Source of the DNA: Oxalobacteraceae bacterium
Lineage (GTDB): Bacteria; Pseudomonadota; Gammaproteobacteria; Burkholderiales; Burkholderiaceae_D
Direction: 5' to 3'
DNA: 54,728 nucleotides
Assembly: GCA_947464955.1 (NCBI GenBank)
Contig: CANHZI010000005.1
Span: 1-54,728 of the forward strand
Part shown: piece by piece, positions 1 to 54,728 of the stretch
Layout of the letters: every line of letters starts with the position of its first letter
How positions within the stretch are numbered: position 1 is the stretch's first letter
Notes under the pieces: generated by a model
The model's database searches: none
What the model was told of the DNA's origin: nothing
Seen by the model: the letters and a program-made list of their open reading frames with translations, nothing else
Position numbers and translations under genes: made by a program

Positions 1-78
1 ATAGGGAAGCACGACAAATTCGATCGCTACAAAGCCGCACACCACCGCAAAAAAATTCAGGCTAATGTATCTATTCAT
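1..78 (-). CDS. Start of a small hydrophobic protein, candidate RHS immunity protein (partial)
   Basis: An ATG at 78 opens a frame that stays open for 26 codons to the window edge. It begins MNRYISLNFFAVVCGFVA and looks like a signal anchor or first transmembrane helix. The ATG lies 2 bases after the TAG stop of the RHS core/toxin-tip gene, so translation is probably coupled; no strong Shine-Dalgarno site is visible. Immunity genes of polymorphic toxins usually sit directly downstream of the toxin tip, and many are membrane proteins, so position and hydrophobicity suggest that role. Most of the gene is outside the window, so the product cannot be identified. Confidence 0.5.
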   Translation of the reverse strand, partial: MNRYISLNFFAVVCGFVAIEFVVLPY

Positions 79-80
79 AA

Positions 81-3000
81 CTAATTCATTTTTCCAAGGA
101 TATCCAAGCATTTCAAAAATAAAATCGCTGCGCTTGATTGTTGAACAAAAGTTTCGCGTTCTCGGCGTATTTTCTCTTCTATTCCTAGCTCATCGTAAAC
201 AGTCCACTTTGAATACATGTTTTTTGAACAGTCACCATCGTAACAAACCTGATAACACGCAATTTGCCTGTGTAACTCGTACACGTCTTTAAAAGTTCTA
301 TATCTTGCAAAAAAACACATTCCTGATTCGGCACCCTTAAAAAGTCCTCCCTTGGGCGCTTTTGTATCAACCTTAGTTCCTGTCCGCATAATAGGAGGTT
401 CAGAATGAACATTCTCAAGTTCCCACTTTGAAAGGTCGATTTGTTTTGACGAAACCAATTTCTTATTAGTGATCCCTGGAATGCAGAATAAAGAAACACA
501 CAGACCAAAGTCATCAACCCCATTAGTTGGATTTCCTCCAACGTACCCAAAGGTATTCATACCGCCACTCAAACCTATGGGATCAGATTCAACATATCGC
601 CCTGTCTTTGGATCATAATCCCTAAAGTAGTTATAGTGCAGCCCCGTCTCCTCGTCAAACACTTGACCAGGGAAACGCAAGTTCATTACAAACTCTTTAC
701 CCACCACATTCTGCGGATTTTGATTCGGCAGACTCTCACCAAATGGTGTACTAATCCATTCCCATACGCTGTTACCACTGGCATCCGTCACCATCCGTGG
801 TGTGCCTAAATGATCGGCATGGATATCGTAAATCTGCGCTTGACGAGCAGCTACGTTTACCGCAACACTGCTGGACGTCGTACTTGCACCAAGGTTATCC
901 GTCGCCTTTGCACTGATGGTATAGCTACCCTCAGCTACATTCGTCCATTGATAGGTGTATGGTGCAGTGGTCAGTGTGGCAATGAGATTGGCGCCATTAA
1001 ACAGCTCGACTTTTGCCACGCTGCCATCGGTATCATTGGCCGTAGCAGCGATGATCAAGGTCGCTGGTGCTGTCGCCGCTGCCGGGTTAACTGTGACACT
1101 AACTGTAGGCGCAGTGTTATTAATCACACTAATCGCCACAGGCGCACTGCTCACACTATTGTTATTGCTGTCAGTGACTTTGGCACTGATGTTGTAGCTA
1201 CCCGCCACTACATTTTCCCAAGTCGCATTAAATGGTGCTGTGGTACTGGTCGCGATCAGATTCGCATCTTGGAAGTATTCCACTTTACTGATGCTAACAC
1301 CCGCATCAGGTGTGGCAGGTGTGCTCGTCAAAGTAATGCTAGCAGGCGCAATAAAGTTGGCATTCGCAGCCGGGCTCGTCAAACTGATCGTCGGCAAGCT
1401 ATTGACCTTCACCGTAATCGGGCTACTGGTTTGGGTTAAACCATTGGCATCGGTGGCTTTGGCGGTAATTGTGTAGGTGCCTGCTTGCACATTATTTGAA
1501 CTGATACTGAACGGAGCTGTGGTCGATGACGCTAACAGTGTTGCACCATTGAAGTATTCGACCTTCGTGATGCTGTTGCCGGCGCCGATAGCCGCTGCAT
1601 TCACGGTATAAGTGATATTCGCCGGCGCTGTAAAACTGCTGTTGTTGGTCGGCGATGTAATGCTGATCGTCGGAGGCGCATTCACCTTGACAGTGATCGG
1701 GCTACTGGTTTGCGTTAAACCATTTGCATCTGTTGCTTTGGCGGTAATTGTGTAGGTGCCTGCTTGTACATTGTTCGAACTAATACTGAACGGCGCAGTC
1801 GTGGATGACGCTAACAGTGTTGCACCGTTGAAGTACTCTACTTTGGTGATGTTATTACCAGCGCCGGTGGCTGCTGCATTGACGGTATAAGTAATGTTGG
1901 CTGGTGCTGCAAAGCTAGCATTGTTCGCTGGTGAGGTAATGCTGATCGTCGGCGCGCTATTGACCTTCACCGTGATCGGGCTACTGGTTTGCGTGAGACC
2001 ATTGGCGTCGGTCGCTTTGGCAGTAATCGTATAAGTACCTGCTTGTACATTATTTGAACTAATACTGAATGGTGCTGTGGTCGATGATGCTAAGAGTGTT
2101 GCACCGTTGAAGTATTCGACTTTGCTGATGCTATTGCCAGCACCGATCGCGGCGGCATTCACGGTATAAGTGATATTTGCAGGTGCTGCAAAGCTAGCGT
2201 TGTTCGCTGGTGAAGTAATGCTGATCGTCGGCGCGCCATTGACCTTGACCGTGACCGGGCTACTCGTTTGCGTCAACCCATTGGCATCGGTCGCTTTAGC
2301 CGTAATCGTATAAGTACCTGCTTGCACATTATTTGAACTGATACTGAATGGCGCAGTCGTTGATGAGGCTAAGAGTGTTGCACCATTGAAGTATTCGACC
2401 TTGGTGATGCTATTGCCGGCGCCGATCGCCGCTGCATTGACTGTATAAGTGATATTCGCTGGCGCTGCAAAACTTGTGTTGTTTGCAGGTGAAGTAATGC
2501 TAATCGTTGGCGGTGCGTTGACTTTGATGGTTGCTGCTACACTCGTCGTCGTTAAACCTTGCGCGTCAGTTGCCTTGGCTGTGATTCTATAAGTGCCAGC
2601 AGCGACATTGGCCCAACTCGCACTAAATGGTGCTGCCGTCGATGTCGCGATCAAGCTTGTACCTTGGAAGTATTCTACTTTGCTGATGCTATTACCGCTT
2701 CCATTGGCAGTTGCATTTGCCGTTAAGCTGATGTTGGCTGGTGCTACAAAGCTTGCATTATTAGCCGGGCTGGTGAGGCTAATTGTCGGTGCAGCAGCCT
2801 GTACTTTGACTGTGATTGGGCTACTCGTTTGTGTTAAGCCTTGGCTGTCGGTGACCTTTGCTGTCACGCTATAAGTGCCTAAAGCCGCACCTGTCCAACT
2901 GATGCTATATGGCGATGTAGTATCGCTACCAATCAAGGTACTACCTTGATAGAACTCGACTTTGCTAATCGTGGTGCCGCTCTTCGTGGTCGCCGCATTA

Positions 3001-3770
3001 GCACTTACTGTGATCGCTGCACCAGAAGTAAAGACGGCGTTATTCGCTGGCGCGGTGACGCTGGTGGTCAGCGGATTCGTCACTGTCAAAGTGACAGATG
3101 CTGTGGTTTTCGTATCGCCTAAATTGTCTGTGGCTTTGGCGGTAATCGTATACGTTCCGGGTGCAACACCTGTCCAACTATAGCTGTAAGGCGAAGTCGT
3201 ATCGGTAGCAATTAAGGTGCTGCCATTAAAAAACTCTACCTTGGCGATGCTGCCACCGGTATCACTCGCCGTCGCTGATAGCGTCACGGTGGCTTTACCT
3301 GCAACGCTGGTGTTCGCCGCTGGCGAAGTAAGGCTCACCGTCGGTATATTGTTCACCACGATAGGCACGGCTGCCGATGTCGTGACTTGATTTAAGCTAT
3401 TCGTTGCTTTCACCGTGAGGCTATAAGAGCCCGCCGCCACATTCGTCCATGTGTATCTATACGGCGCTGTGGTGCTCGTGCCCAGTAAAGTGGTACCTTG
3501 ATAAAACTGTACTTTGGTGATCGTCGCTCCGGCCGCATTGGTCGCGTTCGCGTTAATTGTAATCGACGCAGGGGCAATAAACTTAGTGTTCGCTGCGGGT
3601 GATGTAATACTCGTCACTGGCGCTGCCGCATAACTCCATGCGCTCAGGAACGTGAGGCTAAGTATTAGCCATACTCGGCAGCTACGAACGAACCAGGTGG
3701 CGATCGCCGGTGATTGGGCAACGCCTTGGCGTAGCGCGTTGATGATATTGGCAAAGTGCTGTTGAAACAC
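81..3770 (-). CDS. Ig-repeat/RHS-core protein with C-terminal variable (toxin-like) tip
   Basis: This 1229-residue exported protein starts at a GTG (3770) with a purine-rich GGGGA ribosome site 7 bases upstream. Residues 1-50 form a long N-region, a hydrophobic segment and an AYAAA-like cleavage region. Residues 51-975 are ten Ig-like repeats of about 91-95 residues (bacterial Ig family), each with TSPA and KVE(Y/F)F/ATD motifs. Residues 976-1091 are the RHS-associated core, with YDIHADHLGTPR, FPGQVFDEETGLHYNYFRDY and ESDPIGLSGG. After DPIGL, about 137 residues form a cysteine-containing tip from more A/T-rich DNA that matches no toxin family I recognise. The core begins exactly where the upstream 3934-5379 protein stops (YVYLDDIPVAVIK), so the two together read like one conventional RHS protein. 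It is likely secreted or surface-exposed, with the tip as a candidate contact-dependent effector; its activity is unknown. Confidence 0.85.
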   Translation of the reverse strand: MFQQHFANIINALRQGVAQSPAIATWFVRSCRVWLILSLTFLSAWSYAAAPVTSITSPAANTKFIAPASITINANATNAAGATITKVQFYQGTTLLGTSTTAPYRYTWTNVAAGSYSLTVKATNSLNQVTTSAAVPIVVNNIPTVSLTSPAANTSVAGKATVTLSATASDTGGSIAKVEFFNGSTLIATDTTSPYSYSWTGVAPGTYTITAKATDNLGDTKTTASVTLTVTNPLTTSVTAPANNAVFTSGAAITVSANAATTKSGTTISKVEFYQGSTLIGSDTTSPYSISWTGAALGTYSVTAKVTDSQGLTQTSSPITVKVQAAAPTISLTSPANNASFVAPANISLTANATANGSGNSISKVEYFQGTSLIATSTAAPFSASWANVAAGTYRITAKATDAQGLTTTSVAATIKVNAPPTISITSPANNTSFAAPANITYTVNAAAIGAGNSITKVEYFNGATLLASSTTAPFSISSNNVQAGTYTITAKATDANGLTQTSSPVTVKVNGAPTISITSPANNASFAAPANITYTVNAAAIGAGNSISKVEYFNGATLLASSTTAPFSISSNNVQAGTYTITAKATDANGLTQTSSPITVKVNSAPTISITSPANNASFAAPANITYTVNAAATGAGNNITKVEYFNGATLLASSTTAPFSISSNNVQAGTYTITAKATDANGLTQTSSPITVKVNAPPTISITSPTNNSSFTAPANITYTVNAAAIGAGNSITKVEYFNGATLLASSTTAPFSISSNNVQAGTYTITAKATDANGLTQTSSPITVKVNSLPTISLTSPAANANFIAPASITLTSTPATPDAGVSISKVEYFQDANLIATSTTAPFNATWENVVAGSYNISAKVTDSNNNSVSSAPVAISVINNTAPTVSVTVNPAAATAPATLIIAATANDTDGSVAKVELFNGANLIATLTTAPYTYQWTNVAEGSYTISAKATDNLGASTTSSSVAVNVAARQAQIYDIHADHLGTPRMVTDASGNSVWEWISTPFGESLPNQNPQNVVGKEFVMNLRFPGQVFDEETGLHYNYFRDYDPKTGRYVESDPIGLSGGMNTFGYVGGNPTNGVDDFGLCVSLFCIPGITNKKLVSSKQIDLSKWELENVHSEPPIMRTGTKVDTKAPKGGLFKGAESGMCFFARYRTFKDVYELHRQIACYQVCYDGDCSKNMYSKWTVYDELGIEEKIRRERETFVQQSSAAILFLKCLDILGKMN
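1398..2513 (-). repeat. Four near-identical 279-bp tandem repeats encoding Ig-like domains 5-8
   Basis: Ig domains 5-8 of the RHS-core protein are each exactly 93 codons and almost identical in amino acids. A landmark, the GCTAA(C/G)AGTG motif on the plus strand, recurs at 1531, 1810, 2089 and 2368, a constant 279-base step. Differences between copies are mostly silent. The outer domains (1-4, 9-10) are clearly more diverged. This suggests recent tandem duplication or gene conversion, and the copy number may vary between strains without a frameshift. Confidence 0.93.
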
Positions 3771-3784
3771 AATTTTTCCCCTTG

Positions 3785-3831
3785 CATCTCCTGTACACCC
3801 TTAACTCTTAAGAGAGCCCGTACAGGCGATG
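3785..3831 (-). other. Inverted repeat in the gap before the Ig/RHS-core gene
   Basis: CATCTCCTGTAC (3785-3796) pairs with GTACAGGCGATG (3820-3831) with one mismatch, and the loop holds a second palindrome, CTCTTAAGAG (3805-3814). In the minus-strand transcript this hairpin sits just before the GGGGA ribosome site and GTG start of the third RHS gene. No U-tract follows, so it is not a standard terminator. It may tune expression of the last cistron or protect mRNA. Confidence 0.5.
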
Positions 3832-3933
3832 TGCTTATTTGAATAATTCGAACAATCTTGGTTTTAACGGTAAATCAAACATACAGCGCAGGGGCCAAAC
3901 CTAAGGCACCCCGCAATAGTGACTTGATTATTT

Positions 3934-5379
3934 TCACTTGATCACTGCAACAGGAATATCATCAAGGTAGACGTAATTCGTCTCTTGATTTCCCGTCACT
4001 TCGGCGAGCAATTTGCCGCCAAGATCGTAGTGATAGACCGTCACGGTGTTGGGGCTTCCGCCCGTACCGATTAAGGTCTTTTGTACCCGTTGACCTAAGG
4101 CATTGATCTGGTATTGCACAACACCGGCAGCCGTAGTCGCCGACATCATGCGACCGCGTGTATCGTAGGCAAATTGCGCACGACCATTGTTCGTGGTACT
4201 ACCATTGGCATCCATCACGATGGCATTGGTTTGACTACCTGCAACCTGTGTTAAACGGTTACTCGTCGCACTGTAGCTATAATTAGTGTTCGCACTACCC
4301 AATGTTTGTGTAGTGCGGTTACCCACAGCGTCATAAGTAAAACTTTGACTTAATTGCGGTGTGATATAGCTCGTTAAACGATCCAGGCTATCGTAACCAT
4401 AGCTTGCTTGTTGGGTGCTGCTATTGACTTGGTTGATACTAATAATGCGATTGGCCGCATCATAGGTAATCGCTTGCACTTGGTTGTTGAGCGTGTAGCT
4501 AGCGATACGTCCATCGATATCAAAGCCACGTGTATACGCTTGCCCTGCACTGTTCAAGTAACTTTGTACACCTCCAAATGGGCGGTATACCACTTGACTT
4601 AGTATTGTCGCAGTCACACCGTCTTTGTTGGTGTCGATTTGTACGATACGTCCCAAACCATCACGGGTGTAGTTCAAACTACGTCCGTTGGGGTAAGTGA
4701 GTTTTATCAGACGACCGATTGGGTCATATTGATAACTCGTGGTTGCTGTGACTGAACTAGCGGGCGTGGAGTTTACACTCATCACACGCGTTTCGCTTAA
4801 TACGCGACCACGTGCATCATAGGTGTAGCTAATGCTGCCGTTCTCATCGGTAATTTGTGTTAAGCGACCTTTGGCATTGGTGCCTGCATCGTAGCTATAC
4901 CCTACCGTTTTACCGTCGTGATAAACGATTTGCGTAATACGATTTAATACATCGTAGCTATAACTAGTCTTTTGACCTTTCGCATCCGTGCGAGTAAGTA
5001 CATTACCGGCTAAATCAACACTTGTTGACGTCGTCCCCGTGTCAGGACTATTTAGTCCTAATTGATTACCTAAACCATCTACCGTGTACAAGGTACTCAG
5101 ATTACGGGCGTCTGTAACTTTAATTAAGCGGCCTTGTCCATCATAGGCATAGCTTGTGACCTTACCATCAGGATCTGTTTGACTCACTAGGCGACCTAAT
5201 GCGTCATAGCTCTGTAGCGTCGCCGCATTATTCGCATTGATGATCTTCGTCACATTGCCCATAGCGTCATATTCATAACGCGTTGTCGTGTTCTGCGTTT
5301 GGGAGGCAGCGTTTCCACACAGCGCACTCACCACCGTCGCCAATATCGTTTGGCGCATTACTTTATGAGTCGTCGACAT
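3934..5379 (-). CDS. Exported RHS/YD-repeat protein (middle segment of the split RHS locus)
   Basis: This 481-residue protein is almost entirely YD repeats (YDALGRLV, YDGQGRLIKV, YDVLNRITQI and similar). It starts with a short signal-peptide-like stretch, MRQTILATVVSALCGNAAS at residues 8-26. It lacks both the RHS N-terminal domain and the DPxGL core. It ends at YVYLDDIPVAVIK, the point where a conventional RHS protein would continue into the HTDHLGTPR core; that core is instead in the next gene (81-3770). Its ATG shares one base with the preceding gene's stop (TAATG), so translation is coupled. YD repeats build the shell that encloses toxin tips, so this piece probably assembles with its two neighbours. 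M8 at 5358 is an alternative start. Confidence 0.85.
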   Translation of the reverse strand: MSTTHKVMRQTILATVVSALCGNAASQTQNTTTRYEYDAMGNVTKIINANNAATLQSYDALGRLVSQTDPDGKVTSYAYDGQGRLIKVTDARNLSTLYTVDGLGNQLGLNSPDTGTTSTSVDLAGNVLTRTDAKGQKTSYSYDVLNRITQIVYHDGKTVGYSYDAGTNAKGRLTQITDENGSISYTYDARGRVLSETRVMSVNSTPASSVTATTSYQYDPIGRLIKLTYPNGRSLNYTRDGLGRIVQIDTNKDGVTATILSQVVYRPFGGVQSYLNSAGQAYTRGFDIDGRIASYTLNNQVQAITYDAANRIISINQVNSSTQQASYGYDSLDRLTSYITPQLSQSFTYDAVGNRTTQTLGSANTNYSYSATSNRLTQVAGSQTNAIVMDANGSTTNNGRAQFAYDTRGRMMSATTAAGVVQYQINALGQRVQKTLIGTGGSPNTVTVYHYDLGGKLLAEVTGNQETNYVYLDDIPVAVIK

Positions 5380-7694
5380 TATTGCATCCCCCCTGTCACT
5401 TGCTGCAGGCGGTTCAAGGTGTCGTACACACGCGTGACTTGACGCGTTAAATTACCGGTGCTGTCTTTAACCTCTTCTTTAACTCGGTTACCCATATTGT
5501 CGAGCGCATAGTTGATCGTATTGCCTAAGTGATCTGCTATCGAAATCAATCGGTGAGCGTTATCGTAGGTATAGTGAATTTGTGTCGCGTCTGGTAACGT
5601 CACTTGCGTTAATTGCCCTACACCATCGTAGGTGTAGTTCGTTGTTTCAGTATAGCCATCTGCCGTTACTGATTTACTGAGCAGCCAACCACGTGGATGA
5701 TAACTCATCTCCGTTACTACACCGTTCGGATCAACAATCCGTCCCACATGACCATGTGCGTCGTAATTACTTAAGCTAGTCGTATGACCTGCACCATTCG
5801 TTACACCAATTAAGTTACCTTGTGCATCATAGACATTCGTCGTCACATCATTCACATCAGTACGTGGACCTTTGACCGTCAATACTTGACCAACATTGTT
5901 ATAGGTATAAATCCAAACACGAGCGTCACCAACCAACTGCGCACTCACCCCTTGGGATCCATTACTATCCGTCGTTCCTTGCTCGATTCGGGTTAAAACC
6001 AACCCGTCGTCGTTATACTCAAAAATGGTGCGTTTTAAAGGTTCATAAATTTGAGCGGGCAAGCGCAAAGTTGCATGCCATAAAGTAGTTGTCGTCAAAG
6101 CCTGCGCTGTACCACTAGCCACAGTTCTCGAAACTTCTAATCGCCTCACCGTATCATAGGTGTACGTCGTGTAGATGTTATTAAAATCACGTGTACGAAT
6201 TAAATTACCAGCGAGATCATACTCTTTACCCTTCACCTCGCCGGTCCCCCCTTGAGATCTAGGAACACTACTCCAATCGAGGTAAACTTCATGGTTTATT
6301 ATCTTGTACCAAAAGTTCGAAGAAATCCCACTTGGAAGTACCATTGTAGTATAACCGTCGTGATGATTTGCGACATACTTTTCAACCCCACCAGCGTGCT
6401 CAGTTGAGACCGCTTTCCCAGCCCAGCCATAACCGAATTTAGCGAACAGAATCCCATTTTCATCAGTAATTTTCTCTAACAAATAAATAGATTCGAAATC
6501 AGTTTCACTTGAAGGAATTGAATACCAGTATTTCCGAATACCTCCGCCTGGATAAACAACTGAGGTAAGGTTATCAAACGCACGTGAATTCACACGACCA
6601 AAATTCCTAATCAACGTTTGTTGAGCGCTCTCATCATAGCGATATTCAAATATATTTCCCTCCGGATCCTTCATCTGAGACAAGCGGTTCTTATCATCGT
6701 AGAAAAATTTTATCGAACGGCCGAAGTTATCACTAACTTGAATTAGTTCAGACCCTGAATACTTCAGCGTAACAAACTCCCCCCCACGACGACGTATCGT
6801 TAAAAGTCTGCCTTCCACGTCATATATTTCGACATTTCCCAAATCAACCTCTTCATAGCGCCAACCAACAACCTCGCCATCACCATTCAATTCTGGATGC
6901 AGATTGTCTACTGATTTTCCAGAAGCGTTCCAATAACCTGCGTCATATCGAAAAGCCAAAGTTCGCCCATCACCACGTGATGCAAACACCAAATTAATTT
7001 GACCAGGTTTAATCAAGAGTGCTTTTTGATAATTGTGAAACCAATGTTTGCCCATATGCGCATTTATATTCTGCATTCCACGTGACATATATCGACGCTC
7101 AAACCGAAGCAACCCTCGCCCAGCGTAGTCCACTTCGACTTGGAGCTTTGCTCCAGTAAAAGCATTAATTGGGTTCCCAAAATTACCAGCACAACTATCA
7201 CACATAGTTGGCTCTGGGATACAGAGAGGGGGCGCGGTATTTCCCTCACTATCGGTAGCACTGAGTTGGCTTCCGGCAGGACACCATGGCTTTATGAACT
7301 TCAAAACCGGAAAATGAACAACTGCATCATCACGAAATGGTGGACTATTTGTACAACTGCCGAGATTCAATTGCCTAGGGTGCCAAAAAGGAGGATCTTC
7401 GCCTACGTTATAAGGGAGAATAATATAAGTAAAATGCCCGTCATTCATTTCTTGATTTAGAGCGGTCGTCGAACACACGGTAGGTGCCGTGTCCCCAGCA
7501 CCCTCACCTGGCAAAAGCGTCCGAACTTGAATACCCTTCGGTGGGTCATTGGCAGGAAAGCAGTTTATTGCGCCCCCAAATTGAGCACAATCACTGCGTT
7601 TTGCGACAATAGTGCTAACTTGAGCATTCGCCTCATCAACAAGACAGCAGGTCAATAAAAATAAAAATAACGACAAAATTATAGGTAAACGCAT
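5379..7694 (-). CDS. Exported RHS-family protein, N-terminal segment (DUF6531-like plus YD repeats)
   Basis: The start is set at the ATG at 7694 because it gives a clean Sec signal, MRLPIILSLFLFLLTCC followed by ANAQ; upstream in-frame codons add a polar extension. The product is 771 residues. A cysteine-bearing secreted N-terminal region is followed by CDSCAGNFGNPINAFTGAK, typical of the DUF6531 segment that opens RHS proteins, and then YD repeats to the end. It stops at YDTLNRLQQVTGGMQ, mid-array, and the YD array resumes in the next gene after a new signal peptide. It is the first gene of a three-gene set. Upstream is A/T-rich with a TTGACC and a CACTTA-TAAGTG inverted repeat at 7788-7802, possibly promoter and operator. 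Confidence 0.85.
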   Translation of the reverse strand: MRLPIILSLFLFLLTCCLVDEANAQVSTIVAKRSDCAQFGGAINCFPANDPPKGIQVRTLLPGEGAGDTAPTVCSTTALNQEMNDGHFTYIILPYNVGEDPPFWHPRQLNLGSCTNSPPFRDDAVVHFPVLKFIKPWCPAGSQLSATDSEGNTAPPLCIPEPTMCDSCAGNFGNPINAFTGAKLQVEVDYAGRGLLRFERRYMSRGMQNINAHMGKHWFHNYQKALLIKPGQINLVFASRGDGRTLAFRYDAGYWNASGKSVDNLHPELNGDGEVVGWRYEEVDLGNVEIYDVEGRLLTIRRRGGEFVTLKYSGSELIQVSDNFGRSIKFFYDDKNRLSQMKDPEGNIFEYRYDESAQQTLIRNFGRVNSRAFDNLTSVVYPGGGIRKYWYSIPSSETDFESIYLLEKITDENGILFAKFGYGWAGKAVSTEHAGGVEKYVANHHDGYTTMVLPSGISSNFWYKIINHEVYLDWSSVPRSQGGTGEVKGKEYDLAGNLIRTRDFNNIYTTYTYDTVRRLEVSRTVASGTAQALTTTTLWHATLRLPAQIYEPLKRTIFEYNDDGLVLTRIEQGTTDSNGSQGVSAQLVGDARVWIYTYNNVGQVLTVKGPRTDVNDVTTNVYDAQGNLIGVTNGAGHTTSLSNYDAHGHVGRIVDPNGVVTEMSYHPRGWLLSKSVTADGYTETTNYTYDGVGQLTQVTLPDATQIHYTYDNAHRLISIADHLGNTINYALDNMGNRVKEEVKDSTGNLTRQVTRVYDTLNRLQQVTGGMQ

Positions 7695-8230
7695 GGGACC
7701 CCAATTGGACATGAAGATAAGGAGACAATCTGATCGAGAATTTTCATATTTTATAATTACCAAGAGCTTAATAAAATATTAAAATAACACTTAAACTAAG
7801 TGGGTCAAAAAAAAGACCATGAAAATAGTTTGCTTAATGAAAAACTGGTATTTGTCTTGGGTATAGCTACGGGCTCGAACTAAATTACAATTTCTAGCAA
7901 AAGACCAACCACATAACTTAGCCCTATCTCAAAACGATAAGAAGCCAATACTCTACATTTAAGGAAGTCTCGAACAAAATTTGCGTAGATACTTATGCAT
8001 ACACCTAGGCCAAGTACAGACTGCATGAATGAAGAAGGAATCGGATGTGGACGAACCAGACCAAAAAAATTCGCCCAAAATAACGAACAAACGTGTTGCG
8101 ACAAAAGCGACGCCATACTAATTTAATTATTTTACGAAGGTATAATCTGAGGGGCTCACTATCGCCCAGCCATCCAGCCCGTACAATCAATTGAGTAAAA
8201 CTCATTTTTACGAGATGAACTTCCGAAAAA
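7695..8230. other. Gene-poor region between the RHS locus and tRNA-His
   Basis: I see no convincing gene here. Two overlapping minus-strand frames (7880-8116 and 8005-8205) are short, Phe/Leu/Arg-rich and resemble no family I know; they may be chance frames or decayed sequence. The stretch is more A/T-rich than its surroundings. It contains the leader of the RHS genes and a perfect 6-bp inverted repeat at 7788-7802. Confidence 0.6.
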
Positions 8231-8255
8231 GAAAAAGCCCGCTAAAAAGCGGGCT
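8231..8255 (-). terminator. Rho-independent terminator of tRNA-His
   Basis: AGCCCGC (8236-8242) and GCGGGCT (8249-8255) form a perfect 7-bp stem. On the minus strand it is followed by a run of T at 8232-8236. It lies 14 bases beyond the tRNA 3' end. Confidence 0.9.
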
Positions 8256-8269
8256 AAGTCTTTGAATTT

Positions 8270-8346
8270 TGGGGTGGACGATGGGGCTCGAACCCACGAC
8301 AACAGGAATCACAATCCTGGACTCTACCAACTGAGCTACGACCACC
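8270..8346 (-). tRNA. tRNA-His (GTG anticodon)
   Basis: A full cloverleaf reads on the minus strand. The acceptor stem is GTGGTCG/CGTCCAC with the extra 5' G(-1) diagnostic of tRNA-His opposite discriminator C, and the 3' CCA is encoded at 8270-8272. The D-arm contains AGCTCAGTTGGTAGAG. The anticodon stem CAGGA/TCCTG holds loop TTGTGAT (anticodon GTG). The T-arm contains GGGTTCGAGCCC. It is flanked by its own promoter and terminator, so it is a single-gene unit. The RHS locus lies on its 3' side. Confidence 0.97.
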
Positions 8347-8386
8347 ATTGGTACACTTAACAAAGTTACCGCCAAGTGAGCCTCGC

Positions 8387-8415
8387 ATTATACGAGGGTT
8401 TGATGAATCTGGCAA
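8387..8415 (-). promoter_or_regulatory. Sigma-70 promoter of tRNA-His
   Basis: On the minus strand, TTGCCA (8415-8410) is followed after 17 bases by a perfect TATAAT (8392-8387), about 40 bases before the tRNA 5' end. The bases after the -10 (GCGAGGC) are G/C-rich, like the discriminators of stringently controlled stable-RNA promoters. Confidence 0.88.
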
Positions 8416-8454
8416 ATGTTTTCCTTGTGATTACAATTTCGAAATTGGTAATCT

Positions 8455-8488
8455 CAAAAAAAAACCCATAGCAGAATGGCTACGGGTT
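8455..8488 (-). terminator. Rho-independent terminator downstream of the PCuAC gene
   Basis: On the minus strand AACCCGTAGC pairs with GCTATGGGTT (8488-8479 and 8472-8463, one G-T pair) and is followed by a run of T to 8455. It lies about 125 bases after the PCuAC stop codon and upstream of the tRNA promoter. Confidence 0.85.
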
Positions 8489-8613
8489 GAGTTCCCTACA
8501 AGGGCACAGGACTTACAATGAAAACATCTTCACTATAAGTCCATCAATTCAAAGCGCCTCAAATTATTACAAATACTTACGAATTTCGGTTTATCGATAC
8601 ATGTCTTCCAATA

Positions 8614-9081
8614 CTAATGCATCGTCATTGGGGTTGAGCTTGTAGCCATACTTTTTACGGTCGCATTGATAGAAACAACTTGCTTCTTCCCCTGACGGTC
8701 TTCAAAGCTGAGTGTTAATGGGATTTGATCGCCCTCTTTTGCTTGCTTCTTCAGGTTCATCAACATGATATGAAAACCACCTGGGCTAAGCTCTGTCACC
8801 TTACCCGCTGGGCAATTTACCTTATCGACTTCGCGCATTTTCATGACTCCGCCATCCATTTGCATTTCGTGGATTTCAACCATGCCCGCAGCCTTACTCT
8901 CGACCTTGACGAGATTCACTTCATTCTTGGTTTCAATTTGCAAGAAAGCACCCGTCGTTTTTTGCGGGCCAACAGTGGCGCGCACCCAGGCATTCTTAAC
9001 ATTCACTTGTGCCACTGCCTGCGACATCATAGCGATTCCCAAGAAGCCAGCTAGACTGAACGACATCATCATTTTTTTCAT
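8614..9081 (-). CDS. Periplasmic copper chaperone PCuAC family protein
   Basis: This 155-residue protein has a signal peptide ending SQAVAQ at about residue 25. The mature part matches the PCuAC (DUF461) copper(I)-binding cupredoxin-like fold: NAWVRATVGPQKTTGAFLQI, then His/Met ligands in VEIHEMQMDGGVMKM and, later, GGFHIMLM. The H-M...H-M spacing fits the family's H(M)-X10-M-X21-H-X-M pattern. Members deliver copper to the CuA site of cytochrome oxidase or handle periplasmic copper. A His/Met-containing tail ends PMTMH. It stands alone here, with a terminator downstream and no Sco or cox partner nearby, so the exact target is unknown. Confidence 0.9.
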   Translation of the reverse strand: MKKMMMSFSLAGFLGIAMMSQAVAQVNVKNAWVRATVGPQKTTGAFLQIETKNEVNLVKVESKAAGMVEIHEMQMDGGVMKMREVDKVNCPAGKVTELSPGGFHIMLMNLKKQAKEGDQIPLTLSFEDRQGKKQVVSINATVKSMATSSTPMTMH

Positions 9082-9135
9082 TTACATTCACTTTCTTGAA
9101 TTGAGAAAACAAACATCTTTTAGTAGACAACACAT

Positions 9136-10146
9136 TTAATTGGTTTGATGTTGCTGCACACACGCCCATGCTTCCAACAAGAGCTTCGCATCGGCATTCG
9201 CGAGCTTTTTGGAATCGGATAATAACTGTCTAAAACCACGCGCACCGACCAAGCCAAATGTCAGCCCCAACATATGACGTGTGATGCTGTTTAGTTTTAA
9301 GCCTTTGCCGTTTGCGCCAAACTTCGTGAGCTGTTCCTGTATGTAAGGGATCATCGCTTGCAGCACTCCTTCACGGCTCTTGGCAGGACTCGTATCTCCG
9401 TAATAACGCGCATCGAAGCTACTCATCAGATAAGGATTGTGATACGCCTCGCGACCCAACATCACTCCATCGCAATGCTGCAAATGTAGATCAATTTCTG
9501 CAATTGTCTTGATGCCACCATTGATCAAGATTTCTAATTGCGGAAAATCGCGTTTGAGTTGGTAGGCGTATTCGTATTTTAGTGGCGGAACTTCGCGATT
9601 TTCTTTCGGCGACAAACCTTTAAGAATCGCATTGCGCGCATGGACAACAAAGGTTTTGCATCCAGCGTCTGCAATTTGCCCGACAAAATCACGCACAAAG
9701 CTATACGACTCAACATCATCAATACCAATACGATGCTTTACCGTTACGTCAATGTCGACTACGTCACGCATTGCTTTGACACAGTCTGCAACCAAGGCTG
9801 GCTCAGCCATCAAACAGGCGCCGAATGCGCCTTTTTGCACACGCTCTGATGGGCAGCCGCAATTGAGATTGATCTCGTCATAACCCCAATCTTGACCACG
9901 CTTGGCAGCAATCGCCAAATCAGCTGGCTCGCTGCCGCCTAGCTGCAAAGCGATTGGATGTTCGATCTCGTCGAAATCGAGATGCCGAGCCAAGTCACCA
10001 TGAATGATCGCACCGGTCGTTACCATTTCGGTGTAAAGCCAAGTATGGCGCGTGATATGTCGGTGGAAGACACGGCAATGCCTATCAGTCCAATCCATCA
10101 TGGGAGCAACAGAGAGGCGACGGGAAGGTAAAACAACTGAACTCAC
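9136..10146 (-). CDS. dusA: tRNA-dihydrouridine(20/20a) synthase DusA
   Basis: This 336-residue flavin enzyme reduces uridine to dihydrouridine in the tRNA D-loop. The N-terminus has SVAPMMDWTDRHCR. The catalytic-cysteine segment is NLNCGCPSERVQKGAFGACLM. FMN/TIM-barrel motifs include VKHRIGIDD, FVVHARNA and INGGIKT, followed by the DusA-type helical C-terminus (LTFGLVGARGFRQLLS). Length and the PMMDWTD start favour DusA over DusB or DusC. The start is a GTG at 10146 with a weak AGGCAG ribosome site. It is divergent from the aminotransferase gene across about 210 bases. Confidence 0.95.
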   Translation of the reverse strand: MSSVVLPSRRLSVAPMMDWTDRHCRVFHRHITRHTWLYTEMVTTGAIIHGDLARHLDFDEIEHPIALQLGGSEPADLAIAAKRGQDWGYDEINLNCGCPSERVQKGAFGACLMAEPALVADCVKAMRDVVDIDVTVKHRIGIDDVESYSFVRDFVGQIADAGCKTFVVHARNAILKGLSPKENREVPPLKYEYAYQLKRDFPQLEILINGGIKTIAEIDLHLQHCDGVMLGREAYHNPYLMSSFDARYYGDTSPAKSREGVLQAMIPYIQEQLTKFGANGKGLKLNSITRHMLGLTFGLVGARGFRQLLSDSKKLANADAKLLLEAWACVQQHQTN

Positions 10147-10360
10147 AATAATCTGCCTGCAGTAAAAATAGCCGCCATTGTACCTTCAGCGGGAAAGGCG
10201 TGCGAGTCGAAGCCCCTTTCGCGATGTTGGCAACATGCGTTTTCTAAAGAATCAAGCTTAAAAGCATTGCCTACAAAGCAAATTTCGATTCATCAACTCG
10301 GTCAATTCGTTTATGCTTAAGCATCAGAGAATTATTTGCATGCCAGAGGGAATTAGCATT

Positions 10361-11683
10361 ATGTCCAAACAACAATTCGAACATTTGTGGATGCCGTTCA
10401 CGGCTAATCGCCAATTTAAGAATCAACCAAGGCTCATGAAGGCAGCGAAAGGCATGTATTTCACGAGTGAAGATGATAGGCAAATTTTAGACGGTACCGC
10501 GGGCCTGTGGTGTGTGAATGCCGGACATAATCACCCAAAGATCGTCGATGCAATTCAACGCCAAGCGGCCACACTTGATTTCGCGCCCACCTTTCAAATG
10601 GCACACCCACTTGCCTTTGAAGCTGCGACAGCCTTAGCCGGTATCACTCCGCCAGGCTTAGACCGCATATTCTTTTGCAACGATGGTTCGGAAGGTGTCG
10701 ATACTGCACTGAAAATGGCGCTTGCATACCATCGCGTTCGTGGCGACGCTGGGCGCCATCGCTTGATCGGCCGCGAACGCGGTTACCATGGCGTAGGCTT
10801 TGGTGGTATTTCGGTCGGCGGTATTGCAGGAAACCGCAAACAGTTCGGTCCAGGCTTGGCTGGAGTCGATCACCTCAAACATCCTTTAGATATCAATCGC
10901 AACGCCTTCAGTAAAGGCTTGCCAGAACATGGTGCCGAACTAGCGAATGAATTTGAACAACGCTTACTGGCCTTGCACGACCCATCGACGATTGCCGCCT
11001 TGATCGTCGAACCGATACAAGGTTCAACCGGTGTAATTATTCCACCGCGTGGATACCTACAAAAGATTCGCGAGATTTGTAGCAAACACGGCATACTTTT
11101 AATCTTCGACGAAGTCATTACCGGATTTGGCCGACTAGGTTCCGCATTTGCAGCAGACTATTTTGACATCAAGCCAGACATGATTGTGTTGGCGAAAGGC
11201 TTAACCAATGCCGCCGTGCCTATGGGCGCCGTGGTTTGCAGTACGTCAATTTACGATAGCTTTATGCAAGCCGCACCGCCAGACGCCATCGAATTCTTCC
11301 ATGGGTATACTTATTCAGCCCATCCACTCGCCTGCGCCGCTGCAATTGCCAGTATCGAGGTCTATCGTGAAGAGAAGATTTTCCAAGCCGCAGCGGACAT
11401 GTCAGCGTATTTCGAACAGGCCGCACATCAATTGCGTGGGCTTCCACACGTCAAAGATATCCGCAATTTGGGCATGGTGTGCGGCATTGAATTAGAGCCA
11501 CAAGTCGGTAAAACGACGACACGCGCCTATGGTGTATTTCATCGCTGTTTTTGGGAGAAAGATCTCTTGATTCGAACAACTGGCGATATCATTGCATTGT
11601 CACCACCATTGATTATCTCCAAAGCAGAGATTGATTGTTTATTCGGACGTCTTGCCGAAGCCATTCGCGAACAGGCTGCGTAG
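10361..11683 (+). CDS. Omega-amino acid (beta-alanine)-pyruvate aminotransferase, class III
   Basis: A PLP-dependent class III aminotransferase of 440 residues, probably transferring the amino group of beta-alanine or another omega-amino acid to pyruvate. Recognisable parts are LWMPFTANRQFK at the start, FFCNDGSEGVDTALKMA, RERGYHGVGFGG, LIFDEVITGFGRLG and the PLP lysine in VLAKGLTNAAVPMGAV. I chose ATG 10361 because an AGAGGG site ends 10 bases before it and it gives the family's usual N-terminus; the frame is open from 10313. Only 3 bases separate it from the following GspF-like gene, so the two are probably co-transcribed. Confidence 0.88.
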   Translation: MSKQQFEHLWMPFTANRQFKNQPRLMKAAKGMYFTSEDDRQILDGTAGLWCVNAGHNHPKIVDAIQRQAATLDFAPTFQMAHPLAFEAATALAGITPPGLDRIFFCNDGSEGVDTALKMALAYHRVRGDAGRHRLIGRERGYHGVGFGGISVGGIAGNRKQFGPGLAGVDHLKHPLDINRNAFSKGLPEHGAELANEFEQRLLALHDPSTIAALIVEPIQGSTGVIIPPRGYLQKIREICSKHGILLIFDEVITGFGRLGSAFAADYFDIKPDMIVLAKGLTNAAVPMGAVVCSTSIYDSFMQAAPPDAIEFFHGYTYSAHPLACAAAIASIEVYREEKIFQAAADMSAYFEQAAHQLRGLPHVKDIRNLGMVCGIELEPQVGKTTTRAYGVFHRCFWEKDLLIRTTGDIIALSPPLIISKAEIDCLFGRLAEAIREQAA

Positions 11684-11686
11684 TTC

Positions 11687-12721
11687 ATGTCGGCTCCTTC
11701 AACACCCTCAACAAGCACGGCGCTCGATTTTGAAACTCGCGCCTTGCTATTCAACCATTTGGCGACGATGGAGAACGCGGGAGTACCCGCCCTACAAAGT
11801 TTTCAGCATCTCAAAATAAATGATACGGTCAGCCAGCGTGTAGCCATTTGCAGACGTCTATTAAACAAAGGCAAAGATATTGCGCAGGCTGGGAATCAAG
11901 CAGGATTGTTTGACTACTTTGAATTCGAATTACTAAGCGCCGCGAGTGCTGCGGGCAGCCTTGGTATCTGCTATAAAAGACTGGCAAAACTTTATCTCGA
12001 AAAAGCCCAACAGGAAAAGCGACTGAAAGCGCGTATGCGGCTACCGCTGCTGATGCTTGTTTTCGCATTAGTTTTACTACGTCTGCCTGCCTTGATCGCC
12101 CAGCAGATTTCATTTATCCAATATCTACTTGGCATCATCTTACCGATTGTGTTGCTCTATGTCTTAATTTCGTCAATTAAGAAACGCATACAAAAGCCTA
12201 TGCGTAAACCCACAATCCAATCGCAAGAAAGCACGAATTTGGATATAGGTTTGCTGAGAATACCGCTATTTGGAAAGATGATAGCGCGCGACAATGCACG
12301 ACAATTTTATGAATCATTGAGTCTCTTACTCGAAGCAGGTGTCGCCATGTTTGAAGCGATGCCGATGGCGATTAATACGGTTTGGAATCGCGAGGTGCGC
12401 AAACATTTTGAGCCCGTACTAACGCAAGTACTAAATGGACAGCGATTGTCGGAGGCAATGGCATCTAGCACCCACATGGCGAGTTTGAGCGATTCCGAAT
12501 CACAGGCGATAGAATTAATCAGAACAGGTGAAGTAAGCGGATGTCTATCGGAAATGTTATGGCGGCACGTGGATGCTGAAACCGAGGCACAAAGCCACTT
12601 TCGCGAAGAAGTGGCCAACTGGGCACCAAAGATTGTTTATGCTATGGTTGCCGCTTACATTGTATTTCAAATTTTCCGCAGCAACGCCTTCATGCCACAT
12701 TTGCCAGCCGATGCAGCTTAA
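11687..12721 (+). CDS. GspF/PilC-family inner-membrane platform protein (type II secretion / type IV pilus)
   Basis: This 344-residue protein carries two T2SF-type segments. The first helical domain is about residues 20-115, hydrophobic segments lie near 120-165, the second domain is about 190-310 (ARQFYESLSLLLEAGVAMFEAM, then ELIRTGEVSGCLSEML), and a final membrane helix follows (KIVYAMVAAYIVFQIF). It is shorter than classical PilC/GspF (about 400 residues), and the first domain looks less conserved. No other secretion or pilus genes adjoin it; the nearest relative is the GspE-like ATPase about 9 kb downstream. It follows the aminotransferase by 3 bases and overlaps the convergent binding-protein gene by 4 bases at their 3' ends. 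Confidence 0.8.
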   Translation: MSAPSTPSTSTALDFETRALLFNHLATMENAGVPALQSFQHLKINDTVSQRVAICRRLLNKGKDIAQAGNQAGLFDYFEFELLSAASAAGSLGICYKRLAKLYLEKAQQEKRLKARMRLPLLMLVFALVLLRLPALIAQQISFIQYLLGIILPIVLLYVLISSIKKRIQKPMRKPTIQSQESTNLDIGLLRIPLFGKMIARDNARQFYESLSLLLEAGVAMFEAMPMAINTVWNREVRKHFEPVLTQVLNGQRLSEAMASSTHMASLSDSESQAIELIRTGEVSGCLSEMLWRHVDAETEAQSHFREEVANWAPKIVYAMVAAYIVFQIFRSNAFMPHLPADAA

Positions 12722-13509
12722 TGATTTCTCGATGCAGAGGTTGTTCGGCGAGTGCCGGCCGCTATTGATTTTTCTAAGACACGGTTCAACTTAACGATAA
12801 CATCGTCTGGCACTTGCTTGGTACACCAAAAATAACGAGGATCTTCTTTAATCGCTTCGGCAAAATAGGTCAGCTTAAAGCCCTTCTCCGGACGATCTGC
12901 TCGTTTAATAAGGGCATTCGCCTCCTCTTCGCTGACTAAGAAATAGTCCGCACGCTTATAGATCAACATACTAAGCATATTGATATTTTCACCCGTCGCT
13001 GTCACCACTTTAGGCGCAAAATTTCGAATTTGTTGATCGAGAATTTGACCGTATGAATATCCCTCTTTCACCAACATAATGAGGTTCGGGTCTTTCAATA
13101 AATCTCCCACCCTCATTTTTTCTTGCATCGCTGAATTTTCAGCAAGGCCAAGTGCCACCATCTGCTTTCCAGCATATATTGGGGAGGAATATTTGCCTAT
13201 CATTTCACGTTCAGGTCGCTTAAACCATCCAACAAGACATGCTTGCTCTTGATTGCGATTTATCACGGCAATCTGTTGTTCAGCCGTGGCCTTTTTCCAT
13301 TGGTAAGTGATACCCGCTGCTTCCAATGCTTTGTTTGCAGGCGTTGCAGTAAGCCCCTCTACACGACCTTGTCCACGCGACTCCAGATACGGGACACGTT
13401 CATTAAAGTAAAGATTTATCTTTTGAGACGTTTGCGCATAAACAGACAATACCGATGATGACGCGCAAATGACTATCATCATCCCCAGCCATTTCATTTT
13501 TTTTTGCAT
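12718..13509 (-). CDS. Periplasmic substrate-binding protein, family 3-like
   Basis: This 263-residue protein has a signal peptide (hydrophobic stretch to SVYAQ, about residue 26). The rest resembles family 3 (amino-acid-type) periplasmic binding proteins: INLYFNERVPYLE near the start, then GLTATPANKALEAAGI, a second lobe with KVVTATGENINMLSMLI, and YFLVSEEEANAL. No permease or ATPase lies nearby, so it may be a stand-alone sensor-like binding protein rather than an ABC component; the ligand is unknown. Its 3' end overlaps that of the convergent GspF-like gene by 4 bases. The start is ambiguous between ATGs at 13509 and 13497 because the GGAG motif abuts the first. Confidence 0.7.
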   Translation of the reverse strand: MQKKMKWLGMMIVICASSSVLSVYAQTSQKINLYFNERVPYLESRGQGRVEGLTATPANKALEAAGITYQWKKATAEQQIAVINRNQEQACLVGWFKRPEREMIGKYSSPIYAGKQMVALGLAENSAMQEKMRVGDLLKDPNLIMLVKEGYSYGQILDQQIRNFAPKVVTATGENINMLSMLIYKRADYFLVSEEEANALIKRADRPEKGFKLTYFAEAIKEDPRYFWCTKQVPDDVIVKLNRVLEKSIAAGTRRTTSASRNH

Positions 13510-13770
13510 CTCCGTTCCAACTTTATCTTTGCAGCTTATTTTTTATTCTGCAATTGCTTTTTTAGATTAGCCAGCATCATATGAGAAAACACAGGCAGAG
13601 GCTAATATTTGACACAACTTTGCAATCTTATGTAACTCAATAGAAGGAATGTCAAGAACAGTAAGCTAGCCAAACTTATAAATAATCATGGGTGAGTGCT
13701 CTCATAACTAAGTTTTACATTCGCTTAAATCTCATGGTTAATTGCCGCATTTTTTGCGAATGAAACAAAT

Positions 13771-13809
13771 AAAAAGCCCAGCTTGCAGGTCTTGTAAGCT
13801 GGGCTTTTT
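13771..13809 (-). terminator. Bidirectional-looking terminator downstream of trhP
   Basis: AAAAAGCCCAGCTT (13771-13784) and AAGCTGGGCTTTTT (13796-13809) form a perfect 14-bp stem with A/T tracts on both sides. It sits 28 bases beyond the trhP stop on the minus strand. The rest of the 328-base gap (13510-13837) shows no gene. Confidence 0.92.
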
Positions 13810-13837
13810 AATAGCATGAAGAAAATAACTTAATTTC

Positions 13838-15217
13838 TTACAGCATACGTGCCAACAAGGCCTTGTCGTACTTACCTTGCAAAGGAATCTTCACTTTATG
13901 CCCAGCACCGCCGATAACCTCAATTGCTTCGTTATGCTTATTGCGAATCTCGCTTAACGTCACTGTCTCATTGCCGCTTGGGTGAATGATTTCAATGCGA
14001 TCACCAACAGAGAAGCGGTTCTTCACCTCAACTTCTGCCCAACCATCTGCAATCGACAAAACATTGCCGACGTACTGGCTGCGGTGCGCTTTCGAGACGC
14101 CTTCCATATAGTTTTGATGATCCTGCGTATGATGACGTTGGTAGAAACCGTCGGTGTAACCGCGATTTGCCAAGCCGTCGAGCTCACTAATCAGGCGTTC
14201 ATTGAAAGGACGACCTGCGACAGCATCGTCAATCGCACGACGGTAGGTTTGCGCTGTGCGGACCACATAATACAAAGATTTAGTGCGCCCTTCTACCTTC
14301 AAAGAATCAACGCCGATTTTTGCCAGGCGCTCGACGTGTTCGATCGCGCGCAAATCTTTCGAATTCATGATGTAAGTACCATGTTCATCTTCGAGGATAG
14401 GCATGAAATTTCCTGGCCGACCAGATTCTTCGATCAGATATGGACGATCCGCTAAAGGATGGCGTTGCATGTCTCCCATCGCGGAGAAACTTTGGTTTGC
14501 TTCTTCAAGCGCCTTGTTAAAATCAAACTTGATCGTCTCAACTGGAATACGTTGCAGATCACCTGTTTCATTTTCGGTCGCGTTCTCGACTTTATAATCC
14601 CAACGACATGAATTTGTACAAGTCCCTTGGTTAGGATCGCGGTGATTAAAATAGCCCGACAATAAGCAGCGACCAGAGTACGCGATACATAATGCACCAT
14701 GCACAAACACTTCGATTTCCATTTCTGGACAGCGTTGTTTGATTTCCTCGATTTCATCGAGCGATAATTCACGCGACAAGATCACACGAGTCAGTCCCAT
14801 TTTTTGCCAGAATTTCACGTCAGCCCAGTTCACCGCATTGGCTTGCACAGACAAATGTACATTCACTTCTGGCCACTTCTCGCGCACCATCATAATCAAA
14901 CCAGGGTCGGCCATGATCAATGCATCTGGTTTCATCGCGATCACTGGTTCCATATCATTCAGATAGGTCTTGAGCTTGGAATTGTGAGGGAAAATATTGC
15001 TCGCCACAAAAAACAATTTGCCGCGTGCATGTGCATCATCGATGCCTTTTTGTAGTACATCTAAAGTCGAAAATTCATTGTTGCGCGCACGCAAACTATA
15101 ACGTGGCTGACCGGCGTAGACGGCGTCCGCACCAAAATCGAAAGCAGCGTGCATTTTCTCTAAAGAACCTGCTGGCAACAGCAATTCTGGAGCTTTGAGT
15201 TGAGCAATGGATGACAT
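13838..15217 (-). CDS. trhP: U32-family tRNA hydroxylation protein TrhP (YegQ)
   Basis: This 459-residue protein of the U32 peptidase-like family is known in E. coli as YegQ/TrhP, which installs 5-hydroxyuridine at the tRNA wobble position with prephenate as cofactor source. It begins LKAPELLLPAGSLEKMHAAF, contains GADAVYAGQPRYSLRARNNEF, the signature EIEVFVHGALCIAYSGRCLLSGY, cysteines in NQGTCTNSCRWDY that bind the Fe-S cluster, and a C-terminal beta-barrel region. ATG 15217 is preferred: AGGA lies about 8 bases upstream and it gives the expected length, whereas the longer frame would begin at TTG. It is separated by 48 bases from the DMT transporter upstream on the same strand. Confidence 0.92.
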   Translation of the reverse strand: MSSIAQLKAPELLLPAGSLEKMHAAFDFGADAVYAGQPRYSLRARNNEFSTLDVLQKGIDDAHARGKLFFVASNIFPHNSKLKTYLNDMEPVIAMKPDALIMADPGLIMMVREKWPEVNVHLSVQANAVNWADVKFWQKMGLTRVILSRELSLDEIEEIKQRCPEMEIEVFVHGALCIAYSGRCLLSGYFNHRDPNQGTCTNSCRWDYKVENATENETGDLQRIPVETIKFDFNKALEEANQSFSAMGDMQRHPLADRPYLIEESGRPGNFMPILEDEHGTYIMNSKDLRAIEHVERLAKIGVDSLKVEGRTKSLYYVVRTAQTYRRAIDDAVAGRPFNERLISELDGLANRGYTDGFYQRHHTQDHQNYMEGVSKAHRSQYVGNVLSIADGWAEVEVKNRFSVGDRIEIIHPSGNETVTLSEIRNKHNEAIEVIGGAGHKVKIPLQGKYDKALLARML

Positions 15218-15265
15218 ATGTGTATTCCTACAATAAAGCAAAAGATGAGAACTGACGCCTGCGCG

Positions 15266-16171
15266 TCAAACCAATTTATTTTTTTGTTGACGCTCTAAGT
15301 GCAAAGCCGTCATTTCATTAAAAATCAAAGCCGTGAGTACAACGGCGCCACCGACCAATGTCGCTCGAGCGGGCTCTTCACCGACGGCCATCCACACCCA
15401 CAAAGGTCCGAGTAGGACTTCGAGTAGTGATAGCAAAGATAATTCAGGCGCAGATAAACCTTTCGCAGCATGCACCATCAGCATACAAGGCACACCGAGC
15501 TGAAACACGCCCAATGTTGCGAGTATCACGAGATCGTGAACAGAAGCAGAAAATGGTAACGCCATAGGTAGCATCAAGCATGCCGACAACAATCCGCCAA
15601 CAAACACCGCAGGGATCAAATCAACGTCTTGTCCGCCTTTTTTGAGAATAATGACATTAGTCGACGCTGCCAGCGGTACGCAAGTGGCAAGTATGACGCC
15701 AATCAAGCCACGAGAATCGAGTTTAGAAAAACCATCAATGAACATCCACACCATACCGATGCAAGCGACGAATATCGCCAACCAAGTACGAGCAGGTATT
15801 TTCTCCCGCAAAAATATCCACGCGAAAATCGCTGTCAACAGTGGTGATAAGCTTTCTACGATCAAGGCATTCGCCACTGTCGTCATGGTGATCGCCAACA
15901 TGAAACAAGAAAACATCGAGCCCCACATTAGGCCTGAAAACGCTCCGTACTTACCAAGTGCGCGGATCTTGCCAAACACGCGTTGACGGTGTTGTACAGC
16001 AAGTGCGATCAATACGAACAAAGCAGCAAAAAAGCTTCGCCAAAAACTCACCTCAAAGCCACGCGCCGATTCCAACTTGCGCGACAAGACGCCTGCTGAA
16101 CTCCACATTGCGGGTGCAATGATCATCAGGAATAAAGCTTGTTTATGACTTGGATGCGCCACTTGCTGCAT
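15266..16171 (-). CDS. DMT-superfamily transporter (EamA family)
   Basis: This 301-residue membrane protein has about ten predicted helices in two EamA repeats. The first starts at residue 12 (LMIIAPAMWSSAGVLSRKLE), the second near 155 (GLIGVILATCVPLAAS). Typical EamA sequences include ALIVESLSPLLTAIFAWIFL and the second-repeat counterpart APELSLLSLLEVLLGPLWVW. Members export metabolites such as amino acids; the substrate cannot be told from sequence. It lies between typA and trhP on the same strand, with a terminator-like hairpin separating it from typA. Confidence 0.88.
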   Translation of the reverse strand: MQQVAHPSHKQALFLMIIAPAMWSSAGVLSRKLESARGFEVSFWRSFFAALFVLIALAVQHRQRVFGKIRALGKYGAFSGLMWGSMFSCFMLAITMTTVANALIVESLSPLLTAIFAWIFLREKIPARTWLAIFVACIGMVWMFIDGFSKLDSRGLIGVILATCVPLAASTNVIILKKGGQDVDLIPAVFVGGLLSACLMLPMALPFSASVHDLVILATLGVFQLGVPCMLMVHAAKGLSAPELSLLSLLEVLLGPLWVWMAVGEEPARATLVGGAVVLTALIFNEMTALHLERQQKNKLV

Positions 16172-16196
16172 GCATCGTCTCCTAATTCAAAATGCG

Positions 16197-16226
16197 AAAA
16201 CCCGCTTGAGCAAAGTTCAAACGGGT
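16197..16226 (-). terminator. Probable terminator after typA
   Basis: On the minus strand ACCCGTTTGAA (16226-16216) pairs with TTGAGCGGGT-side bases TCAAGCGGGT (16209-16200), with one mismatch, and is followed by TTTT. It is 53 bases past the typA stop. The short U-tract makes it moderate. Confidence 0.65.
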
Positions 16227-16278
16227 CTTGATATACCTATACGAGAGCCATTTAGGTGGCCCTCACTCTCAATCGAGA

Positions 16279-18114
16279 TTAGGCTTCGCGAGAAGCTTTT
16301 TTACGTTCGTGCTCTTTCAAGAAGCGCTTACGCAAACGGATACTCTTCGGTGTAACTTCTACCAATTCGTCATCTTCAATAAATTCAACCGCATATTCCA
16401 AACTCATTTGGATAGGTGGTACCAAACGAACCGCCTCATCTGTACCTGACGAACGAACGTTAGTCAATTGCTTACCTTTAATCGGGTTCACAACCAAATC
16501 GTTATCACGAGAGTGAATACCAATGATCATACCTTCGTACACTGGATCATTGTGCACTACGAACATACGGCCGCGATCTTGCAACTTCCAAATAGCGTAA
16601 GCAACTGCCGCGCCATCATCTTGAGAAATCAACACACCGTTACGACGGCCAGCCAATTCACCTTTAGTATTATCAACTGGTGCATATTCATCAAACACGT
16701 GACTCATCAAACCTGTACCACGAGTCAAGGTCATGAATTCACCTTGAAAACCGATCAAGCCACGCGCTGGAATACGGTATTCCAAACGCACACGACCTTT
16801 ACCGTCTGGTTCCATGTTTTGCAGATCACCACGACGGCGACCGAGTTCTTCCATCACACCACCTTGATTGGTTTCTTCGACGTCGACTGTCAAATTCTCA
16901 TATGGCTCGTGACGCACGCCATCGACCATCTTGAACACAACGCGTGGGCGGGAAACAGCCAATTCGAAACCTTCACGACGCATGTTTTCGATCAAAATTG
17001 TCAAATGCAATTCACCGCGACCAGAAACTTCGTAAGTGGAATCATCACCTTCAGCTTGCACAACGCGCAAAGCCATATTCGATTTCAATTCACGTTCGAG
17101 ACGATCACGAATTTGACGTGTCGTTACGAACTTACCTTCGCGGCCAGCCAATGGTGAGCTGTTTACCATGAAGTTCATCGTCAATGTTGGCTCGTCGATC
17201 TTCAACATTGGCAAACCTTCAGGTGTATCTGGAGCACAAATCGTAGAACCGATACTAATATCTTCAATACCGTTGATCAACACGATATCGCCTGCCAAGG
17301 CTTCTTCAACTTGAACGCGATCCAAGCCTTTAAATGTCAACACTTGGTTGATACGTGCTTTACTTGGCTTATCTTCTGGACCATTCATCCAAACCACGTC
17401 TTGACCACCGCGCACACGTCCACGCAAGATACGGCCAACACCGATCTTACCGACGTAAGAAGAGTATTCCAAGGAAGTAATTTGCAACTGCAACGGACCA
17501 TTTGGATCATCTTCACGCGCAGGAACGTGCTTCAAAATGGCGTCGAACAATGGCTCCATATTGCCTTCGCGCACTGTATCTTCCAATCCAGCGTAGCCTT
17601 TGAAACCAGATGCGTAAACGATAGGGAAATCTAGCTGTTCATCAGTCGCGCCGAGCTTGTCGAACAATTCGAATGTCGCATTCACCGCTTTTTGTGGATC
17701 CGCGTTTTCACGGTCAATCTTATTCACAACCACGATAGGTTTCAAACCCAAAGCCAAAGCTTTACGAGTCACGAAACGCGTTTGTGGCATTGGGCCTTCT
17801 TGCGCATCGACCAACAACAATACGCTATCAACCATAGACAATACACGTTCAACTTCACCGCCAAAGTCAGCATGGCCTGGAGTATCAACGATATTGATGT
17901 GTGTGCCTTTGTATTCAACTGCACAGTTTTTAGAAAGAATCGTGATACCACGTTCTTTTTCAATATCATTGGAATCCATAACGCGATTATCAACTTGTTG
18001 ATTGTCACGGAAGGTACCGGATTGGCGCAGCAATTGATCCACGAGCGTAGTTTTGCCGTGGTCAACGTGGGCGATAATGGCGATGTTGCGAATAGCGCGT
18101 GTTGTGTTGGTCAT
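16279..18114 (-). CDS. typA: Ribosome-associated GTPase TypA/BipA
   Basis: A 611-residue translational GTPase that binds the 70S ribosome and supports growth under stress and at low temperature. The G motifs are clear: [10 protein letters not shown] (G1), ERGITI (G2), [14 protein letters not shown] (G3), NKIDR (G4). Then come domain II, EF-G-like domains III and V, and the TypA-specific C-terminus with [16 protein letters not shown] and [16 protein letters not shown]. Length is normal. It is divergent from htpG across 318 bases, with an extended -10 promoter 39 bases upstream of its ATG. Confidence 0.97.
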
Positions 18115-18152
18115 GATTGAGTTTCAATTGGAGATAATTCGGATAACCCACG

Positions 18153-18161
18153 ATTATAGCA
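18153..18161 (-). promoter_or_regulatory. Extended -10 promoter of typA
   Basis: The minus strand reads TGCTATAAT (18161-18153), a perfect TATAAT preceded by the TGn extension. No good -35 hexamer is visible at 16-18 bases, as is common for extended -10 promoters. Confidence 0.65.
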
Positions 18162-18341
18162 TGCTGCAATGCAAAACTATCACTTTCGAATCAAAGTTAA
18201 GCATTTAATGTAGGTGCAATTTGCCATTATTTCAAAGACTTACTACGATTTGATGACAAAAAACTCCGCTTTTTCGTGCCCTCAACTCCCCTCTCAAGGG
18301 CCGTTTACCATCGAATTTCATAGGAAATTTGCGCCGTCCCT

Positions 18342-18370
18342 CTTGAAATTTAACAAGCTCGTCCGCATCT
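18342..18370 (+). promoter_or_regulatory. Sigma-32-type heat-shock promoter of htpG
   Basis: CTTGAAA (18342-18348) is a perfect RpoH -35. After 14 bases comes CCGCATCT (18363-18370), matching 7 of 8 positions of the CCCCATnT -10. The predicted start is about 55 bases before the htpG ATG. Spacing and position agree with the known heat-shock control of htpG. Confidence 0.85.
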
Positions 18371-18432
18371 GCCAGCACACTTAGTTTTTTGTCTAAAGTT
18401 TTATTGTCACTCTCTTATTTTTCGAGGAAAGC

Positions 18433-20346
18433 ATGTCAGAAAAACAAACCTTAGGATTTCAGGCCGAAGTATCCCAATTATTGCAATTGATGATTCACTC
18501 CCTGTACTCCAATAAAGAAATCTTCTTGAGAGAACTCATTTCCAATGCCTCAGACGCCGCCGATAAGCTGCGTTTTGAAGCAATCAACAATGCCGCTTTG
18601 TTTGAAAACGACTCTGAACTCAAAATCAAAGTCAGCTTTGATAAAACAGCACGCACGATCACCATCGCTGACAACGGCATCGGCATGAATCGTGACGATG
18701 CCATCAATCACTTAGGTACGATCGCCAAATCTGGCACCAAAGAATTCTTCTCCAAACTGTCTGGCGATCAGCAAAAAGACGCTGCCATGATTGGTCAATT
18801 CGGTGTGGGTTTCTACTCGGGTTTTATTGTCGCCGACAAAATCACTGTTGAATCACGTCGTGCTGGCACAGCGGCAAACGAAGGCGTTCGCTGGGAGTCC
18901 GCAGGTGCTGGTGACTTTAGCGTAGAACAAATCACTAAAGAAGATCGTGGCACGGCCATCATCTTGCATTTGCGCGAAGGTGAAGACGAGTTCCTCTCCG
19001 CTTGGAAACTGAAGTCGGTCATCCGCACCTATTCCGATCACATTTCATTACCGATCTTGATGCAAACAGAAGAATGGGATGAAGAGAAAAAAGAAATGGC
19101 TCTGAAAGACGAGTTAGAAACAGTCAATCAAGCCAGTGCTTTGTGGGCACGTAGCAAATCAGATATCACTCCAGAACAATATACGGAGTTCTACAAGCAT
19201 ATCTCGCATGACTACACTGCCCCATTAACTCATACCCATAATCGTGTTGAGGGTCGCAGCGAATACACGCAATTGTTGTACATCCCAAGTCGCGCACCAT
19301 TTGATATGTGGGATCGCAATAAGCGCGGCGGCATCAAATTATATGTAAAACGCGTCTTCATTATGGACGATGCGGAACAACTGATGCCGGTGTACCTGCG
19401 TTTCGTCAAAGGCATTATTGATTCCAACGATTTGCCACTCAATGTTTCTCGCGAGATCTTGCAAGAATCACGTGACATCAAAGCCATTCGCGAAGGTTCA
19501 ACAAAACGCGTACTCGGCATGCTGGAAGACTTAGCGAATGCGGAAGGCGATGACGCAGAAAGCAAGAAAGAAAAATTCGCCAACTTCTGGAAAGAATTTG
19601 GCCAAGTGTTGAAAGAAGGTATCGGTGAAGATGCTGCGAACAAGGATCGCATTGCAGCGCTCTTGCGCTTCGCCTCAACACACAACGACAGTGACACACA
19701 GAACGTCTCTTTAGCCGACTATATCTCGCGCGCAAAAGAGGGTCAAGACAAGATCTATTACGTTACTGCTGACAGCTACGCTGCGGCAAAAAATAGCCCG
19801 CATCTAGAAATCTTCCGCAAAAAAGGCGTTGAAGTCTTGTTACTAACAGACCGTGTGGACGAATGGATGCTGTCTTTCCTCACTGAGTTTGAAGGTAAGA
19901 CTTTGACTTCTGTCGCCAAAGGTGATTTGGACTTGGGCAAGCTAGAAGACGAGACTGAAAAGAAGCAGCATGAAGAAACTGAGACGCAGTTCAAAGACCT
20001 CGTTGAGAAAATGAAAGCGGCCTTGAGTGACAAAGCTAAAGATGTACGAGTGACATTCCGCTTAACAGATTCCCCAGCATGTTTGGTCGCTGACGAAAAT
20101 GAACTCTCAGGTAATTTGGTACGGATGTTGAAAGCGGCAGGCCAAACAGCGCCGGAATCAAAACCGATCTTGGAAATCAATCCAGATCACCCTTTGGTAC
20201 AGCGTTTGAAATACGAAGAAGCTAAATTCGATGATTGGTCTCACATCTTGTTCGACCAAGCCTCGCTGGCCGAAGGTGGAAACTTAGCTGATCCAAGTGC
20301 ATTTGTGCGTCGCTTGAATGAGTTACTACTAAACGTATCGAAGTAA
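18433..20346 (+). CDS. htpG: Molecular chaperone HtpG (bacterial Hsp90)
   Basis: This 637-residue ATP-dependent chaperone begins with the Hsp90 N-terminal ATPase domain: [56 protein letters not shown] and [16 protein letters not shown]. The middle domain has [24 protein letters not shown] and [14 protein letters not shown]. The C-terminal dimerisation region ends [10 protein letters not shown]-like. GAGG lies 5 bases before the ATG. The upstream sigma-32-like promoter indicates heat induction. It is monocistronic, with hairpins after the stop. Confidence 0.98.
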
Positions 20347-20419
20347 GAGATCGCTTGGTTTCGGAGTGTAAAAAATTCGGAACCAAGCAAGCTCACTATT
20401 TTTACATCTCGTTACAAAA

Positions 20420-20451
20420 AAATGGGCTAAGTTCGAAAACTTAGCCCATTT
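20420..20451. terminator. Bidirectional terminator between htpG and the lipoprotein gene
   Basis: AAATGGGCTAAGTT (20420-20433) and AACTTAGCCCATTT (20438-20451) form a perfect 14-bp stem with a CGAA tetraloop. It lies between the convergent htpG and SlyB-like genes. A second hairpin just after the htpG stop (GCTTGGTT 20353-20360 with AACCAAGC 20381-20388) lacks a T-run. Confidence 0.9.
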
Positions 20452-20526
20452 CGCTTTACTCTATCACCACAATCGTACAAATTCGGTCTACCTGAATATT
20501 GCACAAATTTTTTACCTACATCATCC

Positions 20527-20985
20527 TCAATGCGTCACACGTGTGGTGCGGCGATCAGACAACAAACGAACACGCTCACCTGGGCGAAACATTTCATCCG
20601 CATCTTGGGTAATCGCGCGTAACTCGCCGTTATCTAAGCGCACTGTGATTTCTAAGCCCTTACGCATATTGTTCTGCGATTCCACATTATGACCCACGAT
20701 ACCACCAACAACTGCGCCAACAATACCTGATGCTGTTGAACCACGACCACCGCCCATACTAGAGCCGGCAATATTACCCAATGCAGCGCCTGCCAAAGTG
20801 CCTACGCCTGAATTACCCTGCGCAATGGTAACCTCCCTTACCTGCTCGACCACCGCCATGCGCACAGTCATCTCATTCTGTGTTTGAGATGGGCGATAAA
20901 CATTACCCGAGGTATAGGTTGAGACACATCCGCCCAACATCAGAGTTGAACCTATCACCAATGAAACCATCAACATCTTTTTCAT
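20527..20985 (-). CDS. Glycine-zipper outer-membrane lipoprotein (SlyB/17-kDa antigen-like)
   Basis: This 152-residue lipoprotein has lipobox LGGC with the acylated Cys at residue 20. The middle (about 58-100) is a glycine-zipper 2TM segment: GVGTLAGAALGNIAGSSMGG, then a GIVGAVVGGIVG stretch. The C-terminal part (about 110-150) is a small basic domain with ITVRLDNGELRAI. The layout matches SlyB/Pal-associated glycine-zipper lipoproteins, which stabilise the outer membrane under stress. It is monocistronic and convergent with htpG. Confidence 0.87.
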   Translation of the reverse strand: MKKMLMVSLVIGSTLMLGGCVSTYTSGNVYRPSQTQNEMTVRMAVVEQVREVTIAQGNSGVGTLAGAALGNIAGSSMGGGRGSTASGIVGAVVGGIVGHNVESQNNMRKGLEITVRLDNGELRAITQDADEMFRPGERVRLLSDRRTTRVTH

Positions 20986-21208
20986 AATTCACTCCTTACA
21001 CTATCTAATTCGCGATCTAATTCGCTATCCAATTCTTTTTAACGAACTCCTAATGCAGAAACCTTGACTGCAAATCAAGTTCGACACATGAACTCTGCGC
21101 ATTCGCAGAATGCATGCCACTTGGTGCAGGATACCGTTTACAATTTCAATGTCAATCAATTACACCTAGCAATTCGTAAGTATTGTTATCCGCTACCCAA
21201 GGTATCTT

Positions 21209-22018
21209 ATGCTAATCAAACGCAAGTCAATCGAGGCCGAAAGCAACTATCGCTCTGGCCCAAGTGCCGCGGCACCAATCGCACCACGAAAACCGAAGTT
21301 CGCACCTGTTACCTTGTCTGAGTTAGATGGCGTGCGCTATTTGCACTTCGGCACAAAATGGGTGCAAGGGGCTATGCGCCTTCGCAAACCTGACTGGCCG
21401 GAATTGGAATATGCTCAACAGATGATGGCTTGGATGCTTTTCCACAGCCAACCGCAACATGTAGCGCAATTAGGCTTAGGCACCGGAGCCTTAACCAAGT
21501 TTTGCTATCGTCAATTTAAAGAATGCAAGGTCACAGCAGTCGACATCAACCCTGCTGTTATCATGATATGCGAAAGCATGTTTAAGCTACCGCCGAACGA
21601 TGAAAGGCTTGAAGTCATCGAAATGGACGCCATGGAATACGTTTGCAACAGCGAACACCACGGCACTCTCACAGCATTACAGGTCGACCTCTACGATGCA
21701 ACAGCTCGTGGTCCTGTACTCGATACTACGGAGTTTTATCAAGCTTGCTCAGACTGCCTCAAAGCAGATGGCGTCATGACAATCAATCTTTTTGGCGACC
21801 ACCCTAGCTTTGCCAAGAATATGAGAGTATTGAAGTACGTTTTTGGCACCGTGCTTTGTTTACCTGAAGTCCACGACGGTAATGTGGTTGCTATAGCTTT
21901 CAAAGAAAGACTCAAGCTCGATTTTGATGTGCTGTACCGACGCGCAGAGGAAATTACCACACAGACCAAATTACCTGCGAAAGCGTGGGTAGACGGTTTA
22001 GCCATGTCAAAGGCATAA
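21209..22018 (+). CDS. Spermidine synthase-like methyltransferase-fold protein
   Basis: This 269-residue protein has the Rossmann fold of the polyamine aminopropyltransferase family. The cofactor motif is QLGLGTGALTKFCY, followed by VTAVDINPAVI (ribose-binding Asp) and later LQVDLYDATARGP, in the place of the DSSDP catalytic segment. The typical SpeE gate-loop residues are not obvious and the N-terminus is rich in Lys/Arg/Pro, so it is better called spermidine synthase-like than SpeE. No speD lies nearby. It is 57 bases upstream of the GspE-like ATPase on the same strand, possibly one operon. Confidence 0.8.
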   Translation: MLIKRKSIEAESNYRSGPSAAAPIAPRKPKFAPVTLSELDGVRYLHFGTKWVQGAMRLRKPDWPELEYAQQMMAWMLFHSQPQHVAQLGLGTGALTKFCYRQFKECKVTAVDINPAVIMICESMFKLPPNDERLEVIEMDAMEYVCNSEHHGTLTALQVDLYDATARGPVLDTTEFYQACSDCLKADGVMTINLFGDHPSFAKNMRVLKYVFGTVLCLPEVHDGNVVAIAFKERLKLDFDVLYRRAEEITTQTKLPAKAWVDGLAMSKA

Positions 22019-22075
22019 TCAAACCATAAGCAACTTCAGTTCGCATTCATCCATCACCACGGAAATCTTTGCCAC

Positions 22076-23854
22076 ATGAGCACTCATCACAAAAACTTCA
22101 ATATGCAGCAACTATTTACCTGGTTGATGGAAGATGGAATTGTTAAGAAAGAAGATGCCAAGATTGCCTTCAACCATGCTCGCGGCTTGCAGAAAAATGG
22201 CCCTGCGGACATGCATCCTTTAACGGCCATAGCCCAATCCAAATTGTATTCTGCAATCAAGCCACAACAACTGCTTACGCTCGATTTTTTGACGGAATGG
22301 GCAGCTAAGAAAGCTGGAGTTCCCTTTTACAGAATAGACCCGCTGAAAATAGACTTTACGAAAGTTGCTGACATCATGTCATCGACTTATGCAACGCGAT
22401 TCAATATTTTACCTGTTGATGCTACAGACGAGACTGTCATCGTCGCCACAACCAATCCCTTCGACAACCAATGGCTCGAAGAAATCACCCGTATCACGCA
22501 AAAAGAGATCCAACTCGTACTCGCCAATCCTCTCGATGTAGCGCAATACACAGCACAGTTTTTCTCGCTAGCCAAATCAATCAAAGATGCGCGCAAGACG
22601 AATAATAACGACATCGCATTACGCAACAATTTCGAGCAGTTGGTAGAACTCGGAAAATCAAACAAAGCCGTCGATGCCAACGATCAGCATATTATTAATA
22701 TTGTCGACTGGTTATGGCAGTTCGCGTTCGACCAACGAGCTTCGGATATTCATTTAGAACCAAAGCGCGATATAGCAGCGATCCGATTTCGGATCGACGG
22801 CGTGCTCCACCAGGTTTATCAAGTTCCAGCAACGGTAATGATTGCGATGACGGCACGCATTAAGCTGCTCGGCCGTATGGACGTCATCGAAAAACGTCGT
22901 CCACAAGATGGTCGAGTCAAAACCCGCACGGCAGACGGCCAAGAGGTCGAACTACGCCTTTCAACACTACCCACCGCTTTTGGTGAAAAGGTGGTGATGC
23001 GGATTTTCGATCCTGAAGTGGTGGTTAAGACTCTTCCCGAACTAGGCTTTCCAGAAAACGATGCTATTCGCTGGGACAACTTAACCAAGAAACCCCATGG
23101 CATTATTTTGGTAACAGGTCCAACTGGTTCTGGAAAAACGACCACCCTTTACACCACGCTAAAAGCTTTAGCCACGTCTGATGTCAATGTCTGCACAGTG
23201 GAAGATCCGATTGAGATGGTCGAGTCTTCGTTCAATCAAATGCAGGTACAAGCGAGTATTGATCTCACGTTTGCCGATGGTATTCGAGCCCTGATGCGTC
23301 AAGACCCCGACATCATTATGGTCGGTGAGATTCGTGATCTCCCTACGGCTGAAATGGCGATTCAAGCTGCATTAACTGGGCACTTGGTGCTATCGACCTT
23401 GCATACCAATGACGCGCCATCGGCCATCATGCGCTTACTGCAATTGGGGGTCCCCTATTACCTATTGGAAGCAACCATTATCGGCATCTTAGCGCAACGC
23501 TTGGTGAGAACCTTGTGCCCACACTGCAAAGTTGAAGATGGTGAAATTGCCGATCCTGTCTGGGCTGCTCTGATTGACGACACGAAATTAGAAAAACCCA
23601 AGAGAGTCTATCGTCCGCTTGGGTGCATCGAATGCCGACAAACAGGCTACAAAGGGCGCACAGGCATTTACGAACTATTAACAGTCACCCAAACCTTCAG
23701 CAAAATGATACAAGCGGACTCCGATATTCACGCACTACGTGAGCAAGCTATGCTCGACGAGATGAAGCCTTTACGATTGGCTGGTGCGTATAAAATCATT
23801 GACGGAGTCACTACTGCGGACGAAGTCTTGAAGGTTACCTCTGCACTTTTCTAA
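22076..23854 (+). CDS. GspE/PilB-family secretion or pilus-assembly ATPase
   Basis: A 592-residue hexameric ATPase of the type II secretion/type IV pilus class. The N-terminal MshEN-like part is about residues 15-160. The core has ASDIHLEPK, Walker A GPTGSGKTTT, the Asp box TVEDPIE, Walker B PDIIMVGEIRD and LTGHLVLSTLHTND (His box). A four-cysteine zinc motif reads LCPHC...GCIECRQTGYKGR, as in PilB and GspE. It powers assembly of a pseudopilus or pilus with an inner-membrane GspF/PilC partner. No pilin or secretin gene is adjacent; a GspF-like gene is at 11687-12721. Confidence 0.92.
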   Translation: MSTHHKNFNMQQLFTWLMEDGIVKKEDAKIAFNHARGLQKNGPADMHPLTAIAQSKLYSAIKPQQLLTLDFLTEWAAKKAGVPFYRIDPLKIDFTKVADIMSSTYATRFNILPVDATDETVIVATTNPFDNQWLEEITRITQKEIQLVLANPLDVAQYTAQFFSLAKSIKDARKTNNNDIALRNNFEQLVELGKSNKAVDANDQHIINIVDWLWQFAFDQRASDIHLEPKRDIAAIRFRIDGVLHQVYQVPATVMIAMTARIKLLGRMDVIEKRRPQDGRVKTRTADGQEVELRLSTLPTAFGEKVVMRIFDPEVVVKTLPELGFPENDAIRWDNLTKKPHGIILVTGPTGSGKTTTLYTTLKALATSDVNVCTVEDPIEMVESSFNQMQVQASIDLTFADGIRALMRQDPDIIMVGEIRDLPTAEMAIQAALTGHLVLSTLHTNDAPSAIMRLLQLGVPYYLLEATIIGILAQRLVRTLCPHCKVEDGEIADPVWAALIDDTKLEKPKRVYRPLGCIECRQTGYKGRTGIYELLTVTQTFSKMIQADSDIHALREQAMLDEMKPLRLAGAYKIIDGVTTADEVLKVTSALF

Positions 23855-24136
23855 TGCTAAAAAACGAAAAAAGTAATTTTTTGTATTGAAGTTGTTGACA
23901 CAAGTTGATCGATGCCTGTCTCCAAATCGCTTCGAATGCAGTTTTTGTGAACATAGTGTTTCATGGAGAAATCCTTTGTGTTAAATTGCCTTAAATCAAT
24001 TTTCCGATAAAATTGAATCAAGACAGCTGGTAATTAGCCTAACCGACAAAACCTCTGGCCCAACTCTTTGCAATGATTGGCTGGGCCTGTAAATGCTGTT
24101 TTCTTGATCAATACATCAAACATCTGGCTTGAGGCG

Positions 24137-26908
24137 ATGACGGACTTGTATACGACTGATGACGAGATCTTTACATTGGAATCAAAACTCTCCTTATTGG
24201 AGGGGACTCCTCGTCTCGCAGTACTTGTACCTCTTGCCTGGCACCTGAAACAGCGAAATTGTGAACGCGCCAAGATCCTCGCTGATGAAGCGACGATACT
24301 GCTCACCCAAGCCTCAAATGACGACATTTGGTTCCGCCGCAATATGGCTCGGATTGCACTGATTCACGCAGAAGTGAATTGGTTAAAAGGTGAACTTGAG
24401 TTCGCAGAATATTACGCCAACGAAGCCAAGCAAACTTTTGACGAGCTGGGAGACCTTATCGGTGTTGGCGATAGCTGTTTTTTGCTCTCTTCAATCAAGC
24501 GAGACTTGGGACAAATTGCAGAACGAGATACTTGTCTACAATCCGCACTTGAACACTATCAATCTATAGGTGACCTACAACGCTATCTGATTTGTTTAGC
24601 ACGCAGCATGCACAACAGCGCAATGCGCGACCCGAAAGTCACTGCACAAAAAATAGCACTATCTTTCGATTTGGAACAAAACTACCCAGCTGCTGTCAAT
24701 GCCTGGTTATTTAGTGCACGAGCCATTGTCGCAAACAAGATAGGCGATATGGGAGAGTCATGCCGTTATCATATTTTGGCACACCGTGCTGCTTTCGAAA
24801 CAGGACAAATTCGCCAAGCAATTCTCACTGCGACTAATGCAGGAGACTCATTTGCCACCTTGGGTGATCTAGACGCCGCTTTAGAATGGGATGAGATCGC
24901 TTTGGCACTGGCCCGCAGTAACAAATGGCCGGGATCCCTCGCAACGGCACTTCTACAAACTGGCAACGCCCTTCGCCTCTTACACCGTTACAGCGACGCT
25001 AGAGAAAAATTGGTCGAGTCTCTCGCCGTTCAAACAAAAATCGCAGGCTCACGTACATACGCACACACCTTGTGTTACCTAGGCGATTTAGCCTTAGATT
25101 TAGGCGCACCCGATGATGCACTTGGTTTTTTCCAAAGTGCTGCCGACAAAATCATTGAGCATAACGAACCAGTATTTCTCTCCGACTGTTGGCGAGGGCA
25201 AGCGATTGCCTATTGCCGCCTTGGTGAAGCACCTGCTGCGCAAGAGAGGATTCGTGACGCCTTAAAGATTGCGCAAGAACATCACAATCTAGACGAGCAG
25301 ATTAAGTGCTATCGTGTGATGGCCGAGTTATCTAAGCGTTTTCATACCGATAAAGCAGAACAAATAGCGGCCCCTACGCTCAGCTTGCATTATTTGCTGA
25401 AAGCATACGATCTTTGCAAAACGATCAAGGACATCACCGTACCAGCAGACCTGCTAGATGACATCGCCAATAGCTATGCCGATCTTGATGACTTCCAAAA
25501 CGCTTTTGCGTACGCCAAAATTTCGGCGAAAGCAAAAGAAAGTCGTCGTTTGATTGATGCACAAAATCGCGCCGTAGCACTTCAAGTAAAGCACGACAAT
25601 GAACGTCATCGCGCTGAAGCCGAACATTTGCGCCGTATTGCAAAGAGCGAGGCTGAGCGTGCAGCAAGCTTGCAAGAATCAAGCAACACCTTAGAAACAC
25701 TGGGCTTAATCGGTCGCGAGATTACCGCCAATCTGAATGCTGAAGCGGTATTTGAATCACTGCATCGTCATGTAAATGATCTGCTTGATGCAACAAGCTT
25801 TGGCATTTCATTGCTTTCCGAAGATGGACAGACCTTACACTTTGTTTTCGGCATAGAAGACGGGGAAATTATCCCCCCCTTTAACACGCCGATCGATCAT
25901 CCGATTTCATCGTTCGCCCGTTGTGCCCGCGAACGTCAAGAATTTGTTTTGGAAAGAGAACCAGGAGCTGAAGGTCGATTTATCATTCCAGGCACCATGG
26001 AAACCCTAAGCTTGTTGTACACACCACTGATGGTAGGTGATCGCCTCTTAGGAGTGATGTCGATTCAATCAACAAAGCCGCACGTCTATGGCGAACGGGA
26101 AAGATCAATCCTACGCACGCTAGGTGCTTACGGCGCGATCGCTCTCGACAATGCCTACGCTTACAACCAATTACAAGCAACACTGAGCACACTCAAAGAA
26201 ACCCAGAACCAGCTAGAGGAAGTAAGTATTACCGACCCGTTAACTGGTATGCGCAATCGACGTTTTCTTTTGCAGAATATCGAGTCAGATGTCGCTCGAG
26301 TTTTGCGCACCTATGAAGACCAAATTCAAGCAGGCGAAACCATTATGCCTGGTGACGAAGATATCGTCTTCTTTATGGTCGATCTGGATCACTTTAAATC
26401 TGTGAATGATACTTATGGCCATGCGTGCGGCGACATGGTCCTAATTCAAATGAGAGACCGGCTACAGCGCGTCTTTCGGGAGTCGGATTATCTCATTCGC
26501 TGGGGCGGTGAAGAGTTCTTAGTGGTTGCGCGCAGCTGTAATCGCAAAGACGCGCCAACCGTTGCGGAACGTATTCGACACATCATCGCCAACACCAAGT
26601 TTAAACTCATTGATGACATCGAAATTTCAAGAACATGCTCAGTTGGTTTTGCAAGTTTTCCGTTCTTACCAACACAGCCACACTTGCTGACCTGGGCTCA
26701 GGTTGTGAACTTCGCCGATCAAGGATTGTATATGGTGAAAAAGGGAGGACGAAATGCATGCATTGGTATTAGCCATACCGATGCTGAGCAAGGCGAAGAA
26801 TTTTATAATCGCGTGATGCGCCACCCACAAAATGCAGCATCTAGTGGCCTCATTCATATTATTCAACAAAAAGTTGAGAACCACGACGACTTAATCACGC
26901 CGAGCTAA
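24137..26908 (+). CDS. TPR-GAF-GGDEF diguanylate cyclase
   Basis: This is a 923-residue cytoplasmic signalling protein. Roughly the first 440 residues are TPR-like helical repeats, followed by a coiled coil (AEAEHLRRIAKSEAERAASL), a GAF domain (from about NLNAEAVFESLHRHVNDLLD to AIALDNAYAYNQL) and a GGDEF domain. The cyclase motif is intact: SITDPLTGMRNRRFL, then FFMVDLDHFKSVNDTYGH and RWGGEEFLVVA. It probably makes cyclic di-GMP from GTP in response to a ligand or partner sensed by the TPR/GAF part. No EAL domain is present. The I-site RxxD is not evident. A TTG at 24077 would extend the start, but ATG 24137 is preferred; its GAGG is unusually close (2 bases). Confidence 0.9.
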   Translation: MTDLYTTDDEIFTLESKLSLLEGTPRLAVLVPLAWHLKQRNCERAKILADEATILLTQASNDDIWFRRNMARIALIHAEVNWLKGELEFAEYYANEAKQTFDELGDLIGVGDSCFLLSSIKRDLGQIAERDTCLQSALEHYQSIGDLQRYLICLARSMHNSAMRDPKVTAQKIALSFDLEQNYPAAVNAWLFSARAIVANKIGDMGESCRYHILAHRAAFETGQIRQAILTATNAGDSFATLGDLDAALEWDEIALALARSNKWPGSLATALLQTGNALRLLHRYSDAREKLVESLAVQTKIAGSRTYAHTLCYLGDLALDLGAPDDALGFFQSAADKIIEHNEPVFLSDCWRGQAIAYCRLGEAPAAQERIRDALKIAQEHHNLDEQIKCYRVMAELSKRFHTDKAEQIAAPTLSLHYLLKAYDLCKTIKDITVPADLLDDIANSYADLDDFQNAFAYAKISAKAKESRRLIDAQNRAVALQVKHDNERHRAEAEHLRRIAKSEAERAASLQESSNTLETLGLIGREITANLNAEAVFESLHRHVNDLLDATSFGISLLSEDGQTLHFVFGIEDGEIIPPFNTPIDHPISSFARCARERQEFVLEREPGAEGRFIIPGTMETLSLLYTPLMVGDRLLGVMSIQSTKPHVYGERERSILRTLGAYGAIALDNAYAYNQLQATLSTLKETQNQLEEVSITDPLTGMRNRRFLLQNIESDVARVLRTYEDQIQAGETIMPGDEDIVFFMVDLDHFKSVNDTYGHACGDMVLIQMRDRLQRVFRESDYLIRWGGEEFLVVARSCNRKDAPTVAERIRHIIANTKFKLIDDIEISRTCSVGFASFPFLPTQPHLLTWAQVVNFADQGLYMVKKGGRNACIGISHTDAEQGEEFYNRVMRHPQNAASSGLIHIIQQKVENHDDLITPS

Positions 26909-26937
26909 TTACCTGCAAAGCAATCAGTTTGCTTCGT

Positions 26938-27840
26938 TCAAGCTTTCATCCGCCGCAAACAACTTTGCACATCAGGATATTCGAGCTTTGCCCCTAGCTC
27001 ATATTTAATTCTTTGATTCTTCAAGCGTCGCGACTCAGACATAAAAGACAATAACATCGGAGAAACGCATTGTTCCAATTCTTTCCTCGTCAGTCGTGGA
27101 GGTTTGGTTAAGCCGAAATGCGTCGCGACGAGGTCGAAATATTCTCCCATTTTCAGATCGGTATCATCGACAGCGTGATAGATTCTATTCGGCGCACCGC
27201 GAAACATTGCTAATACACTTAAGTACGCGAGATCTTTAGCATGAATATGGTTCGTGAATACATCCTCTTCCATACGCAAGGCCGGCGTAGCTTTTTGCAA
27301 ACGGTCAAGAGGCAAGCGGTCTTCAGCGTAGATGCCAGGCACTCGCAAAATGCTCAAGCGTGCCCCTCGGCGCCTAGCCCAACGTCGCAGGTTTTGCTCT
27401 GCGTCGACACGACGTTGTGCCCGAGGATTGCGCGGATTGACGGGTCGGGTCTCATCAAACACGGCTCCACCACAATCGCCATAGACGCCGGTCGTGCTGA
27501 TATAAACAAGCCGGGTCTTCTCAGGTAAAATAGCGGTTAATCGCTTCGTTCTTGGATCGCGTGAACCTTGTTGCGGCGGTGGCGCTAAGTGAACCACGGT
27601 TGGCGCCAAACCAGATAATTTCCTTAGTGTGTGTGGCTGATCGAGATCTGCATAGATGGGGGTCGCACCAGCGGATCGTAATTGCATAAATCGAGCCGAT
27701 CCAGGCGCTTGGCTAGTCACGGCAAACACGCGGAACTTGCCAACCAACATGGGCAATAAACGCATACCGACATCGCCACAACCGATGATCAGTATTCTTG
27801 GTTTGGCAAATCGTGTTTCAGAGAACGAACTCAATTTCAT
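26938..27840 (-). CDS. SDR-family NAD(P)-binding oxidoreductase (YeeZ-like)
   Basis: This 300-residue protein has an N-terminal Rossmann motif, ILIIGCGDVGMRLLPML, and resembles the atypical SDR YeeZ group of nucleoside-diphosphate-sugar epimerase-like proteins. Other landmarks are TRLVYISTTGVYGDCGGAVF (active-site-like STTGVYG region) and LSILRVPGIYAEDRLPLDRL. The substrate is unknown. It is divergent from the ferredoxin-reductase gene, with only 50 bases between the two starts, and a perfect inverted repeat lies in that gap. Confidence 0.85.
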   Translation of the reverse strand: MKLSSFSETRFAKPRILIIGCGDVGMRLLPMLVGKFRVFAVTSQAPGSARFMQLRSAGATPIYADLDQPHTLRKLSGLAPTVVHLAPPPQQGSRDPRTKRLTAILPEKTRLVYISTTGVYGDCGGAVFDETRPVNPRNPRAQRRVDAEQNLRRWARRRGARLSILRVPGIYAEDRLPLDRLQKATPALRMEEDVFTNHIHAKDLAYLSVLAMFRGAPNRIYHAVDDTDLKMGEYFDLVATHFGLTKPPRLTRKELEQCVSPMLLSFMSESRRLKNQRIKYELGAKLEYPDVQSCLRRMKA

Positions 27841-27848
27841 ATCGATGT

Positions 27849-27875
27849 CAGGTAAGCAAACTTACCTGTTTTTTT
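27849..27875 (+). promoter_or_regulatory. Terminator-like hairpin in the leader of the ferredoxin-reductase gene
   Basis: CAGGTAAG (27849-27856) and CTTACCTG (27861-27868) form a perfect 8-bp stem with a CAAA loop, followed by seven T. It stands 15 bases before the ATG of the plus-strand reductase and 8 bases before the start of the divergent SDR gene. Because the gap is so short, the reductase promoter must lie upstream of the hairpin, inside the SDR gene. The hairpin would then be in the 5' UTR (attenuator), or it may be a protein-binding palindrome. Confidence 0.7.
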
Positions 27876-27890
27876 ATTTTCAGGACAATC

Positions 27891-28919
27891 ATGACGTTTC
27901 AAATTAGCATTACACCCAGCGGTCGCCAATTCGAATGCGAAGAGGATGAGAGTATTTTAACAGCTGCCTTGCGCCAAGGTCTCATTTTGCCATATGGCTG
28001 CAAGAACGGTGCGTGTGGCTCGTGTAAAGGCAAAGTGCTTAGTGGTGAAGTGGTACATGGCCCACACCAACAACGCGCGCTCACAGACGAAGAAGCAGCG
28101 CAAGGTGGCGCCCTCTTCTGTTGCGCCAAACCGCACAGCAATGTCACGATCGAAGCGAGAGAGCAACTGGCTGACGACGAATATCCGATCAAGAAACTGC
28201 CAACGCGCATTGCCAAATTAGAGAAACTTTCAGACGATGTCATGCTGATGACTTTGCAGCTGCCTGCAAATGAAAAACTCAACTATCGTGCCGGTCAGTA
28301 CATAGAGTTCTTGTTAAAAGACGGCAAGCGTCGTAGTTACAGCTTAGCGAATGCCCCCCATTCTGAAGAACATCTGAGCTTGCATTTACGCCATATGCCT
28401 GGCGGTTTCTTTACCGATCAAGTTTTTAGCACGATCAAAGAACGCGACATTATGCGCATTGAAGGTCCGCAAGGCAGTTTCTATTTGCGTGAGGACAGCG
28501 ATAAACCCATCATCCTGCTAGCTTCGGGTACGGGCTTTGCCCCGATCAAGGCGATCATGGAACATCTGATTCATTTGCAATCGACACGCCCCGTCAAACT
28601 TTATTGGGGAGGTCGTCGACCACAAGATTTGTATATGCAACTTCTGTGCGAAGAGTGGAGTAAAACCATTTCTCACTTCGAATACATCCCAGTGGTATCA
28701 GACGCGCTCGCCGAAGATCAATGGCAAGGACGCACAGGTTTTGTTCATCAAGCAGTGCTACAAGACCACCCTGACCTCTCTGGCTATCAAGTGTATGCAT
28801 GTGGTGCGCCGGTGGTGGTCGAGTCGGCTAAGCGTGATTTCGTGTCACAGAGTGGTCTGCCCGCAGAAGAATTTTATGCGGATTCGTTCACTTCTGAAGC
28901 GGACTTGGCGAAAAATTAA
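27891..28919 (+). CDS. 2Fe-2S ferredoxin/FNR-type reductase (CDP-6-deoxy-glucoseen reductase-like)
   Basis: This 342-residue electron-transfer protein has an N-terminal plant-type 2Fe-2S domain with PYGCKNGACGSCKGKVL and a later FCC (cluster cysteines). An FAD-binding domain follows with KRRSYSLANAPH (RxYS) and an NAD(P)-binding domain with LLASGTGFAPIKAIMEHL. The order Fd-FAD-NAD matches the AscD/DdhD-like group often annotated as CDP-6-deoxy-delta-3,4-glucoseen reductase in Burkholderiales; in this context an unspecific oxygenase or desaturase reductase is equally possible. The start is ATG 27891 with AGGA 5 bases upstream; the frame is open from 27798 but the extension overlaps the divergent SDR gene. 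Confidence 0.85.
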   Translation: MTFQISITPSGRQFECEEDESILTAALRQGLILPYGCKNGACGSCKGKVLSGEVVHGPHQQRALTDEEAAQGGALFCCAKPHSNVTIEAREQLADDEYPIKKLPTRIAKLEKLSDDVMLMTLQLPANEKLNYRAGQYIEFLLKDGKRRSYSLANAPHSEEHLSLHLRHMPGGFFTDQVFSTIKERDIMRIEGPQGSFYLREDSDKPIILLASGTGFAPIKAIMEHLIHLQSTRPVKLYWGGRRPQDLYMQLLCEEWSKTISHFEYIPVVSDALAEDQWQGRTGFVHQAVLQDHPDLSGYQVYACGAPVVVESAKRDFVSQSGLPAEEFYADSFTSEADLAKN

Positions 28920-29011
28920 TACCGCCCTGCACACTAAAGTTTTTTTCAATTTATTTGGAAATTTTTTTATTGCGGTGCGCAAAACCCACAAAAAACCGTT
29001 ACACTATGCTT

Positions 29012-29095
29012 ATGCAAAATTTTACTGACATGTCTTCCCCAAACATCGCTCGACGTCGCCGTTCGCACTCCGAGCCTGGGAAGTCCTGCGCGTAA
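29012..29095 (+). CDS. Arginine leader peptide upstream of argD
   Basis: This short frame ends ...[17 protein letters not shown] before TAA at 29093-29095. Four consecutive Arg codons (CGA CGT CGC CGT) lie at 29051-29062, just before an intrinsic terminator and the argD-argF-argG genes. In-frame ATGs are at 29006, 29012 and 29030, giving 29, 27 or 21 residues; none has a clear ribosome site. A TACACT -10-like box at 29000-29005 would put the RNA start near 29012, so leaderless translation is possible. Too short for ordinary gene finders. Likely a cis-acting sensor peptide: ribosome stalling when Arg-tRNA is scarce would favour antitermination. Confidence 0.75.
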
Positions 29096-29131
29096 AGAAA
29101 GCAAGGACACATGAAAACCACAGGCTCAACC
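29048..29131 (+). promoter_or_regulatory. Arginine attenuator: alternative pairing segments 1, 2 and 3
   Basis: Segment 1, GCTCG (29048-29052, overlapping the first Arg codon), can pair with segment 2, CGAGC (29071-29075). Segment 2, GAGCCTG (29072-29078), is perfectly complementary to segment 3, CAGGCTC (29121-29127). Segment 3 contains the top of the terminator's 5' arm. A ribosome stalled on the Arg codons would block 1:2 and free segment 2 for 2:3 (antiterminator). A ribosome reaching the stop codon would mask part of segment 2 and let the terminator form. Pairings were read by eye, without folding energies. Confidence 0.75.
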
Positions 29132-29147
29132 CCTGTGGTTTTTTTTT
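29114..29147 (+). terminator. Attenuator terminator upstream of argD
   Basis: AAAACCACAGG (29114-29124) pairs perfectly with CCTGTGGTTTT (29132-29142), loop CTCAACC, followed by an uninterrupted T-run to 29147. It lies between the leader stop (29095) and the argD ribosome site (AAGGAG, 29184-29189). It is a strong intrinsic terminator inside an operon leader. Confidence 0.93.
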
Positions 29148-29196
29148 GCCTTTCACATTTTTATTAAGTTTGCCCTCATCCTCAAGGAGTCTAGAA

Positions 29197-30417
29197 ATGG
29201 AATTTAGTCAGTACAACGTCAACGCCCTGATGTACATCACACCACGTCCAGAATTGGTGTTCACAGAAGGCCGAGGCATGTGGATGACTGATCACAATGG
29301 CAAACGCTATCTCGATTACTTGCAAGGTTGGGCGGTCAATTGCTTAGGTCATTCACCGAAATGCATCGAAGACGCCATCGTCGCCCAAGCGGGGAAACTA
29401 TTGAACCCTTCCCCCGCTTTTTACAATGAGAATATGGTGAAGTTGGCCGACCTGCTCACTCAACATTCTTGTTTCGACCGCGTGTTTTTCGCCAATAGTG
29501 GCGCAGAAGCCAATGAAGGCGCAATCAAACTTGCGCGCAAATGGGGACAAAAAAATAAAAATGGTGCGTTCGAAATCATCACTTTCGATCATGGCTTCCA
29601 CGGCCGTACCTTGGCAACCATGTCCGCCTCCGGCAAACCAGGCTGGGATACGATATTCGCTCCACAAGTTACCGGTTTCCCGAAAGCAGACTTGAACGAT
29701 ATCGCTTCCGTCGAAAAACTGATCAACGACAAAACCGTGGCTGTGATGCTGGAACCAGTACAAGGCGAAGGCGGTGTTATTCCTGCGAGTCGTGAGTTTA
29801 TGCAAGCATTGCGTGCACTGACGCGACAACACAATATTCTTTTAATCGTCGATGAAGTGCAAACCGGCATGGGCCGCACTGGCGAACTCTTTGGCTATCA
29901 ATTATCGGGTATCGAGCCTGACATAATGACGCTCGGCAAAGGCATAGGCGGCGGCGTACCACTGGCGGCATTGCTGGCGAAAGAAGCGGTGTCTTGTTTC
30001 GTACCGGGTGACCAAGGCGGTACTTACAATGGTGCGCCATTAATGACGGCTGCCGGTATCGCGGTGATCAATGCGCTGACCGCACCAGGTTTCCTCGATG
30101 AAGTGAAAGCCAAGGCGGCATATTTAAGTAAAGCTTTGCTCGCGCTTTCAGACAAGTTCCAAATGGAAGGCGAACGTGGCGAAGGCTTACTACGCGCACT
30201 CAAGCTGGGTAGTGATATCGGCCCTCGCCTAGTTGAAGTGGCGCGTGACCTCGAACCTATCGGCTTATTGATTAACTCGCCACGTCCTAATTTATTACGT
30301 TTCATGCCCGCACTCAATGTCAGCTACGAAGAAATCGACACCCTGATTTCTATGTTAAGCCAAGTCATCCAACAGGTGAAAGACGAGCAAGCGGCAGCAC
30401 CAGCAGCACAATCTTAA
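29197..30417 (+). CDS. argD: Acetylornithine aminotransferase
   Basis: A 406-residue class III PLP aminotransferase that converts N-acetylglutamate semialdehyde to N-acetylornithine in arginine synthesis; many members also act in lysine synthesis. Motifs: [60 protein letters not shown] and the PLP lysine in [21 protein letters not shown] 29197 has a consensus AAGGAG 7 bases upstream; the frame is open from 29146 inside the attenuator. It is first in argD-argF-argG and preceded by the Arg leader. Its place next to argF/argG favours ArgD over other class III enzymes. Confidence 0.92.
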
Positions 30418-30466
30418 AGGCAAAACGATGAACACATTCGTAAGCCAAACATTATAAAAAACAACT

Positions 30467-31384
30467 ATGACGATCAAACACTATTTACAAGTAAGCGACT
30501 TGAGTCTAGATGAATACAACTACCTCATGCAGAGGGCGCGTATCATCAAAGACCGATTCAAGCGTTACGAACCCTACCATCCTTTGCTCGACAGAACGCT
30601 GGTCATGGTTTTCGAAAAAAATTCAACCCGTACCCGCTTGAGCTTCGAAGCCGGCATGCATCAATTGGGCGGCGCGGCGATTTATCTCAACACACGCGAT
30701 AGCCAACTGGGCCGCGGCGAGCCAGTGGAAGATGCCGGTCAAGTGATGTCACGCATGTGCGACATCATTATGATTCGTACCTTTGAACAATCGATGATAG
30801 AACGCTTCGCAGCGAACTCACGGGTACCGGTCATCAATGGTTTAACCAATCAACACCATCCTTGCCAAGTATTTGCCGATGTTTTCACTTACATCGAACA
30901 TCGTGGTTCTATCGCCGGCAAGAAAGTGGCTTGGATTGGCGATGCCAACAATATGCTGTACTCCTGGATGCAAGCGGCCAAAGTATTTGGTTTCCATTTA
31001 CACATTTCCACACCAAAAGGCTATGACATCGATCCTGCCTGCGTGACTGTCGAGGATACCTATTACACGGTGTTTGCGAATCCATCTGATGCTTGTGAGG
31101 GTGTGCACCTCGTCAATACTGACGTCTGGACCAGCATGGGTTACGAAGCTGAAAACCAAGCGCGCTTGAAAGCCTTTGATGGTTGGATCGTGGACGAAGC
31201 CAAAATGGGTCACGCTGATCCTCAAGCGTTATTCATGCACTGCTTGCCAGCGCACCGTGGCGAAGAGGTGTCCGCCGGTGTCATCGACGGCCCGCAATCT
31301 GTGGTCTGGGATGAAGCTGAGAACCGACTACATGTCCAAAAAGCCTTACTCGAATATTTAGTCATCGGCAAAGTCGACAATTAA
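30467..31384 (+). CDS. argF: Ornithine carbamoyltransferase
   Basis: This 305-residue enzyme makes citrulline from ornithine and carbamoyl phosphate. The carbamoyl-phosphate motif is [20 protein letters not shown], followed by [16 protein letters not shown] (HPCQ) and [13 protein letters not shown] (HCLP, ornithine site). Length is normal. It follows argD by 49 bases and precedes argG by 49 bases, consistent with one arginine operon under the upstream attenuator. Confidence 0.98.
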
Positions 31385-31433
31385 ATTCAGAAAAACACAT
31401 TTCCACTTACTTTTCAAATACAGAAAGCACACT

Positions 31434-32663
31434 ATGAGCGACGTAAAAAAAGTAGTTTTAGCCTATTCCGGTGGTCTCGATACTTCCGTCATTTTGAAGT
31501 GGTTACAAGATAACTATCAATGCGAAATCGTGACGTTCACCGCTGACCTCGGTCAAGGCGAAGAGCTCGAACCCGCACGTGCAAAAGCAATCAAATTTGG
31601 CATCAAACCAGAGAATATTTTCATCGATGACTTGCGTGAAGAATTTGTGCGCGACTTCGTCTTTCCTATGTTTCGCGCTAATACCGTATACGAAGGTGAA
31701 TACCTGCTCGGCACGTCAATCGCGCGCCCACTGATTGCAAAACGATTGATTGAAATCGCCAAACTAACTGGCGCTGATACGATTTCACACGGTGCTACGG
31801 GCAAAGGCAATGACCAAGTTCGTTTTGAATTGGGTGCCTATGCATTGATGCCGAATGTCAAAGTCATCGCACCATGGCGTGAATGGGATTTACTCTCTCG
31901 TGAAAAATTACTGAAGTATGCAGAAGATGCCGGTATTGCAATCGATATGAAACACAAAAATGGTGGCGCACCGTACTCGATGGATGCCAACCTCTTGCAT
32001 ATCAGTTTTGAAGGCCGTCATTTGGAAAACCCAAGTGCGGAAGCCGAAGAATCGATGTGGCGCTGGACAGTCAGCCCAGAAGCTGCACCAGATACGCCTG
32101 AGTATTTGGATATCGAATACGAAAAAGGCGATATCGTGGCATTGAACGGTGTACGCATGTCTCCTGCCGCTGTATTAACTGAACTCAATCGTTTAGGTGG
32201 TAAGCACGGCATTGGTCGTTTGGATTTGGTCGAAAACCGCTACGTCGGCATGAAGTCCCGCGGCTGCTACGAAACACCTGGCGGCACTATTATGCTCCGT
32301 GCGCACCGCGCAATTGAATCGATTACTTTGGATCGCGAAGTCGCACATTTGAAGGACGATTTGATGCCGCGTTACGCTAGCTTAATCTATAACGGCTACT
32401 GGTGGGCACCAGAACGCGTGGCACTGCAAACCTTGATCGACCACACGCAACAAACGGTCAATGGTTGGGTACGTGTCAAGCTTTACAAAGGCAACGTTAT
32501 CACGGTCTCGCGTGACTCCAAAACTGACTCTTTGTTTGACATGAACATCGCTACCTTTGACGAAGATGGTGGTGCTTACAACCAAGCCGATGCAGGTGGC
32601 TTCATCAAATTAAATGCCCTGCGTATGCGCATTGCGGCGAACGCGAAAATCAAACGTTCCTAA
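31434..32663 (+). CDS. argG: Argininosuccinate synthase
   Basis: This 409-residue enzyme joins citrulline and aspartate with ATP hydrolysis to AMP. It begins [20 protein letters not shown], whose SGGLDTS is the PP-loop, and contains [18 protein letters not shown] and [14 protein letters not shown]. Length suits the short bacterial form. It is the last arginine gene here; argH is not in the window. An intrinsic terminator follows. Confidence 0.98.
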
Positions 32664-32684
32664 GCACTTCATGCAATAAAAAAT

Positions 32685-32720
32685 ATAGCCAGATGAATCA
32701 TACTTCTCTGGCTATTTTTT
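32685..32720 (+). terminator. Terminator of the argDFG operon
   Basis: ATAGCCAGA (32685-32693) pairs with TCTGGCTAT (32707-32715), followed by T to 32720. It lies 22 bases beyond the argG stop and upstream of ppnP. Confidence 0.9.
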
Positions 32721-32757
32721 AGACTCAACTACAACTACAACCACATCTAATCGAGCT

Positions 32758-33072
32758 ATGAGCACACAATTTGATCAAGTCAGTGTCGTCAAAAAGGCGA
32801 ACATCTACTTTGACGGCAAGTGTATTTCGCACACCGTTTTATTTGCCGATGGCAGCAAAAAGACTATCGGTGTCATTTTTCCTTCTTCGCTCACGTTTAA
32901 TACTGCTGCAGCGGAAATCATGGAAATCAACGCAGGCAGATGTCGTATCACGCTTGCTGGCGAAAATGAAGCAAAAACCTACTCTGCCGGAGAACAATTT
33001 TCAGTGCCGGCAAACTCGAGTTTTCAGATAGAGACGATTGAGACACTCGACTATGTTTGCCATTTCGTTTAA
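32758..33072 (+). CDS. ppnP: Pyrimidine/purine nucleoside phosphorylase PpnP
   Basis: A 104-residue single-domain cupin of the PpnP (YaiE, DUF1255) family, which phosphorolyses several nucleosides to free bases. Family features are [46 protein letters not shown] and [11 protein letters not shown]. Length is typical. It follows the arg terminator, so it probably has its own promoter. Confidence 0.92.
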
Positions 33073-33271
33073 GGTCCAATAAGGATTGGGCAGATACGTC
33101 TGCCCGTTCGAGCTTCTTTAACGCCGCTTATCATTGCCAATCACCGCTTGGCACCTTTTCTCCCGAACCTCACCGCCTTTCTCCAGAATACGTCCATCAG
33201 ATACCAAGAAAATTATTCATTGGTCCGGCTATTCATCAATCGACGCGAGGTTCATTATGTCCCCAATTTAA

Positions 33272-33493
33272 TTGGCAACATGCTATTTAAAAAAATCGAT
33301 GAATAGTGTTGAAGAGAGACTGCCGACGGGCATGTTCTTCCGCGCAAATCGGCAGCATTTGATCAATCTCCAATCGGTACGTGCCATCGAAGAGTCTATG
33401 CAGCAAGGATATATCGTGACACTGAACACTGCAGCGAAACTGGAAATTTCAAGGCGCAATGCGCAAGCACTGAAGGACGTACTGAGCATTTGA
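33272..33493 (+). pseudogene. Truncated LytTR DNA-binding domain (response-regulator remnant)
   Basis: The frame encodes KKSMNSVEERLP, MFFRANRQHLINL, GYIVTLNTAAKLEISRR and a final ALKDVLSI, the C-terminal two-thirds of a LytTR domain. The start of the domain and any receiver domain are missing: a stop codon lies just upstream in frame, and the 33073-33270 region reads as no recognisable protein in other frames. It is most simply a remnant of a LytTR response regulator. The whole 33073-33542 interval otherwise contains no gene that I can support. Confidence 0.7.
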
Positions 33494-33542
33494 TGCCAAA
33501 CTGCCTCAAGCTGAATCGGTCAAAAAACGGCAACTAAAGTAG

Positions 33543-35210
33543 TCAAGTTAGAACCCGTGCGAGTGCCTGAGGCCTCGGCGTTTTTATGCCATGAACCAAT
33601 CGGGGGGAGCGCTTTGTTTCTTTGTCATTTTTTGCCATCAATGAAGATGGCACTAATTTAAAATTGTGTACCAAATCACTCAAATTTGATGCCTGATTTT
33701 CGAGTGCCTCGGCAGCTGCAGCGGCCTCTTCAACTAAGGCCGCGTTTTGTTGGGTCACCTGATCCATCTGTATAACAGCGACATTGATTTGATCGATCCC
33801 GGTCGTTTGTTCGTGACTCGCATTGGCTATTTCATTGATCACGCCAGAGACGCGACGAATACTATCGACCACCTCATGCATTGCCACCCCTGCTTGATCA
33901 ACGATTCTAGTGCCATTACCAACCTGCTCTACAGAATTAGCAATGAGCACTTTGATCTCCTTGGCAGCGGCTGCACTGCGCTGAGCCAGGCTTCGAACCT
34001 CGCTCGCCACGACGGCGAAGCCACGACCCTGCTCTCCAGCACGAGCGGCTTCTACTGCAGCGTTTAAAGCCAAAATATTGGTTTGAAAAGCGATGCCGTC
34101 AATCACGGAGATAATCTCAACGATTTGCTTCGATGCTTCATTGATACCCTCCATCGTCATTACCGCACGATTAACCATATCACCGCCATTTACCGCGACT
34201 GCCGATGCTTGCTTGGCCAACGTATCAGCCTCGCGTGCATTCTCGGCGTTATGTTTTACTGCAGATGTGAGCTCTTCTACGGATGCCGCTGTTTCCTCCA
34301 AGGAGGCAGCTTGCTCCTCGGTCCTTGAAGATAGATCGAGATTGCCATGGGCGATTTCGCGCGAGGCGGATGCAATTGTCTCAGCGCTCAGATTTACGGC
34401 GACCACCAAATGACTCAACTTGTCACGCATGTCACGAAGAGCAAATATCAAACTACTTTGATCTTTTGCTTGCACCTCCACATCCACGCACAGATTACCC
34501 TTCGCAATTTGGTCGGCAACAGCAATCGCGTAGTTCGGCTCGCAGCCAAGCTGTCGAGTGAGCGAGCGACTAATGGCGAACGCTAAAAAAGACGACAAAG
34601 AAAGCACACCGATTGATAAGAAGATAAGTTCATTGCGGGCTTCGGCAAAATACTCTTCGGCTAACCTTGCAGCCGCGATATTTTTTCCGCGTTGGAGAAG
34701 GATGAATTCGTGGATACCATCCTGCCATTTAGTGACAGCAGGATTAACTTGCTCCATCAAGAGGCGGACTGCGGACGTTCTATCACTTTTTTCTAGCAAG
34801 AGAAAGTCATCATTGAGTTTTCTTGCAGCGACCTTTTCTATATCAATTTCACGCACAAACTCTTGACCGCGTTTATCTAAAGGCATCTTTTGCAATCGCT
34901 CAAAGGCATCGTCATAGTGCTGTCTTGCTTCAGCGATCTTGATTTTCTGTGCGTCCACCAGCTCACGATTTGTACCCTCACCATCCAAAAGCGCTATCGT
35001 TCTAACAACGCGCGAAGTGATATGAACAGCATTCGACATGTCTTCCAGCAGCGCCATCTTCTTTACATTGATGTCGACGATTTGATGCATGGCATCATTT
35101 TCTCGCATCATGCCGACCAGCCCAACTGCAGAGATCGCCATCACGAAGATCAAAATCGAACCAAAGCCCACTATCATGCGATTGCGCACTTTCATATTCG
35201 CCAGTTTCAT
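33543..35210 (-). CDS. Methyl-accepting chemotaxis protein
   Basis: This 555-residue chemoreceptor has a first membrane helix at about residues 10-32, a periplasmic four-helix-bundle ligand domain (4HB type, about 33-190), a second helix near 192-212, HAMP, and a cytoplasmic signalling domain. The invariant hairpin tip is intact: [20 protein letters not shown] followed by [17 protein letters not shown]. Glutamate/glutamine methylation helices flank it (for example [20 protein letters not shown]). No CheR-tethering pentapeptide is visible at the C-terminus. The ligand is unknown, and no che genes lie nearby. Confidence 0.95.
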
Positions 35211-35367
35211 GATCTTCTCCGCTTAACATCGAAAAATTTATAATTATGGATGTTTGCAGTCTAGGTGGAAGTTCTGATAAGCGATATGAGAAGTCACAGT
35301 GTTTAACTATTAGAACCGAGTCATCCGCTTTGATGACCAGATGTCCCGAATTCAAATACACCAAGCT

Positions 35368-36006
35368 CTATACACGCAGTCTTGCTTGGGCGAGTATATA
35401 GCGACTATCGATATCCATGAACTCAACAATCATTTTATGGAGATGGCATGGATCATGTTGAGTCCACTCTATAATTGGAAGCCCAAGACACTTCAAGCTC
35501 GCTTCGCGTTTGGCCCATTCAATACCAAAGTTAAAACAAAACTCATGCTCTTTAGAATTGGCTAAAGAAGTGGCGATATCTGGAGATAAAAATAATTTCG
35601 CCGTTGGAAGTAAATCTTCACTCTCTTTGATTTCATTCAGATCGATGAGGTCGACACCTATCTTGTAATCTAGTGATAGCGCTACGCAGGAAACCAGCGC
35701 AGCGTGTGAAATCGAAACGTGAATTTGCCGGCCATTCAATAATATCGTTGGCACCACGCCACGCTGATTATCGATACTAAGCTTCACCGCACTAGTCTCA
35801 GCGTATGACATGAGAAACTGACGCAGTAATTCGCGAATGTGTTCCCTCTTGTTTGAGCGATTAAGTGCGGGCGCATTAAAACAATAAATGAGAACGTGAC
35901 GCCTTTGACGAAAAGCCGCCAAAGCTTGATTCACTCGTGACGGCAATTCAAAAGCGACTAAACTCATAGAGAAACTAGCTTTAGCTAACAGAAGCTGGGC
36001 ATCCAC
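35368..36006 (-). CDS. 4'-phosphopantetheinyl transferase (Sfp type)
   Basis: A 212-residue enzyme expected to attach phosphopantetheine to the carrier serine of the adjacent NRPS. Motifs are IHVSISHAALVSCVALS (SxSH-like), KIGVDLIDLNE (the Mg-binding GVD motif) and EWAKREASLKCLG (W..KE...K). Two departures from the norm are seen: the KE pair is RE, and the residue two after the GVD aspartate is Ile, not Glu. The frame opens at a GTG (36006), overlapping the NRPS end by 26 bases; an in-frame ATG at 35967 lies just after the NRPS stop. Overlap implies co-transcription and coupling. Confidence 0.82.
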   Translation of the reverse strand: MDAQLLLAKASFSMSLVAFELPSRVNQALAAFRQRRHVLIYCFNAPALNRSNKREHIRELLRQFLMSYAETSAVKLSIDNQRGVVPTILLNGRQIHVSISHAALVSCVALSLDYKIGVDLIDLNEIKESEDLLPTAKLFLSPDIATSLANSKEHEFCFNFGIEWAKREASLKCLGLPIIEWTQHDPCHLHKMIVEFMDIDSRYILAQARLRV

Positions 36007-39000
36007 GCCAGCTCGAGCGCGCGGGAATAAACTCGCCTTTCATGACCAAGGTCAACGATCCAAGCTTTGCATCATCTCCCACCTGTGCGCCATACAACAC
36101 GAAACTTCTTGGTCCTAGATAGACTCGCTCACCAATCTTAACGTGATCTACTTTCATCACGCGATCTTCGAATAAATGGGTTTGAGGGCAAGCGGCAGCA
36201 TTAATTTCACTGTAGTCACCAATTGATACGCAATCAAATTCAGTGATATCAGTTGTATCCAGATAGACGCCCTTCCCAATCTTTGCACCTAGCAAATTAA
36301 ACGCTAAGGGTAGCCATGGTGTCCCCTTCAGATAGCGCATGAAATTGGGGACCGTAATTCCTTCGTACAAGTTTGTGATCGCCTCAGAAGACCAAACAAA
36401 CCAAGTCCACATCGGGTGGCTACTCTGCTTGTATTTAAAGATCAGAATCCACTTCAATGCCGCTACAAACACGAAGCATCCAGCACCGTACAACAGGCCA
36501 GAAACGACAAGGTAGTAAAGCACTTCGGCCCAGCGTTCTTCGGCTGCTAAGGGCATCAAGTCAAGCACAATCACATAACCGATGGCGATTACCAAGGCAT
36601 GCGGTGCAATAATCCGAAACGCCTCAATTAATCCACGTGCGATTTTGCGCCATAACGAAGGCTTGAAGGTTAGGTTTTCAGCGAATCCTTTGACCTCTTC
36701 ACGTGCCGGTAGCAACATCGCTGGCGAACCTATCCAGGTGTCACCGGGTTTCATTTTCGAGTTCGCAGGTGTACTTGTATGTACTCCTATCAGGACATTT
36801 TCTGGAATGTGCGTACCATCGGGAACGTAAGCACCATTACCCACAAAACTGCGACGAGAAACGCTGGTCGCTTGCACTGTCATCCAGCCTTGATCAATCT
36901 CTTCATCACCTAACATCACCGCATCGGCAATGAAGCACTCATCACCTAAAGTCAGCATATCAGGGACCACACCTAAAGCCGTCGACACTTCAGCGCCTTT
37001 CCCTACTTTTGCGCCCAACAGACGATACCAAAATGGCGAGTAAATAGTCGCGTACACACCATGCAACACATTCAAACTCGATTCTTGAATTTGATTGACG
37101 AACCATTTGCGGCAATAAGTATTGCTATGAACAGGATAGCTTCCCGGTTGAAGTCTTCCCAAGAATGCCCAGCGGATACCTGCCGAAAGCAAGGCGGTAC
37201 ACACCACTAGAACGGCGGTAGCGGGGAAAGCGAGGATAAAGTAATCGATCAATTGAACTTCTACTTGGGCTTTTTGTATGAACTCCAAGGACTCCATCGA
37301 ATCAAAGAAGTCGATCAACATAAAACTTGGGAACACTGGCAAGAAAAACAAAGCCGTCACCAACAAAGAACCCAACAAGAAATACATGCCCTCACCAAAC
37401 CGTCTTGCCGCACCGACTTCGGCACGCTGCTTATTGGCATCAAGCATAAATGGCCCGACATCGCGTGCAGGAGAGCCACTCCACATTCGTGCTTGTGGCA
37501 CCACTTGTGCCTCAACTAGCGCCGATTGCCCTTCCAAATGGGCCAGTTCTTCTAAACGCGTATTGCCTTCCAACACAGAATACGAGCCCACATAAGCGTT
37601 CTTGCACAGAGTGATCTGCCCCACGCGGAGCTGCCCATGTTCTACTCTCACATTTTCAAAATTGCAGGCATTGCCAATGCTGACACCATCAGCCAAGCTC
37701 AAACAATCTGGCGCTCGTAAAGTCATTGAGCCAACTAGCACATCAGCTCCAAGCTCTGCACCGAGCGCGCGCAACCACAGGTTATACAGTGATGATCCAT
37801 TGAGCATATAAACCGGAACGGCTTCAATGATACGATCAACCAACCACCATCTAAAATAGGTCAGCCCCCACATAGGATAGACGCCAGGTTTTAAACGCCC
37901 CAGAATCAGCCATTTGGCTGCAATCGCAAAGAAAAATTCTGCAACAGTAACGCCGAGAAAAATCAGAATCGAAAAACCGATCGCAACCGGAATTGAATCA
38001 CTTGGTTCGCCCGTAAAAAAGTGATAAGCAAAAAATGGCGCCAACCATTGCAGCATACGTATCGCCACCAGGCACGGAATCATTACTGCTTGTGCAGCAC
38101 CACAAATCCATCGTTTGATATCACTCGCGGGCTCCCACTTTGCGACCGATTCCACGTGCTGATTCACGTCAATCGCCCCGGCTTGCATCACCGCAGCAAT
38201 CTTCCCTAAGGCGCGAGACTGATAGATGTCGCTGATTTTAAAATAGGCATAGCGTCCATCTTGGCGCAGAGCAGAAACCAAACGCGCGGCCATCAAAGAA
38301 TGCCCACCAAGATCATCAAAGAAGTCGGCATCGCGGCGCAAACTTTGGCCCGGGAATAATTTTGCTAATGCATCAAAAAGTACTTGCTCAGCATCGGTTT
38401 CAGCTTGATCGCTATCACTCGACTTTTCTTGCACCGACAATGGCCTTGCTTTCAACGTCTTACGATCAATTTTGCCCGAACTTAGACGTGGCATTTCTAC
38501 TAAAAATTCATAACGACTCGGCACCATATACGCAGGCAGGACCTGGCTCAAAGCGTCTCGCAAACGATGGATGCTAACGCCCATGCTTTCGTTCGCGCTT
38601 CCTAGGTCGCGTACGATGAATGCGATAAGTTGATCGATCCCGTCTTCCTGGCGCAAGATCACGGCGACTGTTCCGACACCTTCTTGCTTTGCCAATACCG
38701 CTTCGATTTCACCAAGCTCAACACGAAAACCGCGAATTTTTACTTGATCGTCTGCACGACCCAAACATTGCACGCTGCCATCTTCGCCAATACGGGCCAA
38801 ATCACCTGTACGATATAGACGTTGATACTTTTCAAGTGGCGCCCAAGGATTGTCTAAGAACTTCTCTGCCGTCAAATCTGGGCGCCCCAAATAACCTGCA
38901 GAGACTCCTGGGCCAAAGATGCAAAGTTCACCGGTCTCGCCTCGCGGCAGCAAGCGCAGTGGCTCGCTCGAATTCAGATCAACTTCTGGGTCGATCACGA

Positions 39001-40033
39001 GTAAGCCATAATTGGGAAGCGGAATACCGATAGTAACCGGCTCGCCAGCATGCAAAGCGGCCAAACTGGCAGACACAGTCGCCTCGGTCGGGCCATAAGT
39101 GTTGAACATTTGGCGCTGTGAATTTGTCCAACGTTCGACCAAACTAGGGGGACACATCTCACCACCGAGATTGCTCAGCCGTAAACATGGCACATCAATG
39201 CTAAACAGTGCGAGCAAAGTTGGCACGGCATGCAATACAGTAATCTTGTGTTCAATTAAAGCCCGTGGAAGTGCATCTGGATCTAATGCGACCTCTTTAG
39301 GGGCAATCCACAATGTCGCTCCCACCAGATAGCTAATCCAGATTTCTTCAAATGACATATCGAATGCCACCGAGAATCCTTGGTAGACGCGATCACTCGC
39401 TTGAATTCCGAGCACACTATTCTCACTGCGCAAGAATTGGCAAATACTTCCCTGAGTAATGACAATCCCTTTGGGCTTGCCAGTAGAACCGGAGGTGTAG
39501 ATGACGTAGGCAGGATCATTTGCATTCGCCCGCGGTAAATCCGCGATCACTTCAACATCTTTCGCCAACAAATCTTCGGCTACATAAGTCGTAAAACTCA
39601 ATGAACCCAAATCAGGCAGTGAGGACTGCTGCGTCAGCAACCCAAATGCATTCGCGTCTTGCAAACATACTTCAATACGATCGACCGGGACATCAGCATC
39701 AAACGGCAACCAAGCCGCCCCCGTTTTGGCGATCGCGGCTTGCATCACCAATAAATCAATACCACGCGACATCCACAAGCCAATGATATGACCAGGACGC
39801 AAGCCTGCGGCTAAGAGATGTGACGCGACGCGATCAGCCTGCTGTCCTAGTTGCGCATAGGTCAGTTCGCGCAGCACCGATGACAACGCGACTTTTTGTG
39901 GAAATTGCTCGATACTTGCATTGAGCAGATCGGCCAAGCATTCATCACGCAGCAGATCGGGACGGTCAGCGCCGTACAAAATGGCGGTCGTCAAATCAAA
40001 ATCTTGATGTTGCGTATTCTCTTGTTGGTTCAT
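35981..40033 (-). CDS. Pls/PosA-family membrane NRPS (adenylation, carrier, multi-TM hexapeptide region)
   Basis: This 1350-residue protein has an adenylation domain at residues 25-530 (YTSGSTGKPKG at 180, YGPTE at 313, core lysine K521 in SSGKIDRKTL). A carrier domain follows with LGGHSL (phosphopantetheine Ser579). About 700 residues then alternate paired membrane helices with left-handed beta-helix, acyltransferase-like segments in three copies. This is the Pls/PosA layout, in which the membrane part links amino acids into epsilon-poly-lysine-like homopolymers. Hand alignment to the GrsA code gives D-M-E-H-N-G-T-V-S-K; Glu at position 239 is consistent with a basic substrate such as Lys or Orn. 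There is no thioesterase. The PPTase partner overlaps downstream. The product is inferred only. Confidence 0.85.
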   Translation of the reverse strand: MNQQENTQHQDFDLTTAILYGADRPDLLRDECLADLLNASIEQFPQKVALSSVLRELTYAQLGQQADRVASHLLAAGLRPGHIIGLWMSRGIDLLVMQAAIAKTGAAWLPFDADVPVDRIEVCLQDANAFGLLTQQSSLPDLGSLSFTTYVAEDLLAKDVEVIADLPRANANDPAYVIYTSGSTGKPKGIVITQGSICQFLRSENSVLGIQASDRVYQGFSVAFDMSFEEIWISYLVGATLWIAPKEVALDPDALPRALIEHKITVLHAVPTLLALFSIDVPCLRLSNLGGEMCPPSLVERWTNSQRQMFNTYGPTEATVSASLAALHAGEPVTIGIPLPNYGLLVIDPEVDLNSSEPLRLLPRGETGELCIFGPGVSAGYLGRPDLTAEKFLDNPWAPLEKYQRLYRTGDLARIGEDGSVQCLGRADDQVKIRGFRVELGEIEAVLAKQEGVGTVAVILRQEDGIDQLIAFIVRDLGSANESMGVSIHRLRDALSQVLPAYMVPSRYEFLVEMPRLSSGKIDRKTLKARPLSVQEKSSDSDQAETDAEQVLFDALAKLFPGQSLRRDADFFDDLGGHSLMAARLVSALRQDGRYAYFKISDIYQSRALGKIAAVMQAGAIDVNQHVESVAKWEPASDIKRWICGAAQAVMIPCLVAIRMLQWLAPFFAYHFFTGEPSDSIPVAIGFSILIFLGVTVAEFFFAIAAKWLILGRLKPGVYPMWGLTYFRWWLVDRIIEAVPVYMLNGSSLYNLWLRALGAELGADVLVGSMTLRAPDCLSLADGVSIGNACNFENVRVEHGQLRVGQITLCKNAYVGSYSVLEGNTRLEELAHLEGQSALVEAQVVPQARMWSGSPARDVGPFMLDANKQRAEVGAARRFGEGMYFLLGSLLVTALFFLPVFPSFMLIDFFDSMESLEFIQKAQVEVQLIDYFILAFPATAVLVVCTALLSAGIRWAFLGRLQPGSYPVHSNTYCRKWFVNQIQESSLNVLHGVYATIYSPFWYRLLGAKVGKGAEVSTALGVVPDMLTLGDECFIADAVMLGDEEIDQGWMTVQATSVSRRSFVGNGAYVPDGTHIPENVLIGVHTSTPANSKMKPGDTWIGSPAMLLPAREEVKGFAENLTFKPSLWRKIARGLIEAFRIIAPHALVIAIGYVIVLDLMPLAAEERWAEVLYYLVVSGLLYGAGCFVFVAALKWILIFKYKQSSHPMWTWFVWSSEAITNLYEGITVPNFMRYLKGTPWLPLAFNLLGAKIGKGVYLDTTDITEFDCVSIGDYSEINAAACPQTHLFEDRVMKVDHVKIGERVYLGPRSFVLYGAQVGDDAKLGSLTLVMKGEFIPARSSWRGCPASVS

Positions 40034-40119
40034 TTTTTCATTCGATGCGATAGTCTCTCAAGTTAGGTGAGGCTTCGCATTCATTTATTGTTGTTGCTGT
40101 TTCTATGCAAAATCAGCGC

Positions 40120-41154
40120 TCAAATAAAAACAGGTTCTACGTCCAAAGAAACAGAAAACTTTTGTGCCACATCGGCCTGAATCTGTGCTGCGAGTTCCCG
40201 CACATCTTTACCTGTCGCACCGCCACGATTGACTAGCACGAGCGCCTGTTTTTCAAAGACACCAACGCGCTCAAGGCTTTTTCCCTTCCAGCCGCATTGC
40301 TCTATCAACCAACCCGCAGCCAATTTAAAGTGCTCACCCTCAACTGGGTAACTTACACATAGTGGGTAGGCCTGCACAATTTGGTCTCTACGTTCGCGAC
40401 TCACCACGGGGTTCTTAAAAAAACTGCCGGCATTACCAATTTGTTTGGGATCAGGCAGCTTACTCTGACGAATCTCACAGATCACATCGCTCACGTCTTG
40501 AGGCGTGAATTGATCACCGCGCTGTTTCTGCAGCAGCTGCGCAACATCGCCATAGCTAATCTCAGGCTTCCATACTCGTGGTAATGCAAACTGCACTTCA
40601 GTGATCAAAAAGCGCTTGCCTGACGCAGGCTTAAAAATACTATCGCGATAGGCAAATCGGCATTCTTCTTTACTGAACTGACGAAACTCACCGGTCTCGA
40701 AATCAAATGCCGTCAAACGATAGAAAAAATCTTTTAGTTCTCGCCCATAAGCACCAATATTTTGTATCGGTGCTGCACCGACCGTTCCGGGAATCAAGGA
40801 TAAATTTTCTAAGCCACCCAAGCCCCGCGAGATCGTCCATTGCACGAATTCGTGCCAATTCTCACCGGCGGCTGCGGCCACAATAGTGTGATCATTTGTT
40901 TGTGCAACAATCTGACGCCCTTTGAGCGCCACCTTTACCACTAGAGCAGAGATACGATCGGACAAGATTAAATTGCTACCGCCACCTAAAAACAAACGAG
41001 CCTTAGCTACCGTGGATGATTTCCAGGCACGGTACAAATCTTCAATTTGTGTGAGCGTTTCGAGAAGAACAAAATCATCGGCGATGGCATCAATACCAAA
41101 GGTATTACTAGTCTTGAGCGAGACTTGATGCTGAAGAGTGGAAAGCGTATTCAT
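40120..41154 (-). CDS. murB: UDP-N-acetylenolpyruvoylglucosamine reductase
   Basis: A 344-residue FAD enzyme that reduces UDP-GlcNAc-enolpyruvate to UDP-MurNAc in peptidoglycan synthesis. FAD-binding motifs are LFLGGGSNLILSD and LSLIPGTVGAAPIQNIGAYG. The catalytic serine segment is IGNAGSFFKNPVVS. Length and the N-terminal SLKTSNTFGIDA indicate the type I (E. coli-like) enzyme. It is divergent from yajQ. Confidence 0.97.
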   Translation of the reverse strand: MNTLSTLQHQVSLKTSNTFGIDAIADDFVLLETLTQIEDLYRAWKSSTVAKARLFLGGGSNLILSDRISALVVKVALKGRQIVAQTNDHTIVAAAAGENWHEFVQWTISRGLGGLENLSLIPGTVGAAPIQNIGAYGRELKDFFYRLTAFDFETGEFRQFSKEECRFAYRDSIFKPASGKRFLITEVQFALPRVWKPEISYGDVAQLLQKQRGDQFTPQDVSDVICEIRQSKLPDPKQIGNAGSFFKNPVVSRERRDQIVQAYPLCVSYPVEGEHFKLAAGWLIEQCGWKGKSLERVGVFEKQALVLVNRGGATGKDVRELAAQIQADVAQKFSVSLDVEPVFI

Positions 41155-41293
41155 AAGTGCAAGATTATAGTCGTTAAAGCCCTAAGCGAGACACAAAAAG
41201 CCCATAAAGATCAGCTCAGTTTTTGTTAAAATGCAGCTTGAATCCCATATCGTGGCTCTGCGCCCTCTACTCCTGGGTTTTTGAGAGGAAAAG

Positions 41294-41326
41294 ATGAGCA
41301 CAGAGCGCAATAAACTTACAAAATAG
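41294..41326 (+). CDS. Tiny upstream ORF before yajQ
   Basis: ATG 41294 is preceded by a strong GAGAGGAAAAG ribosome site and encodes [10 protein letters not shown], ending at TAG 41324-41326, 8 bases before the yajQ ATG. The yajQ ribosome site (AGGAAA) overlaps the uORF stop codon, so translation of the uORF could modulate yajQ. No attenuator hairpin is obvious. It could also be fortuitous. Confidence 0.4.
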
Positions 41327-41334
41327 GAAACATC

Positions 41335-41826
41335 ATGCCTTCATTTGATACCGTCTCAGAAGCTAATATGGAAGAGGTTAAGAATGCGATTAACCAAACC
41401 AACAAAGTCATCACTAATCGTTTTGACTTAAAAGGCACCAGTGCCAAAGTCGAACTCAAAGACAAAGAACGCGAAATCATCCTGTTTGGCGACTCTGACT
41501 TTCATTTAGATCAAATCATGATTGAGGTCAAACAAACCTTAGGCAAACGCAACGTGGATGTGCGTTTCTTGGATATCGGCAAGGTCGAGAAGATTGGTGG
41601 CGACAAGGTCAAGCAAGTCTTAACTGTGAAAAACGGTATTCAAACAGAAGACGCCAAGAAAATCGTCAAGATCATCAAAGACAGTAAGATGAAAGTACAA
41701 GCGAGTATTCAAGGCGATGCGGTACGTGTTACCGGCGCAAAACGTGACGACCTGCAGGCGACGATGGCGTTGCTGCGTAAAGAAGTCAAAGATCTCCCTC
41801 TTGAGTTCAATAACTTCCGAGATTAA
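41335..41826 (+). CDS. yajQ: YajQ-family cyclic di-GMP/nucleotide-binding protein
   Basis: This 163-residue protein of the YajQ family begins [20 protein letters not shown] and contains [14 protein letters not shown] and [11 protein letters not shown]. Some members bind cyclic di-GMP and act with a transcription factor (known from Xanthomonas), so a link to the GGDEF protein in this window is possible but not shown. Length is normal. It is followed by the retropepsin-like gene 75 bases downstream. Confidence 0.93.
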
Positions 41827-41901
41827 TTGGCGCGACTTACCAGCAACACGCAAAGTTCAATGCGATATTAAATAAGAACGAGAGCAAGGCCAGGAGAAAA
41901 G

Positions 41902-42570
41902 ATGAATTTGTTTCACCCAATTAAATTTTCTTTGGCCATGCTAACAACAACTCTCGTTTTGCTGAGCGCATGCAGCGATGCCTACGCAACGGATATCGAT
42001 CTTGTTGCACTCAGCAATGGTAAAGCAATGCTAATCGTCGACGGCAAAGCACCTAAGAACTACAGTATCGGTACGAATATCACGGCGAACATCAAACTCA
42101 TCGCTGCTGATCGCGACAGCGCAATAATTGAAGTCGACGGTAAGAAACAAATACTGCAATTGGGGCGAACAACACTCCAAGCAAGTCCAGATAATGGCAA
42201 TCGAAAGGTCATCTTGCAAGCCAATGAACTGGGCCATTTTCTAGCGAACGGACAAATCAATGGCGGAAGCTCGGTTAGCATGTTAGTTGATACGGGCGCT
42301 AGTTACATTGCTCTACCAGCGAGCGAAGCACAGCGCCTAGGAATAGACTACCGCAAAGGTAGTTTGTCACGAACCTCAACCGCAAATGGTATCGTTCCGA
42401 TTTATCGTATCAAACTCGATTCTGTAAAGATCGGCGATATCGAAGTATTACAAGTTGATGCTGCCGTGCATGAGAGCGAACTTCCCATCACGTTACTCGG
42501 CATGTCATTTCTCAAGCGTGTAACGATGTTACGCGAAGGTCAACAAATGACACTTACTAAGAAAAACTAG
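41902..42570 (+). CDS. Retropepsin-like aspartic protease lipoprotein (clan AA, TIGR02281-like)
   Basis: This 222-residue exported protein carries a lipobox LSAC (Cys about residue 24), so it is probably a lipoprotein. The C-terminal half is a single retropepsin-like domain with active-site motif MLVDTGASYIALP (DTG), followed by a region ending ITLLGMSFLKRVTM that is typical of TIGR02281 proteins. Such domains act as dimers. The N-terminal part is a small beta-rich segment. AGGAG lies 6 bases before the ATG. Its target is unknown. Its stop codon lies within the terminator stem. Confidence 0.85.
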   Translation: MNLFHPIKFSLAMLTTTLVLLSACSDAYATDIDLVALSNGKAMLIVDGKAPKNYSIGTNITANIKLIAADRDSAIIEVDGKKQILQLGRTTLQASPDNGNRKVILQANELGHFLANGQINGGSSVSMLVDTGASYIALPASEAQRLGIDYRKGSLSRTSTANGIVPIYRIKLDSVKIGDIEVLQVDAAVHESELPITLLGMSFLKRVTMLREGQQMTLTKKN

Positions 42571-42601
42571 ATACCCAGTTCTCACTGGGCATCTAGTTTT
42601 T
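42562..42601. terminator. Bidirectional terminator between the retropepsin-like gene and aroG
   Basis: AAAAACTAGATACCCAGT (42562-42579) pairs with ACTGGGCATCTAGTTTTT (42584-42601) with one mismatch and a TCTC loop. It overlaps the retropepsin stop codon and ends 9 bases before the aroG stop, so it serves both convergent genes. Confidence 0.92.
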
Positions 42602-42609
42602 GAGTGATA

Positions 42610-43668
42610 TTAATTTGCCTTCACACGCCGTTGTTTTACAGCGTCAGCCAGACCCTGCAAAACTCGTTCACTATCAGTCCAATCGATGCAGCCATCGGTA
42701 ATCGATTGACCATAAACCAGCTCTTTGCCTGCAACCACATCTTGGCGTCCAGCTACCAAATTGGACTCAATCATCACACCAACAATACGACCATCACCGT
42801 TGGCGATTTGTGATGCGATATCTGCGCACACAGGAATCTGATTCATCGGATTCTTGGAGCTATTCGCATGCGATGCATCAATCATGATACGCGCCTCTAA
42901 ACCATTGGCCACAATGCTCTTGGCTGCGGCATCAACACTCTCTGCGTCATAATTGGGCGTTTTACCTCCACGCAGAATAATATGGCAGTCCTCATTTCCG
43001 TTCGTGGAAACAATCGCGGAATGACCACCTTTGGTGACTGATAAGAAGTGATGAGGTTGTGAAGAGGCTTTAATCGCATCGACCGCAATTTTTACATTGC
43101 CATCAGTGCCGTTCTTGAAGCCCACGGGGCATGACAATCCAGATGCTAATTCACGATGTACTTGAGATTCAGTGGTACGAGCACCAATCGCGCCCCAGCT
43201 AATTAAATCCGCGATGTACTGTGGACTGATCATATCCAAATACTCTGTACCCGCTGGCAAACCAAGTTCATTAATATTCAACAGCAACTCACGTGCAATA
43301 CGTAAGCCATCATTAATACGGAAACTGTTATCCATATACGGATCATTGATCAAGCCCTTCCAACCCACTGTGGTACGTGGTTTTTCGAAGTAAACACGCA
43401 TCACAATTTCGAGCTCACCTGCAAACTTCACGCGCGCCTCGGCCAATTTCTTAGCGTATTCCATCGCCGCTTTGGTGTCATGAATAGAGCAAGGTCCAAT
43501 CACGACCATCACGCGATCATCTTTTGCGTGCAAAATATTATGGAGGGCAGTTCGCGCATTCGCGGTTACTTCCGACGCTTTGTCCGAGCAAGAAAATTCG
43601 CGGATCAAATGCGAAGGGGGAAGCAATTCTTTCATTTCGCGAATGCGTAAGTCATCAGTGCGTTGCAT
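42610..43668 (-). CDS. aroG: 3-deoxy-7-phosphoheptulonate synthase (DAHP synthase), class I
   Basis: This 352-residue enzyme condenses phosphoenolpyruvate and erythrose 4-phosphate, the first step of aromatic amino acid synthesis. Motifs are VVIGPCSIHD, MRVYFEKPRTTVGWKGLIND, GARTTESQVHRELAS, CPVGFKNGTDG and MIDASHANSSKNP. The N-terminal extension is that of the feedback-regulated AroF/G/H type. Its leader carries a Phe/Tyr-rich peptide and an intrinsic terminator, so transcription is probably attenuated by Phe/Tyr supply. The symbol aroG is by similarity; which amino acid inhibits the enzyme cannot be read from sequence. Confidence 0.96.
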   Translation of the reverse strand: MQRTDDLRIREMKELLPPSHLIREFSCSDKASEVTANARTALHNILHAKDDRVMVVIGPCSIHDTKAAMEYAKKLAEARVKFAGELEIVMRVYFEKPRTTVGWKGLINDPYMDNSFRINDGLRIARELLLNINELGLPAGTEYLDMISPQYIADLISWGAIGARTTESQVHRELASGLSCPVGFKNGTDGNVKIAVDAIKASSQPHHFLSVTKGGHSAIVSTNGNEDCHIILRGGKTPNYDAESVDAAAKSIVANGLEARIMIDASHANSSKNPMNQIPVCADIASQIANGDGRIVGVMIESNLVAGRQDVVAGKELVYGQSITDGCIDWTDSERVLQGLADAVKQRRVKAN

Positions 43669-43721
43669 AGTATTTCCGTCGTTAGAGTAAGTAATAAATT
43701 AAATCGTTAAAATCGTCGCGC

Positions 43722-43749
43722 AAAAAAAAAACCGCCATCTTGGCGGTTT
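43722..43749 (-). terminator. Attenuator terminator in the aroG leader
   Basis: On the minus strand AAACCGCCA (43749-43741) pairs perfectly with TGGCGGTTT (43737-43729), loop AGA, followed by T to 43722. It lies 51 bases after the leader-peptide stop and 53 bases before the aroG ATG. The core of its 5' arm, ACCGCC, is complementary to GGCGGT inside the leader ORF (43819-43814), giving a 6-bp antiterminator. Confidence 0.92.
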
Positions 43750-43800
43750 CTTTGGGATCGGTTTGGGTTCTGTTTTGCTTTATTTCGCTTTTACGTGAAC

Positions 43801-43872
43801 TTACCGCTTCTCCACCGCCTTTGGGTTGGAATAGCTAAAGTAAAAGTGAAAGTAAAATCGTGCAGAAAACAT
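43801..43872 (-). CDS. Phe/Tyr leader peptide upstream of aroG
   Basis: This 23-residue ORF begins MFSARFYFHFYFSY and ends KAVEKR. Residues 2-14 contain five Phe and three Tyr codons. An AGGA ribosome site lies 5 bases before ATG 43872, and a good sigma-70 promoter about 30 bases further up. Next on the transcript come an intrinsic terminator and aroG. The layout matches ribosome-mediated attenuation as known for pheA: stalling on Phe or Tyr codons would free GGCGGT (43819-43814) to pair with ACCGCC (43747-43742) and prevent termination. The coding role itself is likely unimportant beyond its codons. Confidence 0.88.
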   Translation of the reverse strand: MFSARFYFHFYFSYSNPKAVEKR

Positions 43873-43898
43873 GAATATCCTCGTGATCGAATGGATCG

Positions 43899-43928
43899 AC
43901 TATAACAACATCTAACGACAATTGGCAA
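43899..43928 (-). promoter_or_regulatory. Sigma-70 promoter of the aroG leader
   Basis: On the minus strand TTGCCA (43928-43923) is followed after 18 bases by TATAGT (43904-43899). The start site would be near 43892, giving a 20-base 5' UTR before the leader ATG at 43872. Confidence 0.8.
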
Positions 43929-43960
43929 GCTTTTTATCGAAAATGCGGAAAAAGCTTGCC
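43924..43960. other. 12-bp perfect inverted repeat overlapping the aroG -35 region
   Basis: GGCAAGCTTTTT (43924-43935) and AAAAAGCTTGCC (43949-43960) are perfect inverted repeats. The right-hand arm begins 26 bases after the nitroreductase stop, so it may be that gene's terminator, though no T-run follows the stem. The left arm overlaps the -35 hexamer of the aroG promoter, so an operator role is also possible. Confidence 0.6.
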
Positions 43961-43985
43961 TTTAGACAGAAATTGCCATGCACAC

Positions 43986-44675
43986 TCACAGAAAACTAGC
44001 AATTTGTTCGAGTGGTTTTTTCTTAATGTTAGGCACCATACAATCGGAAGCTGGATGGCCGACTACCAGTAAAATGTAAGGCTTTTCATTGTCCGGACGC
44101 CCCAATAATTCATTTAGGAATCCCATTGGACTCGGCGTATGGGTGAGTGTCGCGAGCCCCGCATGGTGTAATGCGGCAATCAGGAATCCAGTAGCAATCG
44201 AGACTGATTCGGGAACGTAATAATTTTTAACCGCCGTACCATCGTCCATCAAAGTGCTCTTCTGACCAAAAATGGCAATAAGATACGGCGCATCTTCGAG
44301 AAACGGTTTGTTCGAGTCCGTTCCCAACGGCGCCAAAGCATCTTTCCATTCTTGCGGTGCACGTCGCTCATAAAACTCGCGCTCTTCAATTTCCGCCTCA
44401 ACGCGAATTTTGTGTTTCAGAGCTGGATCCGAGACCACGGCGAAATGCCAAGGTTGATGATTTGCACCCGAAGGTGCGGTACCTGCGGCCAACAAACATT
44501 GTTCGATCACTTCGCGCGATACCGGTGTCGATGCAAACTCACGTATCGTTTTACGTCGCGACAATTCCTGATAGAAGGCCCGCGCGCGCTGTTCCATTTC
44601 CTCAGGCGGGTAGGCCCGATAGGTAGACAATGGAATAAACTGCGGCGTGCCTTGATTGAATGATAGTTTGGACAT
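43986..44675 (-). CDS. Nitroreductase family FMN oxidoreductase
   Basis: This 229-residue protein has FMN-binding nitroreductase motifs: [19 protein letters not shown] (arginine/serine phosphate-binding region), [19 protein letters not shown], and later an [20 protein letters not shown] stretch. Similar proteins reduce nitro compounds or dehalogenate iodotyrosine-like substrates; the physiological substrate is not clear. ATG 44675 is chosen because AGGGG lies 5-6 bases upstream, although the frame stays open to 44729. Confidence 0.88.
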
Positions 44676-44857
44676 AGGAACCCCTGTTGCGAAAGGCCCT
44701 ACTCTACTGCTTAGCCATAGTGGACTCAATAGCCAAGCTTAACTTCCGTATAAGCGGTAAAAACCAGTCCGTTACGGTGAAAAAAATGCGGAAAAAGATG
44801 TATATACAAGAGGATGTTTGGAGGGGAGTCGAATGCCTTCCCCTCCAGGCGATGATT

Positions 44858-46318
44858 TTACGCAGTACCGCCAACAACAAGACCATCAATTCGCAAAGTC
44901 GGTTGACCAACGCCAACCGGCACACTCTGACCTTCTTTGCCACACACGCCTACACCGGAGTCCAAGCGCATATCGTTACCAATCATCGAGACACGATTCA
45001 ATACTTCTGGGCCATTACCGATTAATGTTGCACCTTTGACCGGATAGGTCACTTTCCCGTCTTCGATCATATAGGCCTCGCTTGCCGAGAACACGAATTT
45101 ACCATTCGTGATATCAACTTGCCCGCCACCAAAATTCACAGCATACAAACCATTTTTGACCGAAGCTAAAATTTCTGCCGGATCTTTATCACCAGCTAGC
45201 ATATAGGTGTTGGTCATGCGCGGCATCGGCAAATGCGCGAATGATTCGCGGCGTGCGTTTCCTGTCACTGGCATTTTCATCAGTCGTGCATTCATGGTGT
45301 CTTGGATATAGCCCTTCAAAATGCCATCCTCGATCAGCGTCGTGCATTGCGTAGGGTTGCCCTCGTCATCAATATTTAATGAACCACGACGATTGGCCAA
45401 GGTGCCATCATCCACCACGGTCACACCTTTAGCTGCGACACGGTCGCCAATGCGCCCGGCAAATGTGCTCGACCCTTTGCGGTTAAAGTCACCTTCCAAG
45501 CCGTGCCCAATCGCCTCATGCAACAACACGCCTGGCCAACCAGAACCCAAAACGACCGTCATCGGCCCGGCTGGGGCTGGCCGTGAATCTAAGTTGACCA
45601 GTGCTGAATTGACGGCATCCTGCGCATACTGTTCGAGAATCGCGTCCGAAAAATAGGAGAAGTTATAACGACCACCGCCGCCACTAGAACCTGTCTCACG
45701 CCGACCATTTTGTTCGGCAATCACGGTCAACGACATACGTACCAAAGGACGTACGTCTGCAGCAATAACACCGTCGCTACGCGCGACCAAAACCACATCA
45801 TATTCACCAGCCAAACTCGCCATTACTTGCACTACACGTGGATCTTTTGCTCGCGCGATCTTCTCAATCTTCTCTAGCAAAGCAACTTTTTGATTCGCAT
45901 CCAACGAAGCTAGAGGATCATCTTGCAAGTACAATTGATGTCCCTGCAAACCTTGCATACTGCTCGCGACCTTGATTTTTCCGGCACCGGCTCGCGCAAT
46001 GGTACGAGTCGCGGCTGCGGCCTCCAATAACGCGTGTTCAGAGATTTCGTCTGAATAGGAAAACGCAGTTTTGTCACCAGACACAGCGCGTACGCCAACA
46101 CCTTGATCAATCGAAAAGCTGCCTGTCTTTACAATACCTTCTTCTAGGCTCCAACCTTCATTTTTTGTGAACTGAAAATATAAGTCAGCGTAATCAATCT
46201 TATGCGAGAACATGCTCTTCAGAGCTGAGTTCAATTTAGCTTCATCCAAACCAAATGGAGTCAACAGTATGTCTCGCGCAATAGCGAGATGCTTCAAGTT
46301 AGAATCAAACGGTGTCAT
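44858..46318 (-). CDS. tldD: Metalloprotease TldD
   Basis: This 486-residue zinc metalloprotease subunit forms a heterodimer with PmbA/TldE and cleaves peptides such as microcin B17 precursor and unfolded substrates. The zinc motif is in LHEAIGHGLEGDFNRKGSS (HExxxH), followed by IGDRVAAKGVTVVDDGTL. The C-terminal region MIGNDMRLDSGVGVCGKEGQ matches TldD. ATG 46318 gives the family length; upstream codons to 46339 begin at TTG. It is 27 bases from the nitrilase gene and likely co-transcribed with it and yhdP. pmbA is not in the window. Confidence 0.96.
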   Translation of the reverse strand: MTPFDSNLKHLAIARDILLTPFGLDEAKLNSALKSMFSHKIDYADLYFQFTKNEGWSLEEGIVKTGSFSIDQGVGVRAVSGDKTAFSYSDEISEHALLEAAAATRTIARAGAGKIKVASSMQGLQGHQLYLQDDPLASLDANQKVALLEKIEKIARAKDPRVVQVMASLAGEYDVVLVARSDGVIAADVRPLVRMSLTVIAEQNGRRETGSSGGGGRYNFSYFSDAILEQYAQDAVNSALVNLDSRPAPAGPMTVVLGSGWPGVLLHEAIGHGLEGDFNRKGSSTFAGRIGDRVAAKGVTVVDDGTLANRRGSLNIDDEGNPTQCTTLIEDGILKGYIQDTMNARLMKMPVTGNARRESFAHLPMPRMTNTYMLAGDKDPAEILASVKNGLYAVNFGGGQVDITNGKFVFSASEAYMIEDGKVTYPVKGATLIGNGPEVLNRVSMIGNDMRLDSGVGVCGKEGQSVPVGVGQPTLRIDGLVVGGTA

Positions 46319-46345
46319 AGCTTTTAACAATTCTCTCAATTTTAT

Positions 46346-47146
46346 TTAGCAGGCAAGTTTCCTGTGCTTTAATGCAGGCAAATTCCTTCGAATTTTTTCC
46401 ATCTGTACAGTATCAACCTCACCTAGGCAAAATCCTTCGCCTTCTTCCTTACAATCAATGATCTTGCCCCAAGGATCAATCAGCATACTGTGGCCCCAGG
46501 TACGGCGGCCATTGGCATGTAATCCACCCTGCGCCGAAGCAAGAACATAACATTGATTTTCAATGGCTCTCGCTCGCAGCAGTATTTCCCAATGCGCCTG
46601 CCCAGTCACATGAGTAAATGCAGCAGGAAGTATGATCAAGCCACATTGTCCCATACTTCTAAAAAGCTCGGGGAAACGGAGGTCATAGCATATACCGAGA
46701 CCAACCTCACCGATTGAGCTCGAAAAATGCACGATTTCCTCACCTGGATGAATCGTATTCGACTCTTGATAGGATTCATCGCCATTGCTGAATCCAAACA
46801 AATGAATTTTGTCGTAACGTGTCAGCAGTCGCCCATCGGCGCCAAACACTAAACACGCATTAAAAATCTTCGTCTCATATTCTGAGCGCAGTGGGATAGT
46901 GCCACCAACCAAGCTTATCTCCAACTCCTGCGCCATCTTGGCCATAAAATTTTGCAAAGGGCCTTCACCAAATTCTTCGGCACAAGCAACTTTATCGGTA
47001 TCTCGCATTCCCATAATTGACCAATACTCAGGCAACACTATGAGTTCAGCACCGGCTTGCTTGGCACTACGCAACAGCGCCGCAGCTGTCGACATATTCT
47101 GAATTGGATCAGGGCTTGATACCATTTGAATGGCTGCAACTTTCAT
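46346..47146 (-). CDS. Carbon-nitrogen hydrolase (Nit/NIT1-2-like amidase)
   Basis: A 266-residue nitrilase-superfamily amidase with the Glu-Lys-Cys triad: LIVLPEYWSIMG (Glu), LTRYDKIHLFGF (Lys) and VGLGICYDLRFPELFR (Cys). It resembles the Nit branch that repairs deaminated glutathione. The second ATG (47146) is preferred because AGAGG lies 6 bases upstream of it but abuts the first ATG (47152). It sits between yhdP and tldD, an order often seen in Burkholderiales. Confidence 0.92.
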   Translation of the reverse strand: MKVAAIQMVSSPDPIQNMSTAAALLRSAKQAGAELIVLPEYWSIMGMRDTDKVACAEEFGEGPLQNFMAKMAQELEISLVGGTIPLRSEYETKIFNACLVFGADGRLLTRYDKIHLFGFSNGDESYQESNTIHPGEEIVHFSSSIGEVGLGICYDLRFPELFRSMGQCGLIILPAAFTHVTGQAHWEILLRARAIENQCYVLASAQGGLHANGRRTWGHSMLIDPWGKIIDCKEEGEGFCLGEVDTVQMEKIRRNLPALKHRKLAC

Positions 47147-47226
47147 CGTCATCCTCTAAGTCAAAACTAATCGTCAATCTACACACCAACAAAATGCAAA
47201 TTCATCAACCACGCACAGGGGGGAAA

Positions 47227-50200
47227 CTATTTATCCAAGGCTTCCAACGCAGATGGCTTGATATTCTCTCGCTTGTTTTGCTCTTTACTTTGTTCTGCTT
47301 TAATCTTATCCGCTTTCTGTTTTTCCAAAATCGCCTGACGTTCCTTATTTTCTAATTCCGTCACCACAGGATTCTGCCAAGTACCAGTTATCTTCAGCTC
47401 CTCGGTCGCAGCACGCTTAAGCGGGTCCTTAAACAGCAGTTGCGCAAGAAAAGTACTTAGGCCAATTGCTGGGTTGGCGATTAAACCGTACACCACAGAC
47501 GCCGCACCAAAGTTTAAATTCGCGATCCTCGCCACATGTAAATCCTGCGTCTCTTTTACGATGTTCGCTGTGCCTTCAGCAAGCACCGTAGCGCTAACGC
47601 TACTCATCTTAAAATTGTCCGTAGTTGCTATGCCGTTTGCAATACGCGCGCTACCAGTTACTGTATCAAACGCAAAACCCTCCGCGAACACGTCTCTAAA
47701 ATCCAAGAATAATCGCCGCGGAAGCGATTGCATATTGAGTACACCAATCAACTTTGCAACGCCTCCATCGACCTTCAAAAACTGTCCCGCATTCAATTTC
47801 AATTCGAGTTGTCCTGATAGGCTTGGCAAGTCCAATTCAAAAGGTAGGCCAATCCAGCGCAAATCGCCCTCAAGCTTTCCCTTACCCGACCGCAAAAAAT
47901 CAACGAAACCCAAACGATCTAATAATTTTCCAGCGTTATTAATCTCAAGCGAATAGTTCAACTGGGTTTGGCTCAGTTCCTTAATTGCAGACCACTTACC
48001 TGTCGCATTCAATTCACCATCATCATTCTTTAGATGTAGACGATCAATATGCCACTCACGGCCGTCGCTTGTCACAGTATTACTCGCCAATAAATCTGCC
48101 TTACCAAACTTCTTACCAAATAGTTCAAATTGTTCCGCATGGATTTCTAAGGCGGGTAATTGTTTCGTCGTATTTTTGGCTTGCAAAAGTTCACTAACAT
48201 CGGCCGCTGCCGACCTCGGGATGTACAGACGCCCCAATTTGGCAGAAATCAAACCATTTTGATGTTTTTCGTCAGGAGGAATCCATTCGATCGAACCGGA
48301 AGCCTGCTTCGACTCAACATTGCCTTGCCAAATTTTTCCAAGACGCGAGCCACCCAGAACAATTTTTTCAATTTTCTTGCCGAAAATTTGCAATTCATCG
48401 GTCACCAAAGAAAGACGTTGTGCAAAGATATACTGCGCCATTTCGGAATTCAAAATCGCAGTGTTCTCTTGGGCGGGAGAGGCCTTGCTCGGCAATGCGA
48501 GTAAGTTTTTCCAATCATCTAAATTTAGCTTGGGCAACTCGACTTGCAAAGACAAGCCTTGATCGGGCAAATTCGGCACAGTATTGACACCAATCGCCCC
48601 GCGCAGTACTTGTGTCTTCGCATTGCGATCTGTGGAACGCTTACGCTGATAAACGGCCTGCAAGAGCTGCCCCGCGTTCAGCTTTAGCGTGTCCCGCGTC
48701 TCGTTAGGCTCAAGCGCTAACTCAGGCGAAATCTCAAAATGCATTGGTAGATTTTCCGTTGGGCTCTTATTAAATGGTGCAGGTAAGTCAAGGCCAAAAC
48801 CTTGCAAACTACTATCCACCAATAATTCCAATTGTCGACGTTTCACATTTATCTGTGCTTGGTAGCGACCATTGCCCGAAATCTTGCTAAGCAAAGGCGA
48901 AAAATCTGCTCCTTCGAAATGCTTTTGTATGCCGTCACTGGTTGCTAGACCGTCCAACTTGATTCGAATCACACCATCTTTTTGTGTCCCGCCTGTCGCG
49001 GTTAAGGGCCCGCCCAATGCATTGGCTTTAAGTGTGTTCAAATTTAAACCATGCTCATTAAATTCCAACCTCCCAGTAAGGCCAGTAATTTGTGGCAATC
49101 CCGGTTGTAATACGGTGTCGACTGCATTCATACTCAAGATGCCATTAACCTTCGAATCAATAATTGCATGTAGCGGCAACTCTAGCTTCAGTCCTAATTG
49201 CGCAGTACCGTTGGCACTAGCATCATGCAGAAAGTTTCCTATCCAATCATCGACTGGGCTTGCCTTTACGTAGCCAAACATCGTTTGCAACTGTCCCGTT
49301 GCCGTACCATCGATAGAAAGCACAGCGTCATGGCTTCTCAAGTCGGGGATAACGGCAGTCACTCTGGATAAAGGCACTTGGTTGGTCAATGCAGTTTCAG
49401 CACGGATTTCCATGCGCGCTTTATCAAATATAAAACTACCTTTGATACTATCGATGACTGGCCAAAATGGTGCCACACCATCCTTCGCATGAACGCCAGG
49501 CAAAAAATTCAATCGGCCGTTCGCGATGTTACCTCGAACCACAAACTCGCCACCCACTTTTGATTTAGGATCTTGCACTGCAAACGGAAAGTCCTGCAAG
49601 CGCCCCTTCAGTCGCAAGCTAACGTCATTTGCTTTCCCATCGAGAAGTGCATTACTCAGCCAATGTCGCAAATGCTCAGGCGTTTTCTCGGGAATAAAAC
49701 GTGAGATTGTTTTTAGGTCGAATCCAGTCAACTCACCGCTTACATCCAGCTCTCCCAGATCAACTTGGCGCATCGAACGTCGATGGCTACCGCGCAAATG
49801 TGCTGTGGCGCCATCTTGCTCAAAACTCAAATCCTGAATCTCAAAACGAAACTCATCGTTATTTTGCAACTCCCAACTGGCTTGCATGCGCAAGTGTTCA
49901 AACGGCATATCCGGGTCAAGCAAATAGCTTGGCAGCTGCAAACGCAGCGCTTTGGAATCGACTACAAGGCGACCAACTTTCTCATTGGCGCTAATACGTC
50001 CACTCAGATTATCGAAACCGGGCGTGGCGGGGAAACCCGCCTTCGCTGCTTGCTTTCCTATCTTGGGGCGAGCCAGCTGTGCCTTCAACGGGCGCATCTT
50101 GAGATCGACAAATTCCCCTTCGATTGTATAACTTGAGATTTCGGGAAAGCTTCCCTGCCAACGCGCTGTAAAGTCACGCAACAAACCTTTCGGTGCGACA

Positions 50201-51507
50201 TCGATAAGAACTTGACGTTGATCCAAAGGTATTGGTAGATGCTCTGCAAAGTTAGCCAGAGAATGGAGATCTAATGACTTCGCATATAGTTCGACTTTTT
50301 CGGCCTGCCCTTTTGAAGCAGGGATATACGTTTCACGCAAGGTCGTAGCAGGAAGATACAAACCATCGCGGGTTAACATCGTGAGGTTTTCAACTGCAAC
50401 GCTATGGCCTGTTTGTCCGAAAAGATTGGGAAGGTAGGGGTAATCTTTGATGACTCGTTCTGACGCGATTATTCGCCCACTTACACTTGCCATATCCAGT
50501 TCTGGCAAATCCTTCCGAAATCGACCATAAACATCTTTCAAGCGAACATCGGCGGTAAAATCAGCCAAGTGGCCATGATCTAGCCGCACCCAACAGCGCA
50601 AGGATCCGATTCCTTTTTCCAATTTGATTGGAAATGGAAAGTAACGATGAATGGCCGGGATATCAGCCTCACCTAAGTCAGTGTACAGCTCTCCAGACCA
50701 TGAAGCGAGATCCAATTTTTTCTTTGCAAACACCGATTGTTTTAGGCTACCGCGAAGATCGAATGGTGCAGCTAAAGAGGTCGGAGGCGTCGCTTTGAGA
50801 GCGAATTGATGGTCACGCCAACGATTTTGCAAACGGAAATGTACATCCCTCAACTCCAATATGGGCAGTGCTGAAAACTGGTCATCCCAAACGATCTTGC
50901 CACCATTAATACTTAACTCTGATTGTGCCAACAACCATTCAATTGTTTTTTCGTTGTCGCTTTGTTTTCCATTTACATTAATTTTAAATCCCGCCAGCTC
51001 AATGCTGCCGTCGCGATTACGCAAAACCTGCAAACTGGGCGAGACGAGCTCCAAACGCGAAAAACGTAATTCAAATACGAATAATGACCACCAAGAGATC
51101 TGAGTATGAATCTCAGGCAGTGCCAGGTCTGCCCCGCCTTGGGCATTTAAAATCTGAAAATCTTTGATATTGATCTCTGGATGCCAACCATGCCACTCAG
51201 CTTTAAGACTGGCAATTTTGGTTGGACGATTTAACTGCTGTGAGACGTATTGTTCGACCTCAGGTTTATATCGTTCAACATTGGGCAAAACGACAAAACG
51301 TAAGAACAGAAATAGGAGCGCAAATAGAAAATACGCGATGACAAGTAATTTGAAGCAAATTCTAAAGGCATGACGCACGCCTCGTCCGCTATGCAGGGCC
51401 GTCAAAAGACAGAAGCCGCGCAATGCTCGCCACGACTTTTTCAGTGTCGAAATTGAGAGCAAATCTGATGCAGGCGGATCTGCCGATACTTTTTTATCGG
51501 AATGCAT
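47227..51507 (-). CDS. yhdP: YhdP-family AsmA-like envelope protein
   Basis: A 1426-residue protein with one N-terminal membrane helix (about residues 48-70, near LLVIAYFLFALLFLFLRFVV), followed by a very long beta-rich periplasmic region of the YhdP/AsmA-like type, with DUF3971-like and AsmA-like C-terminal parts (TDNFKMSSVSATVLAEGTAN). YhdP in E. coli helps move phospholipids to the outer membrane. The charged C-terminal tail is Lys/Glu/Gln-rich. ATG 51507 is preferred over GTG 51519. It is first in a yhdP-nit-tldD set and divergent from glnE across about 220 bases. Confidence 0.93.
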   Translation of the reverse strand: MHSDKKVSADPPASDLLSISTLKKSWRALRGFCLLTALHSGRGVRHAFRICFKLLVIAYFLFALLFLFLRFVVLPNVERYKPEVEQYVSQQLNRPTKIASLKAEWHGWHPEINIKDFQILNAQGGADLALPEIHTQISWWSLFVFELRFSRLELVSPSLQVLRNRDGSIELAGFKINVNGKQSDNEKTIEWLLAQSELSINGGKIVWDDQFSALPILELRDVHFRLQNRWRDHQFALKATPPTSLAAPFDLRGSLKQSVFAKKKLDLASWSGELYTDLGEADIPAIHRYFPFPIKLEKGIGSLRCWVRLDHGHLADFTADVRLKDVYGRFRKDLPELDMASVSGRIIASERVIKDYPYLPNLFGQTGHSVAVENLTMLTRDGLYLPATTLRETYIPASKGQAEKVELYAKSLDLHSLANFAEHLPIPLDQRQVLIDVAPKGLLRDFTARWQGSFPEISSYTIEGEFVDLKMRPLKAQLARPKIGKQAAKAGFPATPGFDNLSGRISANEKVGRLVVDSKALRLQLPSYLLDPDMPFEHLRMQASWELQNNDEFRFEIQDLSFEQDGATAHLRGSHRRSMRQVDLGELDVSGELTGFDLKTISRFIPEKTPEHLRHWLSNALLDGKANDVSLRLKGRLQDFPFAVQDPKSKVGGEFVVRGNIANGRLNFLPGVHAKDGVAPFWPVIDSIKGSFIFDKARMEIRAETALTNQVPLSRVTAVIPDLRSHDAVLSIDGTATGQLQTMFGYVKASPVDDWIGNFLHDASANGTAQLGLKLELPLHAIIDSKVNGILSMNAVDTVLQPGLPQITGLTGRLEFNEHGLNLNTLKANALGGPLTATGGTQKDGVIRIKLDGLATSDGIQKHFEGADFSPLLSKISGNGRYQAQINVKRRQLELLVDSSLQGFGLDLPAPFNKSPTENLPMHFEISPELALEPNETRDTLKLNAGQLLQAVYQRKRSTDRNAKTQVLRGAIGVNTVPNLPDQGLSLQVELPKLNLDDWKNLLALPSKASPAQENTAILNSEMAQYIFAQRLSLVTDELQIFGKKIEKIVLGGSRLGKIWQGNVESKQASGSIEWIPPDEKHQNGLISAKLGRLYIPRSAAADVSELLQAKNTTKQLPALEIHAEQFELFGKKFGKADLLASNTVTSDGREWHIDRLHLKNDDGELNATGKWSAIKELSQTQLNYSLEINNAGKLLDRLGFVDFLRSGKGKLEGDLRWIGLPFELDLPSLSGQLELKLNAGQFLKVDGGVAKLIGVLNMQSLPRRLFLDFRDVFAEGFAFDTVTGSARIANGIATTDNFKMSSVSATVLAEGTANIVKETQDLHVARIANLNFGAASVVYGLIANPAIGLSTFLAQLLFKDPLKRAATEELKITGTWQNPVVTELENKERQAILEKQKADKIKAEQSKEQNKRENIKPSALEALDK

Positions 51508-51729
51508 CAGCAAAAACACACATAAATTAGCAACAAATCAAACCTCAACTGAACAACTTAGATTTTAAGCAAGATACAACACATTACTGAACTATCAGTA
51601 CACACTAGCGCGATTCATCAAAATCACAAGGGGGCAATCGCTTACAATCATTACAATGAGCAACGAAGTACTGCAGCCAATCCCATTTCTCGATTACCCA
51701 GACATTAGCATTTTGCAAGCATAAATTCA

Positions 51730-54453
51730 ATGAACACCCAACATATTCAAAGCCTTGATGGCTATCAGGCATCCCGTTTCATCAGCCGCTGGATGGCTGC
51801 CAAGCCGGAACGACACGCGCTGTTACTCCAAACGTCAGCATTATCGATGAGTAAAGATGTTTTTGCGAAAATTTTACAAAATGAAATAGATTCAGGAGCG
51901 CCCCTCCCCTCTGCAATGCGACGTACACGCAACTTGGTCATGGCAAGCCTCATTAAACGTGATCTAGAAGGTAAAGCAGAACTGCATGAGGTGGTAACGA
52001 CGGTCAGTGAATTTGCCGATTTTGTAGTGCAAACTCATCTTAAATCGTTGATGGAAGAAATGGTCATAAACCATGGGGCACCGATTGGCGAAGAGTCAGG
52101 GGAAACACAAGAGCTAATCGTACTGGGCATGGGAAAACTTGGTGGTTTCGAACTCAATGTCTCATCTGACATCGATCTGATCTTTTGTTACAACGAAGAT
52201 GGCGAAACCAAAGCTGGCGATGGACAACGCGAACTCTCCAATCACGAGTTTTTTAGCCGCCTCGGTAAAAAACTGATTGCAGCTATTTCCGAAATTACAG
52301 AAGACGGCTTTTCGTTTCGCGTTGACATGGCCCTACGACCAAATGGCGCATCAGGTCCGCTTGTCGCTAGCTTTGGCATGATCGAGGACTATTTTTTGGT
52401 TCAAGGCAGAGAATGGGAAAGATACGCCTGGGTTAAAGCGCGTGCATTAACCGGAAAGGCAAGCGACATTGCCGCACTCGATAAGATGATCTTTCCCTTC
52501 GTCTATCGCCGTTATTTGGATTACGGGGTAATCGATTCACTACGCAATATGCACCACCAAATCAGGGCTGAAGTCATTCGTCAGGAGACGAGACATCCAG
52601 ACCGAGGTATCAATGTAAAACTTGGACGAGGTGGTATTCGTGAAGTCGAATTTTTAGCTCAGGTATTTCAGTTAATTCGGGGCGGACGCGAAGCACATTT
52701 GCGTGACCGCTCAACGCGCTCAACGCTATTGTGTTTAGCTGAAAAAGGCATCCTCGACGGCTTACTGGTAGACCAGTTACTCCTTGCTTACAGTTTTCTG
52801 CGCAACGTTGAACACCGCCTTCAATATCTCGACGACGCGCAAACGCATATCTTCCCAGCGAATCTCGGCGATCAAGAAATTGTCGCTAGAATGATGGGAT
52901 ACACTAACGTCGCAGCATTGAATGAAGTTCTGCTCCAACATATGCAATTTGTTGCCGAACAATTCGATGCAATCTTTAAGGACAAATCAGAGAACGAAGA
53001 GCATCACCTCGATGCTGCTACGATGTCTGATCTGGAGGCGCAAGAAAATATCGTCAGCCATCTGGAGCAGCTGCAATTTAAGGAAATCAACGAAGTTGCT
53101 AAGCGCATTGCCAACACCTGGCAGTCCAATAAAATACAAGCCCTCAGCGAAGCAACCCAGCAAAAAATGGCAAGTTTGATCAATGCGGCCCTTCTTAGCA
53201 TTGCTAAACAGACTGACTCACAGCTAGAAACAATTAGTCGTTTCCTTGATTTTCTCGAGCAAATTGCAAGACGCACCGCTTATCTTTCCTTACTCACCGA
53301 GTTTCCGCACGCGCTCGAGCGCGTAGTGCGAATGATGGCAGCGAGTGATTGGGCCGCAAAATTTCTCAATCGTCATCCTATCTTGCTCGATGAACTCTTA
53401 GATGAGTCTGTTTTACATCAAGTGCCCGACTGGAAAGAATTTGAAAACGAGCTCATGCAAGCTCTCCTTTCACAAGAGGGGGACATTGAAAGCCAGCTCG
53501 ACACCCTACGTGAATCGCATCATGCACTGCTGTTCCGCTTACTTGCTCAAGACCTAGAAGGACGCGTTTCAGTCGAACATCTTGCCGACCTGCTTTCAAA
53601 ACTCGCAGACATTATGGTCGAGGCGGTGGTACAAAGTGTTTGGAAAACGATCCCCAATCGTCATATCGAACGACCGCGTTTTGCCGTAATCGCCTATGGA
53701 AAGCTCGGCGGAAAAGAACTTAGCTACGCCTCTGACCTCGATGTAATTTTTCTCTATGACGATGAGGATCAAGATGCGCCCGCTCTATATGCAAAACTCG
53801 CACAACGTTTCATCACTTGGATGACAACCCACACTTCTTCGGGCGTATTGTTCGACATCGATATTGCACTCAGGCCTGATGGAGCAAGTGGCTTGATGGT
53901 ATCCTCGATCGCGTCATTCGCCCGTTACCAAGAGAAGTCTGCATGGCTTTGGGAACATCAAGCACTCACCAGAGCGCGATTCTGCGCTGGCGACGAAGGC
54001 ATAGGAGAAAAGTTTGAAGAGATTCGTCATCAAGTTTTAAGTCAAAAGCGCGAAACAGAAAAGCTACGCGAAGAAGTCGTACAGATGCGCAAACGGATGC
54101 GGGATGCCAACGTCAATCGCAGCGAATTATTCGATTTAAAACATGATGAAGGCGGCATGATCGATATTGAATTCATGGTCCAATACTTAATCCTTCGCTA
54201 CGCCAACGAACACCCTGAACTTACGGGCAATCTCGGCAATATCGCCCTCTTGAAACGATGCGGCAAACTAGGATTGATCGAGGATGGTCTGGCACAAGAT
54301 ACCGCCAACACCTATCGAATCCTGCGTAAATATCAGCACAATATCCGTTTGCAAGGCGAAGAACGAGCGCGAGTTCCCCAAAACAAAGTATCGAACATTT
54401 GTCTTGCAAGCATTCAATTATGGAACAGTCTCTTTAATTCCCCAGACACCTAA
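51730..54453 (+). CDS. glnE: Glutamine synthetase adenylyltransferase/adenylyl-removing enzyme
   Basis: This 907-residue bifunctional enzyme adenylylates and deadenylylates glutamine synthetase under PII control. Two nucleotidyltransferase halves are visible. One has VLGMGKLGGFELNVSSDIDL, the other IAYGKLGGKELSYASDLDVI; each is followed by an (R/L)RPxGASG-type segment. Helical GlnD_UR-like regions lie after each half. Length is normal for Burkholderiales. It is monocistronic, with a terminator after the stop. Confidence 0.97.
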   Translation: MNTQHIQSLDGYQASRFISRWMAAKPERHALLLQTSALSMSKDVFAKILQNEIDSGAPLPSAMRRTRNLVMASLIKRDLEGKAELHEVVTTVSEFADFVVQTHLKSLMEEMVINHGAPIGEESGETQELIVLGMGKLGGFELNVSSDIDLIFCYNEDGETKAGDGQRELSNHEFFSRLGKKLIAAISEITEDGFSFRVDMALRPNGASGPLVASFGMIEDYFLVQGREWERYAWVKARALTGKASDIAALDKMIFPFVYRRYLDYGVIDSLRNMHHQIRAEVIRQETRHPDRGINVKLGRGGIREVEFLAQVFQLIRGGREAHLRDRSTRSTLLCLAEKGILDGLLVDQLLLAYSFLRNVEHRLQYLDDAQTHIFPANLGDQEIVARMMGYTNVAALNEVLLQHMQFVAEQFDAIFKDKSENEEHHLDAATMSDLEAQENIVSHLEQLQFKEINEVAKRIANTWQSNKIQALSEATQQKMASLINAALLSIAKQTDSQLETISRFLDFLEQIARRTAYLSLLTEFPHALERVVRMMAASDWAAKFLNRHPILLDELLDESVLHQVPDWKEFENELMQALLSQEGDIESQLDTLRESHHALLFRLLAQDLEGRVSVEHLADLLSKLADIMVEAVVQSVWKTIPNRHIERPRFAVIAYGKLGGKELSYASDLDVIFLYDDEDQDAPALYAKLAQRFITWMTTHTSSGVLFDIDIALRPDGASGLMVSSIASFARYQEKSAWLWEHQALTRARFCAGDEGIGEKFEEIRHQVLSQKRETEKLREEVVQMRKRMRDANVNRSELFDLKHDEGGMIDIEFMVQYLILRYANEHPELTGNLGNIALLKRCGKLGLIEDGLAQDTANTYRILRKYQHNIRLQGEERARVPQNKVSNICLASIQLWNSLFNSPDT

Positions 54454-54455
54454 GA

Positions 54456-54493
54456 CAAAAAAAAGAGGCTACGAATAATTCGAAGCCCCTTTC
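54456..54493. terminator. Terminator between glnE and the PBP7-like gene
   Basis: GGCTACGAA (54468-54476) pairs with TTCGAAGCC (54479-54487, approximate) with one mismatch, and AAAAGAG/CCCCTTT flanks extend it. On the minus strand it ends in a run of eight T, so it fits best as the terminator of the minus-strand peptidase gene, and it may also stop glnE transcripts. Confidence 0.8.
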
Positions 54494-54542
54494 TCCATCT
54501 GTGCTGTTTCGCTGGTTTATACTTCAACTCACCTAGCCATCA

Positions 54543-54728
54543 TTACATGTATTGTTTTGCTGGAAGATGCATCGTGTTTTGTATCCACTTTTTAATTCGA
54601 CCCGCATCGGCTAGACGCGAATATTTACCCTTCGAATCTAAGAAAACCATCACAACCGCCCGACCTTCAATGATCGCCTGCATCACCAAGCAACGCCCCG
54701 CCTCGGCAATGTAACCGGTCTTTTGCAA
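54543..54728 (-). CDS. D-alanyl-D-alanine endopeptidase/carboxypeptidase (PBP7-like), C-terminal part
   Basis: The last 61 residues of a serine peptidase family S11 protein. The visible stretch starts QKTGYIAEAGRCLVMQA, containing the KTG motif of penicillin-binding enzymes, and continues with VVMVFLDSKGKYSRLADAGR, typical of the PbpG/PBP7 group. The catalytic SxxK and SxN motifs would be beyond the window edge. Its role is peptidoglycan cross-link cleavage in the periplasm. Confidence 0.85.
   Translation of the reverse strand: MQKTGYIAEAGRCLVMQAIIEGRAVVMVFLDSKGKYSRLADAGRIKKWIQNTMHLPAKQYM

Follow-up and report, generated by a model that had tools for sequence, protein, structure and literature searches.

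A probable arginine-responsive transcription attenuator upstream of argD-argF-argG in an Oxalobacteraceae bacterium and its relatives

Are the argD, argF and argG genes of an Oxalobacteraceae bacterium controlled by a ribosome that reads Arg codons in a short leader? The question is raised by a 54,728-nt window (the whole stretch of DNA analysed) from a 4.66-Mb draft genome, where an upstream gene, a leader, a terminator and argD-argF-argG follow one another on the + strand. Clustered Arg codons precede arginine genes here, and an intrinsic terminator lies between the leader ORF and argD. In this study we propose, from sequence analysis, that the leader is an arginine-specific ribosome-mediated transcription attenuator of argD-argF-argG, a reading to which we give a probability of roughly 0.88. 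The original prediction of a trp/his-type attenuator with Arg codons is supported, with corrections on the 1:2 pairing, the partner of segment 2 and the leaderless start. The features of the locus are the following.

To 28919, + strand: 3' end of a ferredoxin-reductase-like gene, upstream of the leader
28976-28981, + strand: TGCGCA, a poor -35 candidate, the best for the leader promoter (18-nt spacer, 3/6 consensus matches)
29000-29005, + strand: TACACT, -10 box of the leader promoter by consensus match, ending 6 nt before the leader ATG
29012-29095, + strand: leader ORF of 27 codons, proposed name argL (ATG at 29012, TAA at 29093-29095), conserved in relatives
29034-29039, + strand: CUUCCC, candidate segment 1, complementary to GGGAAG at 29078-29083, this helix being itself a candidate
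29051-29062, + strand: control codons CGA CGT CGC CGT, four Arg, read from the sequence
29072-29080, + strand: segment 2, GAGCCUGGG, putative 5' strand of the antiterminator, from duplex energy and covariation in relatives
29083-29108, + strand: predicted inner helix of the antiterminator, GUCCUGC (29083-29089) with GCAAGGAC (29101-29108), A29103 bulged
29114-29147, + strand: intrinsic terminator, arms 29114-29124 and 29132-29142, 7-nt loop, T-run 29139-29147
29118-29127, + strand: segment 3, CCACAGGCUC, pairing with segment 2 and, by its 5' part, also with the terminator 3' arm
29184-29189, + strand: AAGGAG, Shine-Dalgarno-like sequence of argD, read from the sequence
29197-30417, + strand: argD, acetylornithine transaminase (NCBIfam NF002985, 742.1 bits, cut-off 568)
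30467-31384, + strand: argF, ornithine carbamoyltransferase (NCBIfam NF001986 and TIGR00658, above cut-off)
31434-32663, + strand: argG, argininosuccinate synthase (NCBIfam NF001770, above cut-off)

The Arg codons and the terminator lie exactly where the original prediction had placed them, by direct reading, and the three genes that follow were identified by NCBIfam models. A pattern scan recovered the terminator at 29114-29147 and counted 12 pairs, and the leader ORF contains a second in-frame ATG at 29030. We infer that argG is co-transcribed with argD-argF from the common strand and the 49-nt gap; a 104-residue ORF 3' of argG (32758-33072, + strand), which we take to resemble ppnP, may be co-transcribed as well. 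On both strands of the window, no second ATG ORF shorter than 50 codons with at least three consecutive Arg and a perfect-stem terminator was found. When the family model was searched in the window's own genome, the leader scored 71.2 bits against at most 28.3 bits elsewhere among the 150 of 970 candidates scored; this search gave 15 matches up to E 10, the best one off the locus covering model positions 64-116 only.

With the window ArgD as query, matches were obtained in 145 of 145 genomes of the family, in many of which only paralogues about 40% identical were matched, and the family sample was made of the regions 5' of the 76 best near-full-length argD places (69-100% identical), five fragmentary places being left out (two in G066, one in G087, two in G105). 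A CCACAGG...CCTGTGG terminator with a T-run is present in 67 of the 76 loci, and the terminator together with an ORF containing at least two consecutive Arg in 66. The leader or its Arg run is missing in the other ten, nine of which have neither and one (L067, genome G038) the terminator only; by eye, L067 shows a leader-like ORF with a single CGA at the usual place (MNIQTKFNRGSTSLVQSGKPCA) ahead of the terminator. At the level of the order, ArgD was matched at E<=1e-140 in 58 of 399 genomes, at 60 places including 7 of the family. The layout is present in 21 of the 53 argD loci outside the family, in nine families (f3, f5, f10, f14, f20, f23, f31, f35 and f39), and was not seen in the other 32; these 21 leaders and their terminators were chosen by eye. 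The conservation of Arg codons in relatives, which had been put forward as a check of the prediction, is therefore borne out both within the family and in nine others.

Searching 84,980 genomes for the exact pattern of Arg run and terminator gave 79 matches, with ArgD at most 600 nt downstream in 65 of them; two others lie at a sequence edge (L253, L256), one stands before another ORF (L239) and 11 have no ArgD match. L239, from the MAG Burkholderiaceae bacterium MAG_BA346, has a complete leader at about 1700-2350 before an ORF judged by eye to be acetyltransferase-like. A very similar leader occurs in a named Undibacterium MAG (L206), and by this similarity the window probably belongs to Undibacterium. 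A covariance-model search of the order matched 108 of 399 genomes at E<=0.01, mostly by terminator parts alone, and among the 13 matches read, four are leaders before ArgD (L090, L091, L101, L102) and nine are not. Inspection by eye of the regions before argF in 19 further genomes of the family (L115-L133) revealed no such leader; many of these regions have a TATAAT-like box near argF, and in L132 and L133 argF directly follows another ORF. L002 carries between terminator and argD an insertion of about 120 nt with inverted ends (GGACTTATGCAAAATTGTCCCAGC...GCTGGGACTG), mobile-element-like by eye.

Among families the terminator stems vary (CCACAGG, CCACGGG, CCACGC, GGCCGC, GCCGCGC and others) and the Arg runs stay. 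In alignment A1, which holds 60 of the 66 family leaders (L005, L010, L026, L053, L073 and L074 being left out), the stem CCACAGG is invariant, a motif on which the search pattern had selected, and RNAalifold recovered the terminator stem. For the tests below, the 87 leaders were reduced to 84 distinct ones (shuffle test) and to 60 below 80% identity (swap tests and folding).

All 87 leaders have a run of 2-4 Arg, but a pair of Arg was a condition of their selection, and the count free of this bias is 66 of the 76 loci. Arg occupies positions 9 and 10 in 42 and position 11 in 38 of the 43 family leaders that are 22 residues long, with varying codon choice at positions 10 and 11. CGA stands first in the run in 83 of the 87 leaders (56 of 60 in the nonredundant set) and occurs somewhere in the run in all 87. 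The same codon makes up only 8 of the 499 Arg codons of 30 family argD genes, which gives the count of the nonredundant set a binomial p of 1e-95. Among the 30 of 39 tRNA matches read in the window's own genome, the tRNA-Arg anticodons are ACG (two copies), CCG and TCT, and TCG was not seen; with ACG present, CGA is thus presumably decoded by inosine wobble, which is slow. A slow CGA as first control codon would sharpen ribosome stalling, and a rare control codon is known from the leu attenuator as well. Another possible reason for CGA is a constraint on the RNA. As CGA comes first in nearly every leader, an attenuator here would offer a natural test of the rare-codon idea. A second Arg cluster near the leader stop, in or adjoining the segment-2 region, was observed in families f3, f10, f23 and f39 (L164, L169, L170, L172, L173, L174, L177, L178 and L181).

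A slow CGA would presumably respond to general stress too, and the leader might then be a general translation sensor, in which any slow ribosome, owing to an antibiotic or to any starvation, leads to readthrough without specificity for arginine. We give this idea next to no credence, since Arg codons alone are common to the families and the downstream genes make arginine. Another view is that the peptide itself, like SpeFL, would be the sensor within the ribosomal tunnel, of arginine, ornithine or a polyamine, its arrest blocking termination. The leaders share the Arg-Arg core of ORF34, and Pro20 and Cys21 are frequent in the 43 leaders of 22 residues (37 and 35, respectively). However, conservation between families does not extend beyond the Arg run of the peptide, the leader ORFs of L145 and L147 stop 16 codons in, four past the Arg run, and for four leader peptides neither Pfam nor NCBIfam gave a match up to E 10, short peptides being hard for such models. 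Moreover, the frequent peptide end corresponds to the bases of segment 2 found to covary with the loop, as described below. Nascent-peptide arrest is on this evidence highly improbable, and sensing through arginine codons remains our reading.

An attenuator of this type would switch between alternative RNA structures. As had been predicted, GAGCCTG (29072-29078) and CAGGCTC (29121-29127) are complementary without a mismatch, and this 2:3 pairing can be extended by two pairs, 29079-29080 with 29118-29119, around a bulged A29120. The window duplex has an energy of -16.7 kcal/mol, with a z of -3.42 against shuffles. When leaders were compared with dinucleotide shuffles, the 3' arm being excluded, the 21 non-family leaders gave a mean z of -1.69 (9 at p<=0.05), and the 63 family leaders, with a mean z of -0.33 (6 at p<=0.05), were not unusual. 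Composition is controlled better by a swap test, in which the own segment 2-terminator partners are set against 5000 reassignments, kinship being reduced by the 80% identity filter alone. Own partners beat swapped ones in the family (n=40, 0 of 5000 permutations, z -5.66) as well as in other families (n=20, 0 of 5000, z -4.40); in a genus group of eight leaders the p was 0.034 only. Control swaps against the terminator of the Arg-run region (R1:R3), of the stretch before it (R0:R3) and of the promoter (promoter:R3) were not significant in the same 40 family and 20 other leaders. With segment 3 taken at three extents (0, 3 and 5 nt), the permutation p was always <=0.0012, and the 2:3 signal is clear only with swapped partners and with the loop and first 3'-arm bases included. 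The 2:3 complementarity thus covaries with the terminator inside and outside the family, the second check that had been suggested.

Within 21 nonredundant leaders that share one architecture, codons 18-22 carry the signal (z -5.97, 0 of 3000). There was none just past the Arg run (z 0.43) or at the stop (z 1.34), and for the sequence between stop and stem, swapped terminators were a better fit than the leader's own (z 2.48). The partner of segment 2 takes in the loop, and registers shift (GGAU/AUCC, GGGAU/AUCCC, GGUUU/AAACC). Five fixed registers in 37 leaders gave 43, 41, 87, 84 and 64 pairs of 148, counts reached by 17, 997, 0, 193 and 907 of 1000 permutations, respectively; in the 21 nonredundant leaders they gave 29, 27, 48, 49 and 37 pairs of 84 (18, 927, 18, 224 and 975 of 1000), and these mixed counts indicate that no one register accounts for all leaders. 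Outside the family, segment 2 fits differing stems (GUGCGGCC/GGCCGCAC, GUCUGUG/CACAGAC, CCGUGGC/GCCACGG). RNAalifold gave a weak consensus antiterminator (-2.4 kcal/mol) for 40 equal-length family leaders. The overlap of segment 3 with the terminator arm, part of the original prediction, was confirmed; the arm alone is not enough, the family-wide partner being the arm, the loop and the start of the 3' arm. These comparisons argue for a mutually exclusive antiterminator (2:3) and terminator (3:4) that evolution has conserved, the shuffles within the family giving the weaker signal.

This covariation also bears on the most ordinary explanation, namely that the terminator serves the ferredoxin-reductase-like gene, the Arg-rich ORF is incidental and argD has its own promoter. 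Indeed, the terminator starts 195 nt past the end of that gene, and dinucleotide shuffles of 28000-30000 yield 2.7 terminator-like sites on average. Chance would nevertheless have to produce an ORF and terminator conserved over ten families, the CGA bias and the 2:3 covariation, and a promoter scan of 28000-30000 gave no + strand match, although it also misses the weak leader promoter. We therefore regard this explanation as extremely improbable beside a conserved attenuator.

The proposed 1:2 pairing fared less well. GCTCG (29048-29052) and CGAGC (29071-29075) are complementary, but the helix is not conserved, being perfect in two of six genus rows of alignment A1 (L001 and L002), where the others read GCGCG/CGAGC, GCACG/AGAGC, GCCCG/CGAGC and GTGCG/TGAGC. 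With a z of 0.17 for the Arg-run region against segment 2 in the group of eight (seven leaders of the window's genus and L065 of another genus), this helix was rejected. In the wider sets, the same swap (R1:R2) gave z -3.25 and p 0.0006 in the family and p 0.048 in other families. The stretch before the Arg run against segment 2 (R0:R2) gave p 0.004 in the eight, 0.0074 in 40 family leaders and 0.08 in 20 others. These swaps lend moderate support to a candidate alternative 1:2 helix, whose 5' strand CUUCCC (29034-29039) precedes the Arg codons and might be masked by a stalled ribosome.

Folding of the nascent window RNA with a ribosome stalled at Arg gave the antiterminator with its inner helix (-21.5 kcal/mol). 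At equilibrium, the probability of the terminator in the window was 0.70 with the ribosome stalled, 0.97 with the ribosome at the stop and 0.97 without ribosome. In the same order, the values were 0.00, 0.99 and 0.99 for L158 and 0.32, 0.97 and 0.96 for L170, and the masks changed nothing in L178 (0.89 throughout) and L187 (1.00 throughout). Stalling lowered the probability by more than 0.05 in 30 of 60 leaders (15 of 40 in the family, 15 of 20 others), with stalled means of 0.84 vs 0.99 in the family and 0.57 vs 0.99 in the others. Equilibrium folding takes no account of a possible earlier formation of the antiterminator, so these values support the switch and do not prove it.

Where does the leader RNA begin? 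Upstream of the leader ATG, the best -35/-10 pair ends at a distance of 6 nt in 24 of the 87 leaders, 7 nt in 61 and 8 nt in 2. In the family, only ORFs containing RR were accepted as leaders and an ATG preceded at 5-9 nt by a -10 box was preferred; in 41 of the 87 leaders a single in-frame ATG precedes the run of Arg. When applied before argD, the scan gave distances scattered over 0-17 nt. Promoter matches are poor in the window subclade and also in L152, L157 and L158. Transcription usually starts some 7 nt after the -10 box, and with this box 6-8 nt before the ATG in all 87 leaders the leader ORF is probably leaderless; in the window, the RNA would start at or next to A29012 and probably be translated as a leaderless mRNA. 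Such mRNAs are known from B. cenocepacia and Cupriavidus, according to the accessible parts of two papers (PMC4603805, PMC7563307). Over the -35 region and spacer, many family members show a palindrome-like TTGACGCA-C-TGCGCAA (e.g. L012 1289-1326; window 28970-28983), which could be an operator. In the window subclade (L001, L002, L006) the TGCGCAA part is kept and the good -35 lost.

A related RNA is already catalogued. Three Burkholderia-type leaders 5' of ArgD (L142, L145 and L147) match Rfam RF02884 (BcKCsr7) over its full length with 163.7, 143.0 and 92.6 bits (cut-off 59), the matches spanning the ATG, the CGACG run and the terminator. RF02884, 'Burkholderia sRNA 7', is typed in Rfam as an sRNA gene and listed without function. 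L023 and L135 reached it below cut-off (25.9 and 26.7 bits); the window does not match it at the gathering cut-off of 59, and a search of 28900-29210 up to E 10 gave five Rfam matches, none of them to RF02884 and all on the - strand with scores below their cut-offs. In the available portion of PMC10987360, Bc_KC_sr7 equals nc5U30 and RIT34, at 2,967,641-2,967,787 (147 nt) of B. cenocepacia J2315 chromosome 1, and according to excerpts of two reviews, Bc_KC_sr1-7 were confirmed to be expressed in strain KC-01. The nc5U names, as we understand them, come from Sass et al. (PMC5688073) and designate 82 short 5'UTRs; the main text of that paper, in the portion available, does not contain the name nc5U30. 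The RF02884 model runs from just 5' of the ATG to the terminator; we estimate about 143 nt from ATG to end, close to the listed 147 nt, which fits a start near the ATG. The terminated leader RNA has probably been observed already as this B. cenocepacia RNA.

The locus could thus be read as the gene of a trans-acting, mainly regulatory sRNA, its position at argD and its Arg codons being secondary. This would agree with the sRNA typing of the RF02884 family matched by the three Burkholderia-type homologues (listed as RIT34/nc5U30/Bc_KC_sr7) and with the invariance of CCACAGG in the 60 family leaders, though the search pattern selected on it. Yet an sRNA needs neither Arg codons nor 2:3 covariation, 65 of the 79 pattern matches lie directly 5' of ArgD, and the stems vary among families, all of which makes a primary sRNA role very unlikely compared with attenuation. 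The original prediction had also stated that no described attenuator of this kind was known to its author. This holds for the open literature as far as its text was accessible, where we found no arginine-synthesis attenuator of the classic class and no text naming the BcKCsr7/nc5U30 RNA an arginine attenuator, but the Burkholderia homologue is already listed as an sRNA.

The repressor ArgR (PF01316) was over cut-off in none of 141 family genomes, the window's own included (weak matches in G023 and G064), nor did 51 other genomes of the order show a match, which makes 0 of 192 over cut-off overall; it exceeded the cut-off in 8 of 14 control genomes. A regulon study, in the part available to us, describes ArgR as conserved in many gammaproteobacterial groups and absent in other classes (PMC5343134). 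The missing ArgR fits an attenuator that has taken over arginine control. The leader is not the sole answer to this absence, as 32 of the 53 argD loci of the order outside the family are without it.

We propose that RNA polymerase would start at or next to the leader ATG and that a ribosome would bind the leaderless ORF and trail the polymerase. With plentiful charged tRNA-Arg, the ribosome would reach the stop and cover segment 2, the terminator would form and the RNA would end near 29147. When arginine is short, the ribosome would stall at the Arg codons, the first being the rare CGA, and thereby expose segment 2. This segment could then pair with the 5' arm and loop of the terminator and, for most of the family, also with the first bases of its 3' arm. 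This pairing would precede completion of the 3' arm, and the polymerase would read through into the arg genes. The start site, translation, stalling and arginine response of the leader are what we infer from sequence comparison.

If correct, this attenuator would be the arginine member of the classic attenuator class, explain the control of arginine synthesis where no ArgR was found, and provide a function for the orphan Burkholderia RNA family RF02884. By analogy, one may further speculate that arginine attenuation is an ancestral, repressor-free control across the order and that the terminated leaderless RNA has a trans-acting role, as an sRNA or a very small mRNA, an extension that we consider doubtful. 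In that case the RNA would accumulate at plentiful arginine, as rnTrpL does for tryptophan, BcKCsr7/nc5U30 would gain a function, and arginine status would be linked to other genes.

The following comparisons rely on the accessible portions of the papers cited. The trp, his, leu and ilv attenuators likewise combine a run of codons for the amino acid, an intrinsic terminator and an exclusive antiterminator (PMC7298713). Unlike in that class, the codons here are for Arg, the ORF is apparently leaderless, the 1:2 helix is weakly supported, and the predicted partner of segment 2 takes in, besides the arm, the loop and often the beginning of the 3' arm; L136 and L152 reach Rfam Trp_leader or Leu_leader with sub-threshold scores (29.9 of 41 bits; 26.2 and 26.4 of 50 bits). 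In the Salmonella speF leader, two consecutive Arg codons of ORF34 also sense arginine and alter the downstream RNA fold, but the output involves Rho termination, RBS access and RNase G and controls putrescine synthesis (PMC6386406). The speF leader peptide is a conserved DUF2618 peptide, whereas the four leader peptides searched here had no Pfam match up to E 10. The Rhodobacterales cysS leader uORFC-8-2 resembles the present one in its conserved ATG and tandem codons for the relevant amino acid and differs in concerning cysteine, a tRNA synthetase and alphaproteobacteria (PMC8632094). P. aeruginosa carA has a leader peptide and a stem-loop before an arginine/pyrimidine gene, but there the stem-loop responds to pyrimidines, and arginine acts via ArgR (PMC4997734). 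In S. meliloti trpL, as proposed here, the RNA 5' end lies at the leader ATG, so that the ORF is leaderless, attenuation operates without repression of transcription and the liberated RNA, rnTrpL, is an sRNA; that system differs in sensing tryptophan, in belonging to the alphaproteobacteria and in that trans roles have been shown there (PMC7298713). The attenuator proposed for argD-argF-argG is new in its sensor and pathway, and familiar in its logic.
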